DNA from: a virus
Length of the DNA: 52,761 nt
Virus record (IMG/VR): IMGVR_UViG_3300036782_000035
Span: 1-52,761 of that record
Direction: 5' to 3' (one strand)
The notes under the pieces were generated by a model, which searched no databases, was not told the DNA's origin, and saw nothing but the letters and a program-made list of their open reading frames with translations. The position numbers and the translations under genes are program-made. Shown piece by piece: positions 1-52,761 of this stretch (its first letter is position 1; each line of letters starts with the position of its first letter).

Positions 1-746
1 CGCAGTACGCGATCGCCATCAGCGGCACGTGGGGTTACGGCGCGGACGCCGAACCGGCCGGAGCGCTCGCGGCATCTGTTAACACAACAGACGCGTCAGT
101 GACGGTCACAGACGGATCCAAGGCCGGACCTGGTGACCTCGTGATCCTGGGCTACGGCCGGGGTGATGCCCCGTTCCCGTCGTCGGCGCCGCACGCCGGG
201 GCGATCGCCCCTTACGTCGGCGAGCGGGTCCTGATCACCGACGTGACCGCCGTGGCAACTGGCCTCACCCAGTCGGGCGGCGGGGTGACGACCGCGCAGG
301 ACGACGACCAGGCGCTGACGTGGACCGGCACGGGTGCGCTCAACCCGGGCGAGGTGATCACCCTCGACAGCGAGGATCTGCTGGTTGAGAAGGTGATCGG
401 CAGCGTGGCGACGGTGCGGCGGGCATTCAACGGCTCAACGCTCGCCAGCCACAGCGCGGCCACGATCTACGCGTGGCGTCAATGGGCGGTGCTCCGCGCG
501 CAGCTCGGCACCACGGCGGTAACGGCCAGCTCGGGTGACGCGGTGGTGCGGCACCGGGTGCCGTCGATCATCCGCGGGCTGGCGATCGCCGAAGTGGAGA
601 ACACGCTGCTGCAAGAGGGCAGCGGTTACGCGCGGACGGCTGGCACGGGGGAGAGCGCGATGCCCGCGCCGGGCTCGGGGCTGGCCGACAAGTGGGCGGA
701 AGCCAGGACACGGCACGGCCGCAAGGTTCGGCAGAGGACGATCTGA
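1..746 (+). CDS. Head-tail connector, C-terminal part (5' truncated by window start)
   Basis: The frame is open from base 3 with no start, so this is the C-terminal ~248 residues of a longer protein. The motif QYAIAISGTWGY is typical of Gp6-like head-tail connectors of actinobacteriophages, as I remember them. It is followed by a repetitive Thr/Ser/Val-rich beta region and a short basic tail. The gene runs straight into the next one by a TGATG overlap. The gene entering the other end of the window encodes the matching N-terminal part in the same frame. An internal ATG could give a shorter product but would split the conserved motif. Confidence 0.75.
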   Translation, partial: QYAIAISGTWGYGADAEPAGALAASVNTTDASVTVTDGSKAGPGDLVILGYGRGDAPFPSSAPHAGAIAPYVGERVLITDVTAVATGLTQSGGGVTTAQDDDQALTWTGTGALNPGEVITLDSEDLLVEKVIGSVATVRRAFNGSTLASHSAATIYAWRQWAVLRAQLGTTAVTASSGDAVVRHRVPSIIRGLAIAEVENTLLQEGSGYARTAGTGESAMPAPGSGLADKWAEARTRHGRKVRQRTI

Positions 747-1009
747 TGGCTGCTCGTTACTACGTCCATGTGTCTCAGGAGCTGCTTGACGCCGAGCCTC
801 CGCCCCCGTGGGAAGGCGCCGGGCTGCACCTCGTCGAGGTGGGCGGCTTCACTGAGCCTGGCTCCCGATGGTGCCTATTCGCCGATGACAACGCGCCGGA
901 AGAGCTGAACGGCAAGAAGGTTGAGCTAGCGCTGACGCGCGGGCCCGTGCACGAGGAAGACCCGTTCACCGATGCCGTTTGGGTCAGCGAACGGCGGGTG
1001 ATCGAGTGA
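746..1009 (+). CDS. Conserved small structural-module protein (paralogue of the gene at 40548)
   Basis: This 87-residue protein starts at the ATG overlapping the upstream stop (TGATG). An upstream in-frame start would overlap the previous gene by more than 50 bases and is less likely. The pattern M-ARY-V-V--EL-D near the N-terminus and LFADD/LFEDD-AP--L-GK-VEL--TR near the C-terminus is shared with the 79-residue protein at 40548-40787, so the two are paralogues. It sits between the connector and the gp10-like neck gene, which suggests a head-neck role. No domain is recognised. Confidence 0.8.
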   Translation: MAARYYVHVSQELLDAEPPPPWEGAGLHLVEVGGFTEPGSRWCLFADDNAPEELNGKKVELALTRGPVHEEDPFTDAVWVSERRVIE

Positions 1010-1419
1010 CCGGCACGCTGAAGGTCCGCGTCGACTGCCGCGTATCCGGGCCGCTGGAGAACGGCGAGGCGGAGAAGGCCGCGCAGGACTGGGCGACGAA
1101 CACCACGCAGGCGATCGCCGACGAGGGCGTCGCGATGCTCCGCGCCTTCCCGATGGACAAGACCGGCCGCGCCCGCGGCGGCTTCCAGAACGCGCTCAAG
1201 ACCAAGCGGGTGTCACCCACCCTCGTCCGGATCCCCGGCCCGCAGCAGCGCGGTGTCGCCTGGGCGCCGTGGCTTGAGGGCACCTCCGACCGCAACAAGT
1301 CGGCGAAGTTCAAGGGCTACAAGCTGTTCAGCAAGACGCGGCTCGCGCTCAGCAAGAAGGCGCAGGAGATCGCGCAAGAGCAGCTGGAGAAGGTACTGCC
1401 CCGGATGGGCGGTGACTGA
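1006..1419 (+). CDS. HK97 gp10-like head-tail joining protein
   Basis: 137 residues from a GTG that overlaps the upstream TGA. The N-terminal half is a small amphipathic region with Ala/Glu helices. The middle has G-RGGFQN--K and an AWAPWLEGTSDRNKS segment resembling the W-xxxLExGT signature of HK97 gp10/SPP1 gp16-17 neck proteins. The C-terminus is a basic helix. Its position after the connector and before the tail-terminator-like gene fits a neck or completion protein. Confidence 0.75.
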   Translation: MTGTLKVRVDCRVSGPLENGEAEKAAQDWATNTTQAIADEGVAMLRAFPMDKTGRARGGFQNALKTKRVSPTLVRIPGPQQRGVAWAPWLEGTSDRNKSAKFKGYKLFSKTRLALSKKAQEIAQEQLEKVLPRMGGD

Positions 1420-1889
1420 TGGACTTCGACCAGGCCGCGATCAATACCCAGTTCGCGCGGATCGTGAGCCCCTGCAAGCAGATCGGCGCGTTCCGCTCCA
1501 ACGTCATCCAGCACGAGCCGAAGGCAGCGCCCACGTCGCTCCCGGCGCTGGCGCTGTGGTGGTCGGGCATCGGCCCCGCCCGCGGCTTCTCCGGCCTTGC
1601 GGCCACGTCCGTGCGGATCCAGTACTCCGGCCGGATCTACGTGAACTTCAAGAGCCGCGACGAGGAAGACATCGACCCGCAGCTGATGTCCCTCACGTCG
1701 CAGGTGATCGGCGCGTTCAGCAGCGCGTTCACCCTCGGCGGCGACGTCGCGTTCATCGACCTGCTCGGCGGCTACGGCGAGCCGCTGTCCGCCACGCCGG
1801 CCTACATCGCGCAGGACGGCCAGGAGTTCAGAGTGGCCGAGCTAGTAATTCCCCTGGTCGTGGATGACGTCTGGAAGCAGGTGGCCTAG
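1419..1889 (+). CDS. Tail terminator-like minor tail protein
   Basis: 156 residues, ATG overlapping the upstream TGA. There is no catalytic motif; the length, the beta-rich C-terminal half (FRVAELVIPLVVDD) and the place directly before the major tail gene fit the tail terminator/completion family (lambda gpU position). The assignment rests mainly on synteny. Confidence 0.65.
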   Translation: MDFDQAAINTQFARIVSPCKQIGAFRSNVIQHEPKAAPTSLPALALWWSGIGPARGFSGLAATSVRIQYSGRIYVNFKSRDEEDIDPQLMSLTSQVIGAFSSAFTLGGDVAFIDLLGGYGEPLSATPAYIAQDGQEFRVAELVIPLVVDDVWKQVA

Positions 1890-1892
1890 GAG

Positions 1893-2837
1893 ATGGCAAA
1901 GCAGAGCGGGCTCGGGGCGCGCCTACTCCTGGGCGGCTACGACCTTTCGGGGGACATCAGCGCGGCGGACACGATCGGCGGGACGGTCGCGCTGCTCGAC
2001 GTCACCGACATCACCCAGTCGGCGCACTCCCGCATCGGCGGCCTGCGTGACGGGTCGATGTCGTTCACCAGCTTCTGGAACTTCGCGAACAGCGTCCCGG
2101 TGCTGGACTCGCTTCCGCGGACGGACGTGGTCGCGTCGTTCTTCGCCCCGCCGCTCGCCATGGGCACCGCGCCGACCGTGGCGTGCGTGAACGCGAAGCA
2201 GGTCAACTACGACCCGGCCAGGGCAAACGACGGCGCGCTGACGATGAAGACGGAGTGCCAGGGGCAGGGCTACGGGCTTGAGTGGTGCATGCCGCTGACG
2301 GCCGGGCTGCGCACGGACACGACGGCGACGAACGGCCCGGACCTCGACTGCGGCGCCGCGTTCACTACCCCGTCGGTTCCGGCGTCCGGCACCGCGGCGG
2401 CCAACACGTCGCCGCTGCCGGCCACGGTGGTCGTCACCGGCGGCACGGTCAGCAACGTGGTGGTCAACGGGGTGAGCGTCGGCGCCGGCGACGGCACCTA
2501 CACCGTCCCCGCGGGGCAGGGCATCACGCTGACCTACTCGGCCGCGCCGACGTGGGCGTGGACGCTGCAGACGGCGTGGGGCGCTCAGGGCTACCTCCAG
2601 GTGACCGGGTTCACCGGCACGTCGGTCACGGTCACGGTTCAGCACAGCGCCGACAACAGCACGTGGGCGGACCTGATCGCCTTCACCGCGGTCACTGCGG
2701 CGCCGGCCGCGCAGCGCGTCGCGGTCAGCAACACGACCACCGTGGACCGCTACCTCCGGGTGATCACGGCGGGCACCTTCAGCAACGCGGTGCTCGCCGT
2801 GGCCATGGCCCGCAACCCGGTGAGCGTGAGCTTCTGA
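1893..2837 (+). CDS. Major tail (tube) protein with C-terminal Ig-like/beta domain
   Basis: 314 residues with a strong AGGAG site overlapping the preceding stop. Residues 1-150 look like a siphovirus tail-tube fold (MAKQSGLGARLLLGGYDLSGD start). About residue 160 onward is a Thr/Val/Gly-rich beta region ending in a YLRV-T-GTFSNAVLAVA pattern, as in C-terminal decoration domains of tail-tube subunits. It shares its N-terminal MAK-SGLGA opening with the gene at 3266, suggesting two tube-type subunits. Confidence 0.7.
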   Translation: MAKQSGLGARLLLGGYDLSGDISAADTIGGTVALLDVTDITQSAHSRIGGLRDGSMSFTSFWNFANSVPVLDSLPRTDVVASFFAPPLAMGTAPTVACVNAKQVNYDPARANDGALTMKTECQGQGYGLEWCMPLTAGLRTDTTATNGPDLDCGAAFTTPSVPASGTAAANTSPLPATVVVTGGTVSNVVVNGVSVGAGDGTYTVPAGQGITLTYSAAPTWAWTLQTAWGAQGYLQVTGFTGTSVTVTVQHSADNSTWADLIAFTAVTAAPAAQRVAVSNTTTVDRYLRVITAGTFSNAVLAVAMARNPVSVSF

Positions 2838-3262
2838 TGGGCGCCAGGACCCTGGTCGGCGCGGCCTACCCGGCGGCCACCCGTGACTACCTGATCAAGC
2901 TGCCGCGTGACACGAGCATCGTCGCCGCCTGCGAGGACGTGGGCTGCGACCAGCAGGCGCGCGGCTGGGAAACGGTCTGCGACCTCGCCGACCCGATGGG
3001 CGTGAAGGTCGCGATGCTGATCCGCTCCGGCCAGACCGGGCGCACCTACCGGGAGCTGCCCGCGCTGCCCGGATCCCAGACGGCGGTGTTCCGCTTCGAG
3101 TCCGGCCAGCGGTGCTTCACCGAGCACCGCACCCGCCCCGCCCGCTTCCTCGTCGACCCCGGCACCGGCGGCCCGCTGATCAGGCGGACGCGGCTCGCTG
3201 ACTGGGGCGAGGACCTGATGGACCACGCCGGCAACCTGCAAGACCAGCTCAGGAAGGGATGA
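2837..3262 (+). CDS. Tail-module protein of unknown function
   Basis: 141 residues starting at the ATG that overlaps the upstream stop (TGATG). Two cysteines sit in ACEDVGCDQQ, and the central stretch RSGQTGRTYRELP plus a cluster of aromatic and arginine residues is compact and globular. Its conserved place between two tail-tube-like genes suggests a tail role. I recognise no domain. Confidence 0.75.
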   Translation: MGARTLVGAAYPAATRDYLIKLPRDTSIVAACEDVGCDQQARGWETVCDLADPMGVKVAMLIRSGQTGRTYRELPALPGSQTAVFRFESGQRCFTEHRTRPARFLVDPGTGGPLIRRTRLADWGEDLMDHAGNLQDQLRKG

Positions 3263-3265
3263 CCC

Positions 3266-3685
3266 ATGGCCAAGACCAGCGGACTCGGGGCAGCGGTGGT
3301 GGTGGACGACGCCAGCGGCTCCCCGCAGACCATCACCAACGACGTGACCGACTTCTCGCTCGCGACCCCGCGGGCGCTCCAGGACACGACCGGCGTGGAC
3401 AAGTACGCGCACGAGCGGCTGCTGCTGCTCGCCGACGGCACCGTCCAGCTGAAGGGCGTCTTCAACGCGGCGGCGAACATGTCGCACGCGGTGCTGTCCT
3501 CGGTGCCGTCCACGTCGGTGACGCGCACGGTGCTGCTCACCCCGACCGCGAGCACCACGCCGAACCTGTCGATGGAGATGCTGATCAGCTCCTACGACGT
3601 CGCCCGGGCCAACGGCGGCGAGCTTACGTGGAGTTCCGACGCGTCGCTGGAGAACGGGGCCGCGCCCACCTGGACTAACTCGTAA
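3266..3685 (+). CDS. Second tail-tube-like protein
   Basis: 139 residues, ATG following GGAAGGGATGACCC, which holds a good ribosome binding site. The N-terminus MAKTSGLGAAVVVDDASG resembles that of the major tail protein at 1893. It has the beta-strand-rich composition and TRTVLLTP--STTPNLSMEMLISSYD pattern of a small tail tube protein. Which of the two is the main tube subunit cannot be decided from sequence alone. Confidence 0.65.
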   Translation: MAKTSGLGAAVVVDDASGSPQTITNDVTDFSLATPRALQDTTGVDKYAHERLLLLADGTVQLKGVFNAAANMSHAVLSSVPSTSVTRTVLLTPTASTTPNLSMEMLISSYDVARANGGELTWSSDASLENGAAPTWTNS

Positions 3686-4125
3686 TGGGCTTCGAGGCAC
3701 CGGGCACCGGCAACAAGCTCGACTTCACCGGCACGAAGTACGAGGGCCTCGAGGTCACGGTCGACAGCGCGCCGCTCGGCCTGCTGACGGGGGTCATGGA
3801 GGACTACACGGTCCTGACCGCCGAGCAGGTCGACCTCGCGGCGGCGATGCCGGTGGTGACGAAGCTGCTCGACAACTTCGCCGCGGTGCTCGAGGACTGG
3901 AACGTGGAGAAGCACGGCAAGCCGGTGCCGCCCACGATCGAGGGCCTGCGGACGCTTGACCTCCAGTTCGTCATGGCGGTCATCGGCGCGTGGCTGACCG
4001 GGACCGCGCAGGCACCCGACCCTTTGCCGGGGAACTCCGGGTCTGGCATGACCTCGCCGGAGGAACTCGCAGCGATGGCAGCCGCGTCGTCAAGCCTGCC
4101 GAGCTCGGAACCGCAGAACTTGTAA
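3685..4125 (+). CDS. Tail assembly chaperone gpG-like
   Basis: 146 residues, ATG overlapping the previous TAA. It precedes the tape measure gene and carries the small helical features of gpG-type chaperones, which coat the tape measure during tail assembly. A -1 slippery heptamer CCCTTTG (4020-4026) lies in the correct X XXY YYZ register (codons GAC CCT TTG). It is followed 8 nt later by a stem-loop (4035-4040 pairing with 4057-4062). Most ribosomes should finish at 4125 and a minority make the longer gpGT form. Confidence 0.85.
   Translation: MGFEAPGTGNKLDFTGTKYEGLEVTVDSAPLGLLTGVMEDYTVLTAEQVDLAAAMPVVTKLLDNFAAVLEDWNVEKHGKPVPPTIEGLRTLDLQFVMAVIGAWLTGTAQAPDPLPGNSGSGMTSPEELAAMAAASSSLPSSEPQNL
4020..4062 (+). 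promoter_or_regulatory. Programmed -1 ribosomal frameshift signal
   Basis: Slippery heptamer CCCTTTG at 4020-4026 with the zero-frame codons CCT TTG re-pairing as CCC TTT. The spacer is 8 nt. The stimulatory stem is CTCCGG (4035-4040) with CCGGAG (4057-4062) and a 16-nt loop. GGGGAAC at 4029 was considered, but the A-site tRNA could not re-pair there. Confidence 0.8.
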
Positions 4126-4250
4126 TCGCCCTGTGCGACCGCTGGCACAAGACGCCGCCGGAGATCCTCGCCCTGCCGGGGTGGGTGCTGCGGATGCTCG
4201 ACGTCTACCAGCTCGGCCACCGTGACGAGGACCCGGAGGGAGGTGAATAG
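4026..4250 (+). CDS. Tail assembly chaperone gpT-like domain, expressed by -1 frameshift
   Basis: The frame from 4026 has no plausible own start but continues gpG after a -1 shift at CCCTTTG. The product gpGT would be 188 residues, joining gpG residues 1-114 to 74 residues that include LCDRWHKTPPEIL and WVLRMLDVYQLG. Such Trp/Tyr-rich helices before the tape measure are typical of T domains in actinobacteriophages. It ends in TAG overlapping the probable tape measure start. Confidence 0.85.
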   Translation, partial: AGELRVWHDLAGGTRSDGSRVVKPAELGTAELVIALCDRWHKTPPEILALPGWVLRMLDVYQLGHRDEDPEGGE

Positions 4251-7200
4251 AGATCGCCGACAATTACGTCTCGCTGTCCATCAAGGCGACCGACGGGGCG
4301 AAGCCCGACCTGACCGCACTCAAGGCGCAGCTCGACGAGCTGGGCCGGCAGGTGAGCGAGGCGAAGGTCGACGTCGGCGACGACGAGGCGGTCCTCAAGC
4401 TCAAGGACATCAACGCGAAGCTGGCGGCGGTCAACGGGACGGTCAGCAACCCGAAGGTGACCGTCGCCGGGGCTGCCCGCGCAGAGTCCCAGCTTGCCGC
4501 GCTGGCCGTTGCGATGAGGGAACTGCAGGATCTTCCCGCGACGCGGGCCGCCGCATCGCAGGCCGCCTCCGACAAGGAGGCCGCGGCAGCGGAGGCCGCG
4601 GCGCAGCGGGAGGTTGCGGCGGCGCAGTCCGCGGCGGACAAGGAGGCGGCGGCCGCCGACCGCGCGGCGGCGAGTGAGGCGCGGGCGGCAGAGCAGGCCG
4701 CGGCGGCGAAGGAGCGGGCGGAGGCGAAGGCTACCAGCGACGCCGAGCGCGCCGCGGCGCAGCAGGCAAGGGACGCCGCGGCCGCGGCCAAGCTGGCAGG
4801 CCAGAATGCCGGCGACAGCTTCGGGAAGGGCTTCGTCGACTACGTCAAGCCGCCGCTGTCGCTGCCGGCGCTGATCACGGGCGGGGTGCTGACCGGCCTG
4901 GCGGCGCTGCCGGCGCTGACGGCCGGGCTGGGCGCGGCGGCTGGCATCGGGCTGGGCGCGGCGTTCCTGGTGTCGACGAACGCGAGCGTGAAGAACGCGG
5001 GCACGTCGCTGGTGACCACGCTGAAGGGCGTGATGACGCAGGCGACGAAGCCGCTGATCGCCCCGCTGGAGGACGCGTTCAAGCAGCTCGGCTCGTTCAT
5101 GCAGCAGATCGGCCCGCAGATCGGGAGCGTGTTCCAGGCGATCGCGCCGATGATCCAGCCGCTGGTGTACGGGCTCGAGGGCCTCGTCGGCGGCATCCTG
5201 CCCGGGTTCATCTCGCTGATGAGGGCGGCGCAGCCCGCGGTTCAGGCGCTCGCGGGGATCCTCGGCGGCCTGGGCGACGACCTGGGAGCCATGTTCTCCG
5301 CGTTCGCCCCGGCGGTTAAGGCGTCGGCTCAGGTGCTGACGCTGCTGGGTGACCTGCTGGACGGGCTGCTGCCCGTGATCGGGCAGCTGGGCGCTTCGCT
5401 GGCGGGCACGCTGGCGCCGGTGCTGTCGGCGTTCGGCGGCGCGATCAAGGCGATCATGCCGGGGCTGATCCTGGTGGGTAAGGTCATCGGCTCGCTGGCG
5501 GGGGCGATCCTGACGTCGCTGTCGGGGGCCCTGCAGGCGGTGGCGGCGATCGTGAAGGCGGCGGCACCGGGGTTCACGGCGCTGGCGGGGGCGCTGGCGC
5601 AGGTGTTCAGCGCGATGGAGAACACGGGGGCGTTCGGGGCGCTGGAGGACGCGATCGAGTCGGTCGCGGGGCCGCTGGGGCAGCTGGTGAACGGGGTGCT
5701 GAAGGCGGCTGCGCCGATCATCTCGCAGCTGGCGGGGCTGGCGACGGGGCTGGGGGCGTCGCTGTCGGGGGCGCTGGCGGGCGCGGTGGTGGCGATCCTG
5801 CCGCCGCTGGAGAAGCTGGCGACGATGGTGCTGACCACGCTGGCGAAGGTGCTGACGGCGCTGGTGGGCCCGGCGGAGGACTTCTTCGGGGCGATGACCG
5901 TGGCGTTGTCTGACGGGCTGGTCGACGTGGTGGACGCGCTGATCAAGCTGGCGACGCAGGCGCTGGGGCCGCTGCTGAAGGTGCTGCCGACGCTGGCGGG
6001 GCTGATCGGGAAGTTCTTCGAGTCGTTCGCGAGTGACAGCTTCTCAAGCTCCATTAACAAGCTGGTGCAGGCGCTGATCAAGGTCGTCACGGCGGCGTGG
6101 CAGCCGATGCTGGCGCTGCTGCCGGCGCTGGTGCCGCTGGTGGTGGCGCTGCTGTCGGTCTTCACGCCGGTGGTCGCTACGGCGGTCGCGGACATCGCGA
6201 CGGCGCTGGCGGCGATCGTGAGCGCGATCCCGCCGGGTGTCGTCGAGGCGCTGGCCCTCGGGTTCCTCGCGGTCGTGGGAGCGATCAGGGCGTGGGCGGT
6301 CGCGCAGGCGATCCTGAACATCGACCTGATGGCGAACCCGATCGGGCTGCTGGTCGCGGCGATCGCCGCGCTGGTGATCGGGATCGTGGAGCTGGTCAAG
6401 CACTGGCATGACGTGGCGGCGGCGTTCGACGTGGCGCGGCACGCGATCGCGACGGCGGGCCACGACATCGCCGGGGCGTTCGACGCTGTGCGGCACGCGG
6501 TGGCGACGGTGGGCCGTGACATCGTCGCGGGGCTGACCGTCGCGGCGAACTGGATCGCCTCGCACTGGAAGGTGATCCTGGAGTGGCTGGTGGACCCGAT
6601 CGGCATGGCGGTCCACGAGATCCTCACCCACACCCACCAGATAGCGCAGGCGTTCGACGCGATGCGCCACGATGTGGCCGCGGTCCTGGCCGGGGCACGT
6701 CATGACATCAGCGCGGCGTTCGACGACGTGCGCCACGACATCGCGTCGATTCTCGCCGGGATCCGCCACGACATAGCGGCCGACTGGGACAACATCCGCC
6801 ATGACATCGCGGCGGTGGTCGACGCGGTACCGGGTGACGTGGTGAAGGCGTTCGACACGGTGCGCCATGACCTGGCGACGCTGGCGGACGCGATCCGCCA
6901 TGACCTGGCCACGGCCTGGGACAACGTGCGCCACGACCTGGCCAGCGCCTGGGACGCGATCGTGGCGTTCTTCGAGGCGCTGCCCGGCAGGGTGCTGTCG
7001 TTCCTGGCCGCGCTGCCGGGCGACATGCTGACGGCCGGCAAGAACATCATCGACGGGCTGATTCACGGGATCGTGTCGGCGGCGGCGGATATCCCGTCGA
7101 TCATGGCGGGCCTGGCGTCGGACGTGGCGAGCTACTTCACCGACCCTTTGAAGATCTTCTCGCCGTCGCGGGTGTTCATGGAGCACGGCGAGAACATCGT

Positions 7201-7459
7201 GCAGGGCGCGATCAACGGCATCCAGCAGACCGCCCCGAAGCTGCGCTCGACGGTGGCGCAGCTGGGGACGCAGGTCGCGCAGGCGGGGCTCGGCAAGGCG
7301 ACCGCGACGGCGGCGGCAGGCGCGGCCGGGGGCGCAAACGCCTCTCAGCTTCACCTGCAGCTGAGCGACAACGGCGACATGTTCATGCGGGCCATCCGCC
7401 AGGCGATCCGGGTCCGGGGCGGGAACGTGCAGCTTGCCCTAGGTACGGGGCCGGGCTGA
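4247..7459 (+). CDS. Tail tape measure protein
   Basis: About 1070 residues. The conserved N-terminus (YVSLSIKATDGA... then LKAQLDELGRQ) lies upstream of the first GTG (4352), so translation must begin at a non-NTG codon: ATA at 4247, which overlaps the gpT TAG, or ATC at 4253. Perfect GGAGG and GGAGGTGA sites at 4235-4246 support either. Domains: Ala/Glu-rich coiled coil (residues ~70-185), hydrophobic helices (~200-450, and ~610-720), then a run of 11-residue repeats with RHDIA/RHDLA (about 6420-6960), and an FSPSRVFMEHGENIVQGA segment typical of tape measure C-termini. It sets tail length and passes into the cell with the DNA. Confidence 0.88.
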   Translation: MEIADNYVSLSIKATDGAKPDLTALKAQLDELGRQVSEAKVDVGDDEAVLKLKDINAKLAAVNGTVSNPKVTVAGAARAESQLAALAVAMRELQDLPATRAAASQAASDKEAAAAEAAAQREVAAAQSAADKEAAAADRAAASEARAAEQAAAAKERAEAKATSDAERAAAQQARDAAAAAKLAGQNAGDSFGKGFVDYVKPPLSLPALITGGVLTGLAALPALTAGLGAAAGIGLGAAFLVSTNASVKNAGTSLVTTLKGVMTQATKPLIAPLEDAFKQLGSFMQQIGPQIGSVFQAIAPMIQPLVYGLEGLVGGILPGFISLMRAAQPAVQALAGILGGLGDDLGAMFSAFAPAVKASAQVLTLLGDLLDGLLPVIGQLGASLAGTLAPVLSAFGGAIKAIMPGLILVGKVIGSLAGAILTSLSGALQAVAAIVKAAAPGFTALAGALAQVFSAMENTGAFGALEDAIESVAGPLGQLVNGVLKAAAPIISQLAGLATGLGASLSGALAGAVVAILPPLEKLATMVLTTLAKVLTALVGPAEDFFGAMTVALSDGLVDVVDALIKLATQALGPLLKVLPTLAGLIGKFFESFASDSFSSSINKLVQALIKVVTAAWQPMLALLPALVPLVVALLSVFTPVVATAVADIATALAAIVSAIPPGVVEALALGFLAVVGAIRAWAVAQAILNIDLMANPIGLLVAAIAALVIGIVELVKHWHDVAAAFDVARHAIATAGHDIAGAFDAVRHAVATVGRDIVAGLTVAANWIASHWKVILEWLVDPIGMAVHEILTHTHQIAQAFDAMRHDVAAVLAGARHDISAAFDDVRHDIASILAGIRHDIAADWDNIRHDIAAVVDAVPGDVVKAFDTVRHDLATLADAIRHDLATAWDNVRHDLASAWDAIVAFFEALPGRVLSFLAALPGDMLTAGKNIIDGLIHGIVSAAADIPSIMAGLASDVASYFTDPLKIFSPSRVFMEHGENIVQGAINGIQQTAPKLRSTVAQLGTQVAQAGLGKATATAAAGAAGGANASQLHLQLSDNGDMFMRAIRQAIRVRGGNVQLALGTGPG
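6655..6962 (+). repeat. Undecapeptide repeats (RHD-hydrophobic-A) in the tape measure
   Basis: Within the tape measure, RHDVA, RHDIS, RHDIA, RHDIA, RHDIA, then RHDLA three times recur at 11-residue spacing, interrupted once. DNA copies vary around GCCACGACATCGC. Less perfect copies begin near 6430. An 11-residue period is that of a hendecad helix. Confidence 0.85.
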
Positions 7460-7479
7460 TCAAGGGAAAGGGAAACGGG

Positions 7480-7659
7480 ATGCAGGAACTGACAGTCAAG
7501 GTGACGGCTACGGGCGTGCACCAGAAGGCGCTGTCGGCGTGCCATGGCGCGCCGCTTGACCGGGTGACACCCGGCGTGGACGAGTTCACCTGCCGCGAGT
7601 GCGGCGAGCCGACTGAGCGCGTCTACGGTGCGCCGACGGTGGTGGAAGCTCATGGCTGA
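7480..7659 (+). CDS. Small zinc-ribbon-like protein
   Basis: 59 residues, ATG after AAGGGAAAGGGAAACGGG, a purine-rich binding site. It contains SACHGAPL and a CRECGEP motif, together a probable C-H/C-C metal site, and ends on an overlap with the next gene (ATGGCTGA). It lies between tape measure and fibre genes. Function unknown. Confidence 0.75.
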   Translation: MQELTVKVTATGVHQKALSACHGAPLDRVTPGVDEFTCRECGEPTERVYGAPTVVEAHG

Positions 7660-8026
7660 CGGGCTGAGCACGACGAACGCGGACCTGGCGCTGACTGCGG
7701 CGGTGGGGACGAACGCGGCTTACGCGCAGCTGCACACGGGCCCTCCGGGGTCGGCTGGCACGACCAACGTGGCGAGCGTAACCACGCGCCCGGCGGTGAC
7801 GTGGGGGTCGGCGTCGGCGGGAAGCATCGCGGCGAACGGGACGCTGCCGTCGTGGACGTCGTGGGCGGGGACGAACGGGCAGGTGATCACCGACCTGTCG
7901 TTCTGGTCGCTGTCGTCTTCGGGCACGTTCGGGCTGTCGATGGCGCTGGCCAGCTCGGTCACGATGGACACCGGGGACTCGCTGACGATGACGGCGATCT
8001 CGGTCAGCATCACCCCGGCCTCGTAG
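7652..8026 (+). CDS. Phage tail fibre-like protein (Gp80 type)
   Basis: 124 residues from ATG 7652. The pattern MADGLST-NAD, YAQLHTGPPGSAGT, SWTSWAGTNGQVITDLSFW and a Gly/Ser/Thr-rich beta C-terminus matches the small tail fibre protein family common in actinobacteriophages, as I remember it. It overlaps the preceding gene by 8 bases. Confidence 0.75.
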   Translation: MADGLSTTNADLALTAAVGTNAAYAQLHTGPPGSAGTTNVASVTTRPAVTWGSASAGSIAANGTLPSWTSWAGTNGQVITDLSFWSLSSSGTFGLSMALASSVTMDTGDSLTMTAISVSITPAS

Positions 8027-8062
8027 TCACCATTCCGATCGCTTCATTCCGGGGAAGGTGAC

Positions 8063-9769
8063 ATGACGGGTACCGAGTGGCAGAGCTACGGGACGGCCAC
8101 GTCCCTGGCGAGCGGTGACACGCTGCTCGCGAGGGTCGTGGCCGCGACGCCGCCGTCGGCCGGGACGGTGGAGCAGGTCACCTCGGCCAACGCGGCGGCG
8201 TCGTTCGCCGCGCTCCAGGGCTGGTACTGCCCCGGGCTGGCCGGGGCGACCGGCAGCAACACGTCCGGCGACACGACGGTCATCCAGGCCATGCTCAACG
8301 CCATGCCGGCGGGGTCCGTGATCCTGTTCGACAAGCTCTACACGGTTAACGCCGTGATCGAGTTCCCGGGCGGCCTCACCTACCTGGGCATCAACCAGGC
8401 CACCGGGCTGCGGATGGCGGACAGCGCGAACCTTAACGCGCTGGCCGCGCCGGTCGGCTGGGCGGGGAACACCGCGACCGAGGCCAGCCAGCCCGTCACC
8501 ATCCGGGACATGGCGTTCTTCGGGCCGCCGAGCGTCCCGCAGGCCAGCGGCGACGGCCACCTCCTGGTCATGAACAACTTCTGGAGCTACGTCGAGGACT
8601 GCCAGTTCGGCTACAACACCGGCGCGGGCATCCGCTTCGACGCGTGCACGGCGAACGGCACGCAGATCATCAGCGGCGGCGGCGCCGTGCAGAACCGGGT
8701 CCGCGACTGCCAGTTCTACCAGTGCGCCGGCGGCTCCGTCGCCTCCAACGACCCGTCAGGGGCGTTCACCGACGGGTTCATAGTCGACTCGATCTTCGAG
8801 GGCGCGGCCGGGGCGAACCCGGCGATCGGGCTGGCAACCCTCGCCGGGTGGAAGATCGACGGGAACCACTTTTTCGGTTTCGACGACTCCGTTATCGCAG
8901 GCCGCCCTTATGAAACGCGGGTGGTGAACAACTACTTCGAGGCGTGGGGCGACGACGCGACGGCCGACTACTACAGCGCCATCGACTTCGGGTCGGGGTT
9001 CGTCGCCGACGAGGGCGCCGGGACCGTCATCTCGGGCAACACGTTCAACGCCGGGGACGCGGGCAACGCGGGGTCCACGCTCATCGCCGTCGCGTTCGCG
9101 GCGGCCTCCGGCCAGCAGGGCACCGTCGCGATCACGGGCAACCAGTTCAGCGGGCCGACCGGCACCGTCACCGGCACCTTCTACGGCATCACGCTGAACG
9201 GCCAGTCCTCGACGTCGACTGTCGTCGCGACGGTGAGCGGCAACAGCTACAGCGGGACGTGGAACGGCGCGGAGCTCCTGCTGAGCAACGAGGACTCCAG
9301 CGCGACCACCAACTTCCAGGTCACCGGCGACCTCAACGCCCAGCGCGTCGCACTGCCCGCTACCTTCAGCAGCGGCGCCGGCACCAGCGCGCAGAACGTC
9401 ACCGGCATGGCCGCGGTGCTGACGCCGGGCACCTACCTGCTGAAGGGCCGCTTCTGGTACACCGCCCACGGCACCACCGGCTCAACCCAGACGTTCGCGT
9501 TCACCTTCGGCGGCACCGCGTCGTCCGCCCAGGTGACCTGGCAGTTCAAGACGGCGGCCTATACCGCCCCGGTGTCCGGGACGACGGTCACCACCAGCTC
9601 GGGCCTCTCGCCGACGCTGACGACCACTACCTACCCGCTCGACTTCGAGGCGCGCATCGCCGTGTCGGCGGCCGGGACGCTTCAGCTCACCGTCACGAGC
9701 ACGACAGGCGGCGACGAGGTATCCGTCCTCGCCGGGTCGAACCTGTCCGTTCAGCCCGTAGCCGCGTAA
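8063..9769 (+). CDS. Tail fibre/spike with right-handed beta-helix
   Basis: 568 residues, ATG after GGGGAAGGTGAC. Residues ~60-400 show regular strand repeats with N/G turns (GGLTYLGIN, NRVRDCQFYQC, VSGNSYSGTWNGAELLLSN) typical of pectate-lyase-like or tailspike beta-helices. The start of the helix has GDTTVIQAMLNAMPAGSVILFD, the usual cap of such spikes. The C-terminal ~140 residues form a separate beta-sandwich-like domain (LTPGTYLLKGRFWYTA). It is probably a receptor-binding or polysaccharide-degrading fibre; no catalytic residues can be assigned. Confidence 0.75.
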   Translation: MTGTEWQSYGTATSLASGDTLLARVVAATPPSAGTVEQVTSANAAASFAALQGWYCPGLAGATGSNTSGDTTVIQAMLNAMPAGSVILFDKLYTVNAVIEFPGGLTYLGINQATGLRMADSANLNALAAPVGWAGNTATEASQPVTIRDMAFFGPPSVPQASGDGHLLVMNNFWSYVEDCQFGYNTGAGIRFDACTANGTQIISGGGAVQNRVRDCQFYQCAGGSVASNDPSGAFTDGFIVDSIFEGAAGANPAIGLATLAGWKIDGNHFFGFDDSVIAGRPYETRVVNNYFEAWGDDATADYYSAIDFGSGFVADEGAGTVISGNTFNAGDAGNAGSTLIAVAFAAASGQQGTVAITGNQFSGPTGTVTGTFYGITLNGQSSTSTVVATVSGNSYSGTWNGAELLLSNEDSSATTNFQVTGDLNAQRVALPATFSSGAGTSAQNVTGMAAVLTPGTYLLKGRFWYTAHGTTGSTQTFAFTFGGTASSAQVTWQFKTAAYTAPVSGTTVTTSSGLSPTLTTTTYPLDFEARIAVSAAGTLQLTVTSTTGGDEVSVLAGSNLSVQPVAA

Positions 9770-9776
9770 GCCGCCC

Positions 9777-12700
9777 ATGACGATCGCCGGCGACCAGACC
9801 GCCACCGGGCAGGCCCCGGCCACCACGACCACGGTCACCCTGACCTGGGGGACGAACCCCACGGCCGGGGCCAAGGCGATCGTCGTAGTCATGGGATCGG
9901 CGACCGTGACCAGCGTGGTCGACAACGGGACCACGCCGAAGACGTTCACGGCCGACGTATCTGTCACCGCGTCGGGCGCGAACAGGTACGTCTACCGGGC
10001 CGACGGCATCACCCTGCCTGCCTCCGGTTCCTACCACGTCACCATCACGGCGGCGTCCGGCCTGTACGTGGCCCAGGGCCGCACCTACACGGGGGTCGCG
10101 ACGGGCGGCCCGGCGACGAGCAACAGCGCCACCGGCACCAGCACGTCCGTCAGCAGCGGGAGCGTCACGCCGTCCGTCACCGGGTCGCTGGTCATCGGCG
10201 GGATGATCGACGACAGCAGCCTTGACCCTGAGACGATCACGCTCACCACCAGCGGCGCGACGAACCTCTACACCAACACCAACGGCAACAACTTCTGCGG
10301 CGGCGTCGCCGACCACATCGTCTCCGGCACGAGCGCGCAGACGCTGGCCTGGACGCTCGGGGACTCGGCCGACTGGGCGGGCATCGCCGCCGTCTACAGC
10401 CCGGCATCGGGCACTCCGCACACGGACACCGCCTCGCTGGCCGTCACCCCGTCGACTACGGCCACCAGGCAGCACGGCGCGAAGGACTCGGCGGCGCTCA
10501 CGGTCGCCCCTTCCGAGTCGGCGACGCCCTCGCACGGCCATGCCGCCTCCGCCTCGCTGGCCGTCACGCCGGCCTTGTCGGCGTCGGCAAGCGGCGGGGT
10601 GCCGGGCCTGACCGACAGCCCGGTAACCAGCTCTACCGGGGCCGCGACCTCCGGCGTGTTCACCACGGCCAACGCGTTCTCACCGGGCGCGGGCACGATG
10701 GTCCTGGTCCGCGTCGAGAACATGTTCACCGCGTCGCCCGGCTCGGCGGCCACGTTCACCTGCCAGGACAGCCACGGCACCAGCTACGCCAGCGCGCTGC
10801 AGGCGCAGAACAGCTTCGACGTCGCCGGGGCGGCGATCTTCTGGCACGTCTACAGTTCCGCCCCCGGGTCGACGACCCTCACGATCACCAGCTCGGTCAC
10901 CGGCACGGCGCTTGAGCTGCTCGTCTCCCCGACGCTGATCACCGGGCAGGCCAGCTCGCCGATCGGGCCGAACACGCTCAGCACCGACCCATCGGGGTCG
11001 ACGACGTCGCTCACCGGGTCGCTGACCACGACCGTGGCCGGGTCGCGCGTCTACCTCGCGGGCGGCGTGGGCTCCGGGTCGGCGATGACGGCCGCCTCGA
11101 ATACGGCCACCACGGCGACCTACAACGGGTACAACAACGCCGCGACCGGCATCAGCACGTCGGCCACCGCAACGCCCGGAGCGACCACCTTCGGATGGAC
11201 CTGCAGCCCGGCCAGCACCTTCGGCGGCAACCTCATCGGCGTCGAGGTACTGCCCGCGACGACGACCCCGCACACCGCAACCGCATCGCTGACGGTCACG
11301 CCCTCGACGTCGGCGGCGCGCTCCCATGGCGCGAAAGACTCCGCCTCGCTCACGGTAACGCCCGCCATGGCGGCGGCCAGCGCCGGCAACTGGCCGTCCA
11401 ACGCCATCCTCGACACCACCGGCAGCCCGATCCTGGACACGGCCGGCGGGTTCATCGAGGACACCAGCGGCGGCGACACCGCGAGCGCATCGCTCACGGT
11501 GACGCCCACGGCGACCGCGACCGCCGAACGCGGCCACTCGGCGTCGGCGTCGCTGACCGTTACCCCGGTGACCGCCGCGTCCGGGGACCACCCGCGCACC
11601 GCGACCGCATCGCTGACGGTAACGCCAGCCACGACGGCCGCCGGCGGGCATCCCCGCACCGCGTCGGCGTCCCTCACGGTCACCCCGGCCGGGACGGCGA
11701 CGCCAGCCCACGGGCACGCGGCAGCGGCCTCGCTCGCGGTGATGCCGGCCACGCTGGCGGAGGCCGGGAACAGCGCGTCGCTGACCGTCGCCCCGGTTCT
11801 GTCCGCGACAGCGGCCCACGGGCACGCCGCCTCCGCCGCGCTCGCGGTTACCCCGGTCACGACGGCGACCCGGCAGCACGCGGCCACGGCGCAGGCCGCG
11901 CTCACCGTCACGCCTGCCGGCTCGGCGAACGGCGAGAGCGGCCAGGGCCGCACGGCCACCGCCAGCCTCACCGTCACCCCGGCGACGACGGCGCACGCCG
12001 CCCACGGCCACGCCGCCAGCGCCGCGCTCACGGTCACCCCTGCTGGCTCGGCGACCTCGACCGCCGCCGTTCACCACACCGCCACGGCGTCGCTCACCGT
12101 CACGCCGTCGACCACCGCCAAGTCCCCGGCGCCGTTCCCCGGCTCGCCCCTTGACCTTGAGTGCTCGCTCAACCTGGCAGGCACCTGGACGGACGTCACC
12201 ACGTACGCCTACCAGCGGGCAGGCGACTCGCCCCCGATCACGATCACGCGCGGTCGTCCGGATGAGTCCAGCCAGGCCAACCCTTCCACCTGCGCATGGG
12301 AATGGAACAACAGGGACGGCCGGTTCAGCCCGCGCAACCCGCTCTCGCCGTACTACGGGCTGCTCGGCCGCAACACGCCGGTCAGGTGGTCGGTGCCCGC
12401 CGCCGCCTCCTACCTGCGACTGGAGGGCGCCGTCGGCGCGTACGCGTCCTGCCCGGAGAACGCGCGCCTCGACGTCACCGGGTCGATCGAGGTCCGCGTG
12501 GGGCTCAGGCTGACCGACTGGAACGCGTGCGACCTCGTCAGCAAGTACGACGGCACCACGGGCAGCAGCTGGATCATCAACACGCAGGATGACGGGACGC
12601 TGGTGTTCTGGTGGCGGGACAGCTCCGGGACGCTGCGGGGGGCGGTCTCAACTGTCCCGGTCCCGTTCACCGCCGGCGACTTCGCGCTCCGCTTCACCCT

Positions 12701-14924
12701 CAACGCCTCCAACGGCACCGTCACCTTCTACGTCAGTGACGGCATCGACGGCACGTGGACGCAGCTCGGCAGCGCGGTCAGCCCCACCGGCGGCGCATCC
12801 ACCTCGGTGTACTCCGGCAGCGGCACCAGCGTGCCGCTCACCGCGGGCTGGTCAGCCAACAACCCCGCCTGGCAGATGCTCGGCCGGGTCAACGGGTTCC
12901 GCGTCTACAACGGCATCGGCGGCACGGTGGTGGCCGACGCGGCGTTCGGCTCGCAGCCGAACGGGACGACGTCATGGACGGACACCGCGGGGAACGCGTG
13001 GTCGGTCAGCGGCGGCGCGGAGGTCAGCGGCCGCGACTACCGCTTCCACGGCGAGATGTCGAGCCAGCCGCCCAAGTGGGACGTCACCGGCAACGACATG
13101 AGCGTGATGGCGCAGGCAGGCGGCCCGCTCCGCAGGCTCAGCCAGGGCACCAACAACGCGATGAGCGCGATGAAGCGCGCCATCCTCCTGCAGACGGGCA
13201 CGTCCGCGCCGGTCGCGTACTGGCCGATGGAGGACAACGCGGGCGCCACCGTCTTCGGCAGCGCGACCGGCGGCCCGCCGATCACCTTCGACGCGTCGCC
13301 CGCCCCGTCACTCGCCGCCGACTCCAGCTTCATCGCCAGCGCCCCGCTGCCCACGCTCGGCGGGTCCAGGCTCCAGGCCCCGGTGCCCGGCTACACCGGC
13401 ACCGGCGCATGGGCGGTCAGCTTCCTGCTGAAGCTCAGCCCGCCCGCCGCCGACGCGGTCCTGCTCCGCGTCGTAACCCCCGGCGCGGCCTGCGGCGTCA
13501 TCTACATCAAGAGCGACACCAGCGGCGACCTCGGCATGACCGGTTACGCCGAGGACGGCAGCACGGCGTTCGACACGGCGTACTACAACTTCTCCGCCTC
13601 CGGCAACCCGCTGATGGTCTTCCTGATCGCGCAGCAGGCCGGCGGCAGCACCCAGTACAGCCTGTTCGCCGTCGCCCCCGGCGCAGACTCAGGCGGCGTC
13701 GTCACCGAGACAGCCAGCGGCGGCGCGGGCACCGTCGTCCTCATCCAGCCCGACGTGACCGGCGCTTTCACGGACACCGCCTTCGGCCACCTCCAGGTTC
13801 AGTCCCTCGCGGCGAACGGCTTCGAGCTCGGCGCGCCATTGAACGCGTGGAACGGGGAGCTGGCCGCCGTCCGGTACGCGCGCCTCGCCGCCGAGAACGG
13901 GTACGCCTGCCGCATCCTCGGCCCGCCGTCCGGCAGCGCGCAGATGGGCCCGCAAGGGCAGGCGACGCTCAGCGCCCTCTTGCAGGAGTGCGAGGCGGCC
14001 GACCTCGGCCAGCAGTTCGAGCCGCGGCAGGTGCTCGCCCTCGGCTACCGGACGCTCGCCAGCATGTGCGACCAGTCCCCGGCGCTGACGCTCGACTACA
14101 CCGCGGCCGAGCTCGGCGGCGTCGCCGCCGGCGGCGGCGACAGCGGACTCGATCCCACTTACGATGACCAGTTGTCAAAAAATGACTGGACGGTCACCCG
14201 CGGGGCGGCGTCCGGCAGCCAGGGCGCGACCGTGCAGGTCACCCTCGACGACGGCAGCGCCATGAGCGTAGGCGACCCGCCGGACGGCATCGGCGACTAC
14301 GCCAACACCCAGACCGTCAACGTCGAGTACGACGACCAGCTGCAGGACGTAGGCGGCTGGATGGTGCGGCAGGGCACGATTGACGACCTGCGGTGGCCGG
14401 TGATCCCGCTCAACCTCGCCCGCGGCGAGATGGCCGCGCTCCGCCAGGACGCCGCCGACCTTGAGCTAGGCGACATGCTCCAGATTGACGACGCGCCGGA
14501 CCTGGTGATCTACGACCCGGTCAAGCAGGTTGTCCTCGGCAGCAAGGAATCGCTCGGCGGATTCCACTACACGATGGAATTCAACGCGGTCCCGGAGGTC
14601 GCCTACGAGACGGTGATCCTGGATGACCCGGACTACGGGCGCGTCGACACCGACGGGTCGCAGCTCGCCTCGGCCGTGAGCTCAAACGCGACGACGCTGA
14701 GCGTGAGCACGACCGGGCCGTCCGGCATCATCTGGACGCCGCTGGCCGCCGACTGGCCGTTCGACATCAACGTCGGCGGCGAGCGGATGACGGTCACCGC
14801 GGTCAGCGGCACGAGCTCGCCTCAGTCGTTCACCGTTACGCGCAGCGTCAACGGGGTTGTCAAGGCGCAGGCCGCGGGCGCTGACGTCCGCCTGTGGTTC
14901 GCCCCGGTCCTGGCGCTGGCATGA
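9777..14924 (+). CDS. Large minor tail protein with ASLTVTP repeats and LamG-like domain
   Basis: 1715 residues. Parts: an N-terminal Thr-rich beta domain (1-215) and first repeats; a second beta domain (~275-495); a long repeat tract (~495-785) of ASLTVTP-TTA with His-Gly linkers; a domain beginning LDLECSLNLAGTW that carries the SPYYGLLGRNTPVRW pattern of actinophage tail-tip proteins (~790-880); a concanavalin/LamG-like domain (~880-1060); and a tail-hub-like C-terminus ending with MTVTAVSGTSSPQSFTVTRS-NGV. No separate Dit and Tal genes are seen, so this protein may combine several baseplate roles. Confidence 0.75.
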   Translation: MTIAGDQTATGQAPATTTTVTLTWGTNPTAGAKAIVVVMGSATVTSVVDNGTTPKTFTADVSVTASGANRYVYRADGITLPASGSYHVTITAASGLYVAQGRTYTGVATGGPATSNSATGTSTSVSSGSVTPSVTGSLVIGGMIDDSSLDPETITLTTSGATNLYTNTNGNNFCGGVADHIVSGTSAQTLAWTLGDSADWAGIAAVYSPASGTPHTDTASLAVTPSTTATRQHGAKDSAALTVAPSESATPSHGHAASASLAVTPALSASASGGVPGLTDSPVTSSTGAATSGVFTTANAFSPGAGTMVLVRVENMFTASPGSAATFTCQDSHGTSYASALQAQNSFDVAGAAIFWHVYSSAPGSTTLTITSSVTGTALELLVSPTLITGQASSPIGPNTLSTDPSGSTTSLTGSLTTTVAGSRVYLAGGVGSGSAMTAASNTATTATYNGYNNAATGISTSATATPGATTFGWTCSPASTFGGNLIGVEVLPATTTPHTATASLTVTPSTSAARSHGAKDSASLTVTPAMAAASAGNWPSNAILDTTGSPILDTAGGFIEDTSGGDTASASLTVTPTATATAERGHSASASLTVTPVTAASGDHPRTATASLTVTPATTAAGGHPRTASASLTVTPAGTATPAHGHAAAASLAVMPATLAEAGNSASLTVAPVLSATAAHGHAASAALAVTPVTTATRQHAATAQAALTVTPAGSANGESGQGRTATASLTVTPATTAHAAHGHAASAALTVTPAGSATSTAAVHHTATASLTVTPSTTAKSPAPFPGSPLDLECSLNLAGTWTDVTTYAYQRAGDSPPITITRGRPDESSQANPSTCAWEWNNRDGRFSPRNPLSPYYGLLGRNTPVRWSVPAAASYLRLEGAVGAYASCPENARLDVTGSIEVRVGLRLTDWNACDLVSKYDGTTGSSWIINTQDDGTLVFWWRDSSGTLRGAVSTVPVPFTAGDFALRFTLNASNGTVTFYVSDGIDGTWTQLGSAVSPTGGASTSVYSGSGTSVPLTAGWSANNPAWQMLGRVNGFRVYNGIGGTVVADAAFGSQPNGTTSWTDTAGNAWSVSGGAEVSGRDYRFHGEMSSQPPKWDVTGNDMSVMAQAGGPLRRLSQGTNNAMSAMKRAILLQTGTSAPVAYWPMEDNAGATVFGSATGGPPITFDASPAPSLAADSSFIASAPLPTLGGSRLQAPVPGYTGTGAWAVSFLLKLSPPAADAVLLRVVTPGAACGVIYIKSDTSGDLGMTGYAEDGSTAFDTAYYNFSASGNPLMVFLIAQQAGGSTQYSLFAVAPGADSGGVVTETASGGAGTVVLIQPDVTGAFTDTAFGHLQVQSLAANGFELGAPLNAWNGELAAVRYARLAAENGYACRILGPPSGSAQMGPQGQATLSALLQECEAADLGQQFEPRQVLALGYRTLASMCDQSPALTLDYTAAELGGVAAGGGDSGLDPTYDDQLSKNDWTVTRGAASGSQGATVQVTLDDGSAMSVGDPPDGIGDYANTQTVNVEYDDQLQDVGGWMVRQGTIDDLRWPVIPLNLARGEMAALRQDAADLELGDMLQIDDAPDLVIYDPVKQVVLGSKESLGGFHYTMEFNAVPEVAYETVILDDPDYGRVDTDGSQLASAVSSNATTLSVSTTGPSGIIWTPLAADWPFDINVGGERMTVTAVSGTSSPQSFTVTRSVNGVVKAQAAGADVRLWFAPVLALA
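11270..12125 (+). repeat. Tandem ASLTVTP-encoding repeats
   Basis: Degenerate ~60-70 bp units containing GCGTCGCTGACCGTCACCCC-like cores recur about a dozen times, with two more near 10425-10575. The protein unit is (T/S)AS(L)TVTPA-TA plus a linker often carrying HGH or HPR. Units are close enough for slippage or recombination. Confidence 0.8.
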
Positions 14925-14934
14925 GGAGGCAACG

Positions 14935-15435
14935 ATGACCGCAGCTGGCCAGGTCTACGCGGGCAGCAGGGAAACAGCGGCGATGCTGCAGGGCGTCGCG
15001 CCGCTGTCGGCGTACAAGGCAACCAACCAGCCGGGATCAGGCAGCACCCTGGCCAACGACAGCGCCCTGGTTATCCCGCTGCAGGCGAACGCCGTCTACG
15101 ACTTCGAGCTGATCCTCGGCTACTTCGGCGGCACCCAGGGCAGCAGCGACATCAAGCTCGGCTGGTCACTCCCGTCCGGCGCGTCGATGGGCTACACGGT
15201 CTACGGCAACACCACTGGCGGGAACCCCACGGACGCGCCCTGGTACACCGCCTCGTCTACCCCAGCGCTGGGCACCAACGGCACGGGTACCAACATCGGC
15301 GCGATCCTGTCCGGCACCGTCAGCGTCGGCGCCAATGCAGGGAACATGCAGCTGCAGTGGGCCAGGAACGCCGGCAGCGGCACGGCCCCCACAGTCCTGG
15401 CCGGATCGATTCTCCTGGCCTGGCAAGTGCAGTAA
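14935..15435 (+). CDS. Tail-tip/receptor-binding-like protein, copy 1
   Basis: 166 residues, ATG after a strong GAGGAGG. It shares the block PSGASMGY--YG-T-G---DAPWYT and an end in LLAWQV- with the protein at 15862-16356; the two are clear paralogues over their full length. The beta-rich, Gly/Thr-rich composition downstream of the large tail protein suggests a head or tail fibre appendage. No family name is certain. Confidence 0.75.
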   Translation: MTAAGQVYAGSRETAAMLQGVAPLSAYKATNQPGSGSTLANDSALVIPLQANAVYDFELILGYFGGTQGSSDIKLGWSLPSGASMGYTVYGNTTGGNPTDAPWYTASSTPALGTNGTGTNIGAILSGTVSVGANAGNMQLQWARNAGSGTAPTVLAGSILLAWQVQ

Positions 15436-15455
15436 CTCAACGAAAGGAAGACGAG

Positions 15456-15767
15456 ATGGTTCTCACGGTGGGCGACCAAATTTACATTGTCGAGGGATCT
15501 GGCTCTGACAGCGAAACCTATGCATTCCTGGTGCTTCCGATGGAGAACGCAACGAATATCCGGTCCCCTGATCTCGCGAGTTACAACCAGGACAACGGGG
15601 GCGTGAATTCGCTCCTGGACGGGGAATACACGCGAGCCTCCTTCCTTGTGGCGCTCAAGGGACTCTTTGACGACCAGACCTACGGCACGGGCGACCAGGC
15701 CATCACGATCACGAGCCCGAAGGTCTACGAGGTCACCCAGACGCAGACGGACATCACTCCTTCGTGA
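15456..15767 (+). CDS. Small unknown protein between paralogous tail genes
   Basis: 103 residues, ATG after GAAAGGAAGACGAG. Its DNA is visibly less GC-rich than its neighbours (ATTTACATTGTCGAGG). It is Asp/Thr-rich and acidic without cysteines and shows no familiar domain. It lies between the two copies of the tail-tip paralogue and may have been inserted during or after that duplication. Confidence 0.7.
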   Translation: MVLTVGDQIYIVEGSGSDSETYAFLVLPMENATNIRSPDLASYNQDNGGVNSLLDGEYTRASFLVALKGLFDDQTYGTGDQAITITSPKVYEVTQTQTDITPS

Positions 15768-15796
15768 AAACCCTGCGCCTCGGCATACCCCTGATT

Positions 15797-15829
15797 GCCC
15801 GGCGCGCGCTCCGCGAGCGCGCGCCGGGC
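15797..15829 (+). terminator. Perfect 14-bp GC hairpin, terminator-like
   Basis: GCCCGGCGCGCGCT (15797-15810) and AGCGCGCGCCGGGC (15816-15829) pair perfectly around a 5-nt loop CCGCG. It lies in the gap between 15767 and the next start at 15862. There is no U-tract, as is common for actinobacterial terminator or processing hairpins. Confidence 0.65.
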
Positions 15830-15861
15830 GGCAGGCCGTTCCCTGGCGCACGGGAGGTCCA

Positions 15862-16356
15862 GTGACTGCCCCCGCGAAGTTCTACAAGGGCGGCCGGCCG
15901 ACCGGTGCGGCGGTGCGCGGCATCGCGCCCATCGCCGCGTACAAGACGCTCGCTGAGTCGGTGGTGTCCAACAACACCACGCTCCAGGCCGACGACGCGC
16001 TGCTGCTGCAACTCAACGCCGGAGCCGTCTACCTGTTCAAGCTCAAAGTCGGCTACACCGCCGCCAACGGCACCGGCGACATCCACTTCGGCTGGTCGGT
16101 CCCGTCCGGCGCGTCGATGGGCTACGCCGCCTACGGCGACACCGGCGGGGCTGCCAGCGACGCACCCTGGTACACCACGGCGCAGACCCCCGTCTTCAGC
16201 GGCAACGGCACAACCCCGTGCGGCGCGATCATGAAGGGCACCTGCGTGACCGGCGAGGCCGGCGCCCTGCAGCTGATGTGGTGCCAGCACACCAGCAGCA
16301 CGACCGCGACGACCGTGCTGTCCGGGTCGGACCTCCTTGCCTGGCAGGTCGCATGA
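15862..16356 (+). CDS. Tail-tip/receptor-binding-like protein, copy 2
   Basis: 164 residues from GTG after GGGAGGTCCA. It is a paralogue of the 14935 gene, aligning along the whole length and ending in LLAWQVA. Three cysteines (CGAIMKGTC and MWCQH) are specific to this copy. It overlaps the start of the following membrane protein gene (ATGA). Confidence 0.75.
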   Translation: MTAPAKFYKGGRPTGAAVRGIAPIAAYKTLAESVVSNNTTLQADDALLLQLNAGAVYLFKLKVGYTAANGTGDIHFGWSVPSGASMGYAAYGDTGGAASDAPWYTTAQTPVFSGNGTTPCGAIMKGTCVTGEAGALQLMWCQHTSSTTATTVLSGSDLLAWQVA

Positions 16357-16649
16357 GCGCGTGGCTGCTGGTGCCGCTGGCGTTCCTCGCGATGGCCGCG
16401 CAGGACATCCTCTGCGTGGTCATGGTGCGGGCCGAGGGAACCGGGCGGGCACACCGGGCGGCGGCGTGCGACACGCTGCAGGACGCCTGCGGGCTGGCGT
16501 CGCTCGGCGCGGTCGGCGGCTCCCTGTTCGTCGGCGGTGACCTGCTGCTGTCCGGTGCGGTCGTCGCGGCGCGGCTGGCAGGCGACTACGCCGGCACGTA
16601 CGCCGGAGTGCGGGCCGGCGTGTGGCTCGACGGGAGGGGAACGCGGTGA
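16353..16649 (+). CDS. Small polytopic membrane protein, holin candidate
   Basis: 98 residues with a hydrophobic segment at residues 4-24 and two more near 46-80. It starts the lysis region and is translationally coupled to the upstream gene by ATGA. Size and topology fit a holin or holin-like protein. Several other small membrane proteins downstream compete for that role, so the function is an inference. Confidence 0.7.
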   Translation: MSAWLLVPLAFLAMAAQDILCVVMVRAEGTGRAHRAAACDTLQDACGLASLGAVGGSLFVGGDLLLSGAVVAARLAGDYAGTYAGVRAGVWLDGRGTR

Positions 16650-17026
16650 CGTGGCTGAAGCGCGCGGCGAAGTGGGCACCGGTTATCGCCCTGGCTCTGC
16701 TCGTCGTCTTCTGGCGGTACGGCGTTCAGCGCTGGCTCACGGTCCACACCGGCAGCAGCAACATGCCGGGGACGCCGCCGAACTACAACTTCTTCTCCGG
16801 CAGCGGCTCGATCCTGCTGCCCTGGATCGGCCAGGGGCTGATCGTCGGGCTGCTGTTCTGGTGGCACAACCAATGCGGCGTCCACGGCTGCTACTGGTAC
16901 GCCCAGCGGACCACGGCCGCAGGTGACCGGGCATGCCGCCGGCACCACCCGAACCAGCGGCCCACCGTCGAGGACATCCACGCGGCGCACCACGCCGCAC
17001 GGCAAACAGAGAGCGAGGATCGGTGA
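16646..17026 (+). CDS. Two-TM membrane protein with Cys/His tail
   Basis: 126 residues from GTG overlapping the previous TGA. TM segments are at about 11-28 and 54-73. The cytoplasmic tail carries CGVHGCYWYAQ and C-RHHPNQRP----IHAAHHAA, a Cys/His pattern I associate with a common actinobacteriophage membrane protein found beside lysin genes. Metal binding is possible. Its place favours a lysis or membrane-disruption role. Confidence 0.75.
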   Translation: MTWLKRAAKWAPVIALALLVVFWRYGVQRWLTVHTGSSNMPGTPPNYNFFSGSGSILLPWIGQGLIVGLLFWWHNQCGVHGCYWYAQRTTAAGDRACRRHHPNQRPTVEDIHAAHHAARQTESEDR

Positions 17027-17031
17027 TCTTG

Positions 17032-17544
17032 CTACGAAGCCACGTAGTCGGGGAAATTCAGGCGCGCATAGGCGCCGAACAGTTCTTTCGCCGCAGCGTC
17101 GTAGGCTTTCGCGGCGCCCAGTTCATCGGCGAAGGTTCCCAGGTGGTGCAGCTTTCCCTGGAATGTGATGCGGGCGCGCCACGCATTGCCCCTCGTCGTG
17201 CGGCCAACACCCTTGTACTGCGACGCGTGGCCGACTCCTGGACGCCGGTTGGCTCCGTTCTGGCTGGCGGTCGCGGGCCGCAGGTTCGACCGCTGATTGT
17301 TCAGCCCGTCGCCGTCCCAGTGGTCAACCCTCGGCCAGCCTGTGAGCAGCGTATGCATCAGCACCCTTGGCTTCCTGCCGGGACCGCCAGGGAGATAGCC
17401 GGTCGCATACGGGCCTTCCGTCCACCGCGAGAAGGTGAACGCCTTGGCCATCCAGTGATAGGGGATCACCAGGTCGTAGTCGGCGTCATCAACCAGCACA
17501 GGCCGACCGAGCGCATGCTTGCCGTGCAAAGGTACGGTCTTCAT
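17032..17544 (-). CDS. Free-standing HNH-AP2 homing endonuclease
   Basis: 170 residues. The chosen ATG at 17544 has GGAAGG seven bases upstream; a longer frame to 17631 lacks a site. The HNH region reads RVLMHTLL then VDHWDGDGLNNQRSNLRP, and a C-terminal AP2 DNA-binding domain follows (QYKGVGRTTRGNAWRARI to LNFPDY). It is transcribed against the surrounding + genes and occupies nearly the whole gap between the 16646 and 17656 genes, so it is most likely a mobile homing gene inserted into the lysis cassette. Confidence 0.88.
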   Translation of the reverse strand: MKTVPLHGKHALGRPVLVDDADYDLVIPYHWMAKAFTFSRWTEGPYATGYLPGGPGRKPRVLMHTLLTGWPRVDHWDGDGLNNQRSNLRPATASQNGANRRPGVGHASQYKGVGRTTRGNAWRARITFQGKLHHLGTFADELGAAKAYDAAAKELFGAYARLNFPDYVAS

Positions 17545-17579
17545 GTCGGACCTTCCGAGAGGGTTAAAGGTTCGGCCGT

Positions 17580-17614
17580 GCCCCGGCCTGTTACCGCAGG
17601 TGCGGGGCTTTGTT
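17580..17614 (+). terminator. Intrinsic terminator-like hairpin in the HNH leader
   Basis: GCCCCG (17580-17585) pairs with CGGGGC (17603-17608) and CCTG (17587-17590) with CAGG (17597-17600), followed by TTTGTTG. Read on + it would end transcripts antisense to the HNH gene before the next gene. On - it lies in the HNH leader. An AT-rich TAAAAT (complement of 17621-17626) could be the HNH -10. Confidence 0.5.
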
Positions 17615-17655
17615 GTACCAATTTTACGCATTCGCGTGCTAGGAAAGGGCGTTAG

Positions 17656-18051
17656 TTGAAATGGCGGCCGACAACATCATGGGCGGCGTGGTGGCAGGCG
17701 ATCGCGTTCCCGGTCATGCGGGATATCTGCTGCCTGGGAACGGGCCTGTACATGCTCATCGGGCAGGCGCAGTCAGCAGACCCGTCCAGCCTGCTCATCA
17801 CCGCCGGGCTGATCCTCGTCGCCCCGATCGCGGCCATCCACGGGTACCAGGTGCTTACCGGCCCGTCCTCCACGCCGCATACCGAGCTGCCGTCCTCGGA
17901 GCGTGCGCTGCCGCCGTCGTCCTCGCGGCCATCATCTGGGGAGGGTGGCTCGGGTGAACAAGCTCCGTTACGCCTTCGTCGCGCTGGTTGCCTTGTCGCT
18001 GGTCATAGGCGGCCTCTCGGTCCTGTTCTCGGTCAGCTACTACCACCGTGA
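17656..18051 (+). CDS. Small membrane protein of the lysis region
   Basis: Up to 131 residues from TTG 17656, with GAAAGGG at the right distance. TM segments at residues ~17-37 and ~45-62 (DICCLGTGLYMLIGQ; LLITAGLILVAPIAAIHGY) are followed by a Ser/Pro-rich tail. The pattern resembles a common actinophage lysis-region membrane protein. The frame overlaps the next gene by 98 bases. In the alternative (-1) frame the C-terminus becomes a third TM segment ending at TGA 17955-17957, which overlaps the next GTG. A sequence error or frameshift near 17850-17900 is possible, and the 3' end is uncertain. Confidence 0.6.
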   Translation: MKWRPTTSWAAWWQAIAFPVMRDICCLGTGLYMLIGQAQSADPSSLLITAGLILVAPIAAIHGYQVLTGPSSTPHTELPSSERALPPSSSRPSSGEGGSGEQAPLRLRRAGCLVAGHRRPLGPVLGQLLPP

Positions 18052-18274
18052 GCAGGCATCGCAGCAGCACCAGGCGGCCCAGCAGCAGGCCGCGCAGAAG
18101 CAGCAGGGCGAGCTGCTCGAGCACCGGCTGTGCACCACCCTCAGCCGCCTCGCCGCGCTTAAGCCGCCGGCGGGGAACGCCGGGGCGAACCCGGCGAGGG
18201 GCTTCGACCAGCAGCAGCAGGCCGTGCTCGCCGAGCTCGGCCCGGACGTCGGCTGCCCCGCCAGTCACCACTAG
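17954..18274 (+). CDS. Membrane-anchored coiled protein, possible spanin-like lysis factor
   Basis: 106 residues from GTG 17954, eight bases after GGGGAGGG. There is an N-terminal signal anchor (residues ~5-27), a Gln/Ala-rich coiled stretch (QQHQAAQQQAAQKQQ) and a C-terminal C-TLSRLAALKPPAGN and LGPDVGC region with two conserved cysteines. The Rz-like topology beside an endolysin suggests, but does not prove, a lysis accessory role. Confidence 0.75.
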   Translation: MNKLRYAFVALVALSLVIGGLSVLFSVSYYHREQASQQHQAAQQQAAQKQQGELLEHRLCTTLSRLAALKPPAGNAGANPARGFDQQQQAVLAELGPDVGCPASHH

Positions 18275-18283
18275 GAGGAACCC

Positions 18284-18436
18284 GTGAATGACAAGCAGTT
18301 CGCCGCCGTAGTGCTCTTCATCGTCGCCGCGATCCTGGCGGCGGTGGCCGCGTGCGTGCCGCCGGCGTACCAGCGGCTGCTCGGCCTGGCGGTGGCCGCC
18401 GCCGCACTGGGCGCGGCGGTTCAGGTATCGGCGTGA
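18284..18436 (+). CDS. Tiny two-TM membrane protein
   Basis: 50 residues, GTG after a perfect AGGAGGAA. It is almost entirely two hydrophobic helices (FAAVVLFIVAAILAAVAAC and LLGLAVAAAALGAAV) separated by PPAYQR. It overlaps the next GTG and could be a holin or antiholin. Confidence 0.75.
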   Translation: MNDKQFAAVVLFIVAAILAAVAACVPPAYQRLLGLAVAAAALGAAVQVSA

Positions 18437-18579
18437 GGCCGCCCTGCGCCGTGTGCGGCTGCCCGCACGAGAGCCACAAGCACAATCACCGCGGGACGTA
18501 CTGCGGGCGTCCTGACGGCTGCGACCGCTACCAGCCCCGCCGGACCCGGCGGTGGCAGATCTGGAGGAGGACAGCATGA
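18433..18579 (+). CDS. Small Cys/His-rich protein
   Basis: 48 residues, GTG overlapping the previous TGA. It contains CAVCGCPHESHKHNH and YCGRPDGCDRY, a dense Cys/His zinc-binding pattern, and a basic Trp-rich end. An upstream in-frame start would overlap the preceding gene more. Likely a small zinc-ribbon protein of unknown role, co-translated with the endolysin. Confidence 0.75.
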   Translation: MRPPCAVCGCPHESHKHNHRGTYCGRPDGCDRYQPRRTRRWQIWRRTA

Positions 18580-19343
18580 CCATCGCGATGCCTGACAGCA
18601 TCGTCCCGGCGAACATGCCGCACGGTTACGACGCCTACCTTGCCTACGTTGACGGCGAGCGCAGCAGGGACGCGGACGCGGTGAAACAAAGTTTCGCCGG
18701 CGCGCACATCCTGACGCTGACCGTGCTCGGCGGCGGTGCCGTGGCCGACGGGTGCGACATGGAGCCGGGCGATCTCTCGCCTGCCAGCGCTGCGGACTGG
18801 CTTCACCAGCGGATCCAGGCGGGCCAGTGGCGGCCGGTGCTGTACGCCTCGCGGGACAACGTGCCGGCGGTCATCTCCGGGCTTGCCGCGCTCGGCGTGA
18901 ACCGGGCTCAGGTGCGCCTCCTGACCGCGCACTACGGCGAGGGCCAGCATGTCTGCTCGCCGACAGCGTGCGGGTGGATGCTCACCGCCGACGGGACGCA
19001 GTGGACCGACAGCTACCCGGGTGCCGGCGGATCCGCGATCGACATGTCAGCGCTGAACGACGGCTTCTTCGGAGCGCCCCCGTCGGCACCACCCGCACCC
19101 GCAAGCGACTGGACGGAGAACATCATGCAGCAGCTCCCCACCCTCACCACGGGCGCGACCGGCACCCACGTGCGCACCGCGCAGTTCCAGCTCAGGGAGA
19201 AGGGGCGGACCGAGGTGACGGTCGACGGCTCGTTCGGCCCGGTGACCGCTGCCGCTGTCAGCGCGGTGCAGGCTGACCGGCACCTGACGGAGGACGGGAC
19301 GGTCGGGCCGCAGACGTGGCCCGTGCTGCTCGGCGTCGAGTGA
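18576..19343 (+). CDS. Endolysin: glycoside-hydrolase-like domain plus peptidoglycan-binding domain
   Basis: 255 residues, ATG after GGAGGAGGACAGC. The N-terminal ~175 residues (YDAYLAYVDG, HILTLTVLG, WRPVLYASRDN, IDMSAL) resemble the TIM-barrel lysozyme-like fold (GH25/DUF1906-type) seen in actinophage lysins. The C-terminal ~65 residues form a PF01471-type peptidoglycan-binding repeat (LTTGATGTHVRTAQFQL, VDGSFGPVT, DGTVGPQTWPVLL). A Pro/Ala linker joins them. Catalytic residues are not certain. Confidence 0.82.
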   Translation: MTIAMPDSIVPANMPHGYDAYLAYVDGERSRDADAVKQSFAGAHILTLTVLGGGAVADGCDMEPGDLSPASAADWLHQRIQAGQWRPVLYASRDNVPAVISGLAALGVNRAQVRLLTAHYGEGQHVCSPTACGWMLTADGTQWTDSYPGAGGSAIDMSALNDGFFGAPPSAPPAPASDWTENIMQQLPTLTTGATGTHVRTAQFQLREKGRTEVTVDGSFGPVTAAAVSAVQADRHLTEDGTVGPQTWPVLLGVE

Positions 19344-19630
19344 CCCGTCTCGGGCCCCTGCTCGACTTCGCCCAGCTGGGGCAGGGGTGGGGGTTCATCC
19401 TCGGCAGCGTGCTCGGCGGGGCGGCGGGCACGCAGTTCGGCCGCTGGTCGGTGTACGTGTTCATGCGCAACCCGCTGGGGTGGCTCGTGCGGCAGTTCCG
19501 GTTGCTGCTCGCGGAGATCGGCCGGCTGTATGCCGCGAACGCGGACGTGATCGACCGGTCTAGCGCGTCCGCATCAGGACGGCCATCATCCGCAGGTCGG
19601 CGGCCGCCCGCTCACGCTCGATCTCGGTGA
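19340..19630 (+). CDS. Membrane-associated protein following the endolysin
   Basis: 96 residues from GTG overlapping the endolysin TGA. A glycine-rich hydrophobic helix (GWGFILGSVLGGAAGTQFG) is followed by an amphipathic stretch and a basic Ser/Arg tail. The last ~70 bases overlap a gene on the opposite strand. It is the last + gene of the late operon; function unknown. Confidence 0.7.
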   Translation: MTRLGPLLDFAQLGQGWGFILGSVLGGAAGTQFGRWSVYVFMRNPLGWLVRQFRLLLAEIGRLYAANADVIDRSSASASGRPSSAGRRPPAHARSR

Positions 19631-19721
19631 GGTCTTCCCATCGCAGCAGCCGGCCGACTAGCTCGGGTGGCAGCGCTGGCCGCGCCACGTCGAGCAGGGC
19701 AGCGCAGCATGACGGGTCCAA
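19560..19721 (-). CDS. Small unknown protein, last gene of the minus-strand transfer-like operon
   Basis: 53 residues from TTG 19721 preceded by GGAGG at close spacing. The protein begins MDPSCCAALLDVARPALPPE and ends LRMMAVLMRTR; it is helical and charged with no domain recognised. It converges with and overlaps the + gene ending at 19630. Confidence 0.6.
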   Translation of the reverse strand: MDPSCCAALLDVARPALPPELVGRLLRWEDLTEIERERAAADLRMMAVLMRTR

Positions 19722-19759
19722 CGGTCCTCCGGGGGCGGGTGGCGAGTGCCGCGACCAGG

Positions 19760-19903
19760 TTATCGGCCAGCCAGCCGCCTCGCACGCCGCGCCTCCAGCA
19801 TGGCCAGCCTCTCACGCACCTCCGCAGGCGGCAGCGCGACCATCCGCGCGTTCAGCCACGTCACGCCCACCAGGTACGCCAGCTCGGCGTGCAGCCGCTT
19901 CAC
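19760..19903 (-). CDS. Small basic helical protein
   Basis: 47 residues from a GTG that overlaps the TGA of the previous gene in the operon. The sequence VKRLHAELAYLVGVTWLNAR then LPPAEVRERLAMLEARRARR is strongly helical and basic. The overlap and coding character support it. Confidence 0.65.
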   Translation of the reverse strand: MKRLHAELAYLVGVTWLNARMVALPPAEVRERLAMLEARRARRLAGR

Positions 19904-20115
19904 AGCGCGTCCGGGTCTTCGCCGCGCTCACGGAGCGCTTCCATGACCTGGTCGTGCGCCCGGCGGCTGAGTTCCCGGGCACACTCCTCGTAGCCCAGCA
20001 CGGCCTGTGCCCACAGGACGGTCCCCACCGGGTGCTCCCGCCGCGCCGCCAGGTGCCGCGCCATTCTCCGCAGCACCTGCTCGTCCGGCAGCGCGGTCAG
20101 GTCATCCCCGGCCAA
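19900..20115 (-). CDS. Small unknown protein of the minus operon
   Basis: 71 residues, helical, Arg/Glu-rich (LPDEQVLRRMARHLAARRE; ALRERGEDPDAL). It overlaps the upstream gene by 14 bases and the downstream gene by 4. No domain recognised. Confidence 0.75.
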   Translation of the reverse strand: MAGDDLTALPDEQVLRRMARHLAARREHPVGTVLWAQAVLGYEECARELSRRAHDQVMEALRERGEDPDAL

Positions 20116-20368
20116 AGCGGGCCTCCAGGTAATCCATCAGGAAGCCGAGGTGATCCCGCGACACGGTCACCGGCGTCCCGTCGATGCGCGGGTCCTTGTC
20201 GGCCTCCAGCCACGTCGCGGTCGGCCGCGTCACCCCGGCCTGCCCCGGCATCAGGATGCTGACCTGCCGGTGGCGCGCCAGGAACGCCACCATCCGCGCC
20301 ACGTGGTCCGGGGCGTGGTCGACGCCCGGCACCACCGGCAGGTTGTCATTCGGCCACGGCCCCATCAC
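20102..20368 (-). CDS. Unknown protein of the minus operon
   Basis: 88 residues from GTG 20368 (or ATG 20365), coupled to the upstream stop. The sequence DHVARMVAFLARHRQVSILMPG and TVSRDHLGFLMDYLEARFG reads as a compact alpha/beta protein. No catalytic motif is visible. Confidence 0.75.
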   Translation of the reverse strand: MMGPWPNDNLPVVPGVDHAPDHVARMVAFLARHRQVSILMPGQAGVTRPTATWLEADKDPRIDGTPVTVSRDHLGFLMDYLEARFGRG

Positions 20369-20583
20369 TGCCCGCCCAGGAGCGCATGGAGGATGCCGAC
20401 CATGGCCAGGTCTCCGACTGAGCGCTTTGCGTTCGACTGAAGCACGCCGTCCAGCACGTAGGCCAGCCGCTCAGCTTCCTGTCGGTGCTCTTCGCTGGTG
20501 AAGTAGTCCTCCCTGGGTGCGCTTCGCACCCGGCGCGGCCAGGCCGGCAGGCGGCCGAGTGTCTTACTGCCGATCAGCGCCAT
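20365..20583 (-). CDS. Unknown protein of the minus operon
   Basis: 72 residues from the ATG that overlaps the preceding TGA (TGATG). A basic N-terminus (GRLPAWPRRVRS) is followed by a helical part (SEEHRQEAERLAYVLDGVL) and AMVGILHALLGG. An earlier in-frame start lies inside the previous gene. Function unknown. Confidence 0.75.
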   Translation of the reverse strand: MALIGSKTLGRLPAWPRRVRSAPREDYFTSEEHRQEAERLAYVLDGVLQSNAKRSVGDLAMVGILHALLGGQ

Positions 20584-20723
20584 CAGGAGTGCTCCCTGAT
20601 CCACTCGGCCAGGTCCTCGACGGGGTTGCCGTTCTGGTCGACCGGGCCGTCATAGCCGCTCTCGCGGAGCGCGGTGAACTTGGCCTGCGCCTCGGTGTCG
20701 GGGCCTTCTCCGAACCACTTCAT
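20583..20723 (-). CDS. Small acidic protein
   Basis: 46 residues, ATG overlapping the previous TGA. The sequence MKWFGEGPDTEAQAKFTALRE then GYDGPVDQNGNPVEDLAEWIR is acidic. The tight overlaps on both sides support a real gene. Function unknown. Confidence 0.7.
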   Translation of the reverse strand: MKWFGEGPDTEAQAKFTALRESGYDGPVDQNGNPVEDLAEWIREHS

Positions 20724-20869
20724 GACCTGTCCTCTTCCTCGTCGTCGACGAAGATGACAGCGCCCGGGCCGTCCTGGTCGCTGGTGTCGACGCTGATGGG
20801 GCCGGTGAAGGTGCCGGAGAAGATGACTCCCCCGCCCTCGACGTGGTTGACGATGTTGTGGTTTGGCAT
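20720..20869 (-). CDS. Small acidic protein
   Basis: 49 residues. It begins MPNHNIVNHVEGGGVIFSGT and ends in VFVDDEEEDRS-like acidic residues (AVIFVDDEEEDRS). The ribosome site GGAAGGAA lies just before ATG 20869. Related small proteins are common in actinomycete plasmid and AICE transfer operons, as far as I recall. Function unknown. Confidence 0.7.
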   Translation of the reverse strand: MPNHNIVNHVEGGGVIFSGTFTGPISVDTSDQDGPGAVIFVDDEEEDRS

Positions 20870-20870
20870 T

Positions 20871-21260
20871 TCATTCCTTCCTGGTGGTGCCGAGCACCCG
20901 GAGCGCCTCTAGCAGGCGGGGGTCGGCGGACTTAGCGCCTGCCTCGGGCAGGTGCAGGTGGTAGTGGTTCACGACGGCCTGCGGCTGAGCGGCCGGCACC
21001 TGCGGCCTGGGCTCGCGGATTACCTCCGCCTGCACCGTGAACGAGGGCCTGTGAGCGGCCATGCTGCGGCGGATCATGACCACCAGCCCGGCGATAATCG
21101 CGAGCAGGACGACGCCGACGCCGATCAGGATCCAGAAGATCGCGGCGATGATCGCGACCACGGCCATGACCACCGCGACGACGGCCGCGCCGCCGAGCAC
21201 TGACCCGATCCCGAAGCCGGTCACCTTGAAGGTGCCGGAGCCCTCCCATTGGCCGATCAC
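20871..21260 (-). CDS. Membrane protein of the transfer-like operon
   Basis: 129 residues from GTG 21260 overlapping the upstream TGA. A long double hydrophobic region (residues ~17-63) is followed by a cytoplasmic part with NHYHLHLPEAG and a helical end. Proteins with paired TM segments plus a soluble tail occur among spread (Spd) proteins of Streptomyces plasmids, but no homology is claimed. Confidence 0.75.
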   Translation of the reverse strand: MIGQWEGSGTFKVTGFGIGSVLGGAAVVAVVMAVVAIIAAIFWILIGVGVVLLAIIAGLVVMIRRSMAAHRPSFTVQAEVIREPRPQVPAAQPQAVVNHYHLHLPEAGAKSADPRLLEALRVLGTTRKE

Positions 21261-21463
21261 CGCTCGTCCCGCGTCTTCCACGCGCGCTCCGCGATCAGCA
21301 CCCGGCCACGGTGGACGAGCCGGGCGCCGCGGCGGAACCTGCGGCCGGTCCCCTTGCACTTGGCGCACAGGCCGCGGGGGCACGGGCACGCACGCGTCGG
21401 CGAGACGAGCACGAACACCACCCACCCGATGGCCAGGACGAGGATTACCAGGACATGGCCCAT
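21257..21463 (-). CDS. Membrane-anchored zinc-finger-like protein
   Basis: 68 residues. An N-terminal TM helix (VLVILVLAIGWVVFVLV) is followed by CPCPRGLCAKCKGTGRR, a four-cysteine metal motif, and a basic C-terminus. Such short CxGTGRR proteins are, from memory, frequent in actinomycete mobile-element transfer operons. It overlaps the next gene by GTGA. Confidence 0.78.
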   Translation of the reverse strand: MGHVLVILVLAIGWVVFVLVSPTRACPCPRGLCAKCKGTGRRFRRGARLVHRGRVLIAERAWKTRDER

Positions 21464-21473
21464 GACGGCCTCC

Positions 21474-21890
21474 CTACTTGTGAGCCCGCGGGCAGTCGGC
21501 GATGCCGCGGTCGTGTCCCAGCTCCCAGCCGCGGGCGAAGCCTTCCTCGTCGCCGAGCTGGCGCCCGGCCTTGTACGCCACGCACAGCGACCGCTTGCAC
21601 GCGTCGTCGGAGCACTCGGTGTAGTCGTGCTTCGGCTTCGCCTTGCGCGCCCTCTCGCGCGCCTCCTTCTCCGCCTGCTTCTTCCGCCCGGTGAAGTCGG
21701 ACTTCGGCGCGCAGTGGTGGGTTAGCGCCCCGCCCGCGGTGTAGCGCTTCTTGCACTTCGGGCACTTCCCGAACGCCAGCCGCGGCTTGAGCGTCATCGG
21801 CCGCCGGCTGTTCGACACGCACACGTGCCGCAGGCCGGACGGCTTCCCGCACCGCCCGCACACCACGTTTAGTTGCGGGCGCCAGCCCAT
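21474..21890 (-). CDS. Cys-rich mobile-element protein
   Basis: 138 residues from ATG 21890; a longer frame to 21956 lacks a better start. There are two zinc-finger-like sites (VCGRCGKPSGLRHVC and GKCPKCKKRYT--GALTHHC), a basic coiled stretch, then HDYTECSDDACKRSLC and a repeated GFARGWELGHDRG end. The last motif is one I associate with proteins encoded beside FtsK/TraB genes in AICEs. DNA or RNA binding is likely. Confidence 0.75.
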   Translation of the reverse strand: MGWRPQLNVVCGRCGKPSGLRHVCVSNSRRPMTLKPRLAFGKCPKCKKRYTAGGALTHHCAPKSDFTGRKKQAEKEARERARKAKPKHDYTECSDDACKRSLCVAYKAGRQLGDEEGFARGWELGHDRGIADCPRAHK

Positions 21891-21978
21891 CAGCTCGCTC
21901 TCCCATGGCCCGTGAAACTGGCCGCGCGCCCGCTGCGACCGCGAACAGCGGAACATCGCAGGTCAGAGAGCGTGAGGC

Positions 21979-22043
21979 GTGTCGCGCAGTGTCGCGGGGA
22001 TCGGTGTTTCCGCTGGTCATCGCGTGTCGCGCTAGCGCGACAC
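21979..22043. repeat. clt-like repeat cluster: GTGTCGCG octamers and a 20-bp palindrome
   Basis: GTGTCGCG occurs at 21979-21986, 21989-21996 and 22024-22031, with an inverted copy at 22036-22043. The last two form a perfect palindrome GTGTCGCGCT/AGCGCGACAC (22024-22043). The cluster sits 16-80 bases past the stop of the FtsK/TraB-like gene, in the 168-bp gap before the next gene. Streptomyces clt loci have repeated octamers beside traB that its winged-helix domain binds. Confidence 0.65.
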
Positions 22044-22058
22044 ATTTCAGGGTCTCCA

Positions 22059-24113
22059 CTACAGCCCTCCCGCCCGCAGGTGCTCCTGAACGGCGGAGCG
22101 CTCGCATCCCGAGCGGGGCTTGCTGCCAGGCTCACGGACCGACTTGACGGGGATCGCGAGGGCGCGGAGCTGGCTCAGCACCGCGTCGCGGGTGATGCCC
22201 TCGTAAGCCTCGCCGAACGTGCCGGAGAGCCGGTCGGCGATCGTCTCGCCCCACAGCTTCTCGTCGTCGCCGAACACCTCGAGGACGTCACGCGCGAACG
22301 ACCGGGCCTCCACGGCGAAGTCCTCGCCCGCGGCGTAGCCGGTGACCCGGTGCGCCCGCTCGCGCATGAGCCGGGCGCGGGCGAAGATCAGCCGGGACAG
22401 CGGCCCGTCGATGTACTGGGCGCGCATGATGCGCGGGCGCAGGCCCTCGCCGCCGAAGTACAGGACGCCCTTGGCGTCGAACCCGAACATGGTTGCCCGG
22501 ATACCGGCCTTGTACTGGGACGTCCCGAGCACCATGTCGTTCTCAACCTGGCCGGTGACGTACAGGCACATCCGCAGGACCGCGTTCGCGCGGATGCCCG
22601 GCGGGATCGACTTCGCGTCCGGCCGCTGCGTGGCCAGGATGATCAGCATCCCCAGCGCCGGGCCGCGCTTGGCCAGGTCGGTGCAGATCAGCTCGAACTC
22701 CTCGCCGTAGGCGGGGTGCTCGAATGCGACCTGGCACTCGTCGACCGCGATCACGATCGGCTGCAGGCCAAGGCTCCGGTCGTTCGCCAGCTCGTCGGTG
22801 ATCTTGTTCTCGGGGCAGCGCAGCGGGTCGGCTTCGGCGATGTCGCGGATGATCTTGGTCCGGCGGCGCATCTCCCTGCGCAGTGCGCGGAAGTCTGCGA
22901 TCATCGCCGCCATGTCCTCGGGCTCGTCGCCGACCCCGTAGGCGTGCGCCACGGGCCGCGCCGGGGCGAGGTCGCCGGTTCCCTTCAGGTCGTAGGCGTG
23001 GATCTCCGAGCGCACGTCAAGGGCGGCGATCAGCAGCAGCAGCCGCAGCAGGAACGTCTTCCCCATCCGGGGAACCGCCCCGATGATGATCGAGACGAAC
23101 ATCAGCGTGACCGTGACGGCCTTGCCGCGCGGGTCGTAGCCGAACAGCGTCGGCTTGAACATGTTGACCGTGCCGCGCCTGGCCAGCGGCCACGCGGGCT
23201 GGTCGGCCTTCGTCATGTCCTCGTCGGCGACGTACAGGTCAAGCGCTCCGGGGTGCCGCTTGTGGTCCGTCTCGGGCCACACGCAGCCGAGCGGGCGACG
23301 CAGGCCCGACGCGGCTTCCTCGCGCTTCTCGCTGACCGCCCCGGCCGTCACGCCGATCGGCAGGTCGCCCCGCCACAGCCAGCCAGCGCCGTCCCGCATG
23401 GGCCCGTCAAGGGTCACGATCGCGTTGCCCGGGTTCTCACGGATCGCCTTGTTCATCTCGGCGATGCCGAGCACGCCGAGCATGTTGACGATCAGCTCAG
23501 TGGTCAGCCGCTCGACGGCGACCGGGACAACGGAGCTGGTGACGATCGGCTTGTCCTCCGGCCGGCCAATCCACGCCAGCACCGGCCCGGCGACCAGGCC
23601 AACCGGGATCCACAGCAGCGCAGAGACGGAGGTCAGCAGCGCAGCGCCGACGGCCAGGGCGACGACCTCGCCGAGCAGGATCAGGCCGCGGACGAGGCGG
23701 ACCTTCCGCGCCTCCTTGTGCAGCGCCAGCCACTTAGCCGTGTCGCCGTCGGCGATGGCGCGGTGGCGCAGCAGCGTCTGCTCGCTGACCCACCACCACC
23801 CGAGCTGGGTGAACACGATACGGGCCACGCCGACGCCAGCCCACATGACCGTGAGCGCGACACGCTGCGGCAGGCGGACGCCGTGATAAAGCGAGTGATG
23901 CCTGGCCCGCTTGTACTGCCAGCCTGCGGCCTTGCGGCGGCCCTCGCGGGTGCGCAGGTGCTCAGGGATGACCGGCTTCCACTCGGATGGCTCGCCGCGT
24001 TCGGGCTTCGCCGGGGGCGCAGGCGCTGCGGTGCCGGGGAACGGTACGACCTCGCCGGTTACGGCGTCGTCTTCCTCGTCGCCGGGCTCGTCGTCGTACG
24101 GCCGCGTCACCAT
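22059..24113 (-). CDS. FtsK/SpoIIIE-TraB-like DNA translocase
   Basis: 684 residues; ATG 24113 has AGGAGG eight bases upstream. The N-terminal ~60 residues are acidic/Pro-rich. TM-like segments lie at ~83-104 and ~142-182. The motor core has Walker A GAVPRMGKT (345-353), YDLKGTGDL (374-382), Walker B IVIAVDECQ (453-461) and LATQRPDAKSIP. The C-terminal ~45 residues form a likely winged helix. Domain order and neighbours match TraSA/TraB, the single protein that moves double-stranded DNA between mycelial actinomycetes, rather than host FtsK, which has a longer linker. A role in phage DNA segregation is an alternative. The gene overlaps the preceding membrane gene. Confidence 0.88.
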   Translation of the reverse strand: MVTRPYDDEPGDEEDDAVTGEVVPFPGTAAPAPPAKPERGEPSEWKPVIPEHLRTREGRRKAAGWQYKRARHHSLYHGVRLPQRVALTVMWAGVGVARIVFTQLGWWWVSEQTLLRHRAIADGDTAKWLALHKEARKVRLVRGLILLGEVVALAVGAALLTSVSALLWIPVGLVAGPVLAWIGRPEDKPIVTSSVVPVAVERLTTELIVNMLGVLGIAEMNKAIRENPGNAIVTLDGPMRDGAGWLWRGDLPIGVTAGAVSEKREEAASGLRRPLGCVWPETDHKRHPGALDLYVADEDMTKADQPAWPLARRGTVNMFKPTLFGYDPRGKAVTVTLMFVSIIIGAVPRMGKTFLLRLLLLIAALDVRSEIHAYDLKGTGDLAPARPVAHAYGVGDEPEDMAAMIADFRALRREMRRRTKIIRDIAEADPLRCPENKITDELANDRSLGLQPIVIAVDECQVAFEHPAYGEEFELICTDLAKRGPALGMLIILATQRPDAKSIPPGIRANAVLRMCLYVTGQVENDMVLGTSQYKAGIRATMFGFDAKGVLYFGGEGLRPRIMRAQYIDGPLSRLIFARARLMRERAHRVTGYAAGEDFAVEARSFARDVLEVFGDDEKLWGETIADRLSGTFGEAYEGITRDAVLSQLRALAIPVKSVREPGSKPRSGCERSAVQEHLRAGGL

Positions 24114-24295
24114 GCGAACCGCCTCCTGCACGGCTGCAGGCCCCACCCGCACTCCGCCACGATGGTGGCGATGGCGAGGGTGAGCGCCGCGACCGTCACC
24201 GCGACCACCGCGACGGCGAGCAGCGTCAGCAGGTGCACGCCGAGGATGGCGGCGAGCGCCAGGGCAACGGCGGCGAGGATCTTGGGCGCGGTCAT
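24107..24295 (-). CDS. Small two-TM membrane protein of the transfer operon
   Basis: 62 residues, nearly all hydrophobic (ILAAVALALAAILGVHLL and LLAVAVVAVTVAALTLAIA) with a Cys/Arg-rich end. The gene overlaps DUF2637 upstream and the translocase downstream by 4-7 bases, so all three are coupled. Position matches the small spread-type proteins of AICEs. Confidence 0.78.
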   Translation of the reverse strand: MTAPKILAAVALALAAILGVHLLTLLAVAVVAVTVAALTLAIATIVAECGWGLQPCRRRFAW

Positions 24296-24951
24296 GCCGG
24301 CACCTCTTCGCGCTCGTCCGCGGTCTCTTCGGGGGCCTCGCTCAGCGCGGCCTTGACCAGCTGGCCGATGGTGTCGTGGTGCATGCCGAACGCCCGGCCG
24401 AGATCCCGGTAAGACGGCCTCGCACCGAGGCAGTCACGCAGGTGCAGGTACGCGTCGACAACCCGGTCCTCGGTGGCTTCCGCCAGCCCGTGACCGCAGC
24501 CGACAGTGACGACCCTGGCGGCCGTGGCGCCGGGGGAGGCGACGCCACGGCCGCGCCTTACGAGCCCCGCGAGGGACTCAAGCGCGAGGGTGAACGCCAG
24601 CGCTGGCCAGCCGGAGACCAGCCGGCCGCCCATGCCGTGGTGCGACCCGGCCGCAACGTTCATTGCCAAGGTCACGACGATGCCGACGCCGAGCGACACC
24701 ATCGTCAGGACCGGCCTGCCTGCCCCGCCGCGGGACGCTGAGATCAGGTCGGCGGACGCTCCGAGGATGACGAGGTCCGCCAGTGCGGGCACGAGGTACG
24801 CGACCGGCGCGGTCGCTCCTGCGGCCTCGACGACGGTCAGCGCGTGGAAGTACGAGGCGATGCCTGCGATGAGGGAGACGCCCGCCAAGGCCAGCCAGCC
24901 GACGACACGAGGGGCGCTAGCGGTGCGGGACGGGGTATCTGTAGAGTCCAC
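24292..24951 (-). CDS. DUF2637-type membrane protein with C-terminal HTH
   Basis: 219 residues from GTG 24951, after GGAAGAGG. There are four TM segments in residues ~17-130 (WLALAGVSLIAGIASYFHAL, LADLVILGASA, VSLGVGIVVTLAMNVAAG, ALAFTLALESLAGLV). The C-terminal ~70 residues form a helix-turn-helix-like unit (PSYRDLGRAFGMHHDTIGQL). DUF2637 proteins are, from my knowledge, a hallmark of actinomycete plasmids and AICEs. It is the first gene of the minus operon and divergent from a GntR regulator. Confidence 0.82.
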   Translation of the reverse strand: MDSTDTPSRTASAPRVVGWLALAGVSLIAGIASYFHALTVVEAAGATAPVAYLVPALADLVILGASADLISASRGGAGRPVLTMVSLGVGIVVTLAMNVAAGSHHGMGGRLVSGWPALAFTLALESLAGLVRRGRGVASPGATAARVVTVGCGHGLAEATEDRVVDAYLHLRDCLGARPSYRDLGRAFGMHHDTIGQLVKAALSEAPEETADEREEVPA

Positions 24952-24987
24952 GTGGGCCTCTTCCTGGTTCGTTCAGGAGGGGTCAAG

Positions 24988-25075
24988 GGCCATCTGGTGG
25001 ACTGCAATCCGCCAGGTGGCCCGCCATCGTTTGATGACGTTGTCAAGTGCCACCATACGCCGCAGATCGCTGCGG
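24988..25075. promoter_or_regulatory. Divergent control region with inverted repeats
   Basis: The 178-bp gap between the transfer operon (-) and GntR gene (+) holds two inverted repeats. GGCCATCTGG/CCAGGTGGCC (24988-25021) has one wobble. CCGCAG-atcg-CTGCGG (25060-25075) is perfect. A TATATT (25100-25105) could be a + strand -10. These are candidate operators; which regulator binds is unknown. Confidence 0.45.
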
Positions 25076-25129
25076 TGCATAGCGGTGCGCCGCTACGGGT
25101 ATATTCGCGCTGCTCAGAGGGGTGGCAGA

Positions 25130-25468
25130 GTGCTCCGCATGGCAGCAATCGGGTACGAGTGGCAGCGCGTCGCGGCCGCCGTCGAGGCGCAGATCGCCGA
25201 CGGCACCCTGCCACCTGGCGCCATGCTCCGCGGTGAGCGCGCCATGGCCGAGGAACACGGGGTCGCCATCAGCACCGTCCGCCGCGCCCTTAAGGATCTC
25301 CGCGACCGCGGGCTCGTCGTCACCCTGCCAGCTAAGGGCACCTTCGTAGCCGGCAGCGGCTTACCGGGATGCATCAGGATGCGTCCTGTCCCGTCCCGAT
25401 CACGCGTGATGCACCCGCGTAGCGTCCAGCCGTGGACGACGACGAGCCCCCGCGCCGCGTGCGCCTGA
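25130..25468 (+). CDS. GntR-type winged-helix regulator 1
   Basis: 112 residues from GTG 25130, seven bases after GAGGGG; ATG 25139 is possible but too far from the site. Residues ~10-75 form a GntR DNA-binding domain (QRVAAAVEAQIADGTLPPG, AEEHGVAISTVRRALKDL, FVAGSG). There is no effector domain; the tail is low-complexity and overlaps the next gene by 37 bases. Its place divergent from the DUF2637-TraB operon mirrors KorSA/TraR-type repressors in pSAM2-like elements, so it likely controls transfer. Confidence 0.8.
   Translation: MLRMAAIGYEWQRVAAAVEAQIADGTLPPGAMLRGERAMAEEHGVAISTVRRALKDLRDRGLVVTLPAKGTFVAGSGLPGCIRMRPVPSRSRVMHPRSVQPWTTTSPRAACA
25367..25386. promoter_or_regulatory. GntR-type operator palindrome upstream of regulator 2
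   Basis: GGATGCATC-AG-GATGCGTCC, a 9-bp inverted repeat with one mismatch and a 2-bp spacer, 46 bases before GTG 25432. It nearly equals the perfect site at 27524-27543. Both suggest one regulator acts at its own gene and at the membrane protein/integrase pair. Confidence 0.65.
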
Positions 25469-25707
25469 GCAACACCGAGTACGCCTACGTCCAGGTCGCC
25501 GACGACCTTGAGCGCCGCGTCCGCGCCGGAGAGTTCCCCTACGAGGGCAAGCTGCCTGGCCGCCAGGACCTCGCCGCGGAGTACGGCGTCGGCGAGATGA
25601 CCGTCCGCCACGCGCTGCGGGTCCTCGCCGATAGGGGCATGGTGCGGCTGATGCCGAGCCGTGGGACGATCGTCACGTGGGCAGGGCACACAGAGGGCAC
25701 ACCGTAA
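25432..25707 (+). CDS. GntR-type winged-helix regulator 2
   Basis: 91 residues from GTG 25432. The domain YVQVADDLERRVRAGEFPYEG, AEYGVGEMTVRHALRVLADRG and PSRGTIV is a complete GntR winged helix with no C-terminal effector domain. It overlaps regulator 1. The palindrome at 25367-25386 lies in its promoter region and a near-identical one precedes 27496, which suggests autoregulation plus control of integration functions. Confidence 0.8.
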   Translation: MDDDEPPRRVRLSNTEYAYVQVADDLERRVRAGEFPYEGKLPGRQDLAAEYGVGEMTVRHALRVLADRGMVRLMPSRGTIVTWAGHTEGTP

Positions 25708-25739
25708 CGTCTACGAAACCCCCGGAAACTACACGAAGA

Positions 25740-25851
25740 TTTACGAAGGTAACAGGTAGAAGGCCGTGAATCGAACACGCGAGCCTGTGACCTGCAGCGC
25801 GGAAAAGGCCCGCTACAGTCATGCCGAGACTGTAACACCCGCCCGCCTACC
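25740..25851 (-). other. Candidate attP with degenerate tRNA-like sequence
   Basis: Read on the minus strand, this stretch between the integrase 3' end and the GntR gene ends in GTGTTCGATTCACGG, a T-arm-like segment, followed by CCTTCTACC. An upstream variable-loop-like GCAGGTCACAGG is present. GGTAG near its start can pair with CTACC at its end, and ACAGTC/GACTGT forms an internal hairpin. A proper anticodon loop is missing (position 33 is not T), so it is not a working tRNA. Phages with tyrosine integrases often carry the 3' part of a host tRNA as attP, next to int. Confidence 0.4.
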
Positions 25852-25856
25852 AGCAT

Positions 25857-27233
25857 TTACCGGGCACTTTCCCCCGCAGAGGGCACGTCCGGGGCACACG
25901 GGGCCGGCCGGAGGAACGCGTCGACCGCCGCGCGGGCGTCGCCGTCGTCACCTCCCGGCATGAAGTGCGCGTAGGTGTCGACCACCGTCTTAACCGAGTC
26001 GCCGATGAACTCCGCCACCCGCACGACGTCCGTCCCGGCGCGCAGCTGCGTGCTGACGAAGGTGTGGCGCAGAGCGTGGCAGCCGTCCTCCCGCTCCCGC
26101 CCGTCCTCCGGCGTGATCCCCGCCCGCCGCCGCGCCCGCCGCCACGTGTTGTCCAGCGAGTGGCGCCCCGCGGGCAGGCCCCGCGCCGTCGTCACGATCA
26201 GCCGCGCCGTCACCGGCTTCCCGTGGCGGCCGCCGCGCCCGGCGTCGGCCGGGTCATGCCACGGCAGCGTCACCTCGACGGCGGGGAACTCGTCCAGGTG
26301 CCGCTGGAGCCGCAGCTTCAGCTCCGGCGACAGCGGCGCGCTGTGCGGCTTGCGGTTCTTCAGCGGCGCGAAGGAGAACTCCCCGCCGGCGTACCGCAGC
26401 TGCCGCACCACCCTCACCCGCGGGTCGTCCCGCGTGAGCCAGTCGACGTCGCCGGTGCCGAGCGCGAGCATCTCGCCCTGGCGCAGGCCCGCCCCGGTGC
26501 CGATGTCGACGAGCACGCGCCACCGCGCGGGCAGCTCGGCGCGCATCGCGTCCGCCTGCGCTGCCGTCCAGGCGCGCGCCCTGCTCGGGCCGATCTGCGG
26601 CCAGGTGACGGACTGCGCCTGGGTCGGGTCGCGGTGCACGACGTTGTCGTCGATCGCCACCCGGAAGCAGTAGGACACGTCCCCCATGACGTGGCGGGCG
26701 CGGATCGGCGACAGCGGGATGGCCGCGGCCCACGCGGCGACGAGGCTCGGCTGCGCGGCGAGCAGCGCCATCGGGTGCTGGCCGATCGAGGGGGCGTCCA
26801 TCGGCGTCCTGCCGCTGCCGGGCTCGCCCTCGTAGACGTGGAGCCGCAGCCGCCCTTCGAGGTCGGCGGCGGTCTGGGGGTTGGGGATCCGCCTGCCCTG
26901 GCGGAGCTTCTCGGCGAACTGCCGCAGGGTGACCTTCCCGGCGTTGGGGTCGGTGTAGGTGCGGGTGACGATCTTGCCCTGCGTGAGCGCGTCGAACGCG
27001 GAGGCGTGCCTCTCCGGGTCGGGTTCCTCGCCGCGGGCGGGGTCGCGGAGCGCGAAGTTGCGCTTGCGGCGCTTGCGGGCGGGGGCCGCGGGGTCTTCCC
27101 ACTGGACCTGCCAGCGCCTGGCCTGGCCGTGGACGGCACTCGGGTAGAGGCGGTTGCGGCCCTTGCCGCACGCGCACGGCTGCAGCTGCTCGCCCTCGCG
27201 GGGCGTCACGTGCCAGCGGTCGTAGACGGCCAT
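25857..27233 (-). CDS. int: Tyrosine site-specific integrase
   Basis: 458 residues from ATG 27233, which overlaps the upstream stop (TGATG). The N-terminal region has CACGKGRNRLYP, a basic segment and an SAM-like core-binding domain (~100-215). The catalytic domain has R251 (GAGLRQGEM), K292, HALRH with H386/R389, and nucleophile Y421 (VVDTYAHF). The fifth position, usually His in LGHS, is Asp (IGDS). It inserts and, with an excisionase, excises the phage at attP/attB. Confidence 0.9.
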   Translation of the reverse strand: MAVYDRWHVTPREGEQLQPCACGKGRNRLYPSAVHGQARRWQVQWEDPAAPARKRRKRNFALRDPARGEEPDPERHASAFDALTQGKIVTRTYTDPNAGKVTLRQFAEKLRQGRRIPNPQTAADLEGRLRLHVYEGEPGSGRTPMDAPSIGQHPMALLAAQPSLVAAWAAAIPLSPIRARHVMGDVSYCFRVAIDDNVVHRDPTQAQSVTWPQIGPSRARAWTAAQADAMRAELPARWRVLVDIGTGAGLRQGEMLALGTGDVDWLTRDDPRVRVVRQLRYAGGEFSFAPLKNRKPHSAPLSPELKLRLQRHLDEFPAVEVTLPWHDPADAGRGGRHGKPVTARLIVTTARGLPAGRHSLDNTWRRARRRAGITPEDGREREDGCHALRHTFVSTQLRAGTDVVRVAEFIGDSVKTVVDTYAHFMPGGDDGDARAAVDAFLRPAPCAPDVPSAGESAR

Positions 27234-27496
27234 CAGCGGTACTTCGTGGTAACGCGGACCTTCCGGCGGAACATCGGCCAGACCAGCAGCCAGGCGCCGC
27301 AGGTGAGGATGGTCATCGTCCAGTGGAAGGCGTTGCTGCCCGTCTGGACGGTGACGGTCTTGCGCTCGACGGGCGGCGGCTGGGGCGGGTAGTAGTCCTG
27401 TGGCCGCGCGCCCCACTGCGGCTGCTGCTGCGGGTAAGGCGCGACGGGTCCGTTCTCGTACTGCCTGCCGCGCTGTCTCGGGTCGTACTGGGTCAT
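27233..27496 (-). CDS. Small Pro/Gln-rich membrane protein upstream of integrase
   Basis: 87 residues from ATG 27496 after AAGGAAGGAG. The N-terminal half is Pro/Gln/Tyr-rich (PYPQQQPQW, YYPPQPPP). One TM helix (FHWTMTILTCGAWLLVW) and a basic end follow. It is coupled to int by TGATG and preceded by the perfect 27524 palindrome, so expression of both is probably regulated together. Function unknown. Confidence 0.75.
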   Translation of the reverse strand: MTQYDPRQRGRQYENGPVAPYPQQQPQWGARPQDYYPPQPPPVERKTVTVQTGSNAFHWTMTILTCGAWLLVWPMFRRKVRVTTKYR

Positions 27497-27523
27497 GCTG
27501 CGCTCCTTCCTTCGCGCTGTGCT

Positions 27524-27543
27524 GGATGCATCCTGATGCATCC
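27524..27543. promoter_or_regulatory. Perfect GntR-type operator palindrome
   Basis: GGATGCATC-CT-GATGCATCC, a perfect 9-bp inverted repeat with 2-bp spacer, 28 bases upstream of the start of the membrane protein-integrase pair. The partner site is 25367-25386. Confidence 0.72.
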
Positions 27544-27587
27544 AGCGTCCTGTGGAATCCCACGGGAAACACTTGCAAACATGCTGT

Positions 27588-27601
27588 AACTACGAGTAGT
27601 T
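27588..27601. promoter_or_regulatory. Inverted repeat in AT-rich divergent intergenic region
   Basis: AACTAC-GA-GTAGTT, perfect, lies in an unusually AT-rich 60-bp patch (about 27580-27650) between the minus gene at 27496 and the + gene at 27672. Possible operator or integrase arm site. Confidence 0.4.
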
Positions 27602-27671
27602 TATCGAACTCGTAAGAAACTTATTAAATTTCTGTGAAGAAACGTTAATCACCCAGGGGTGGGGGAGCAGC

Positions 27672-27971
27672 GTGCAGGGGATCAAAGTGCGACGGTTCAG
27701 GCCGGTCACGCTTGTATCGACAATTGTCACAATTGCGGCGGCGTGCCTTTGGGACGTGGCCGCGATGTCAACGTGGGCGGAGGTAGGGCACCCTGCCATT
27801 GCCATCTCAGTGGGCGGCGCGACGTCGGCCACCGTCGTGGCGGCCCTGTGCTGGAAGGCGCGGTGGGACGAGAGGCGCGACCGGGACAAGGCGCTGCTCA
27901 TCAGGACGCTGACCGACGCCATTCCTGGCCGGCCTCTGGCGAAGACGCTCCCGTTTCGCCGCGCTCTTTAG
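27672..27971 (+). CDS. Small membrane protein, possibly superinfection related
   Basis: 99 residues from GTG 27672 after GGGGTGGGGGAG. Two TM helices (VTLVSTIVTIAAACLWDVAA and AIAISVGGATSATVVAALCW) are followed by a charged cytoplasmic tail. It lies between integrase and repressor, a spot where immunity or exclusion genes often sit; that role is inference. It converges with the XRE gene, overlapping 71 bases. Confidence 0.68.
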   Translation: MQGIKVRRFRPVTLVSTIVTIAAACLWDVAAMSTWAEVGHPAIAISVGGATSATVVAALCWKARWDERRDRDKALLIRTLTDAIPGRPLAKTLPFRRAL

Positions 27972-28278
27972 CGAGCGTCCTTTCAATAGCCGCAATGACG
28001 GCCTGGCGCTCATCTTCCGTCAGGCCGTCCGTGGCCTCTATTTCCCTTAGCAAGCTCTTAGGAATTGCGGGCTCAGGTTCAGGCTCGGCGTCCAGGGGGA
28101 CGCCGAGCACTTCTTCGAGCGCGCCGAGGCGGTTGCGCGGCTTACGCCGGTCGTTCTCCCAGTCGCCGACGGCCCTTTTGGACGCGCCGACGAGCCTTGC
28201 TAGGTCTTCCTGGCTGAGCTGCGCCCGCTCTCGCGCGCGGCGAATGCGCGCGCCTAGCGATGGCGGGTTCCGGGCCAT
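27901..28278 (-). CDS. XRE-family repressor (candidate lysogeny repressor)
   Basis: 125 residues from ATG 28278. The N-terminal HTH (LGARIRRARERAQLSQEDLARLVGASKRAVGDWEN) is canonical, though an ATG ten codons upstream is also in frame. The C-terminal half is Glu-rich and helical without peptidase motifs, so it is not a LexA/CI-type self-cleaving protein. It is divergent from the early operon and faces an operator-rich region, fitting the role of main immunity repressor. Confidence 0.85.
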   Translation of the reverse strand: MARNPPSLGARIRRARERAQLSQEDLARLVGASKRAVGDWENDRRKPRNRLGALEEVLGVPLDAEPEPEPAIPKSLLREIEATDGLTEDERQAVIAAIERTLAKERGETGASSPEAGQEWRRSAS

Positions 28279-28281
28279 GGC

Positions 28282-28425
28282 CACATCATGACCGGCAAGT
28301 CGCGGCAAGTCAACGCAACTGTACGCTACATGTCTGGTTTACTCTTGCCACAACTCGCCTCTAGTTGCTTGACAGTGCCCCTCAACGTGCCCTAAGTTGC
28401 CAGTCACTAGCAAGAACTGGCAACT
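28282..28425. promoter_or_regulatory. Divergent repressor/early-operon control region
   Basis: The + promoter candidate is TTGACA (28369-28374), an 18-bp spacer, TAAGTT (28393-28398). Its -10 lies inside a perfect 10-bp inverted repeat AGTTGCCAGT (28395-28404)/ACTGGCAACT (28416-28425). Further half-sites are CAACT-7nt-AGTTG near 28351-28367 and a direct repeat of CGGCAAGTC-like sequence near 28290-28310, close to the repressor start. Binding at the palindrome would block early transcription. Confidence 0.7.
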
Positions 28426-28440
28426 ACAGGAGACGCCAAA

Positions 28441-28632
28441 TTGCTGACTTCAGCAGAGGCGCGGGAACGGATCGGCATAGGCCGGGCCAAGCTCGAAGCC
28501 CTGATCCGCGAGGGCGAGATCGAGGCAATCAAGACCGGCACCGCGCCGAACTCGCACTACCGCATCCCCGAGGAAGCGGTTGACGCCTACATCGAGCGCC
28601 ACAAGGTCGTGCCCGCACAGGTGGGGTCCTGA
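28441..28632 (+). CDS. Excisionase-like MerR/HTH_17 DNA-binding protein 1
   Basis: 63 residues from TTG 28441 after AGGAGACGCC. The pattern LTSAEARERIGIGRAKLEALI, HYRIPEEAVDAYIERH is the AlpA/Xis-type winged helix. It is the first gene of the early operon, as expected for an excisionase or Cro-like switch protein. It could bind attP arms or the operators upstream; the sequence alone does not decide. Confidence 0.8.
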   Translation: MLTSAEARERIGIGRAKLEALIREGEIEAIKTGTAPNSHYRIPEEAVDAYIERHKVVPAQVGS

Positions 28633-28856
28633 TGCCGCCGCGCGCCGCCGTCAAGCCGGGCGTCAGGCACCTGACGCCCGAGCAGCTCGCCGAGCGGCTG
28701 CAGGTTGAGCTCCACGTCCTCGTCGACTGGCGCAAGAAGAACCGCGGCCCCAACTACATCCGCCCGGAGTCCGACGGCGACAAGGCCAGCATCCGCTACC
28801 CGCTGGCCGAAGTCGAGGCGTGGGAGCAGCGCCAGCTCGTCCAGACCGGCACTTAG
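28632..28856 (+). CDS. Excisionase-like HTH_17 DNA-binding protein 2
   Basis: 74 residues, ATG overlapping the previous TGA. The pattern HLTPEQLAERLQVELHVLVDW then IRYPLAEVEAWEQ is a MerR-type helix-turn-helix of the excisionase class. It is coupled to gene 1, and a third protein of this class follows at 29417. Confidence 0.8.
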   Translation: MPPRAAVKPGVRHLTPEQLAERLQVELHVLVDWRKKNRGPNYIRPESDGDKASIRYPLAEVEAWEQRQLVQTGT

Positions 28857-28859
28857 CCA

Positions 28860-28889
28860 GGCAGCCCCCGCATGCACGCAGGGGCTGCC
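28860..28889 (+). terminator. Perfect 9-bp GC hairpin after the first two early genes
   Basis: GGCAGCCCC (28860-28868) pairs with GGGGCTGCC (28881-28889), loop 12 nt, starting right at the end of the preceding gene. No U-tract. Possible attenuator or antitermination site before the longer early operon. Confidence 0.55.
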
Positions 28890-28967
28890 ACGCATGGCAG
28901 GTCAGCGCCTGCCGCCCGGCCAAGGAGAACCACCGGGCAACTCAACGGTAACCCAAGGAGAGTCCAG

Positions 28968-29420
28968 ATGACCTTTCACATCCAGACGCAGGACATGTCG
29001 CTCGAAGGCGTCACCCACAGGTGGAGCCCCAGAAGTAGCGCGTGCCCGGCATACGGCACCCTCCAATTCGGCCCGACCGGGCGCAGCGTCATCGTGTTCC
29101 TGTCCACCCCTGCCGAGATCGACGAGGTGTTCGCCGAGCTGGTCGCGCTGCGCGCCGAGATGACCGGCGAGCCGGAGCCCGAGCCGCTCGCGGCATCCGG
29201 TCCCCCGCGGCACGTGACCGGCGCCATCGGCGACCATTCCTGCGCGGCTAAGGACCGCGGCTACATCTGCAACGCGCAGGCGGGGCATGACGGACCCGAG
29301 CACGTCGCCTACGGCACCGAAGGCCAGGAGTGCTACCGCTGGCCGGTCACCGTCGCCGAACGCGCCCGGAGGGGCGCGGCGAAGTCTGGCTTCGAGCCCG
29401 TTGCGAGCGTGACCGCATGA
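28968..29420 (+). CDS. Unknown early protein
   Basis: 150 residues, ATG after AAGGAGAGTCC. A beta-rich N-terminal half (MTFHIQTQDMSLEGV, RSVIVFLSTPAEIDEVFAEL) precedes a Pro-Glu linker and a part with scattered Cys/His (DHSCAAKDRGYICNAQAGH, ECYRW). No family recognised; it is coupled to the next gene by ATGA. Confidence 0.75.
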   Translation: MTFHIQTQDMSLEGVTHRWSPRSSACPAYGTLQFGPTGRSVIVFLSTPAEIDEVFAELVALRAEMTGEPEPEPLAASGPPRHVTGAIGDHSCAAKDRGYICNAQAGHDGPEHVAYGTEGQECYRWPVTVAERARRGAAKSGFEPVASVTA

Positions 29421-29623
29421 CCGCCCCCGTGCTGCCGCCGGGCTGCCCCGCCGTGCTGACCTCCAGCGAGGTCGCGTCGCTGTACCGCGTTGACCCGTCC
29501 ACGGTCACCAAGTGGGCGAAGGAGAAGAGGGTCACGGCCGTCCGCCTGGGCGCCCGGGGCAACTACCGCTACCCGTCCGGCCAGTTCGCCGAGGCCCTTG
29601 CCGAAACCGGGTGGCCGCTGTGA
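29417..29623 (+). CDS. Excisionase-like HTH_17 DNA-binding protein 3
   Basis: 68 residues from ATG 29417. LTSSEVASLYRVDPSTVTKWAKEKR and NYRYPSGQFAEAL form a complete MerR-type winged helix, the third in the first 1.2 kb of the early operon. It may bind DNA as a Xis or plasmid-type regulator. Confidence 0.8.
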   Translation: MTAPVLPPGCPAVLTSSEVASLYRVDPSTVTKWAKEKRVTAVRLGARGNYRYPSGQFAEALAETGWPL

Positions 29624-29916
29624 TCGCCCCCGGAACCGTCACCACGGTCACCGTCACCGCCGATCACATCAAGCGGGGCAAGGCGTGCCAGAGCGCCGAG
29701 TGCCCCATCGCGCTGGCGATCATCGACCAGGGCGTCCCGCCGGGGCAGCACGTCGGGATCACCAGCGACACGGCGCGGATCTGGGAGAAGAGCAAGGTCA
29801 GGCTCCGCGCCCACCTGCCGCTGCGGGCACAGGCGTTCATCGACGACTTCGACGATCGCGGCCCCGGCGCGGTAGCGCCGTTCTTCTTCGAGCTGACCTG
29901 GGAGGCAGCATCATGA
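29620..29916 (+). CDS. Conserved actinophage early protein
   Basis: 98 residues from GTG overlapping the TGA. TVTADHIKRGKACQSAECPIALAI followed by APFFFELTW and a LPLRAQAFIDDFDDRG helix resembles a family seen in many actinophage early regions. The two cysteines in CQSAEC may bind metal. Function unknown. Confidence 0.78.
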   Translation: MIAPGTVTTVTVTADHIKRGKACQSAECPIALAIIDQGVPPGQHVGITSDTARIWEKSKVRLRAHLPLRAQAFIDDFDDRGPGAVAPFFFELTWEAAS

Positions 29917-30527
29917 TCGCCTTGCTGCTGCCTCACACCGGCGGCCACGCCCCGCGCACCGCCGTCGACGCCGTGCTCGCGTCGGTGCCCGAGATCTTCC
30001 GCCGCGCGATTGCGGCCGTGCGGTGGAGGAAGGCCGCCCCTGCTGTGTGCGCAGGGGCGGCCACGACGCTGCTCACCCCGCCGGACGGGCAGGCCGTGCT
30101 CGGCGACAAGACGATCGCCCAGGTTCGCCGCGAGTACGACACCGGCCAGCTAGCCGCGATCCACCCCGCCGCCCACGGCCCGGAGCGGCCCACCGTCCTG
30201 GAGCGCCCCGACGGGCAGGTCGTCATCGACGAGCAGCACCACGTCCGGGTACGCCCCGTCAACGGCCGGCCGCTCGGCACGCAGCCGCGACGCCAGCCCG
30301 ACCCGGCGTTCCTGGAAGAGGAAGCAGCCGAGGCGGAGCGCTCCCTGTACGTCCGCTCGCAGATGCGCGGTGCCGTGGCCACCAGCGACCCGGCGGTGCT
30401 CCGCCAGGTGATCGCCGCGCTGAAGCGGCCCGAGCGCACGCCGACCGAGCCCGTGCCGGTGATGGGCGAGACGTGCGTCGCCAACGTGCTCGAAGCCGAG
30501 CGGCTGGCACAGGTGATGCGACCGTGA
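29913..30527 (+). CDS. Unknown early protein
   Basis: 204 residues, ATG coupled to the previous stop. The middle has QAVLGDKTIAQVRREYDTGQLAA and two DGQ-V-D repeats (PPDGQAVLGDK, RPDGQVVIDEQ). A C-terminal charged helical region follows. No recognised domain. Confidence 0.72.
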   Translation: MIALLLPHTGGHAPRTAVDAVLASVPEIFRRAIAAVRWRKAAPAVCAGAATTLLTPPDGQAVLGDKTIAQVRREYDTGQLAAIHPAAHGPERPTVLERPDGQVVIDEQHHVRVRPVNGRPLGTQPRRQPDPAFLEEEAAEAERSLYVRSQMRGAVATSDPAVLRQVIAALKRPERTPTEPVPVMGETCVANVLEAERLAQVMRP

Positions 30528-30799
30528 GCGCCGACCTCGGCAACCTGAACAAGTCGCTGCAGCTTCACTGCAAGGACTGCGGCTGGCGTCCGCCCGAAGA
30601 CGCCACCATGGAGGCCGTACAGCTCCACTGCCAGGTTGAGCACGACACCGACGAGGTGACGCTTGACCTGCTGGCCGTGTGCAGCTGCGGCGCTGCGATG
30701 GGGCACGTCCGGACCGCCCCGACCGGCGGCGGCTTCAAGGACTACGTGAAGTGCGGTGCCTGCGGTAACACGGGCTTCCTGAAGCGAGACGCCGAGTGA
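30524..30799 (+). CDS. Zinc-ribbon-rich early protein
   Basis: 91 residues from GTG. Metal ligand pairs: CKDCGW, a His-rich HCQVEH, CSCGAAMG, KCGACGNTGF. Two zinc ribbons are likely, flanking a DEVTLDLL helix. A nucleic-acid or regulatory role is plausible. Confidence 0.75.
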   Translation: MSADLGNLNKSLQLHCKDCGWRPPEDATMEAVQLHCQVEHDTDEVTLDLLAVCSCGAAMGHVRTAPTGGGFKDYVKCGACGNTGFLKRDAE

Positions 30800-30912
30800 A
30801 CGGCTACACGGCGATCGTGGCGCTCGCCCTGATCGAGGCCACCGCCCGCACCTACCAGGTCTACGCGGCCCGCAAGACGACAGAGGCACGCGCGAAGGCG
30901 AGGCAGCAGTGA
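30796..30912 (+). CDS. Tiny helical peptide
   Basis: 38 residues from GTG 30796, overlapping both neighbours by 4 bases. VNGYTAIVALALIEATARTY then a basic tail ending KARQQ forms one amphipathic or membrane-seeking helix. The tight overlaps are the main evidence for a gene. Confidence 0.6.
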   Translation: MNGYTAIVALALIEATARTYQVYAARKTTEARAKARQQ

Positions 30913-31160
30913 GCGCCGCCGACGCCCGCGAGCACCTGGAAGCCACCATGCGCCGCGCCATCGCGCACAACGCCAAGTGCACCACCAAGGGCAAGTGCGC
31001 CGGCTGCGAGAGCAACATCGACGACACCCTCATCGCCGCCGACGAGTACGCCCAGGCGTACGCCGCCGACTTCGCAGCCGCCGTGCTCGACGGCGCGACC
31101 CGTGACAAGTGCGCCGCCGAGCGCCGCGAGGTACTCGCCGACGCACTGAAGGGAAAGTGA
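30909..31160 (+). CDS. Small Cys-containing helical protein
   Basis: 83 residues from GTG. KCTTKGKCAGCES supplies three cysteines, with long Ala/Asp helices around it. Coupled to both neighbours. Function unknown. Confidence 0.72.
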   Translation: MSAADAREHLEATMRRAIAHNAKCTTKGKCAGCESNIDDTLIAADEYAQAYAADFAAAVLDGATRDKCAAERREVLADALKGK

Positions 31161-31600
31161 TGGGCACCGTGACCAGCGCGTCCGCCGTCCTCCTCACGGG
31201 CGCCTGGCACTCCTTCGAGGGCATCTGGTGGGACGCCTGCAAGGTCGTAGGCGCTGTCTCCATCGGCCTCGCCGTCCTGGCCGCCCTGTTCTTCGCCTGG
31301 GCGATCTGGGACGACAAGCGCGAGCGGACCGACGTCATCGTGTTCGGCGCCATGCCCGTGGCGTGCCCCTGCTGCGCCGGCAGGCCGTACGAGTCCGACG
31401 ACTGCACCTGCCGGGCCGAGTGCGGCGCGGCGTGGTGCCAGATGAACGACCCGGGAGCGCCGCTTCCCGTCCGCAAGCCGCCCGCGTTCGCCGAGAAGCG
31501 GCAGGCGCAGCCGCGGCACGGGTGCGACGACGACACGTTCGTTATCGACGGGCTCACCACCGGGCTCAATGAGCTGCTCAGGGGTGAGGGGCGTGGCTAG
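31160..31600 (+). CDS. Membrane protein with Cys-rich tail
   Basis: 146 residues from ATG overlapping the previous TGA. A TM helix (VGAVSIGLAVLAALFFAWAIW) is followed by CPCCAGRP--SDDCTCRAECGAAWC, a dense cysteine cluster, and an acidic end. It overlaps the exonuclease start by 8 bases. Confidence 0.72.
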   Translation: MGTVTSASAVLLTGAWHSFEGIWWDACKVVGAVSIGLAVLAALFFAWAIWDDKRERTDVIVFGAMPVACPCCAGRPYESDDCTCRAECGAAWCQMNDPGAPLPVRKPPAFAEKRQAQPRHGCDDDTFVIDGLTTGLNELLRGEGRG

Positions 31601-32465
31601 GCCCGTCATCACAGAGCCGGGCCTGGTGCCGGACATGGACGAGGACTGGTACCACGGCGACCCCGTCACGGGAGGGAGTCTGTCGGTCAGCGGCGCGAAG
31701 CTGCTGCTGCCCCCGTCATGCCCCGCCAAGTTCGACTACGCCCGCAAGCACGGCGGCAAGCACACCAAGGCGATGGACGCCGGCACCAGGGCGCACGCGA
31801 TGGTCCTCGGCAAGGGCAGCGACCAGCTCAAGCTGCTCGACTACCCGAACTACAAGACCAAGAAGGCACAGGACGACCGCGACGCCGCGATAGCTGCGGG
31901 CAAGGTCCCGACGCTGCCCCACGAGCTCGCCGAGGCGCAGGCGATCGCCGACGCGGTCCGCGCCGACGAGATGGCCGGCGCCCTGTTCGCAGAGGGCGAC
32001 GCCGAAGTCAGCATGTTCTGGCACGACGAGCAGTGGGACATCTGGCTCCGCGGGCGCATGGACTGGCTCACCTACATCGACGGCATGCCGTGCATCGTCG
32101 ACCTCAAGAAGACCGCCGACGCATCGCCGCAGGAGTTCGCCCGCTCCGTCGACAAGTACCGCTACTACATGCAGGACCCCCACTACCGCGACGGCCTCGC
32201 CGCGTGCCTGAAGTGCGACCCCGACGAGATCGACTTCCTGTTCGTCTCCGTCGAGGACAGCGGTGACCACCTCGTCATGGTCCACCGCATCGACCTCGAG
32301 GCCGTCGCTCTCGGCCGCGAGTGCAACGCGATCGCCCGCGAGCACTACCGCGACTGCACGGCCGCCGGCATCTGGCCCAAGTGGTCCGAATCGATCAGCG
32401 ACCTTCCCCTGCCGCACTACGCGGCCACCCGCATCAGGAGAGAGATCAGTGACTACCACGACTGA
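31593..32465 (+). CDS. PD-(D/E)XK exonuclease (RecE/YqaJ-type)
   Basis: 290 residues from GTG 31593. GTRAHAMVLG, GRMDWLTYIDGMPCIVDLKKT (catalytic D and D-x-K) and YYMQDPHYRDG (Q-x3-Y) are typical of phage 5'-3' exonucleases that pair with RecT. The RecT gene follows directly. Together they make 3' tails and anneal them in phage recombination and replication. Confidence 0.85.
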   Translation: MARPVITEPGLVPDMDEDWYHGDPVTGGSLSVSGAKLLLPPSCPAKFDYARKHGGKHTKAMDAGTRAHAMVLGKGSDQLKLLDYPNYKTKKAQDDRDAAIAAGKVPTLPHELAEAQAIADAVRADEMAGALFAEGDAEVSMFWHDEQWDIWLRGRMDWLTYIDGMPCIVDLKKTADASPQEFARSVDKYRYYMQDPHYRDGLAACLKCDPDEIDFLFVSVEDSGDHLVMVHRIDLEAVALGRECNAIAREHYRDCTAAGIWPKWSESISDLPLPHYAATRIRREISDYHD

Positions 32466-33546
32466 CGTCGCCGTCCGCAGCAGCAGCGCGCCCGCGCAGG
32501 CCGCGCCCGCGGCGCTCGCCATCCAGCCCGGGCAGACGACGTTCGACGACTACCAGAACGCCGCCCTCAACCAGCTCGGCCTCCGTGAGGCCGGCAACGG
32601 CGACCGCGCCGTGTTCCTCCACGTCTCCCAGCGCACCGGCCTGGACCCCTTCGCGAAGCAGATCTACATGATCGGCCGGCCGGAGAAGCAGCCCGACGGG
32701 TCATGGGGCAAGAAGTGGACGATCCAGACCGGCATCGACGGCTGGCGCGTCGTCCGCACCCGGGCCGAGCGCCTCGCCGGCGTCCGCGGCATCCTCGGCC
32801 GCTCCGTCTTCTATGACGCCGACGGCGGCGAGCACAAGGTCTGGGTCAGCGCCGGGCCGCCCGCCGCGTGCGAGATCACCTACACCGTCCGCGACGGCAA
32901 CGGAGACACCCCGTACACCTCCGTGCTGCGCTACGACGACTACGTCCAGGTCAAGGACGGCAAGCCGGTCGCCCAGTGGGCCAGCAAGCCGACTCACATG
33001 CTGGAGAAGTGCACCGAGGCGGACGTTTACCGCAAGGCGTTCCCGCAGGACTTCAGCGGCATCGTCCTCGAAGACGCCATGCCGCCCGCGAAGGACTGGG
33101 ACAGCATGACCGACGCCGAGCTCGACGCGGAGTACGAGAGGGTGACCCGGCGCCGGGGAGTCAGCGACGACCAGGTGCGCCAGCGCCGCCAGACCGTGGC
33201 CACGACAGTGGTCACCCCAGAGCCCTCGCCCGCGGGCACGGAGACCACCCCGGCTCCGTCGCCGTCCGCACCCCCAGCGGACGTGCCGCCCGCGGGCGAG
33301 GCCAAGTCCGCCGCCGAGTACCTGGCCGACAAGCTGGCCGGGCTCAACGTGCGCGACGAGGCCGGACAGGCGGCCAAGTGCGCGCTGATCCTCGGCCGCA
33401 CCCTGCGGCCCCTGGAAGACCTGTCCGCGGCCGACGCGACCGACGTCATGCGGTACCTCCGCAACTGCAAGACGGCCGCCGACCTCGACGCCCTGCTCGC
33501 CGAGCTGGCCATGCAAGGCGACCCGCGCGGAGAAGCCGGTGAGTAG
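32449..33546 (+). CDS. recT: RecT-family single-strand annealing protein
   Basis: 365 residues from GTG 32449 after AGGAGAG. GLDPFAKQIYMIGR, TIQTGIDGWRVV and the basic region SKPTHMLEKCTEADVYRKAFPQD are RecT family signatures. The C-terminal ~130 residues are Pro-rich then helical (SAAEYLADKLAGL), as in RecT interaction tails. It overlaps the exonuclease gene by 17 bases. Confidence 0.9.
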   Translation: MTTTTDVAVRSSSAPAQAAPAALAIQPGQTTFDDYQNAALNQLGLREAGNGDRAVFLHVSQRTGLDPFAKQIYMIGRPEKQPDGSWGKKWTIQTGIDGWRVVRTRAERLAGVRGILGRSVFYDADGGEHKVWVSAGPPAACEITYTVRDGNGDTPYTSVLRYDDYVQVKDGKPVAQWASKPTHMLEKCTEADVYRKAFPQDFSGIVLEDAMPPAKDWDSMTDAELDAEYERVTRRRGVSDDQVRQRRQTVATTVVTPEPSPAGTETTPAPSPSAPPADVPPAGEAKSAAEYLADKLAGLNVRDEAGQAAKCALILGRTLRPLEDLSAADATDVMRYLRNCKTAADLDALLAELAMQGDPRGEAGE

Positions 33547-33832
33547 CGGTTACACCGAGGTCGACCGCGGCCTGAGCGTGTCCAGCGTCTACTGGGAAGT
33601 CGGCACCCAGTCCGACGGCCTGGTCATCAACGTGGCCAACCACCTGGCGATCCTCGTCGGCAAGGAGCGCGACAAGTTCACCGAGGCCGTCGCCCGCGCG
33701 GTGACGCCGGGGCAGGTGACCCGTCGCGTCTACCCCTGCTGCGTGTGCTGCGACACCGACGAGGCCGCCCCGTGCGTGCCAGGCGGCCACCTGACCCGGT
33801 GCGAGAACGGCTGCGACGACAAGGCCAGCTAG
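33539..33832 (+). CDS. Unknown protein with Cys cluster
   Basis: 97 residues from GTG overlapping recT. The first part is beta-rich; the end has YPCCVCCDTDEAAPCVPGGHLTRCENGC, a likely zinc-binding module. It ends the first early segment before a strong hairpin. Confidence 0.75.
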   Translation: MSSGYTEVDRGLSVSSVYWEVGTQSDGLVINVANHLAILVGKERDKFTEAVARAVTPGQVTRRVYPCCVCCDTDEAAPCVPGGHLTRCENGCDDKAS

Positions 33833-33842
33833 CCCCCAAGCC

Positions 33843-33881
33843 CCTGCCCGCGCGGCCCCCGTCCACACCCGCGCGGGCAGG
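33843..33881 (+). terminator. Perfect 13-bp GC hairpin
   Basis: CCTGCCCGCGCGG (33843-33855) with CCGCGCGGGCAGG (33869-33881), loop 13 nt. It lies in the only gap (33833-33903) of this stretch of early genes. No U-tract. Likely a terminator or processing site. Confidence 0.65.
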
Positions 33882-33903
33882 CTCAGACCGATCGGAGAGA
33901 CCC

Positions 33904-34212
33904 GTGGTGCGCAAGTACGTCCGCAAGGGGCGTCCGCAGTGGCGCGACAAGGACAAGCGAATGGCCCGCGCCGTTGCCCTCCGCGCCCAGGGGCTGAGCC
34001 TGCGGCAGATCGCCGAGAAGCTCGCGGTAAGCGCGCCGACCGCCATGCGCGACCTTCGGCGCCATGACGAGCTGGCGGCAGAGCAAGCGCAGGCGGTTCA
34101 GAACGTGTTTCAACTGCCCGTTACATCTCGCCCCGCTGGGGGCGACTTGAAACAGGCGAATGAAACAGATGCTGCAACACCCATCTCACTCGCCGAAAGA
34201 AGGAAGGCGTAA
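33904..34212 (+). CDS. Helix-turn-helix DNA-binding protein
   Basis: 102 residues from GTG 33904 after CGGAGAGACCC. The basic N-terminus is followed by ALRAQGLSLRQIAEKLAVSAPTAMRDLRRH, a resolvase/sigma-like HTH. The C-terminus is Ala/Thr/Gln-rich. It may be a regulator or DNA replication accessory. Confidence 0.78.
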   Translation: MVRKYVRKGRPQWRDKDKRMARAVALRAQGLSLRQIAEKLAVSAPTAMRDLRRHDELAAEQAQAVQNVFQLPVTSRPAGGDLKQANETDAATPISLAERRKA

Positions 34213-34760
34213 TGGCGAAGAAGCTCGCCCCGCCGCAATGGCTCAAGGACGCGCTCGCCGCCCGGCGGGCAATGCGCGCAGCCGGGGACGCGTCCGCGTC
34301 CGAGATGCGCGAGCACCTCGCCGACGACATCCAGGCGCGGCACGACGCGGGCGACCCGTTCGGCCGCGCTGTCTGGCTCGACTGGATCGACAGGCTTGAC
34401 CGTGACGTGAGCAAGGCGCAGCACGACAAGGCCGACGAGGCGATGGCGTTCGAGCTGGCCGCCGGGTACCTCCAGCCCGACCTGTTTCCCGCAGAGGTGC
34501 TCGCCGAGCTCGGCCTGCCCGCCGAGCTGGACCTTGGCGGGTTCGGCAAGCGCGTCACGACGCCCGACGCCCGCCACGCCGACGTAGAGAAGTACCTCGG
34601 TGAGCTGAAGCGCAAGCGCAAGAGCTGGGACGAGAGCCTTGACGAGCGGATTGAGGCGGCAGAGCGGGCGCTGGCGATCCTCCCGGAGGACAACTCGCGG
34701 ACGCTGCGCGAGGTCGTCACCGACCCGGAGGACTACGGATTCGGCTCGGCTGCACTGTGA
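34212..34760 (+). CDS. Unknown helical protein
   Basis: 182 residues, ATG after AAAGAAGGAAGGCG. It is mostly charged helices (AARRAMRAAGDAS, ERIEAAERALAIL) with no cysteines. Its position before a VRR-NUC and a replication protein suggests DNA metabolism, but nothing specific is visible. Confidence 0.75.
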   Translation: MAKKLAPPQWLKDALAARRAMRAAGDASASEMREHLADDIQARHDAGDPFGRAVWLDWIDRLDRDVSKAQHDKADEAMAFELAAGYLQPDLFPAEVLAELGLPAELDLGGFGKRVTTPDARHADVEKYLGELKRKRKSWDESLDERIEAAERALAILPEDNSRTLREVVTDPEDYGFGSAAL

Positions 34761-35047
34761 CCGAGGCGCAGTTCCAGGAAACCGTGATCGCCATGTGCAA
34801 GCTGCTCGGCGTCGCATGGTTTCACCCGTTCTTCTCGCGGCGCTCCGCTGCCGGGTGGCCCGATCTTGCCCTCTGCGGAGGTAAAGGGTTCCTGCTGCGT
34901 GAGCTGAAGACTGAGAAGGGGCGCCTCACTAAGGACCAGGAAGCATGGGGCGCACGCTTGTCCGGAGCCGGAATCTCGTGGGACGTATGGCGCCCTGCTG
35001 ATTTGCACAATGGCCGTATTCAACGCGAACTGGAAGGGATTCGGTAA
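34757..35047 (+). CDS. VRR-NUC-type nuclease
   Basis: 96 residues from GTG 34757. GWPDLALCGGKGFLLRELKTEKGRL shows the D-x(n)-E-x-K core of VRR-NUC/PD-(D/E)XK enzymes, and QEAWGARLSGAGISWDVWRP is the usual C-terminal part. Phage members are thought to act as structure-specific or Holliday-junction nucleases. Confidence 0.85.
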   Translation: MTEAQFQETVIAMCKLLGVAWFHPFFSRRSAAGWPDLALCGGKGFLLRELKTEKGRLTKDQEAWGARLSGAGISWDVWRPADLHNGRIQRELEGIR

Positions 35048-35529
35048 TGGCACGTAAGCGCATGCTGTCGCCGGAGTTCTTCTCCAGCGCGCCAGTCAAC
35101 AGGCTCCCGTTCACGGCGATGATCACCTTCGCCGGCATGTGGTGCTACCTCGATGACTTCGGTCGCGGCGAGGACGACACGGCGCTAGTTAAGGCCGCCG
35201 TGTGGCCGCGCAGGCGCTCTCAGACGGAGTCGAAAGTCGCGGCCGACCTCGACCTGATCGTGGCCGAAGACCTGCTCTGCCGGTACGCCGCCCCGGTTAT
35301 CCACAGTCAAGAACTGGTAAAGATACCGTCCCGTGACCACGCCGAACGACTTATCCACAGCCCGTCGTGGCGTGAGCACCAGAAGATCAGCCACCCGACG
35401 CCGAGCAAGTTCGCACCGTGCCCGATCCACGAGATCGAGGCGCACACGATCTACGTGCGGGAACGCGGCGGATTTCCGGAATCACTCACGAGTGGATCGC
35501 GACCGCCGCCCGAGCTGAGCTGGAACTGA
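35047..35529 (+). CDS. Phage replication-initiator-like protein
   Basis: 160 residues, ATG overlapping the previous stop. RKRMLSPEFFSSAPVNRLPF, ITFAGMWCYLDDFGRGEDD and LVKAAVWPRR are motifs of the phage replisome organiser/DnaD-type proteins of actinophages. A short Arg/Ser-rich end is followed by a different open frame that continues to 35660; a frameshift or error near 35480 could have removed a longer C-terminus. Confidence 0.7.
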   Translation: MARKRMLSPEFFSSAPVNRLPFTAMITFAGMWCYLDDFGRGEDDTALVKAAVWPRRRSQTESKVAADLDLIVAEDLLCRYAAPVIHSQELVKIPSRDHAERLIHSPSWREHQKISHPTPSKFAPCPIHEIEAHTIYVRERGGFPESLTSGSRPPPELSWN

Positions 35530-35589
35530 TCGCGAACCGATCTGGACCGGCTCCGCCTCGCGCGGGCGTTGAAGACAGTTTAAGAAAGC

Positions 35590-35616
35590 AAGACGGCAAG
35601 ACGGCAAGACGGCAAG
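35590..35616 (+). repeat. AAGACGGC tandem repeats
   Basis: Three perfect copies of the octamer AAGACGGC at 35590, 35598 and 35606 plus a partial fourth copy. They lie just downstream of the replication-initiator-like gene, so they could be iterons of a phage origin. Confidence 0.5.
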
Positions 35617-35693
35617 CTGCGCGGGCCGAGGAACGGTGCCCCCTGATGTATCCCCGTTAGATAAATCTCAATGGCTTTAACAGTTCCGTAGTA

Positions 35694-35705
35694 CGCGAAT
35701 TCGCG
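35694..35705. promoter_or_regulatory. 12-bp perfect palindrome in AT-rich gap
   Basis: CGCGAATTCGCG at 35694-35705 in a 208-bp stretch without a gene (35530-35737). That gap also holds the octamer repeats and an AT-rich run TTAGATAAATCTCAATGGCT. It is a candidate operator or origin element; no certain promoter is seen. Confidence 0.4.
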
Positions 35706-35737
35706 AAATCCAATTTTCAGCGAAACGAGAAACCGCA

Positions 35738-36064
35738 ATGCCAGCCAGGTGCTTCGAATGCCAGGAGATCGGCCACATCGCCGCCGACTGCCCCGGGAAG
35801 CTCTACGCCGTCGAGCTGCACGACAAGAAGCCGCTGTGGTGCGGGCAATGTGACCGGGAGACGCGACTCGTCTACTTCGTCCGCGACGGCCGTGAGACCG
35901 CCCGCAGGTGCACCATGTGCCATCCCCGCAGCACCACGCTGCCAGCCACCTACAACAAGTGCCGGGAATGCGGGCACGCCGTCTACGCCTGGGACATCCG
36001 CAGCGAATGCGGAATGCACCAGCCAATCGGAAAGCAACTCGAAACGGCAGGAGCGAAGGAATGA
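35738..36064 (+). CDS. CCHC zinc-knuckle protein
   Basis: 108 residues from ATG 35738. CFECQEIGHIAADC matches the CCHC zinc knuckle exactly (C-x2-C-x4-H-x4-C). It is followed by CGQCDRE, CTMCHP and CRECGH-, so probably three metal sites. Zinc knuckles bind single-stranded nucleic acid; a role in replication or recombination is inferred. Confidence 0.82.
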   Translation: MPARCFECQEIGHIAADCPGKLYAVELHDKKPLWCGQCDRETRLVYFVRDGRETARRCTMCHPRSTTLPATYNKCRECGHAVYAWDIRSECGMHQPIGKQLETAGAKE

Positions 36065-36429
36065 GCGAAACCAGTAGCGACCCGGAATGCGGGAAGTGCG
36101 CCGAGCCCGCCAAGGTCATCATCGTCACCGAGGCCAGCGGCAAGGAACGCCGCTACGCCGCCGACGTGTGGGACGTCCACGACACCCCCGGCGCGATCGA
36201 CATCGAGCGGACCGACCGGCCCAGCGACCCCGTAGCCCGCTACGCCCCTGGTGCGTGGCTGTCGGTTCGCGAGGAAGGCTCGGAGGCGGACAACGTGCCG
36301 ATGAAGGCGCTGAGCATCGCCCGCGCCGCGCTCAAGTCGATCGCGAGCTGCGGCGACGATGCCGCCGCCGACTACCTCATCGCCTGCGCCCGCCAGGCGC
36401 TCGAAGACATCACGGACCTGGACCTGTGA
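36061..36429 (+). CDS. Unknown early protein
   Basis: 122 residues, ATG overlapping the preceding TGA. CGKCAEPAKVIIVTEASGKER and a later helical region (KALSIARAALKSIASCGDDAA) are visible. No domain recognised. Confidence 0.75.
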   Translation: MSETSSDPECGKCAEPAKVIIVTEASGKERRYAADVWDVHDTPGAIDIERTDRPSDPVARYAPGAWLSVREEGSEADNVPMKALSIARAALKSIASCGDDAAADYLIACARQALEDITDLDL

Positions 36430-36992
36430 CCGCCCCCGAGACGCCCGCCAGCGGCGTCACCAGCCCGCACGGCGTGACCGCGCCCGGCGAGACGGCGGCC
36501 GTGACGGTGGGGCAGGCGCAGGCCGACTGGTGGATCTGCGACGGCCCGCTGCCAGGCGCGCAGAAGTTCCTCGGCCCGTTCGCGACGCAGGAACTCGCGC
36601 TCAACGTCCGCACCTACGTCGAGAAGGCCACGAAGCGCTCCCTGTGGGTGGACGACGAAGCGCCAGCCGCGCCGCAGCCCGCGCCCGAGGTGATCGAGCG
36701 GATAGCCGCGTGGCTCTACGTTGAAGTCAGCGACTACGACGACTGGAGCCGCGCGACGGAGCGCAAGCGCGAGTACTACCTTGACCACGCCCGCGAGCTG
36801 GCCGCCATCCTCGCCGAGCACCCGCAGGAGCCGCAGCCCGCGCCCGAGCTGGCCGCCACCAAGCTCCGCGAGGGTGTCGAGCAGCTCGCCAAAGACGTCA
36901 CCGCGAGCGCCGACGCCACCGCACCGAGCAAGAAGTCCAGCATCGAGTACGAGGTCGCCATCCAGCTACGCAAGCTGCTGGAGACGCCGTGA
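36426..36992 (+). CDS. Unknown early protein
   Basis: 188 residues from GTG overlapping the previous stop. The N-terminal third is low-complexity; the middle (GPFATQELALNVRTYVEKA) and WLYVEVSDYDDWSRA, HARELAAILAEH are helical. Pro/Ala linkers (PAAPQPAPE, EPQPAPE) recur. No function visible. Confidence 0.72.
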   Translation: MTAPETPASGVTSPHGVTAPGETAAVTVGQAQADWWICDGPLPGAQKFLGPFATQELALNVRTYVEKATKRSLWVDDEAPAAPQPAPEVIERIAAWLYVEVSDYDDWSRATERKREYYLDHARELAAILAEHPQEPQPAPELAATKLREGVEQLAKDVTASADATAPSKKSSIEYEVAIQLRKLLETP

Positions 36993-37327
36993 CCGCCAAG
37001 ACGCCAGGCCAGCTCGCCTGCGAGACGTTCTGGGCGGCCGTGCGCCGCCTGCACGGCGGCGAGGACGCGGGCGATTGGCCCGGCAACGCCTGGGACTGGG
37101 CCAACGACAGGAACTCGCGCGAAGCCTGGCACGAAGCCGCCGCAGCCGTCGAAACCGAGCAGGTGCGCCTCGCCCACCAGGACCGCGACAGCCTCCGCGA
37201 GCGCATGCTCGACATCGCCACGGAGCTGGAGGGCGAGGCCGCGAGCCTTAACGCCACTGGCGTCACCAGGGGCAACCGCATCCGCCGCGACGCCGCCGCG
37301 AAGATCCGGAAGGGGCTCGACGCATGA
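36989..37327 (+). CDS. Unknown early protein
   Basis: 112 residues from GTG. Helical with an aromatic N-terminal half (FWAAVRRLHGGEDAGDW) and a RERMLDIATELEGEAASL helix. Coupled to both neighbours; function unknown. Confidence 0.72.
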   Translation: MTAKTPGQLACETFWAAVRRLHGGEDAGDWPGNAWDWANDRNSREAWHEAAAAVETEQVRLAHQDRDSLRERMLDIATELEGEAASLNATGVTRGNRIRRDAAAKIRKGLDA

Positions 37328-37404
37328 CCCGCATCCGCCGCGCTATCGCCGCCCTGCGGCGCCTGTTCCGCGAGCCTGACGAGCTGATCCTGGAGGACTG
37401 GTGA
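37324..37404 (+). CDS. Tiny basic-acidic peptide
   Basis: 26 residues from ATG 37324 to TGA 37404, overlapping both neighbours by 4 bases. MTRIRRAIAALRRLFREPDE then LILEDW: a single amphipathic helix. Small, but the tight coupling favours translation. Confidence 0.5.
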   Translation: MTRIRRAIAALRRLFREPDELILEDW

Positions 37405-38417
37405 CCTGCGACATGTGCGGCATCGCCATCACCAGCGGCACCCGCTGCGAGCAGTGCAAGAAGCTCGCCGAAGACCTGAAGTCAAGTCACCGAAACCATC
37501 ACCGAACAGGGGAAACAATGAAACTCCGCACCACCGCCATGACGGCCGCCGCCGCCCTCGCGCTCACCGCAGGGGTCACCGGCTTCGCGACCGCGAGCGC
37601 GGCCACAGCGCCCGTCGCGAAGGTCGCCGGCCTGCACGTCACCACGGCCACCACAAGCGCCCTCACGGTCACCTGGGCGAAGCCAGCCGACCCGAACGCG
37701 AAGGTCCGCGTCCAGGTCTACGACGCCGACACCCTCGCCGACAGCTACGACACCGCCTACAAGGGCGGCGTCACCGGCACCACGGTCACCGCGACGGGGC
37801 TCGCCGCGGGCACCGCCTACGTGCTGCGCGCCGACGAGTACGACGGCACCGCCAACAGCGGCTGGACAGCGCCCGTGACGGTTTACACCGCCGCGCAGGG
37901 CAGCACGGGCACGGCCGGCCCCGCCGGGCCGGCAGGTCCCGCAGGACCGCAGGGACCGGCAGGGACGCCCGTCCTGTACGAGTCCACGGGCTTCTCCGCT
38001 CCCGGCCTGGCCATCGACATGGCACCCGGCCCGGACGGGACCGCCGGGTCCGGCGGCTGGGGCTGGGACAGCGCGGCGAACAAGGCGGTCACCAGCCTGA
38101 CCACGGGCACGGCGGCGCCGTTCACGGTCACCGTCGTCCAGGCGGGCACCGAGGCCGCTGACGGGTCGCTGACGCTCACCTACGACCCGTACGACTTCAA
38201 GCTCACCGCGACCCCGGCTGACGGCACGTGCGCGGTCATCCCGCAGACGCAGCAGGAGACCTGCTCGTTCACTGACCTGGCGCACTCGGCGGTGTCGAAG
38301 GCGTTCACGTTCACGGCGGAGCACGCCGACCCGGATGCCGTGATCGGCGTCACCGCGCTGGCCGGCGGGCTCGAAGCGGCCGCGTCGTTCCCCGTGGCGA
38401 TCACGGCGGCATCGTGA
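37401..38417 (+). CDS. Secreted fibronectin-III/collagen-like protein, with optional zinc-ribbon extension
   Basis: The main form likely starts at ATG 37518 after AGGGGAAACA (299 residues); an in-frame GTG at 37401, coupled to the previous gene, adds CDMCGIAITSGTRCEQCKK. From 37518: a signal peptide of ~28 residues (MKLRTTAMTAAAALALTAGV, cut near ATASA), an FN3-like domain (VAGLHVTTATTSALTVTWAK to TAYVLRADEYD), a collagen-like GPAGPAGPAGPQGPAG (residues ~132-148), and a C-terminal beta domain. Such a secreted protein in an early operon looks like lysogenic cargo or a cell-surface adhesin. Confidence 0.78.
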   Translation: MTCDMCGIAITSGTRCEQCKKLAEDLKSSHRNHHRTGETMKLRTTAMTAAAALALTAGVTGFATASAATAPVAKVAGLHVTTATTSALTVTWAKPADPNAKVRVQVYDADTLADSYDTAYKGGVTGTTVTATGLAAGTAYVLRADEYDGTANSGWTAPVTVYTAAQGSTGTAGPAGPAGPAGPQGPAGTPVLYESTGFSAPGLAIDMAPGPDGTAGSGGWGWDSAANKAVTSLTTGTAAPFTVTVVQAGTEAADGSLTLTYDPYDFKLTATPADGTCAVIPQTQQETCSFTDLAHSAVSKAFTFTAEHADPDAVIGVTALAGGLEAAASFPVAITAAS

Positions 38418-38605
38418 GCGAGATCGCCAAGGTGTCCGTAACGATCACGGCTGACGGTCAGATCACCGACATCACGGTCGGCGCCCGCAGCATCGCCGCC
38501 GCGATCCCGCGTGGCAACGCCAGCCTCACCCTGGGCGACGGGGGATCGTTTCTCAGCATCGCCCTCGTCCCTGACGAGATCATCGTGAAGGGCAAGAGCG
38601 AGTGA
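38414..38605 (+). CDS. Small beta-rich protein
   Basis: 63 residues from GTG. KVSVTITADGQITDITVGAR and SFLSIALVPDEIIVKGKS are alternating strands. Coupled upstream and downstream. Function unknown. Confidence 0.7.
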   Translation: MSEIAKVSVTITADGQITDITVGARSIAAAIPRGNASLTLGDGGSFLSIALVPDEIIVKGKSE

Positions 38606-38928
38606 CCGCCGTCCTGGGCAAGCGGGACGACTGGGCTGCGCTGCTCACCCGCTGGCACCGTGACCTGGGCGACAACTTCGCGGCGGTGCTGCCGCGCGTG
38701 CTCGACGACCTGGAGGCGGTCGACCGGGCGCACGCGGACGATCCCGGACGGAACCGGACGCCCTCGGACGCTGAGCTGACCGCGTGGATCGAGGCTCACC
38801 CGGCCGAGTTCGCGGCGTGGGCGGCCAGGCAGGCGCGCATCAAAGGCGCGCCACCGCCATTCGACACGCCGACCAGGCAGCCGACAACGCGCAGGCGGGC
38901 CGCGCCCAAGGGCGGCGGTGCGACGTGA
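38602..38928 (+). CDS. Unknown early protein
   Basis: 108 residues from GTG. LLTRWHRDLGDNFAAVLPR, DAELTAWIEAHPAEFAAWA and a basic Arg/Lys C-terminus. No known domain. Confidence 0.72.
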   Translation: MTAVLGKRDDWAALLTRWHRDLGDNFAAVLPRVLDDLEAVDRAHADDPGRNRTPSDAELTAWIEAHPAEFAAWAARQARIKGAPPPFDTPTRQPTTRRRAAPKGGGAT

Positions 38929-39140
38929 TGATCGCGGCGGTGATCCTCGCCGGACTGGCAGTCTGCCTCGCCCTCGTCTCGGTCGCCTACACGCGGGCGA
39001 CCGCCCGCATGCAGCGCGCCGCCAGTCTGTACGCGGCCGGGCGCACGCAGGAGGGCGACGCCGAGATGAAGCGCGGCCGTGAGCTGATGCGCCGCGTTGA
39101 CCTGCTCGTCGGCGCGCTCGCACGAAAGGACAGCGACTGA
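38925..39140 (+). CDS. Single-TM membrane protein
   Basis: 71 residues from GTG 38925 (or ATG 38928). One TM helix (AAVILAGLAVCLALVSVAY) and a charged cytoplasmic helix with an EMKRGRELMRRVDL stretch. Overlaps the next start. Confidence 0.72.
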   Translation: MMIAAVILAGLAVCLALVSVAYTRATARMQRAASLYAAGRTQEGDAEMKRGRELMRRVDLLVGALARKDSD

Positions 39141-39619
39141 TGGGCGAGATGCGCAATTTCGAGGCCGAGGCACTTGCAGCCGTCGAGCGCCTGCGCCACC
39201 CGTTCCACCACGATGACCGATCGCATCTCGCGGAGCACGTAGCCGCCGCGAGAGCCACCCAGACCCCGGCACCAGTGCCGGTTAACCTAGCCGTGACGCC
39301 CGTCGCGGCTGCAACCCCCGCAGGAGGAACCATGTCATTCATCACCGACGCCGAAGCCTTCATCGCCCGCGCCAAGGTCATCGGCGAAGACGTCCTCGCC
39401 GACGTCGAGGCCATCAAGGCCAACCCGGAGACCGCGAGCATCCTCAAGAGCGCCGCCGGGCTCGCCAGGATCGCCGACATCCCTGCCGGCCTCATCGGCA
39501 GCGTCGGCGCGGGCCTCGCCGGGCTGTACGACGCCTACACCACCCCGGCCGCGACCTCGCCCGCCGACCCGGCAGCGCCCGCGCAGCCTGTCGACCCGGC
39601 GCTCGCGCCGGCCCAGTAG
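39140..39619 (+). CDS. Protein with dual in-frame starts (long and short forms)
   Basis: 159 residues from ATG 39140. A perfect AGGAGGAACC precedes an in-frame ATG at 39332, giving a 95-residue short form beginning MSFITDAEAFIARAKVIGED. The short form is helical with a glycine-rich hydrophobic part (LARIADIPAGLIGSVGAG) and a Pro/Ala-rich tail. The N-terminal extension has no clear domain. The short form is probably the main product. Confidence 0.7.
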   Translation: MGEMRNFEAEALAAVERLRHPFHHDDRSHLAEHVAAARATQTPAPVPVNLAVTPVAAATPAGGTMSFITDAEAFIARAKVIGEDVLADVEAIKANPETASILKSAAGLARIADIPAGLIGSVGAGLAGLYDAYTTPAATSPADPAAPAQPVDPALAPAQ

Positions 39620-39626
39620 CAGAAAC

Positions 39627-39660
39627 AGCCGGGGCGGCGGATGTGACCGCCGCCCCGGCT
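39627..39660 (+). terminator. Perfect 13-bp GC hairpin terminator-like
   Basis: AGCCGGGGCGGCG (39627-39639) with CGCCGCCCCGGCT (39648-39660), loop 8 nt, right after the stop at 39619. It ends a run of coupled early genes; the next starts at 39689. Confidence 0.7.
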
Positions 39661-39688
39661 TACCCGTTGCGAAAGGAAGGATACGACG

Positions 39689-39916
39689 GTGAGCACGACA
39701 CGTGAGCCCGTTGCAGGACAGCGCATTCGAGGAACGCACCCGTACGTTTTCCGCTCCGGCGAGTGGGCCGAGCTGGTCGGCACCATGGACGACCCGGAGA
39801 CCGATCGCCGGTCCTACGCGGTCAAGTTCGATGATGGCGCTGTCGACTGGTGGCCGGTCAGCGACGAGGCCGCCGGGTACGAGTTCGCCGAGCCGCAACA
39901 CCGAGAGGACCGCTGA
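39689..39916 (+). CDS. Small early/late-region protein
   Basis: 75 residues from GTG after GAAAGGAAGGATACGACG. RSGEWAELVGTMDDPE, YAVKFDDGAVDWWPV suggest a small beta fold common in actinophages. Overlaps the next ATG. Confidence 0.75.
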   Translation: MSTTREPVAGQRIRGTHPYVFRSGEWAELVGTMDDPETDRRSYAVKFDDGAVDWWPVSDEAAGYEFAEPQHREDR

Positions 39917-40137
39917 TGGCACGCGAACCGCAGCGACGCGAGCAGCCCGGGCCCCTGGACGCCACCCTCGTGCCCGTGCAGCGGGCGCTGATCGCGCGGG
40001 CGAAGGCGCTCGAAGAGCAGGCAGGCGACCGGCGCTCGGCACAGGCAGCCGGCCTCTCCACCTTGGAAGACCCCGTGGTCCTGGATCGCATCGCCGCCGA
40101 GTTCCGCACACTCGCTGGAGAACTGGGCCACTGGTGA
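39916..40137 (+). CDS. Small helical protein
   Basis: 73 residues, TGATG overlap with the previous gene. VPVQRALIARAKALEEQAGDRR and FRTLAGELGHW are helical. Function unknown. Confidence 0.72.
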   Translation: MAREPQRREQPGPLDATLVPVQRALIARAKALEEQAGDRRSAQAAGLSTLEDPVVLDRIAAEFRTLAGELGHW

Positions 40138-40298
40138 GCATGGACAAGCCGACCCGCGAGGAACTGATCGAGGTAGCGACCGGCCTGCACGACGTGACCG
40201 GCTGTTCCTGCGACCGCCGCTACCTGATGTCCTGTCCGAACATGGCCAACGCCGTCTTGCAGGCGGGCAAGGTGATCCGAGAGCGACCAGCACCGTGA
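40134..40298 (+). CDS. Small Cys-containing protein
   Basis: 54 residues from GTG (ATG 40140 possible). TREELIEVATGLHDVTGCSC, RRYLMSCPN contains three cysteines. Function unknown. Confidence 0.7.
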   Translation: MSMDKPTREELIEVATGLHDVTGCSCDRRYLMSCPNMANAVLQAGKVIRERPAP

Positions 40299-40531
40299 GC
40301 GACGCCGACGAGGACGCCGCGGTCCTCGCCCGCGAACGCGAAGCCCACATGGCGCTCCTGCGCGCGATCCCGGGCGAGCGCGCCAGGCTCGCCGAGCGCG
40401 AGCAGGCCGCCGTGCACTACGCGCGGCTGCTCGGGATCGGGTGGGACGAGGTTGGATCGGCGCTCGGGATGGGCGCGGGCGAGGCGCTTGAGCGGTACGG
40501 CGAGCCGCCGGCGGACGCAGAGCCGTTCTGA
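40295..40531 (+). CDS. Small helical protein with HTH-like end
   Basis: 78 residues from GTG. Helical N-terminus (REREAHMALLRAIPGERARL) and AVHYARLLGIGWDEVGSALGM, an HTH-like pattern resembling phage DNA-binding or sigma-like helices. Function unknown. Confidence 0.72.
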   Translation: MSDADEDAAVLAREREAHMALLRAIPGERARLAEREQAAVHYARLLGIGWDEVGSALGMGAGEALERYGEPPADAEPF

Positions 40532-40547
40532 GGAAGGCAGGGGAACG

Positions 40548-40787
40548 ATGAGCGCACGCTACTGGGTCCTGGTCACCCATGAACTCATGGACAGCGACCC
40601 GCGATGGCCGGACGGCCTGCGACCCGTCAGGCAAGCCGAAAACGGCCCCGGACCATCGGCGGACGCCGCATGGTGGCTCTTCGAGGACGACGGCGCACCC
40701 GCAACGCTCGAAGGCAAGCGGGTTGAGCTCACCTTCACCCGCAGCGGCGACAAGGCCATGATCGGCAGCCGAAACCCGGCGATCTGA
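40548..40787 (+). CDS. Paralogue of the small structural-module protein at 746
   Basis: 79 residues, ATG after GGAAGGCAGGGGAACG. It shares ARY-V-V--EL-D at the N-terminus and LFEDDGAPATLEGKRVELTFTR with LFADDNAPEELNGKKVELALTR of 746-1009. It sits just before the HNH and terminase region, far from the first copy. Confidence 0.8.
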   Translation: MSARYWVLVTHELMDSDPRWPDGLRPVRQAENGPGPSADAAWWLFEDDGAPATLEGKRVELTFTRSGDKAMIGSRNPAI

Positions 40788-40794
40788 GGCTGTC

Positions 40795-41214
40795 GTGGGC
40801 TGGGAAAAAACGGCCGCCGACCGGAAAGCCGACGCCGCCTTCTACTCGGACCCGGTCTACAAGCGCCACCGGGAAATCGCCAAGCGCCGCGCAGCCGGAC
40901 GCTGCGAGGAATGCGGCCACCGGCACCCGACCCAGTGTGACCACGTCATACCGCGGATCAAGGGCGGCACCCACGCGCTGGACAACCTGCGGATGCTGTG
41001 CGCGGGAGACGGAACGTGCAAGTGCCACGAGAGGAAAACCGCAGGTGAGGGCGGCGGATGGCGCAAGACCGGCGACAGCCGCGTGCCGAGAGACCCGCAG
41101 CCGCGGCCCCGAACGAAGTGGTTACTACTCAGGGTGATAGCCGGCAATGACGAGCGAGCCGCGAAGCAAACACAACAGAACATCGGCCGACAACTATGTA
41201 TAACTATGCAGTGA
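40795..41214 (+). CDS. HNH endonuclease near terminase
   Basis: 139 residues from GTG 40795. CEECGHRHPTQCDHVIPRIK, GTHALDNLRMLC and CHERKT form a full HNH with zinc-binding cysteines. HNH proteins beside terminase genes take part in cos cleavage and packaging in several HK97-type phages; here the gene converges on the terminase operon instead of leading into it. Confidence 0.85.
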   Translation: MGWEKTAADRKADAAFYSDPVYKRHREIAKRRAAGRCEECGHRHPTQCDHVIPRIKGGTHALDNLRMLCAGDGTCKCHERKTAGEGGGWRKTGDSRVPRDPQPRPRTKWLLLRVIAGNDERAAKQTQQNIGRQLCITMQ

Positions 41215-41451
41215 CCAGGGTCGATGTGATGCACGCCGATGTGACGGCGCGCAACGCGCAAGTCCAGCGGGCTCCGCGCACAGAGCCCTGCCTGCCCCTA
41301 AATCCCCCTCCCCACCCCTGTGGAAAACCTGATTTTGTCACGTTGCGTTACATAGATCATCGCCCATGTATGTTTATGCATTGATGGTTGTCAAATTTGA
41401 CGATTGCCGATGTTGGTTCGCGTGTGTGCATTGACCTGCGTGGATGTTGCG
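41215..41451. other. Gene-free gap between HNH and terminase with palindrome
   Basis: 237 bases without a credible gene, AT-rich at 41330-41410. It holds a perfect 12-bp palindrome GTCAAATTTGAC (41390-41401) and TGCATTGA twice (41377-41384, 41427-41434). It separates two converging genes, so a bidirectional terminator is one use; a cos or packaging signal is another. Confidence 0.45.
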
Positions 41452-42927
41452 CTACGCGACGATCATGCGGACGCCGGGGCGCTTCGGCGGCGGGATGGTG
41501 AGCGCGATCTTCACCGCGCCGGCGCCCGCGTAGGCCGCGTCAACGTGTCCCTCGCCCTTGCGGACGAAGCGCCAGCCGTCGCCTGAGTTGAGCTTCCGCG
41601 ACGCGCTGACGTGCGCGTTCAGCAGCGGGTCATCGGGATGGATGACACGCGATCCCTTGACGAGCACGGAGAACTCCTGGCATCCCTCGGTGACCCGGCT
41701 GCCGGTGATCGCGCCGTCCTCGGGCAGGTCGCCCGGCTCGCGCTTGCCGCCCGGGCGCCTGTTGTACTTCATGCCGAGGGCGCGCAGGGTGGTCGCGCCG
41801 CCCGCTGCGGGCCCGCTCGAGTACCAGCCGAACGCCGCGGGCCTGATCTTGGCGAGCAGGCCGGGCAGCTCGGCGAGCGCCCTGTTGATGTCGTCCCATG
41901 CCTCGGCTACCTCGACGCGGGCGCGGCCGTCGTCGAGGCGCGCTGCGACGGCCAGCGTGGCGTGCTTGCCGTCTGGCGCGGCGTCGAAGCAGGCGCCGAT
42001 GCGGTCGCGGTGGCCGTCGAGGGTTCCGGCGAGGTCGGCGCACCCTTCCCAGCGCGCGAGGTCGATTGCGCCGTCGAGCGCGTCGACCTTCTGACATAGC
42101 ACCTCGGTGCGGAACACCTCAGGTGTCTCGGTAGCGCACGCGGTGCGGATGGCTGACTCGGAGACGGTGTAACCGAGGCCGGGGTTGGCCTGCCGCCAGG
42201 CGCGGGTGTCGTCGAGCTCGCAGCCGTCCTCGCCGGACCACTCGAAGAGGCCGACGGACTCGTCGCGGCCGGACAAGGCTGAGTCGCGGAGCTGGTTGAG
42301 CACGGTGCTGGTGTCGTCGCCCGCGTTCGACAGGCAGATGGTGAGCGGATTCGGCCTGGCCATGGTCGTGTAGTAGAGCGCTGACCAGGCTTTACGGTCC
42401 CGGTGAGTCCTGAGTTCATCCATGATCAGGCCATCGACGCTAAATCCGCGGCCTGCGTCGGGTGTGGCACTCCTGACCATGTACTCGGCGCCGTTCTTCA
42501 GCCCGAACGCCTCCTGGCCGTTGACGTGCCGGTGGTAGCTCAGGCGCCGGGCGAGCGACGGCGTGTCCTCGATCATGCGGAGGGTGAGTTTCCACTGGTT
42601 GGACGCCTGGGCGAGGTCTTGAGCGGTGCCGAGGATCAGCCGGCAGTCGTCGTCGAAGAGCATCCGCCACAGGGTGATCATCCGCATCAGATGTGATTTC
42701 CCGGATTGCCGGGCCACCATGATCAGGACGATGCGGAAGCGGTAAGTACCGTCGGCGTTGACCTCCATGGCGTGCTTGACGGCCCACTGCTGCCAGGGAA
42801 GGAGCGGCTCGCCGATCGCTTCGGCGAAGTCGATGACGTCGTAGCCGTAGCTGGTGCGCCGCGAGAGCGGCCGGAGCGGTTCGGGGTGCAGGCGCGCTTC
42901 GGTGATGCCGCGCAGCTGCTTAGGCAC
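41452..42927 (-). CDS. Terminase large subunit
   Basis: 491 residues from GTG 42927. ATPase Walker A VARQSGKS (71-78), Walker B LIMDE (167-171) with TCLSNAGDD-like coupling motif (ICLSNAGDD), and C-terminal nuclease region (ACFDAAPDGKHATLAV, HPDDPLLNAHVSASRKL, DAAYAGAGA). It cuts and packages phage DNA with the portal. It is encoded on the strand opposite to the portal and head genes, which is unusual. Confidence 0.92.
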   Translation of the reverse strand: MPKQLRGITEARLHPEPLRPLSRRTSYGYDVIDFAEAIGEPLLPWQQWAVKHAMEVNADGTYRFRIVLIMVARQSGKSHLMRMITLWRMLFDDDCRLILGTAQDLAQASNQWKLTLRMIEDTPSLARRLSYHRHVNGQEAFGLKNGAEYMVRSATPDAGRGFSVDGLIMDELRTHRDRKAWSALYYTTMARPNPLTICLSNAGDDTSTVLNQLRDSALSGRDESVGLFEWSGEDGCELDDTRAWRQANPGLGYTVSESAIRTACATETPEVFRTEVLCQKVDALDGAIDLARWEGCADLAGTLDGHRDRIGACFDAAPDGKHATLAVAARLDDGRARVEVAEAWDDINRALAELPGLLAKIRPAAFGWYSSGPAAGGATTLRALGMKYNRRPGGKREPGDLPEDGAITGSRVTEGCQEFSVLVKGSRVIHPDDPLLNAHVSASRKLNSGDGWRFVRKGEGHVDAAYAGAGAVKIALTIPPPKRPGVRMIVA

Positions 42928-43252
42928 CGCGGCGTCTTGGCTTGAGCTGGTCCAGGGCGTCCACCGCCTGTTCGGCCGGGCCGCCCTTCTTCCCGGTGAT
43001 GACGGCCCTGGCCGCGGGTGACCCGCCGAGCGATTCGAGGACCTGGCGGAGCTCGGGCATGCAGTCGCGGACGGCGTGCCGCCGGTCTTTGGGGTCTGCC
43101 TCGTCGATGGTGCGGGCGAGGACGAGCGCGGCCTTGGCCATGCCGCTGTCCCTGCCGCCGCCGTTGTCGGGGCCGAGGTCGATGCCGAGGCTCATGACGG
43201 TGGCGTAGACGGCCGGGTACAGCAGCTCGCTTGCGTCCCGCAGCAGCGTCAT
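42920..43252 (-). CDS. Terminase small subunit candidate
   Basis: 110 residues from ATG 43252 with GAGG upstream; a longer frame to 43324 exists. TLLRDASELLYPAVYATVMSLGI, RRHAVRDCMPELRQVLESLGG and a C-terminal QAVDALDQLKPRRRG are helical, typical of actinophage small-terminase-position proteins. It overlaps the large subunit by 8 bases. A DNA-recognition HTH is not obvious. Confidence 0.72.
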   Translation of the reverse strand: MTLLRDASELLYPAVYATVMSLGIDLGPDNGGGRDSGMAKAALVLARTIDEADPKDRRHAVRDCMPELRQVLESLGGSPAARAVITGKKGGPAEQAVDALDQLKPRRRGA

Positions 43253-43352
43253 TTGGTGGTCCTCTACATTCCTGTGACCTGTTTGCACAAGAGTGTCGCG
43301 CCTTCTCTTGTGGTTTTCCTCCAATCGGATGTTAACCTGTGCGTGTCACGAG

Positions 43353-43427
43353 GGCCGGGAGCGGTGAAAACGCCTTTCCGGCCTTTCGTGACGCCCGCTT
43401 CCGGCTCTCCCGTCAGGGGAGGGCGTC
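43353..43427 (+). promoter_or_regulatory. Leader with tandem hairpins hiding the ribosome site
   Basis: The leader has GGCCGG (43353-43358)/CCGGCC (43378-43383) with a U-rich end, then GACGCCC (43390-43396)/GGGCGTC (43421-43427), which ends at the TTG start. The ribosome site GGGGAGGG (43416-43423) is inside the second hairpin. It may attenuate or delay head gene expression. Confidence 0.5.
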
Positions 43428-43676
43428 TTGGCTGCTTCTGCCGTTCCGCAGGGCGTGTCTGGCCGTTCTTTCATCGGCAAGGTGGCCGCTGTTTTCGCGG
43501 CGCGGGCTGCGGCGAGGCGTAAGCCGTCCAGGGTGGCGGGCTTCATCGCTGATCACACGGGGACGCTCGCGGCGCTGGGGTTCGCGGACACGGCGTGCTG
43601 GCACTGGGGCACGGGCGCGGGGCTGATCGGTACCGCGGCGTGCATCCTGGTCGCTGAGTTCAAGGTCCGTGGCTGA
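43428..43676 (+). CDS. Small protein between terminase and portal
   Basis: 82 residues from TTG 43428. An Ala/Arg-rich helix is followed by GTLAALGFADTACWHWGTG and LIGTAACILVAEFKV, a possible one-TM membrane region. Overlaps the next gene. Common in position, unknown in function. Confidence 0.7.
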   Translation: MAASAVPQGVSGRSFIGKVAAVFAARAAARRKPSRVAGFIADHTGTLAALGFADTACWHWGTGAGLIGTAACILVAEFKVRG

Positions 43677-43929
43677 CGTGACCGCCGACGAGCTCCTGAA
43701 GAGGGCTGCGGCCTGCCGGGACTGCGGCAAGGAGCACGAGTACCGCCAAGTCGAGACGTCCCGGGGAAGCTGGGCGGCCGGCGACGGCCACGCTTACCGC
43801 CCGGTAGTCGATATCGGCATCGTCGCGAAGCTCCGCTACCTCGCGACCGGCAGCTACGTGGATCCCTGGCTGCTGCCCAAGCAAACAATGGCGTCCAAGA
43901 TCGCCTCAGCGATCGGGCTGAGCACCTGA
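43669..43929 (+). CDS. Small pre-portal protein
   Basis: 86 residues from GTG 43669, coupled to both neighbours. CRDCGKEHEYRQ may bind metal; the rest is a VVDIGIVAKLRYLATGSYV beta/helical region. Function unknown. Confidence 0.72.
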   Translation: MADVTADELLKRAAACRDCGKEHEYRQVETSRGSWAAGDGHAYRPVVDIGIVAKLRYLATGSYVDPWLLPKQTMASKIASAIGLST

Positions 43930-45371
43930 TGGGCTCGCTGCTGGGCCAGTTGATGAACGCGAAGGCGTCGCAGTCCGCCGGCTCGCCGGTGCCGATGGGC
44001 GGCGGCATGGTGGGCATGCCGGGCAGCTCGTCCGGGAGCAATATCGACCTGACGCTGATCCGCTCGTACCGGATGAACGGGACCGTCTACTCGAACGTGT
44101 CGCTGATGGCGCGGTCGGTCGCCAAGCAGCAGTGGAACCTGTACCGGCAGGCGCCGCCGTCGGCCCGGTTCACGACCAGCGACCGCGGCAGCGACCAGCG
44201 CAAGCAGGTCCAGGTGCACGCGGCCCTGAACGTGCTCAACTCCCCGGCCAGCATCACGGTGCCGACGCCGCGCGGGCCTAAGCGGATCCAGGTGTGGAGC
44301 CGCTCGCAGCTGTTTTACGTGTCGCAGATCTGGATGAAGACGTGCGGCAAGTCGTACTGGATCGTCGACACGGCCGAGGACGCCTCGCCGATCCCCTTGG
44401 GGCTGTGGCCGGTGCGCCCGGACCGCATCATCCCGGTTCCCGACCGGAACCGCTACCTGGCGGGGTACCTGTACCGCTCGCCGGACGGCCAGGAGATGAT
44501 CCCGCTGCGGCCGGACGAGGTGATCGTCAACCGCTACGCGGACCCTGAGGACCCTTACGGCGGCTGCGGGCCGATTCAGGCGGTGCTGGCCGATATCCAG
44601 GCGGCTGATTACGCGGCTGAGTGGAATAAGAACTACTTCGTCAATTCGGCTGAGCCGGGCGGCATTATCCAGCTTGACACGACGCTCAATGACGAGGAAT
44701 TCGACCAGTTCACCAGCCGCTGGCGGGAAACTCACCGGGGCGTGGCGAGGGCGCACCGCATCGCGGTGCTTGAGGCCGGGGCGACGTGGGTTGCGAACAA
44801 CCACAGTGCCCGTGACATGGACTTTGTCAACCTGCGGAATTCCTCGCGTGACATTATCCGCGAGGCACTGGCAATGCACAAGGTAATGACCGGGGTAACA
44901 GAAGATGTCAACAGGGCCAATGCGCAGACCGGGGAAGAGGTTTTCTCTTCCTGGACGGTCGCGCCGGACCTTGAGCAGTGGCGAGACGACGTAATCAACA
45001 CGCAGTTCCTTCCGCTGTTCGGTGATACCGCGCAGGGCGTGGAATTCGACTTCGCGTACCCCACGCCGGCGAACCGCGAGCAGGACAACGCCGAATTGAC
45101 GACGAAGACGGCGGCGTACTCGGTGCTGGTGGACGCGGGGGTTGACCCGGATGACGCGGCGCAGGTGGTCGGGCTGCCGCCGATGAAGATGGCCGAGGTC
45201 GCGACCCAGTCGCCGGCTCTGCCGCCCGGCTGGGTGCCGGAGCTCGCGCCCGGTGCCGCGCCCGCTCCTGATGCGGCCGCTGTCGCGTCGGCCGAGGCGA
45301 TCCTGCGCGCCGCGGCGGCACGGGATCCGCGGGCGATGGCCATTTACAACCAGCTGGCGGGCGCATCATGA
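43929..45371 (+). CDS. Portal protein (HK97 family)
   Basis: 480 residues, ATG overlapping the previous stop. NGTVYSNVSLMARSVAKQQW, LYVSQIWMK-like (LFYVSQIWMKTCGKSYW), DRIIPVPDRNRYLAGYLYR, ITGVTEDVNRANA-type (MTGVTEDVNRANA) and a Pro/Ala-rich end are classic portal features. It forms the dodecameric entry ring at one vertex. Confidence 0.9.
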   Translation: MGSLLGQLMNAKASQSAGSPVPMGGGMVGMPGSSSGSNIDLTLIRSYRMNGTVYSNVSLMARSVAKQQWNLYRQAPPSARFTTSDRGSDQRKQVQVHAALNVLNSPASITVPTPRGPKRIQVWSRSQLFYVSQIWMKTCGKSYWIVDTAEDASPIPLGLWPVRPDRIIPVPDRNRYLAGYLYRSPDGQEMIPLRPDEVIVNRYADPEDPYGGCGPIQAVLADIQAADYAAEWNKNYFVNSAEPGGIIQLDTTLNDEEFDQFTSRWRETHRGVARAHRIAVLEAGATWVANNHSARDMDFVNLRNSSRDIIREALAMHKVMTGVTEDVNRANAQTGEEVFSSWTVAPDLEQWRDDVINTQFLPLFGDTAQGVEFDFAYPTPANREQDNAELTTKTAAYSVLVDAGVDPDDAAQVVGLPPMKMAEVATQSPALPPGWVPELAPGAAPAPDAAAVASAEAILRAAAARDPRAMAIYNQLAGAS

Positions 45372-45421
45372 CAAACTGCCTGCTCAGAAGCGCTATTTCG
45401 GTAGAATGTACGCCATATGGA

Positions 45422-45452
45422 ACCCCCGCGACGGGTGCAACCGCCCGGGGGT
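45422..45452 (+). terminator. Hairpin before inserted HNH gene
   Basis: ACCCCCG (45422-45428) with CGGGGGT (45446-45452) and an inner CGG/CCG pairing. Lies in the 110-base leader of the HNH gene; possible attenuator or insertion scar. Confidence 0.5.
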
Positions 45453-45481
45453 CGTGGTCAACCTGTAGAAGGCAGGTCAAC

Positions 45482-46039
45482 ATGACTGACGGTACCCGTG
45501 TGCCCTCCGCCGCGCCATCTGGGATGGCTTGCGCCAAGCCGACGAAGATGTTCCCGGAGGGGCGCACCGGAACGAGGAACGGCTACGCGGCGCACCAAAA
45601 GGCCGGGGACGAGCCATGCCGGCCCTGCACCGACGCGCACTCGGCGCTCTCGATTACCCGGCGTCGCGCGCTGCCGCCAGAGGAGCTGGACCGGTACCGC
45701 AAGGGGAATGCGGAGGCGTCAAGCAAGCGGCGCCGCAAAGACCCGGAAAAGATGCGCGCCCAGAAGCACCGCTACATGTCCGCGAACCTGGCCATCATCC
45801 GCGAGGCCAAGTCGGCGCCGTGCACGGACTGCGGGATTGCCTACGCCTACTACGTGATGCAGTTCGACCACCTGGACGCCGCGACCAAGGAATTCAACAT
45901 TGGCGTGATCGGTCCGACCGCTAGCCGCGAACGGCTAATCGCTGAAATCGCTAAGTGCGAGGTGGTCTGCGCTAACTGCCACGCCGAACGCACTCACCAG
46001 CGCGTCCTTCAGCGGCGAAAGGCCAGGGAGGCATCTTGA
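45482..46039 (+). CDS. HNH endonuclease inserted between portal and protease
   Basis: 185 residues from ATG 45482 after AAGGCAGGT; an upstream ATG 45368 in frame overlaps the portal stop. The N-terminal part has TGTRNGYAAHQKAGDEPCRP, a motif found in several actinophage proteins. The HNH has CTDCGIAYAYYVMQFDHLD and VCANCHAERTH. Portal and protease are normally adjacent, so this is probably a homing-type insertion; the protease now starts by TTGA overlap with it. Confidence 0.85.
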   Translation: MTDGTRVPSAAPSGMACAKPTKMFPEGRTGTRNGYAAHQKAGDEPCRPCTDAHSALSITRRRALPPEELDRYRKGNAEASSKRRRKDPEKMRAQKHRYMSANLAIIREAKSAPCTDCGIAYAYYVMQFDHLDAATKEFNIGVIGPTASRERLIAEIAKCEVVCANCHAERTHQRVLQRRKAREAS

Positions 46040-47499
46040 CTGGATACCCGTTCAGGGCCCGCATCCGCGCCGAGGGCACCTCTACCCGCGTCGACCTCAT
46101 GGATGACATAGGAGAGGACCCGTGGTTCGGCGGGGGCATCTCTGCGGCGGCGTTCACTGACAGCCTGTCCGGGCTGCGCGGGCCGCTCGACGTGCACATC
46201 AGCAGCCAGGGCGGCATGGTCGACCAGGGGCTCGCAATCTACAACGCGCTGGCCTCCTACAAGGGCCCAGTGACGACCTACAACGACGGGATCGCGGCCT
46301 CGATCGCGTCGGTGATCATGCAGGCGGGCTCGAAGCGGGTGGCGAGTCCAGTGTCGGTCATGATGCTGCACGACGCCTGGGGTGACCCGGGGCCCGGCAA
46401 CGCGGCCGACATGGAGGCGATGCGCGCGGCTCTGGACAAGAACTCCGACGTCATCGCGCGGGCTTACGCCGACCGGGCTGGCGGGACGGTCGCGTCATGG
46501 CGCGAGGTCATGCAGAACACGGCCTGGTACGACGCGGACGACGCGCTCAAGGCTGGGCTGATCGACGAGATCGCGGGCGGGTCGAAGCTCCCGGGCACCG
46601 TGGACCTTGACGCACTGGCCGCAGCGAAGGCCCCGACGAGGATCATGGCCGCGCTGCGCGCCGCGGCGGATGACGGCTCAGGCGACGGCGACGGCACCGG
46701 CCAGTCGTGCAAGACGTGCGGCGGCAAGGGGCGCCTGCCGCACCCTGGCACCGGCAAGAACGGGATGACCTGCCCTGGCTGCGGCGGCAGCGGCACTTAC
46801 GACCCGGCTGCGGCGCCGGACGGCGACGGCGACCCGGACGAGGGCATGGAGCTCGGCGACCGCGGCCCGGCGGTGCACGCCAAGGCGGGCGACGAGCAGC
46901 TCGGCAGCGGCTGGGTCAAGGGCGCTGACGGCAAGGTCCGGTTCGACCCGGACGGCGACGGCGACGACGACAGCACGCCTGAGGGCGATACCGACCACGA
47001 CTACTTCGACGCGGACGGCAAGCAGATCAAGCCGATCCCGCCCCGCCCGCCCGCGGCGAAGGACGAGGGCCCGGACCTGTGGGCGGTCTACCGGATGGCA
47101 GTGCGGGACGCCGGCAAGGTCGACAACAGCCCGTGGGACTCGAGCAAGGCGTGGTCGGCGGGCGCTGCATCCGATGACCCCGCTGCGTTCTACGCGGGGA
47201 TCTGCGCGGGCGAGAAGGCGGGCGACAAGTCAACGCAGGCCGCGTGGGCGCTGCCGTACAGGTACGCGCCCGGTGACCCGCCGAACGAGAAGGGCGTTGA
47301 GGCCGCTCTCGCGGCACTGAACGGCGCCCGCGGCGGCGTGCAGGGGCTCACCAATGAGGCCGAGGCGAAGAAGACGCTGCAGGCGGCGATGAAGCAGGTC
47401 AACCCGGACTGGGAGCCGGAAGACAGCACCACAGCGAGCATCTCCGCGGCTGACGCCCTGGAGCGGTACCGAGCGGCTCTGAAGGGAGCGCAAACGTGA
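46036..47499 (+). CDS. ClpP-like prohead protease with DnaJ-type zinc domain
   Basis: 487 residues from TTG 46036 (alternative starts further in are poorer). The SDH-type/ClpP-fold protease has VHISSQGGMVDQGLAIYNAL, nucleophile S89 in DGIAAS and H112 in MLHDAW. After residue ~215 come two C-x2-C-x-G-x-G modules (CKTCGGKGR, CPGCGGSG), a DnaJ-like zinc-ribbon pair. An Asp-rich linker and a WALPYRYAPGDPPN helical domain, likely scaffolding, follow. It processes the prohead. Confidence 0.88.
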   Translation: MTGYPFRARIRAEGTSTRVDLMDDIGEDPWFGGGISAAAFTDSLSGLRGPLDVHISSQGGMVDQGLAIYNALASYKGPVTTYNDGIAASIASVIMQAGSKRVASPVSVMMLHDAWGDPGPGNAADMEAMRAALDKNSDVIARAYADRAGGTVASWREVMQNTAWYDADDALKAGLIDEIAGGSKLPGTVDLDALAAAKAPTRIMAALRAAADDGSGDGDGTGQSCKTCGGKGRLPHPGTGKNGMTCPGCGGSGTYDPAAAPDGDGDPDEGMELGDRGPAVHAKAGDEQLGSGWVKGADGKVRFDPDGDGDDDSTPEGDTDHDYFDADGKQIKPIPPRPPAAKDEGPDLWAVYRMAVRDAGKVDNSPWDSSKAWSAGAASDDPAAFYAGICAGEKAGDKSTQAAWALPYRYAPGDPPNEKGVEAALAALNGARGGVQGLTNEAEAKKTLQAAMKQVNPDWEPEDSTTASISAADALERYRAALKGAQT

Positions 47500-48998
47500 A
47501 GGGACAGGTAGCGATCCCCGAAAGCTCCGAAGAGCTTGAGGAACTGCTGCACGACGACGGGCGGATGGGCGAGGTTGCCGGCAGCCCCGAGCTGCTGGCC
47601 GAGTTCACCCAGAAGTACCAGGGTGCGTGGAAGGCGAAGAACGCGCTGGCGATCCGCGAGATGGCGGAGAAGCAGCAGGTGGACTACCAGGACTTCATGC
47701 GCGAGCAGGCCGACAAGCACGGCGCCCGCGCACCGGAGGGCTACCAGCCCGGCGCGCCCGCGGCGTTCGGCGGGTCGAAGCGCTCGCGGGCGCTGGCGAA
47801 GTCGCGGCTGCGGAACGCGGCGGCGCAGTTCGAGAGGCACCACCTGTTCAGCCCCACCGCGATCGGCGGGGGCCTGGAGGACGCCGAGTACGCCGACAAC
47901 CTGCGGCAGTTCATCTGGGCGACGCTGAAGGGCGAGGCGGTCGCGGCGCAGAACGGCGACTCCGAGCTCGCCGGGAAGCTGCTGTCGCTCAAGGGGCAGC
48001 TGGCCAAGCAGCTGGAGATCCGCAACGCGGGCATGAGCGAGCGGATCCCGTCCGAGGGCGGCTTTTTGGTTCCGGAGACGCTGCGGTCGGAGATCTACGC
48101 GCTGATGCTGGAGGAGTCGGTGATCAGCGACCAGGCGACCACGATTCCCATGGACAGCCTGCGGGTTCCGCTGCCGACGATCGACGACACTTCGCACGCC
48201 TCGAGCGTGTTCGGCGGGGTGGCGGGCGCGTGGACGGCTGAGGGCGCGGCGATGTCGACGTCGTCGCCGACGTTCTCCCGCCTCGTGCTGATCGCCAACA
48301 AGCTGACCGCTTACACCGAGATTCCGAACGAGCTGCTGCAGGACAGCGTGTCGGCGATGGACGTGTGGTTCAACACGTTCTTCCCGCAGGCGCTCGCGTT
48401 CTTCCGTGACCTGGCGTTTATCACGGGGGACGGCGTCAACCAGCCCCTGGGGCTCGCCAACGCTCCCGGCGCGGTGAAGGTGACGGGTACCAGCTCCCAC
48501 CACATCAGGTTCGCGAACGTGGTGTCGATGTTCTCGCGGATGTGGCCGGGCTCGCTGAAGAACGCCGTGTGGCTGGCCGCGCCGGACACGCTGCCGGAGC
48601 TGGCGCAGATGGCGGTGTCCGAGGACGGCTCCGGCGGTACCACGGTTGCGCCGCCGGTGTTCCTGCCGGGCATGTCGGCGCTGAACGCGCCGGGTGAGTA
48701 CGACGGCCGCTCGTTCACGCTGATGGGCCGGCCGGGGATCGTGTCGGAGAAGGTCCCGGCGCTGGCCGGGTCGGTTCCGGGCTCGCTGATGTTCGTGGAC
48801 CTGTCCAAGTACCTCGTCGGCGACCGGCAGGCCATGCAGGTCGCATCTTCGGCCGAGTACAAGTTCGCCAACGACATGGTCGCCTACCGGGTGATCGAAA
48901 GGCTGGATGGGCGGCCTTGGGTGCAGTCGCAGATCACCCCGGCGAACGGGTCGGCCAACACCCTCTCGCCGTACGTCCTTCTCGACACCACGAGCTGA
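47496..48998 (+). CDS. Major capsid protein, HK97 fold (copy 1, with scaffolding domain)
   Basis: 500 residues from GTG 47496. An N-terminal helical delta/scaffold region (~1-185) is followed by SERIPSEGGFLVPETLR (mature start), PVFLPGMSALN-type E-loop and C-terminal beta region (SLMFVDLSKYLVGDRQAM, YRVIERLDGRPWV). It forms the capsid shell after protease cleavage near residue 180. Confidence 0.92.
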   Translation: MKGQVAIPESSEELEELLHDDGRMGEVAGSPELLAEFTQKYQGAWKAKNALAIREMAEKQQVDYQDFMREQADKHGARAPEGYQPGAPAAFGGSKRSRALAKSRLRNAAAQFERHHLFSPTAIGGGLEDAEYADNLRQFIWATLKGEAVAAQNGDSELAGKLLSLKGQLAKQLEIRNAGMSERIPSEGGFLVPETLRSEIYALMLEESVISDQATTIPMDSLRVPLPTIDDTSHASSVFGGVAGAWTAEGAAMSTSSPTFSRLVLIANKLTAYTEIPNELLQDSVSAMDVWFNTFFPQALAFFRDLAFITGDGVNQPLGLANAPGAVKVTGTSSHHIRFANVVSMFSRMWPGSLKNAVWLAAPDTLPELAQMAVSEDGSGGTTVAPPVFLPGMSALNAPGEYDGRSFTLMGRPGIVSEKVPALAGSVPGSLMFVDLSKYLVGDRQAMQVASSAEYKFANDMVAYRVIERLDGRPWVQSQITPANGSANTLSPYVLLDTTS

Positions 48999-49010
48999 CG
49001 AAAGGAAGCC

Positions 49011-49346
49011 ATGTCGGTCTACTCGCAGTTCCTGACTCCAGTTGACGCGGTCACTGTTAATCACACCACGTTGACGGAAGTCGGCTCCGTGGTCGATTTC
49101 GGTGTCGTCTACAGCGGCTTCACCGCCTTTGCATCCATAGACCCTTCTAGCGCAGACGACGCCACCGTCGTCGTGGACACCTCAATCGATGACGTGACCT
49201 GGCTTTCCGCGCCGAGCGCGGACGTCGGCGTTGGCGACATGGCAGTCGTGGCAGTTCCGGCCGGCCGGTACGTGCGCGTCAAGAGTTCCGTTTCTAGCGA
49301 GGGTCAATCATCCATCCTGACTGTTCAGGTCGCGGTCGAGGGCTGA
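49011..49346 (+). CDS. Capsid-associated small protein (decoration-like)
   Basis: 111 residues, ATG after GAAAGGAAGCC. Beta-rich, Asp/Ser/Thr-rich with RYVRVKSSVS-like strands, typical of a small jelly-roll or decoration protein between capsid genes. Its DNA is slightly less GC-rich. Function inferred from position. Confidence 0.65.
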   Translation: MSVYSQFLTPVDAVTVNHTTLTEVGSVVDFGVVYSGFTAFASIDPSSADDATVVVDTSIDDVTWLSAPSADVGVGDMAVVAVPAGRYVRVKSSVSSEGQSSILTVQVAVEG

Positions 49347-50482
49347 TGGACTTCCGGGACTCGCCGCACTACAGGGCGGACGCGCCGGGCGCGCGGCTGG
49401 ATGACCAGCCGTGGGCCCGGTCGTGGCCTGCCTTTTTGTCGGCCGTGTTCGACTCGCGGGACGGCTCGGCCCGGCAGTTCATCAGGAACGCGTGGACGGA
49501 AAGAATCCCGAGCGAGGGCGGCTTTTTGGTTCCGGAGTCCCTTAGGGCCTCCGTCATGGCGTACGTCACTCCGGCTGTCGTCAGGCCCCGGGCGCTGGTG
49601 CTGCCGATGGGCACTTTGCGCATGGGCATCCCCGTGCTGGACAGCTCGTCGCAGGCGGGCGGCGCGCAGTCCCTGGGCGGAATGACGTTTTCCTTCGTGC
49701 AGGACGGCGCGGCGATCCCGAGCAGCACGCCGGGCCTGGCGCGGGTGATGCTGGAGGCGCAGAAGCTTGCGGCGCTGGCAGCGATCCCGAACGAGCTGGA
49801 CTCGGACGCGGCGGGCGCGCTGGGTGACCTGTTCTCTCGGGTGGTGGCGCTGGGCTACTCCTGGTACGAGGATGACGCGTTCATCGGCGGCAACGGGGCC
49901 GGGCAGCCGCAGGGGGTGCTGAACGCCCCGTGCGCGGTCACGGTGACCCGGGCGGCCTCCGGGCTGCCGGCGGCGGCGGACCTGGCGAACATGATCAGCG
50001 CGTTCCACCCGGCGTCGCTGGCGGCGGGGTACGCGCCAGAGGTGAACGGCGTGGGCTGGCTGGTGTCGCAGTCGGTGATCACCGGCATCTTGCAGCAGTA
50101 CCTCGTTCCCGGCGGGGGCACGGCGACGAGCGGCGCGCCCGCGTCGCTCCCGGCGTGGCTGAGCCTGGGCGACGGGCGCCTGACCGCCCCGGCCATTCTC
50201 GGGCTGCCCGCGCTCATCTCCGACCACTCGCCCGCGGCGGGCTCGGCCGGCGATATCGCGCTGGTCGACTTCCGGCACTACGCGATCGGCGACCGGATGG
50301 AGCTGACGGTGGACAGGTCGGCGGCCGGCTCCGGGTTCGCCTCCGACGTGACGAACTACAGGTTCAGGGCCCGGGTTGACGGCCGGTACACGGTCATGGG
50401 CCCGATTACTCCCGAGATCGGCGCGGGAGACGACAACGCCGACCTGGTCAGCCCGGTCGTCATTCTCGGCGCGGCTTCTTAG
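49346..50482 (+). CDS. Second HK97-fold capsid-like protein (no scaffolding domain)
   Basis: 378 residues, ATG overlapping the previous stop. TERIPSEGGFLVPESLR aligns with copy 1, and IPNEL--D, AFIGGNGAGQPQGVLNAP, VDFRHYAIGDRMELTV follow in the same order. It lacks the ~130 N-terminal residues of copy 1. A 25-base DNA stretch with CTTTTTGG is identical at 48053-48077 and 49513-49537. It may be a vertex (pentamer) subunit like T4 gp24, or a minor capsid variant. Confidence 0.85.
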   Translation: MDFRDSPHYRADAPGARLDDQPWARSWPAFLSAVFDSRDGSARQFIRNAWTERIPSEGGFLVPESLRASVMAYVTPAVVRPRALVLPMGTLRMGIPVLDSSSQAGGAQSLGGMTFSFVQDGAAIPSSTPGLARVMLEAQKLAALAAIPNELDSDAAGALGDLFSRVVALGYSWYEDDAFIGGNGAGQPQGVLNAPCAVTVTRAASGLPAAADLANMISAFHPASLAAGYAPEVNGVGWLVSQSVITGILQQYLVPGGGTATSGAPASLPAWLSLGDGRLTAPAILGLPALISDHSPAAGSAGDIALVDFRHYAIGDRMELTVDRSAAGSGFASDVTNYRFRARVDGRYTVMGPITPEIGAGDDNADLVSPVVILGAAS

Positions 50483-50494
50483 GAGGAAAAGGAA

Positions 50495-51007
50495 ATGGCT
50501 GGTATCGAGCGGCTGGGACTGGACTTCGACGTCTCCCAGGGCTGGACCCCGCAGGACTTCCACACGGCCGGGATCACCGGCGCGTGGGTGTCGCTGAAGG
50601 CGGCGGAGGGCGTGCTGTTCGTCGTGCAGTTCAAGGCGGGCACGTCCGGTGACAACGCCACCTTGACGCTGCAGCAGGCGAAGACCGCGGCGGGCGGGTC
50701 CGCGGCGAACCTGGCGGTGATCGACCACTACTGGCTGAAGGCGAACGCGACGCCGACGAACGACCTGACCGGGGCCGAGGTGTGGACCGCGGTGACGCAG
50801 GCGGCGGCGGCGACGGTGACGGCGACGGCGGCTGATTACCAGCTGCTGGCGATCCCGGTGCTGGCGGAGAACCTTTCGGCCGGGTTCGCGTACGTGAACC
50901 TGTCGGCCGGGAGCACGGCGGCGGCGCAGATCGGGTCCTCGCTGGCGATCGTGCAGGGGCTGGCGGTGCAGCGGCTCCCGTCGAACCTGGCTGCGCTGGA
51001 CAGCTGA
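50495..51007 (+). CDS. Head protein of unknown role (possible Ig-like/decoration)
   Basis: 170 residues, ATG after AGGAGGAAAAGGAA. GITGAWVSLKAAEGVLFVVQ, FKAGTSGDNATLTLQQAKTA, STAAAQIGSSLAIVQG give an alternating strand pattern. Located after the two capsid genes, it may decorate or complete the head. Confidence 0.7.
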   Translation: MAGIERLGLDFDVSQGWTPQDFHTAGITGAWVSLKAAEGVLFVVQFKAGTSGDNATLTLQQAKTAAGGSAANLAVIDHYWLKANATPTNDLTGAEVWTAVTQAAAATVTATAADYQLLAIPVLAENLSAGFAYVNLSAGSTAAAQIGSSLAIVQGLAVQRLPSNLAALDS

Positions 51008-51009
51008 CC

Positions 51010-51333
51010 GTGCGGCGGTGCGCGGCGTGCGGGGCGCAGGCGGCGCCTGGTGCGCCGCGCTGCCCGGAGTGCCCATCAACGGAGTTCACGGAAGCGGAGG
51101 CGGACGAGGTGCTGAAGATCAACCGGCTGGGCGTCGTGTCCGACTCGGCTGCCGTGCAGGCTCCTGCCGTTGCCGGGGTGGCCGTGCCTGCGGCACCGGA
51201 GGCGACGCCGGCCGAGGCTGCCGCTTCCCCGGCTGCCGAAGCGCCCGCGCCCGAGACGGCGCCCGCGCCCGTTGCCCCGCCGCCGGTTCGCACGCCGCCG
51301 CGGCGCCCGCCTAGGACGGCTGACGATGGCTAG
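51010..51333 (+). CDS. Zinc-ribbon protein with Ala/Pro tail
   Basis: 107 residues from GTG. CAACGAQAAPGAPRCPEC is a four-cysteine zinc ribbon; a helix EADEVLKINRLGVV and a long Ala/Pro-rich tail follow. Function unknown; possibly head-associated. Confidence 0.72.
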   Translation: MRRCAACGAQAAPGAPRCPECPSTEFTEAEADEVLKINRLGVVSDSAAVQAPAVAGVAVPAAPEATPAEAAASPAAEAPAPETAPAPVAPPPVRTPPRRPPRTADDG

Positions 51334-51583
51334 CCAGGCGAACGGCTGGTGGGGGCTGCACAGCGTCTTCGAGGAGAGCCGGCAGGAGTTCGACGCCTAC
51401 TGGAGCCGTCCGCCGGTGGACTGCCCGATCTGCGGTCAGCCACTGGTGAACGCGCCGAGCACGAGTTCAGGTTCGGGGGTTGAGCTGTACTGCAATTACG
51501 CCGGCGATCACTCGTTCCGGTACCCGCGTGACTTCTCGCCTGCCGTCCGGTTCGACTCGGGCGGGCAGGTGAGCCCGCTGTGA
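51326..51583 (+). CDS. Small zinc-ribbon head-region protein
   Basis: 85 residues from ATG 51326 overlapping the previous gene by 8 bases. CPICGQPLVN and ELYCNYAGDH give a probable zinc site, with YPRDFSPAVRF near the end. It resembles a conserved small protein of actinophage head regions. Confidence 0.75.
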   Translation: MASQANGWWGLHSVFEESRQEFDAYWSRPPVDCPICGQPLVNAPSTSSGSGVELYCNYAGDHSFRYPRDFSPAVRFDSGGQVSPL

Positions 51584-52452
51584 GCGCGAAGCCGGTTACC
51601 CCGACGAAGCCCGCCAAGCCCGCGGCCGCGAAGACGACCGTCAAGAAGGCGAAGACGAGCAGTAAGGCGGCCAAGACGAAGAGCAGCAAGGCGTCGCCGC
51701 CGTTGTCGGCGAAGGCGAAGGCGGCTGCGCACGTCGCGCACGTGAAGCATGAGCAGCACCTGGCGCATGAGGCGCACCTGAAGGCTGAGGGGAAGGTGGT
51801 GGCGCTCGCTATCGGTGACGCGCTGCCGGTGTGCGCGTTCGAGGCTGTGGCCGCGTCGCTACGCTTGCTCGGCGCGCGGGTGCACGGTGACGATGTCGGC
51901 GAGCTGTGGCACCTGCTGGGCGAGCCGGAGGCGGCGCCGGTTGGCGAGGCGCTAGCTGCTGCTGCCCTGTTCGGACTGGCCGGGTACCGGCCAGTCGCTA
52001 CTGCCGGAGATGACCTCGGCAGCCTCGCCTGGCATGAGGGCGACCCCTCCGAACTGGACTTTGGGCACGTCAACGGGCGTCATGAGTCGAACGACGGTGG
52101 TCTTCAGTGCCATCGCCAGTCCGGTGATTTCGTCCGCTTGGACAGAGCGTGCTTCCCGTTCGACCTTGCTCATGGTCTGCGGGTACCAGTCATCGAAGCC
52201 GAGCCAGCGCATGCGCTCGCAAGTCTCTTGCTGGGAGATGTTGAGGCGAGCGCGGGCGGCCCTGATGTTCGCAGCGAGAACACTCGAATAGTTCGTCATG
52301 AACTAGAACGTAGCACAGGGCACCTGATCCTAAGCGTGGACGTTCCCGGCCCGCACGCGGTGCTGGCGACCGCTGACGGCTGGTGGTCGTGGGGCGAGCT
52401 GTACGACCCGTGGCCGTGCCGCGTCAGCGACGCGTGGGCGGTGAGCTGGTGA
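51580..52452 (+). CDS. C39-peptidase-like protein interrupted by an in-frame nested region
   Basis: 290 residues from GTG 51580. The N-terminus is Lys/Ala-rich and basic. The next part ALPVCAFEAVAASLRLLGARV and AAALFGLAGYRPV, and the end LILSVDVPGPHAVLATADGW and WWSWGELYDPWPC, match a cysteine-peptidase-like protein found in this position in actinophages (putative Cys and His as marked). About 105 residues between them (about 51995-52315) do not look like that family and are antisense to an XRE gene. The + frame stays open through it. Confidence 0.75.
   Translation: MSAKPVTPTKPAKPAAAKTTVKKAKTSSKAAKTKSSKASPPLSAKAKAAAHVAHVKHEQHLAHEAHLKAEGKVVALAIGDALPVCAFEAVAASLRLLGARVHGDDVGELWHLLGEPEAAPVGEALAAAALFGLAGYRPVATAGDDLGSLAWHEGDPSELDFGHVNGRHESNDGGLQCHRQSGDFVRLDRACFPFDLAHGLRVPVIEAEPAHALASLLLGDVEASAGGPDVRSENTRIVRHELERSTGHLILSVDVPGPHAVLATADGWWSWGELYDPWPCRVSDAWAVSW
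51952..52299 (-). CDS. XRE repressor nested antisense within the peptidase-like gene
   Basis: 115 residues from ATG 52299. The HTH (LAANIRAARARLNISQQETCERM and MSKVEREARSVQADEITGLAMAL) is a complete XRE domain, followed by a short C-terminal VPKVQFGGVALMPGE beta part. No Shine-Dalgarno is present; TACGTT lies 7 bases upstream of the ATG, so the mRNA is probably leaderless. The gene lies wholly within 51580-52452 in antisense. Confidence 0.82.
   Translation of the reverse strand: MTNYSSVLAANIRAARARLNISQQETCERMRWLGFDDWYPQTMSKVEREARSVQADEITGLAMALKTTVVRLMTPVDVPKVQFGGVALMPGEAAEVISGSSDWPVPGQSEQGSSS
51974..51996. repeat. 10-bp perfect inverted repeat inside the nested region
   Basis: GACTGGCCGG-GTA-CCGGCCAGTC at the 3' end of the nested XRE gene. 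It may be its terminator-like hairpin or a scar at the edge of the inserted segment. Confidence 0.5.
52289..52305. promoter_or_regulatory. Operator-like palindrome over the nested XRE start
   Basis: TAGTTC-gtcat-GAACTA spans the start codon (52297-52299) of the nested repressor. Typical of autoregulated leaderless repressor genes. Confidence 0.5.
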
Positions 52453-52761
52453 CGATCTTCCGACCCGCCTTGTGCAACCGCTACGAGCCGATGCGCGCCC
52501 TGGACTTCCCGCCGGGCATCGACATCGTGAGCGCCGTCGACCGCGCCCTGACCGATGTGGCCGAAAATGTCGAGGGCCACCTTCACCGCGTGTTCTTCCC
52601 GTCCGATGACACCCGTTACTGGGACTGGCCGTCCCAGGGCAACAGCGGCGGCGGCCAGCTCGCGGACCCCTGGCGCCTGTGGTTCGACGAGAACGACATC
52701 GTGTGCATGACCAGCCTGATAGCCGGGGGCGTCACGCTCGGCCTGGATCAGGTGTTCCTGC
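52449..52761 (+). CDS. Head-tail connector, N-terminal part (3' truncated by window end)
   Basis: 104 residues from GTG overlapping the previous TGA, running off the window. SAVDRALTDVAENVEGHLHR and DDTRYWDWPSQGNSGG, CMTSLIAGGVTLGLDQVFL are typical of actinophage Gp6-like connector N-termini. It would be in the same frame as the 5' truncated gene at the window start if the ends are joined. Confidence 0.75.
   Translation, partial: MTIFRPALCNRYEPMRALDFPPGIDIVSAVDRALTDVAENVEGHLHRVFFPSDDTRYWDWPSQGNSGGGQLADPWRLWFDENDIVCMTSLIAGGVTLGLDQVFL

Follow-up and report, generated by a model that had tools for sequence, protein, structure and literature searches.

We regard it as probable that a papain/C39-like gene of the phage head operon carries an intragenic slot for small antisense, moron-like accessory genes, occupied in the present phage by an XRE-type regulator with a candidate autoregulatory operator. 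The window analysed here, the IMG/VR virus record IMGVR_UViG_3300036782_000035 (52,761 bases), contains a plus-strand ORF with a minus-strand ORF nested wholly within it, both of which had been pointed out in a previous sequence-only reading that interpreted them as an XRE gene inserted antisense and in frame in a peptidase-like gene. The comparison with relatives supports this interpretation, the term peptidase-like being itself deduced. The elements that define the locus are as follows:

51580 to 52452, plus strand: outer (host) gene, 290 aa, GTG start (ORF; relatives with invariant Cys and His; AlphaFold2)
51784 to 51993, plus strand: conserved N block GD.LPVCAFEAVA.SLRL...GLAGYRP with the putative catalytic Cys (alignment; pLDDT ~90 or more)
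51991 to 52323, plus strand: slot between the N and C blocks, 111 codons in this phage (pLDDT mostly 25-55)
52324 to 52449, plus strand: conserved C block (LILSVDVPGPHAVLATADGWWSWGELYDP...) with the putative catalytic His (alignment; AlphaFold2)
51952 to 52299, minus strand: nested cargo gene, 115-aa XRE-type DNA-binding regulator, ATG start (ORF; Pfam; PHROG; homologues)
51952 to 51954, minus strand: stop codon TAG of the XRE gene, read on the plus strand as the sense codon CTA (Leu) at position -11 of GLAG

The outer gene was assigned to the head operon because a portal gene, a ClpP-type protease gene and two Phage_capsid genes all lie upstream of it on the plus strand. The two Phage_capsid (PF05065) genes stand in tandem (47496-48998, 500 aa, E 7.6e-46; 49346-50482, 378 aa, E 4.9e-24), which looks like a duplication within the major capsid family, and the terminase large subunit ATPase is encoded on the minus strand (41452-42927), divergent from the plus-strand portal (43929-45371) and head genes. 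The gap directly downstream of the outer gene is a second variable spot, which holds differing plus-strand genes in relatives, such as an exonuclease-like ORF in L003 (3778-4353) and another small ORF in L004 (4411-4809). The outer-gene family belongs to soil-type temperate phages, in which it lies next to the capsid gene, and the present phage is itself probably temperate, since it carries the two following genes, the second of which is a stronger XRE match than the nested one:

25857 to 27578, minus strand: tyrosine integrase
27901 to 28308, minus strand: XRE gene adjoining the integrase, above the Pfam cut-off

The outer protein is made of a basic tail, a Cys-bearing N block, the variable slot and a His-bearing C block. 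Viral contigs were scanned with the window protein, its C block and its N block, yielding 46 distinct records in which the gene could be assessed. The half with the Cys and the half with the His are each conserved across these 46 phage records, and both residues, the Cys on a helix and the His on a strand, are invariant (45 sequences). AlphaFold2 produced a compact alpha+beta fold for a short-linker member (pLDDT 90), while in the window protein both halves reached ~90 or more and the insert mostly 25-55, the slot being predicted as disordered. The protein had no Pfam match. In a fold search, in which none of the following matches was significant by E-value, the best PDB match was PCAT1 (probability 0.82, E 0.13), pro-papain gave a TM of 0.56 (E 1.2), and the viral matches included a C39-annotated phage protein (E 0.05). 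The search thus points weakly to C39/papain-like peptidases, and the peptidase role is putative, suggested by the fold together with the Cys and His. No member of the family turned up in 395 Actinomycetes genomes, and a pattern search of genome contigs gave no confirmed relative.

Comparison with the relatives confirmed that the plus-strand protein matches a single family at its two ends but not in its middle. The insert exceeds the shortest linkers by ~90-100 residues, close to the estimate of about 105 made from the single sequence, and related genes that are uninterrupted do exist (L065, L072, L078 and others); the relatives lack the window's middle region, and the minus frame has homologues. 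The edges of the insert do not coincide with those of the minus-strand gene, because the final ~14 codons of the latter run into the conserved N block (...EALAAAALFGLAG). Slot length ranges from 12 to 111 codons in the 46 records: with a threshold of 34 codons, chosen after the lengths had been seen, 21 records have short slots (12-32 codons) and 25 have long ones (35-111 codons). As a rule, a long slot carries a minus-strand ORF in the codon-aligned register, L089 being an exception. A minus-strand stretch, GAGACCTATCCGAGA, is common to the related L089/L096 records, with long and short slots.

Whether the plus frame stays open by selection can be judged from the family. For the window gene alone, the chance of an open frame was 0.56 with phage codon usage and 0.11 with the gene's own third-base composition, figures that assume aligned minus and plus codons and leave the required register and length out of the calculation; this openness is not very improbable and could be luck. 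Among records retrieved with the N block alone, a procedure that could have caught frameshifted or stopped slots, the C block was in frame with the N block in 42 of 42 assessable cases (L079, whose gene runs off the contig, is outside this count). Openness across the family is thus not due to chance, and the sequences imply that selection maintains a continuous protein from N to C block.

As for the nested protein, it aligned through residues 8-69 with positions 2-58 of the 64 in the Pfam HTH_31 (PF13560) profile (E=0.0015; 19.3 bits, 19.8 in another run); as this score is under the curated cut-off of 27, the protein is called XRE-like and is no formal Pfam member. It also matched a PHROG transcriptional regulator (E=4.9e-4) and, weakly, a restriction-system control protein in PADLOC, and stand-alone relatives were found in 12 of the 395 Actinomycetes genomes (best E=1.6e-8, best identity 36%). 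GC content drops from ~70% to ~60% across roughly 52050-52350. The CTA codon that provides the stop site (51952) is present in nine long-slot records, the window included, and in one short-linker record (L064). Three further elements lie around the start of the gene:

52327 to 52332, minus strand: putative -10 element TAGGAT of the slot promoter, the inherited one, encoded on the plus strand as the ATC CTA of a Leu-Ile-Leu
52307 to 52312, minus strand: second -10-like element TACGTT, 7 nt before the XRE ATG, with leaderless spacing (sequence; spacing rule from PMC3160421), a candidate -10 for the XRE gene itself
52289 to 52305, no strand: perfect inverted repeat TAGTTC-N5-GAACTA over the XRE start codon, a candidate autoregulatory operator

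With 0 mismatches, the repeat occurs in the whole record only at this place, and allowing up to 2 mismatches gave 3 occurrences versus 0.18 expected; copies with 3 mismatches included no convincing second target in the record. The position of the sole perfect copy, over the gene's own start codon, points to autoregulation and not to control of a different promoter. The XRE gene would most likely be expressed from either TAGGAT or TACGTT, limiting its own synthesis.

The contents of the slot differ among phages. Besides the XRE gene of the window, they comprise two families of small proteins, several singletons and a tRNA-Gly, most of the cargo having no recognised function. Family A (ELRG...EQ..(T/S)DP) is found in L060, L062, L067 and L057 and, by sequence, also in the more distant L103; family B (VTGEEVLEW..R.GFILSEWQ) is found in L003, L005 and L063/L021, with a similar motif in L010. 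A WQ motif is common to family B and the L010 cargo, the latter (4328-4492, minus) bearing a weak resemblance to the terminase large subunit N-terminus (phrog_9, E 0.025). Singletons occupy the slots of L058, L059, L061, L071, L080, L030, L085 and L087, and the L080/L015 cargo is a 38-aa peptide whose sequence suggests a single membrane helix with a basic tail, a putative membrane peptide. In L021, a tRNA-Gly(gcc) lies on the minus strand (Rfam, 49.7 bits) besides the family B gene. A tRNA suspected in the L012/L070 slot was called by neither ARAGORN nor Rfam and was not counted; the T-arm-like stretch behind that suspicion, GGGTTCGAGTCCCGC (L012, same record as L070, slot at ~4376-4516, minus), has possible acceptor complementarity and may represent a degraded tRNA or the remnant of an att-like site. 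Cargo replacement is indicated by the sister outer genes of L057 and L059 (support 95/95), of which the first carries family A and the second other cargo. The window's nearest relative, L061, likewise has cargo unrelated to XRE, and the non-monophyly of the family A hosts was not decisive (AU p=0.08).

A promoter-like motif recurs at a fixed place in the slot. The Leu-Ile-Leu of the C block is encoded as CTG-ATC/ATT-CTA in most long-slot records, which reads as TAGGAT or TAGAAT on the minus strand. The phage seldom uses CTA, which accounts for 0.16% of the codons in a sample of ten ORFs. TANNNT is present at this position in 16 of 25 long slots, being absent from the other nine, versus 0 of 21 short slots, and in 11 of the 16 an ATG follows exactly 6 nt past the motif, so that its first T lies 12 bp before the ATG. 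Across 373 kb (both strands), there are 21 cases of TANNNT-N6-ATG opening an ORF of 35 aa or more, 12 of them at the slot (binomial P ~4e-11). The records are related, and when promoter presence was tested against slot length with the tree taken into account, the independent pairs were too few for significance, every informative pair pointing in the same direction. In L021 the motif lies upstream of the tRNA, and the adjoining protein gene has its own TAGGAT-N6-ATG. A role for TAGGATCAG as a Shine-Dalgarno sequence was considered and set aside, as a -10 element fits better: the motif also precedes the L021 tRNA, and its spacing matches that of leaderless genes. The Leu-Ile-Leu motif is thus a putative leaderless promoter of the actinobacterial type inside the plus-strand coding sequence. 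In leaderless bacterial genes, the first T of TANNNT lies ~12 bp before the start codon (PMC3160421; compare PMC3898074), as does the TAGGAT of most motif-bearing slots; the slot element differs from those promoters in lying within, and being shared with, the coding sequence of another gene.

That the minus-strand cargo is coding is supported by two further signals. High-GC genes usually have their highest GC at codon position 3, and in the codon-aligned register position 1 of the plus codons is position 3 of the minus ones. Plus-strand GC1 exceeded GC3 in 23 of 25 long slots, versus 5 of 25 N blocks and 0 of 25 C blocks. Counts of substitutions at each codon position approached saturation and carried little information, and a BLOSUM62 comparison of both strands was therefore adopted: in families A and B the minus-strand proteins were better conserved than the plus-strand readings in nine of nine pairs, with the alignment guided by either strand. 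Taken with the XRE homology, the tRNA and the motif at Leu-Ile-Leu, these signals lead us to consider the minus-strand genes real.

All these observations could be integrated by assuming that the loop joining the Cys-bearing and His-bearing halves of the outer protein acts as a cargo slot. Small genes would lodge in it antisense to the outer gene and codon-aligned with it, leaving the plus frame readable, and would be expressed, usually as leaderless mRNA, from a -10 element within the conserved Leu-Ile-Leu codons that probably functions as a promoter. The cargo varies among phages, even among close relatives of the outer gene, cassettes presumably being swapped by recombination in the slot flanks, and the plus-strand protein would accommodate the insert as a disordered loop. 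Expression would occur mainly in lysogeny, when the head operon is silent, as befits an accessory (moron-like) gene. In this phage, the cargo is an XRE regulator, probably autoregulated via the palindrome over its own start codon. A stronger version, tentative and with somewhat less than an even chance in our estimation, holds that the slot is a specialised exchange site, where selection favours cassettes that have no stop codons on the opposite strand and that match a promoter encoded in the codons of the outer gene itself. If so, temperate phages would gain lysogeny-expressed regulators, putative membrane proteins and a tRNA while adding little length and leaving a structural-operon gene unbroken, and antisense transcription from the slot may hinder incoming relatives.

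An origin of the minus-strand ORFs by overprinting of the plus-strand linker, some becoming genes once a -10 element evolved, is unlikely, although it deserves serious weight. The codon-aligned antisense register is seldom stopped in high-GC DNA, many minus-strand ORFs elsewhere are plainly mechanical, and every confident cargo ORF is in that register. Stand-alone homologues of family A were not found in phages or viral contigs, nor those of family B in phages, viral contigs or the 395 Actinomycetes genomes, so that for both families overprinting as well as insertion is possible. Against it, the XRE gene has stand-alone homologues and lower GC, a tRNA could not in practice arise that way, and families A and B bear GC and conservation signals on the minus strand.

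The sequence-only reading had further proposed a late-gene switch or escape circuit, in which the XRE gene and the head operon would oppose each other via antisense transcription and repression. The geometry is genuinely antisense and the putative operator covers the XRE promoter and start, but a dedicated circuit of this kind, while possible, found no specific support and seems to us quite improbable: the family pattern suggests otherwise, since relatives use the same slot for unrelated cargo, such as a tRNA or a putative membrane peptide, and strand opposition is thus a by-product of the site. Moreover, an ordinary and stronger XRE match lies beside the integrase, and a second perfect operator is absent from the record. 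Still harder to sustain is the idea that the minus-strand ORFs are spurious and the slot a fast-evolving linker of a high-GC gene; long spurious antisense ORFs are indeed frequent in this genome and a few long slots lack credible cargo (L089, L066), but the HTH homology of the XRE cargo, the tRNA-Gly, the reversed codon-position GC, the better conserved minus strand and the promoter motif at a fixed place make it very improbable. A self-removing intein or intron, suggested by an in-frame insert within a conserved gene, is scarcely credible, as neither an Rfam intron match (window slot and 12 relatives) nor conserved splice-type ends across slots were found, and the inserts are too short and too diverse for inteins.

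A cargo slot of this kind would matter in several ways. Gene callers usually discard ORFs nested antisense within another gene, and such cargo would therefore escape routine annotation, so that locating the slot offers a simple route to mining new small phage proteins. If expressed, the cargo would offer a recurrent example from nature of gene pairs that use both strands of the same DNA, in which a conserved promoter dictates synonymous codons of the outer gene, and phage accessory genes would be housed inside, and not only between, the genes of a structural operon. No description of an intragenic antisense cargo slot was found in the open-access literature, which does not prove that none exists.

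The nearest known analogue of the slot cargo is the moron, an autonomous accessory gene expressed from prophages and in some cases antisense to lytic genes, as in Salmonella prophages (PMC7067206). Like morons, the cargo consists of small, seemingly autonomous genes among late genes, antisense to lytic genes, with a promoter-like signal of their own (TANNNT-N6-ATG at the slot) and, here, lower GC; it varies between related phages, being present in some, absent from close relatives and different at one site. Unlike morons, which are inserted between two phage genes, it lies within one ORF in all cases, that is, inside a protein-coding gene whose frame is kept; its -10 element is part of the conserved codons of that gene, and one and the same site takes in different cargo, a tRNA among it. 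The antisense overlapping genes olg1-olg2 of phage Fc02, which have exclusion activity (PMC9936078), resemble the slot in their extensive opposite-strand overlap and in being thought to be expressed in lysogeny, and by analogy the slot cargo may act in lysogeny or exclusion; they belong to a lysis/lysogeny control region, whereas the slot is a swappable cargo site in a head-operon gene of many phages. Finally, STnc6030 of prophage BTP1, a 786-nt non-coding antisense RNA able to block superinfection (PMC7067206), is likewise antisense to structural genes, and a similar RNA effect of the slot units is possible, although, in contrast to STnc6030, these units mostly encode small proteins.
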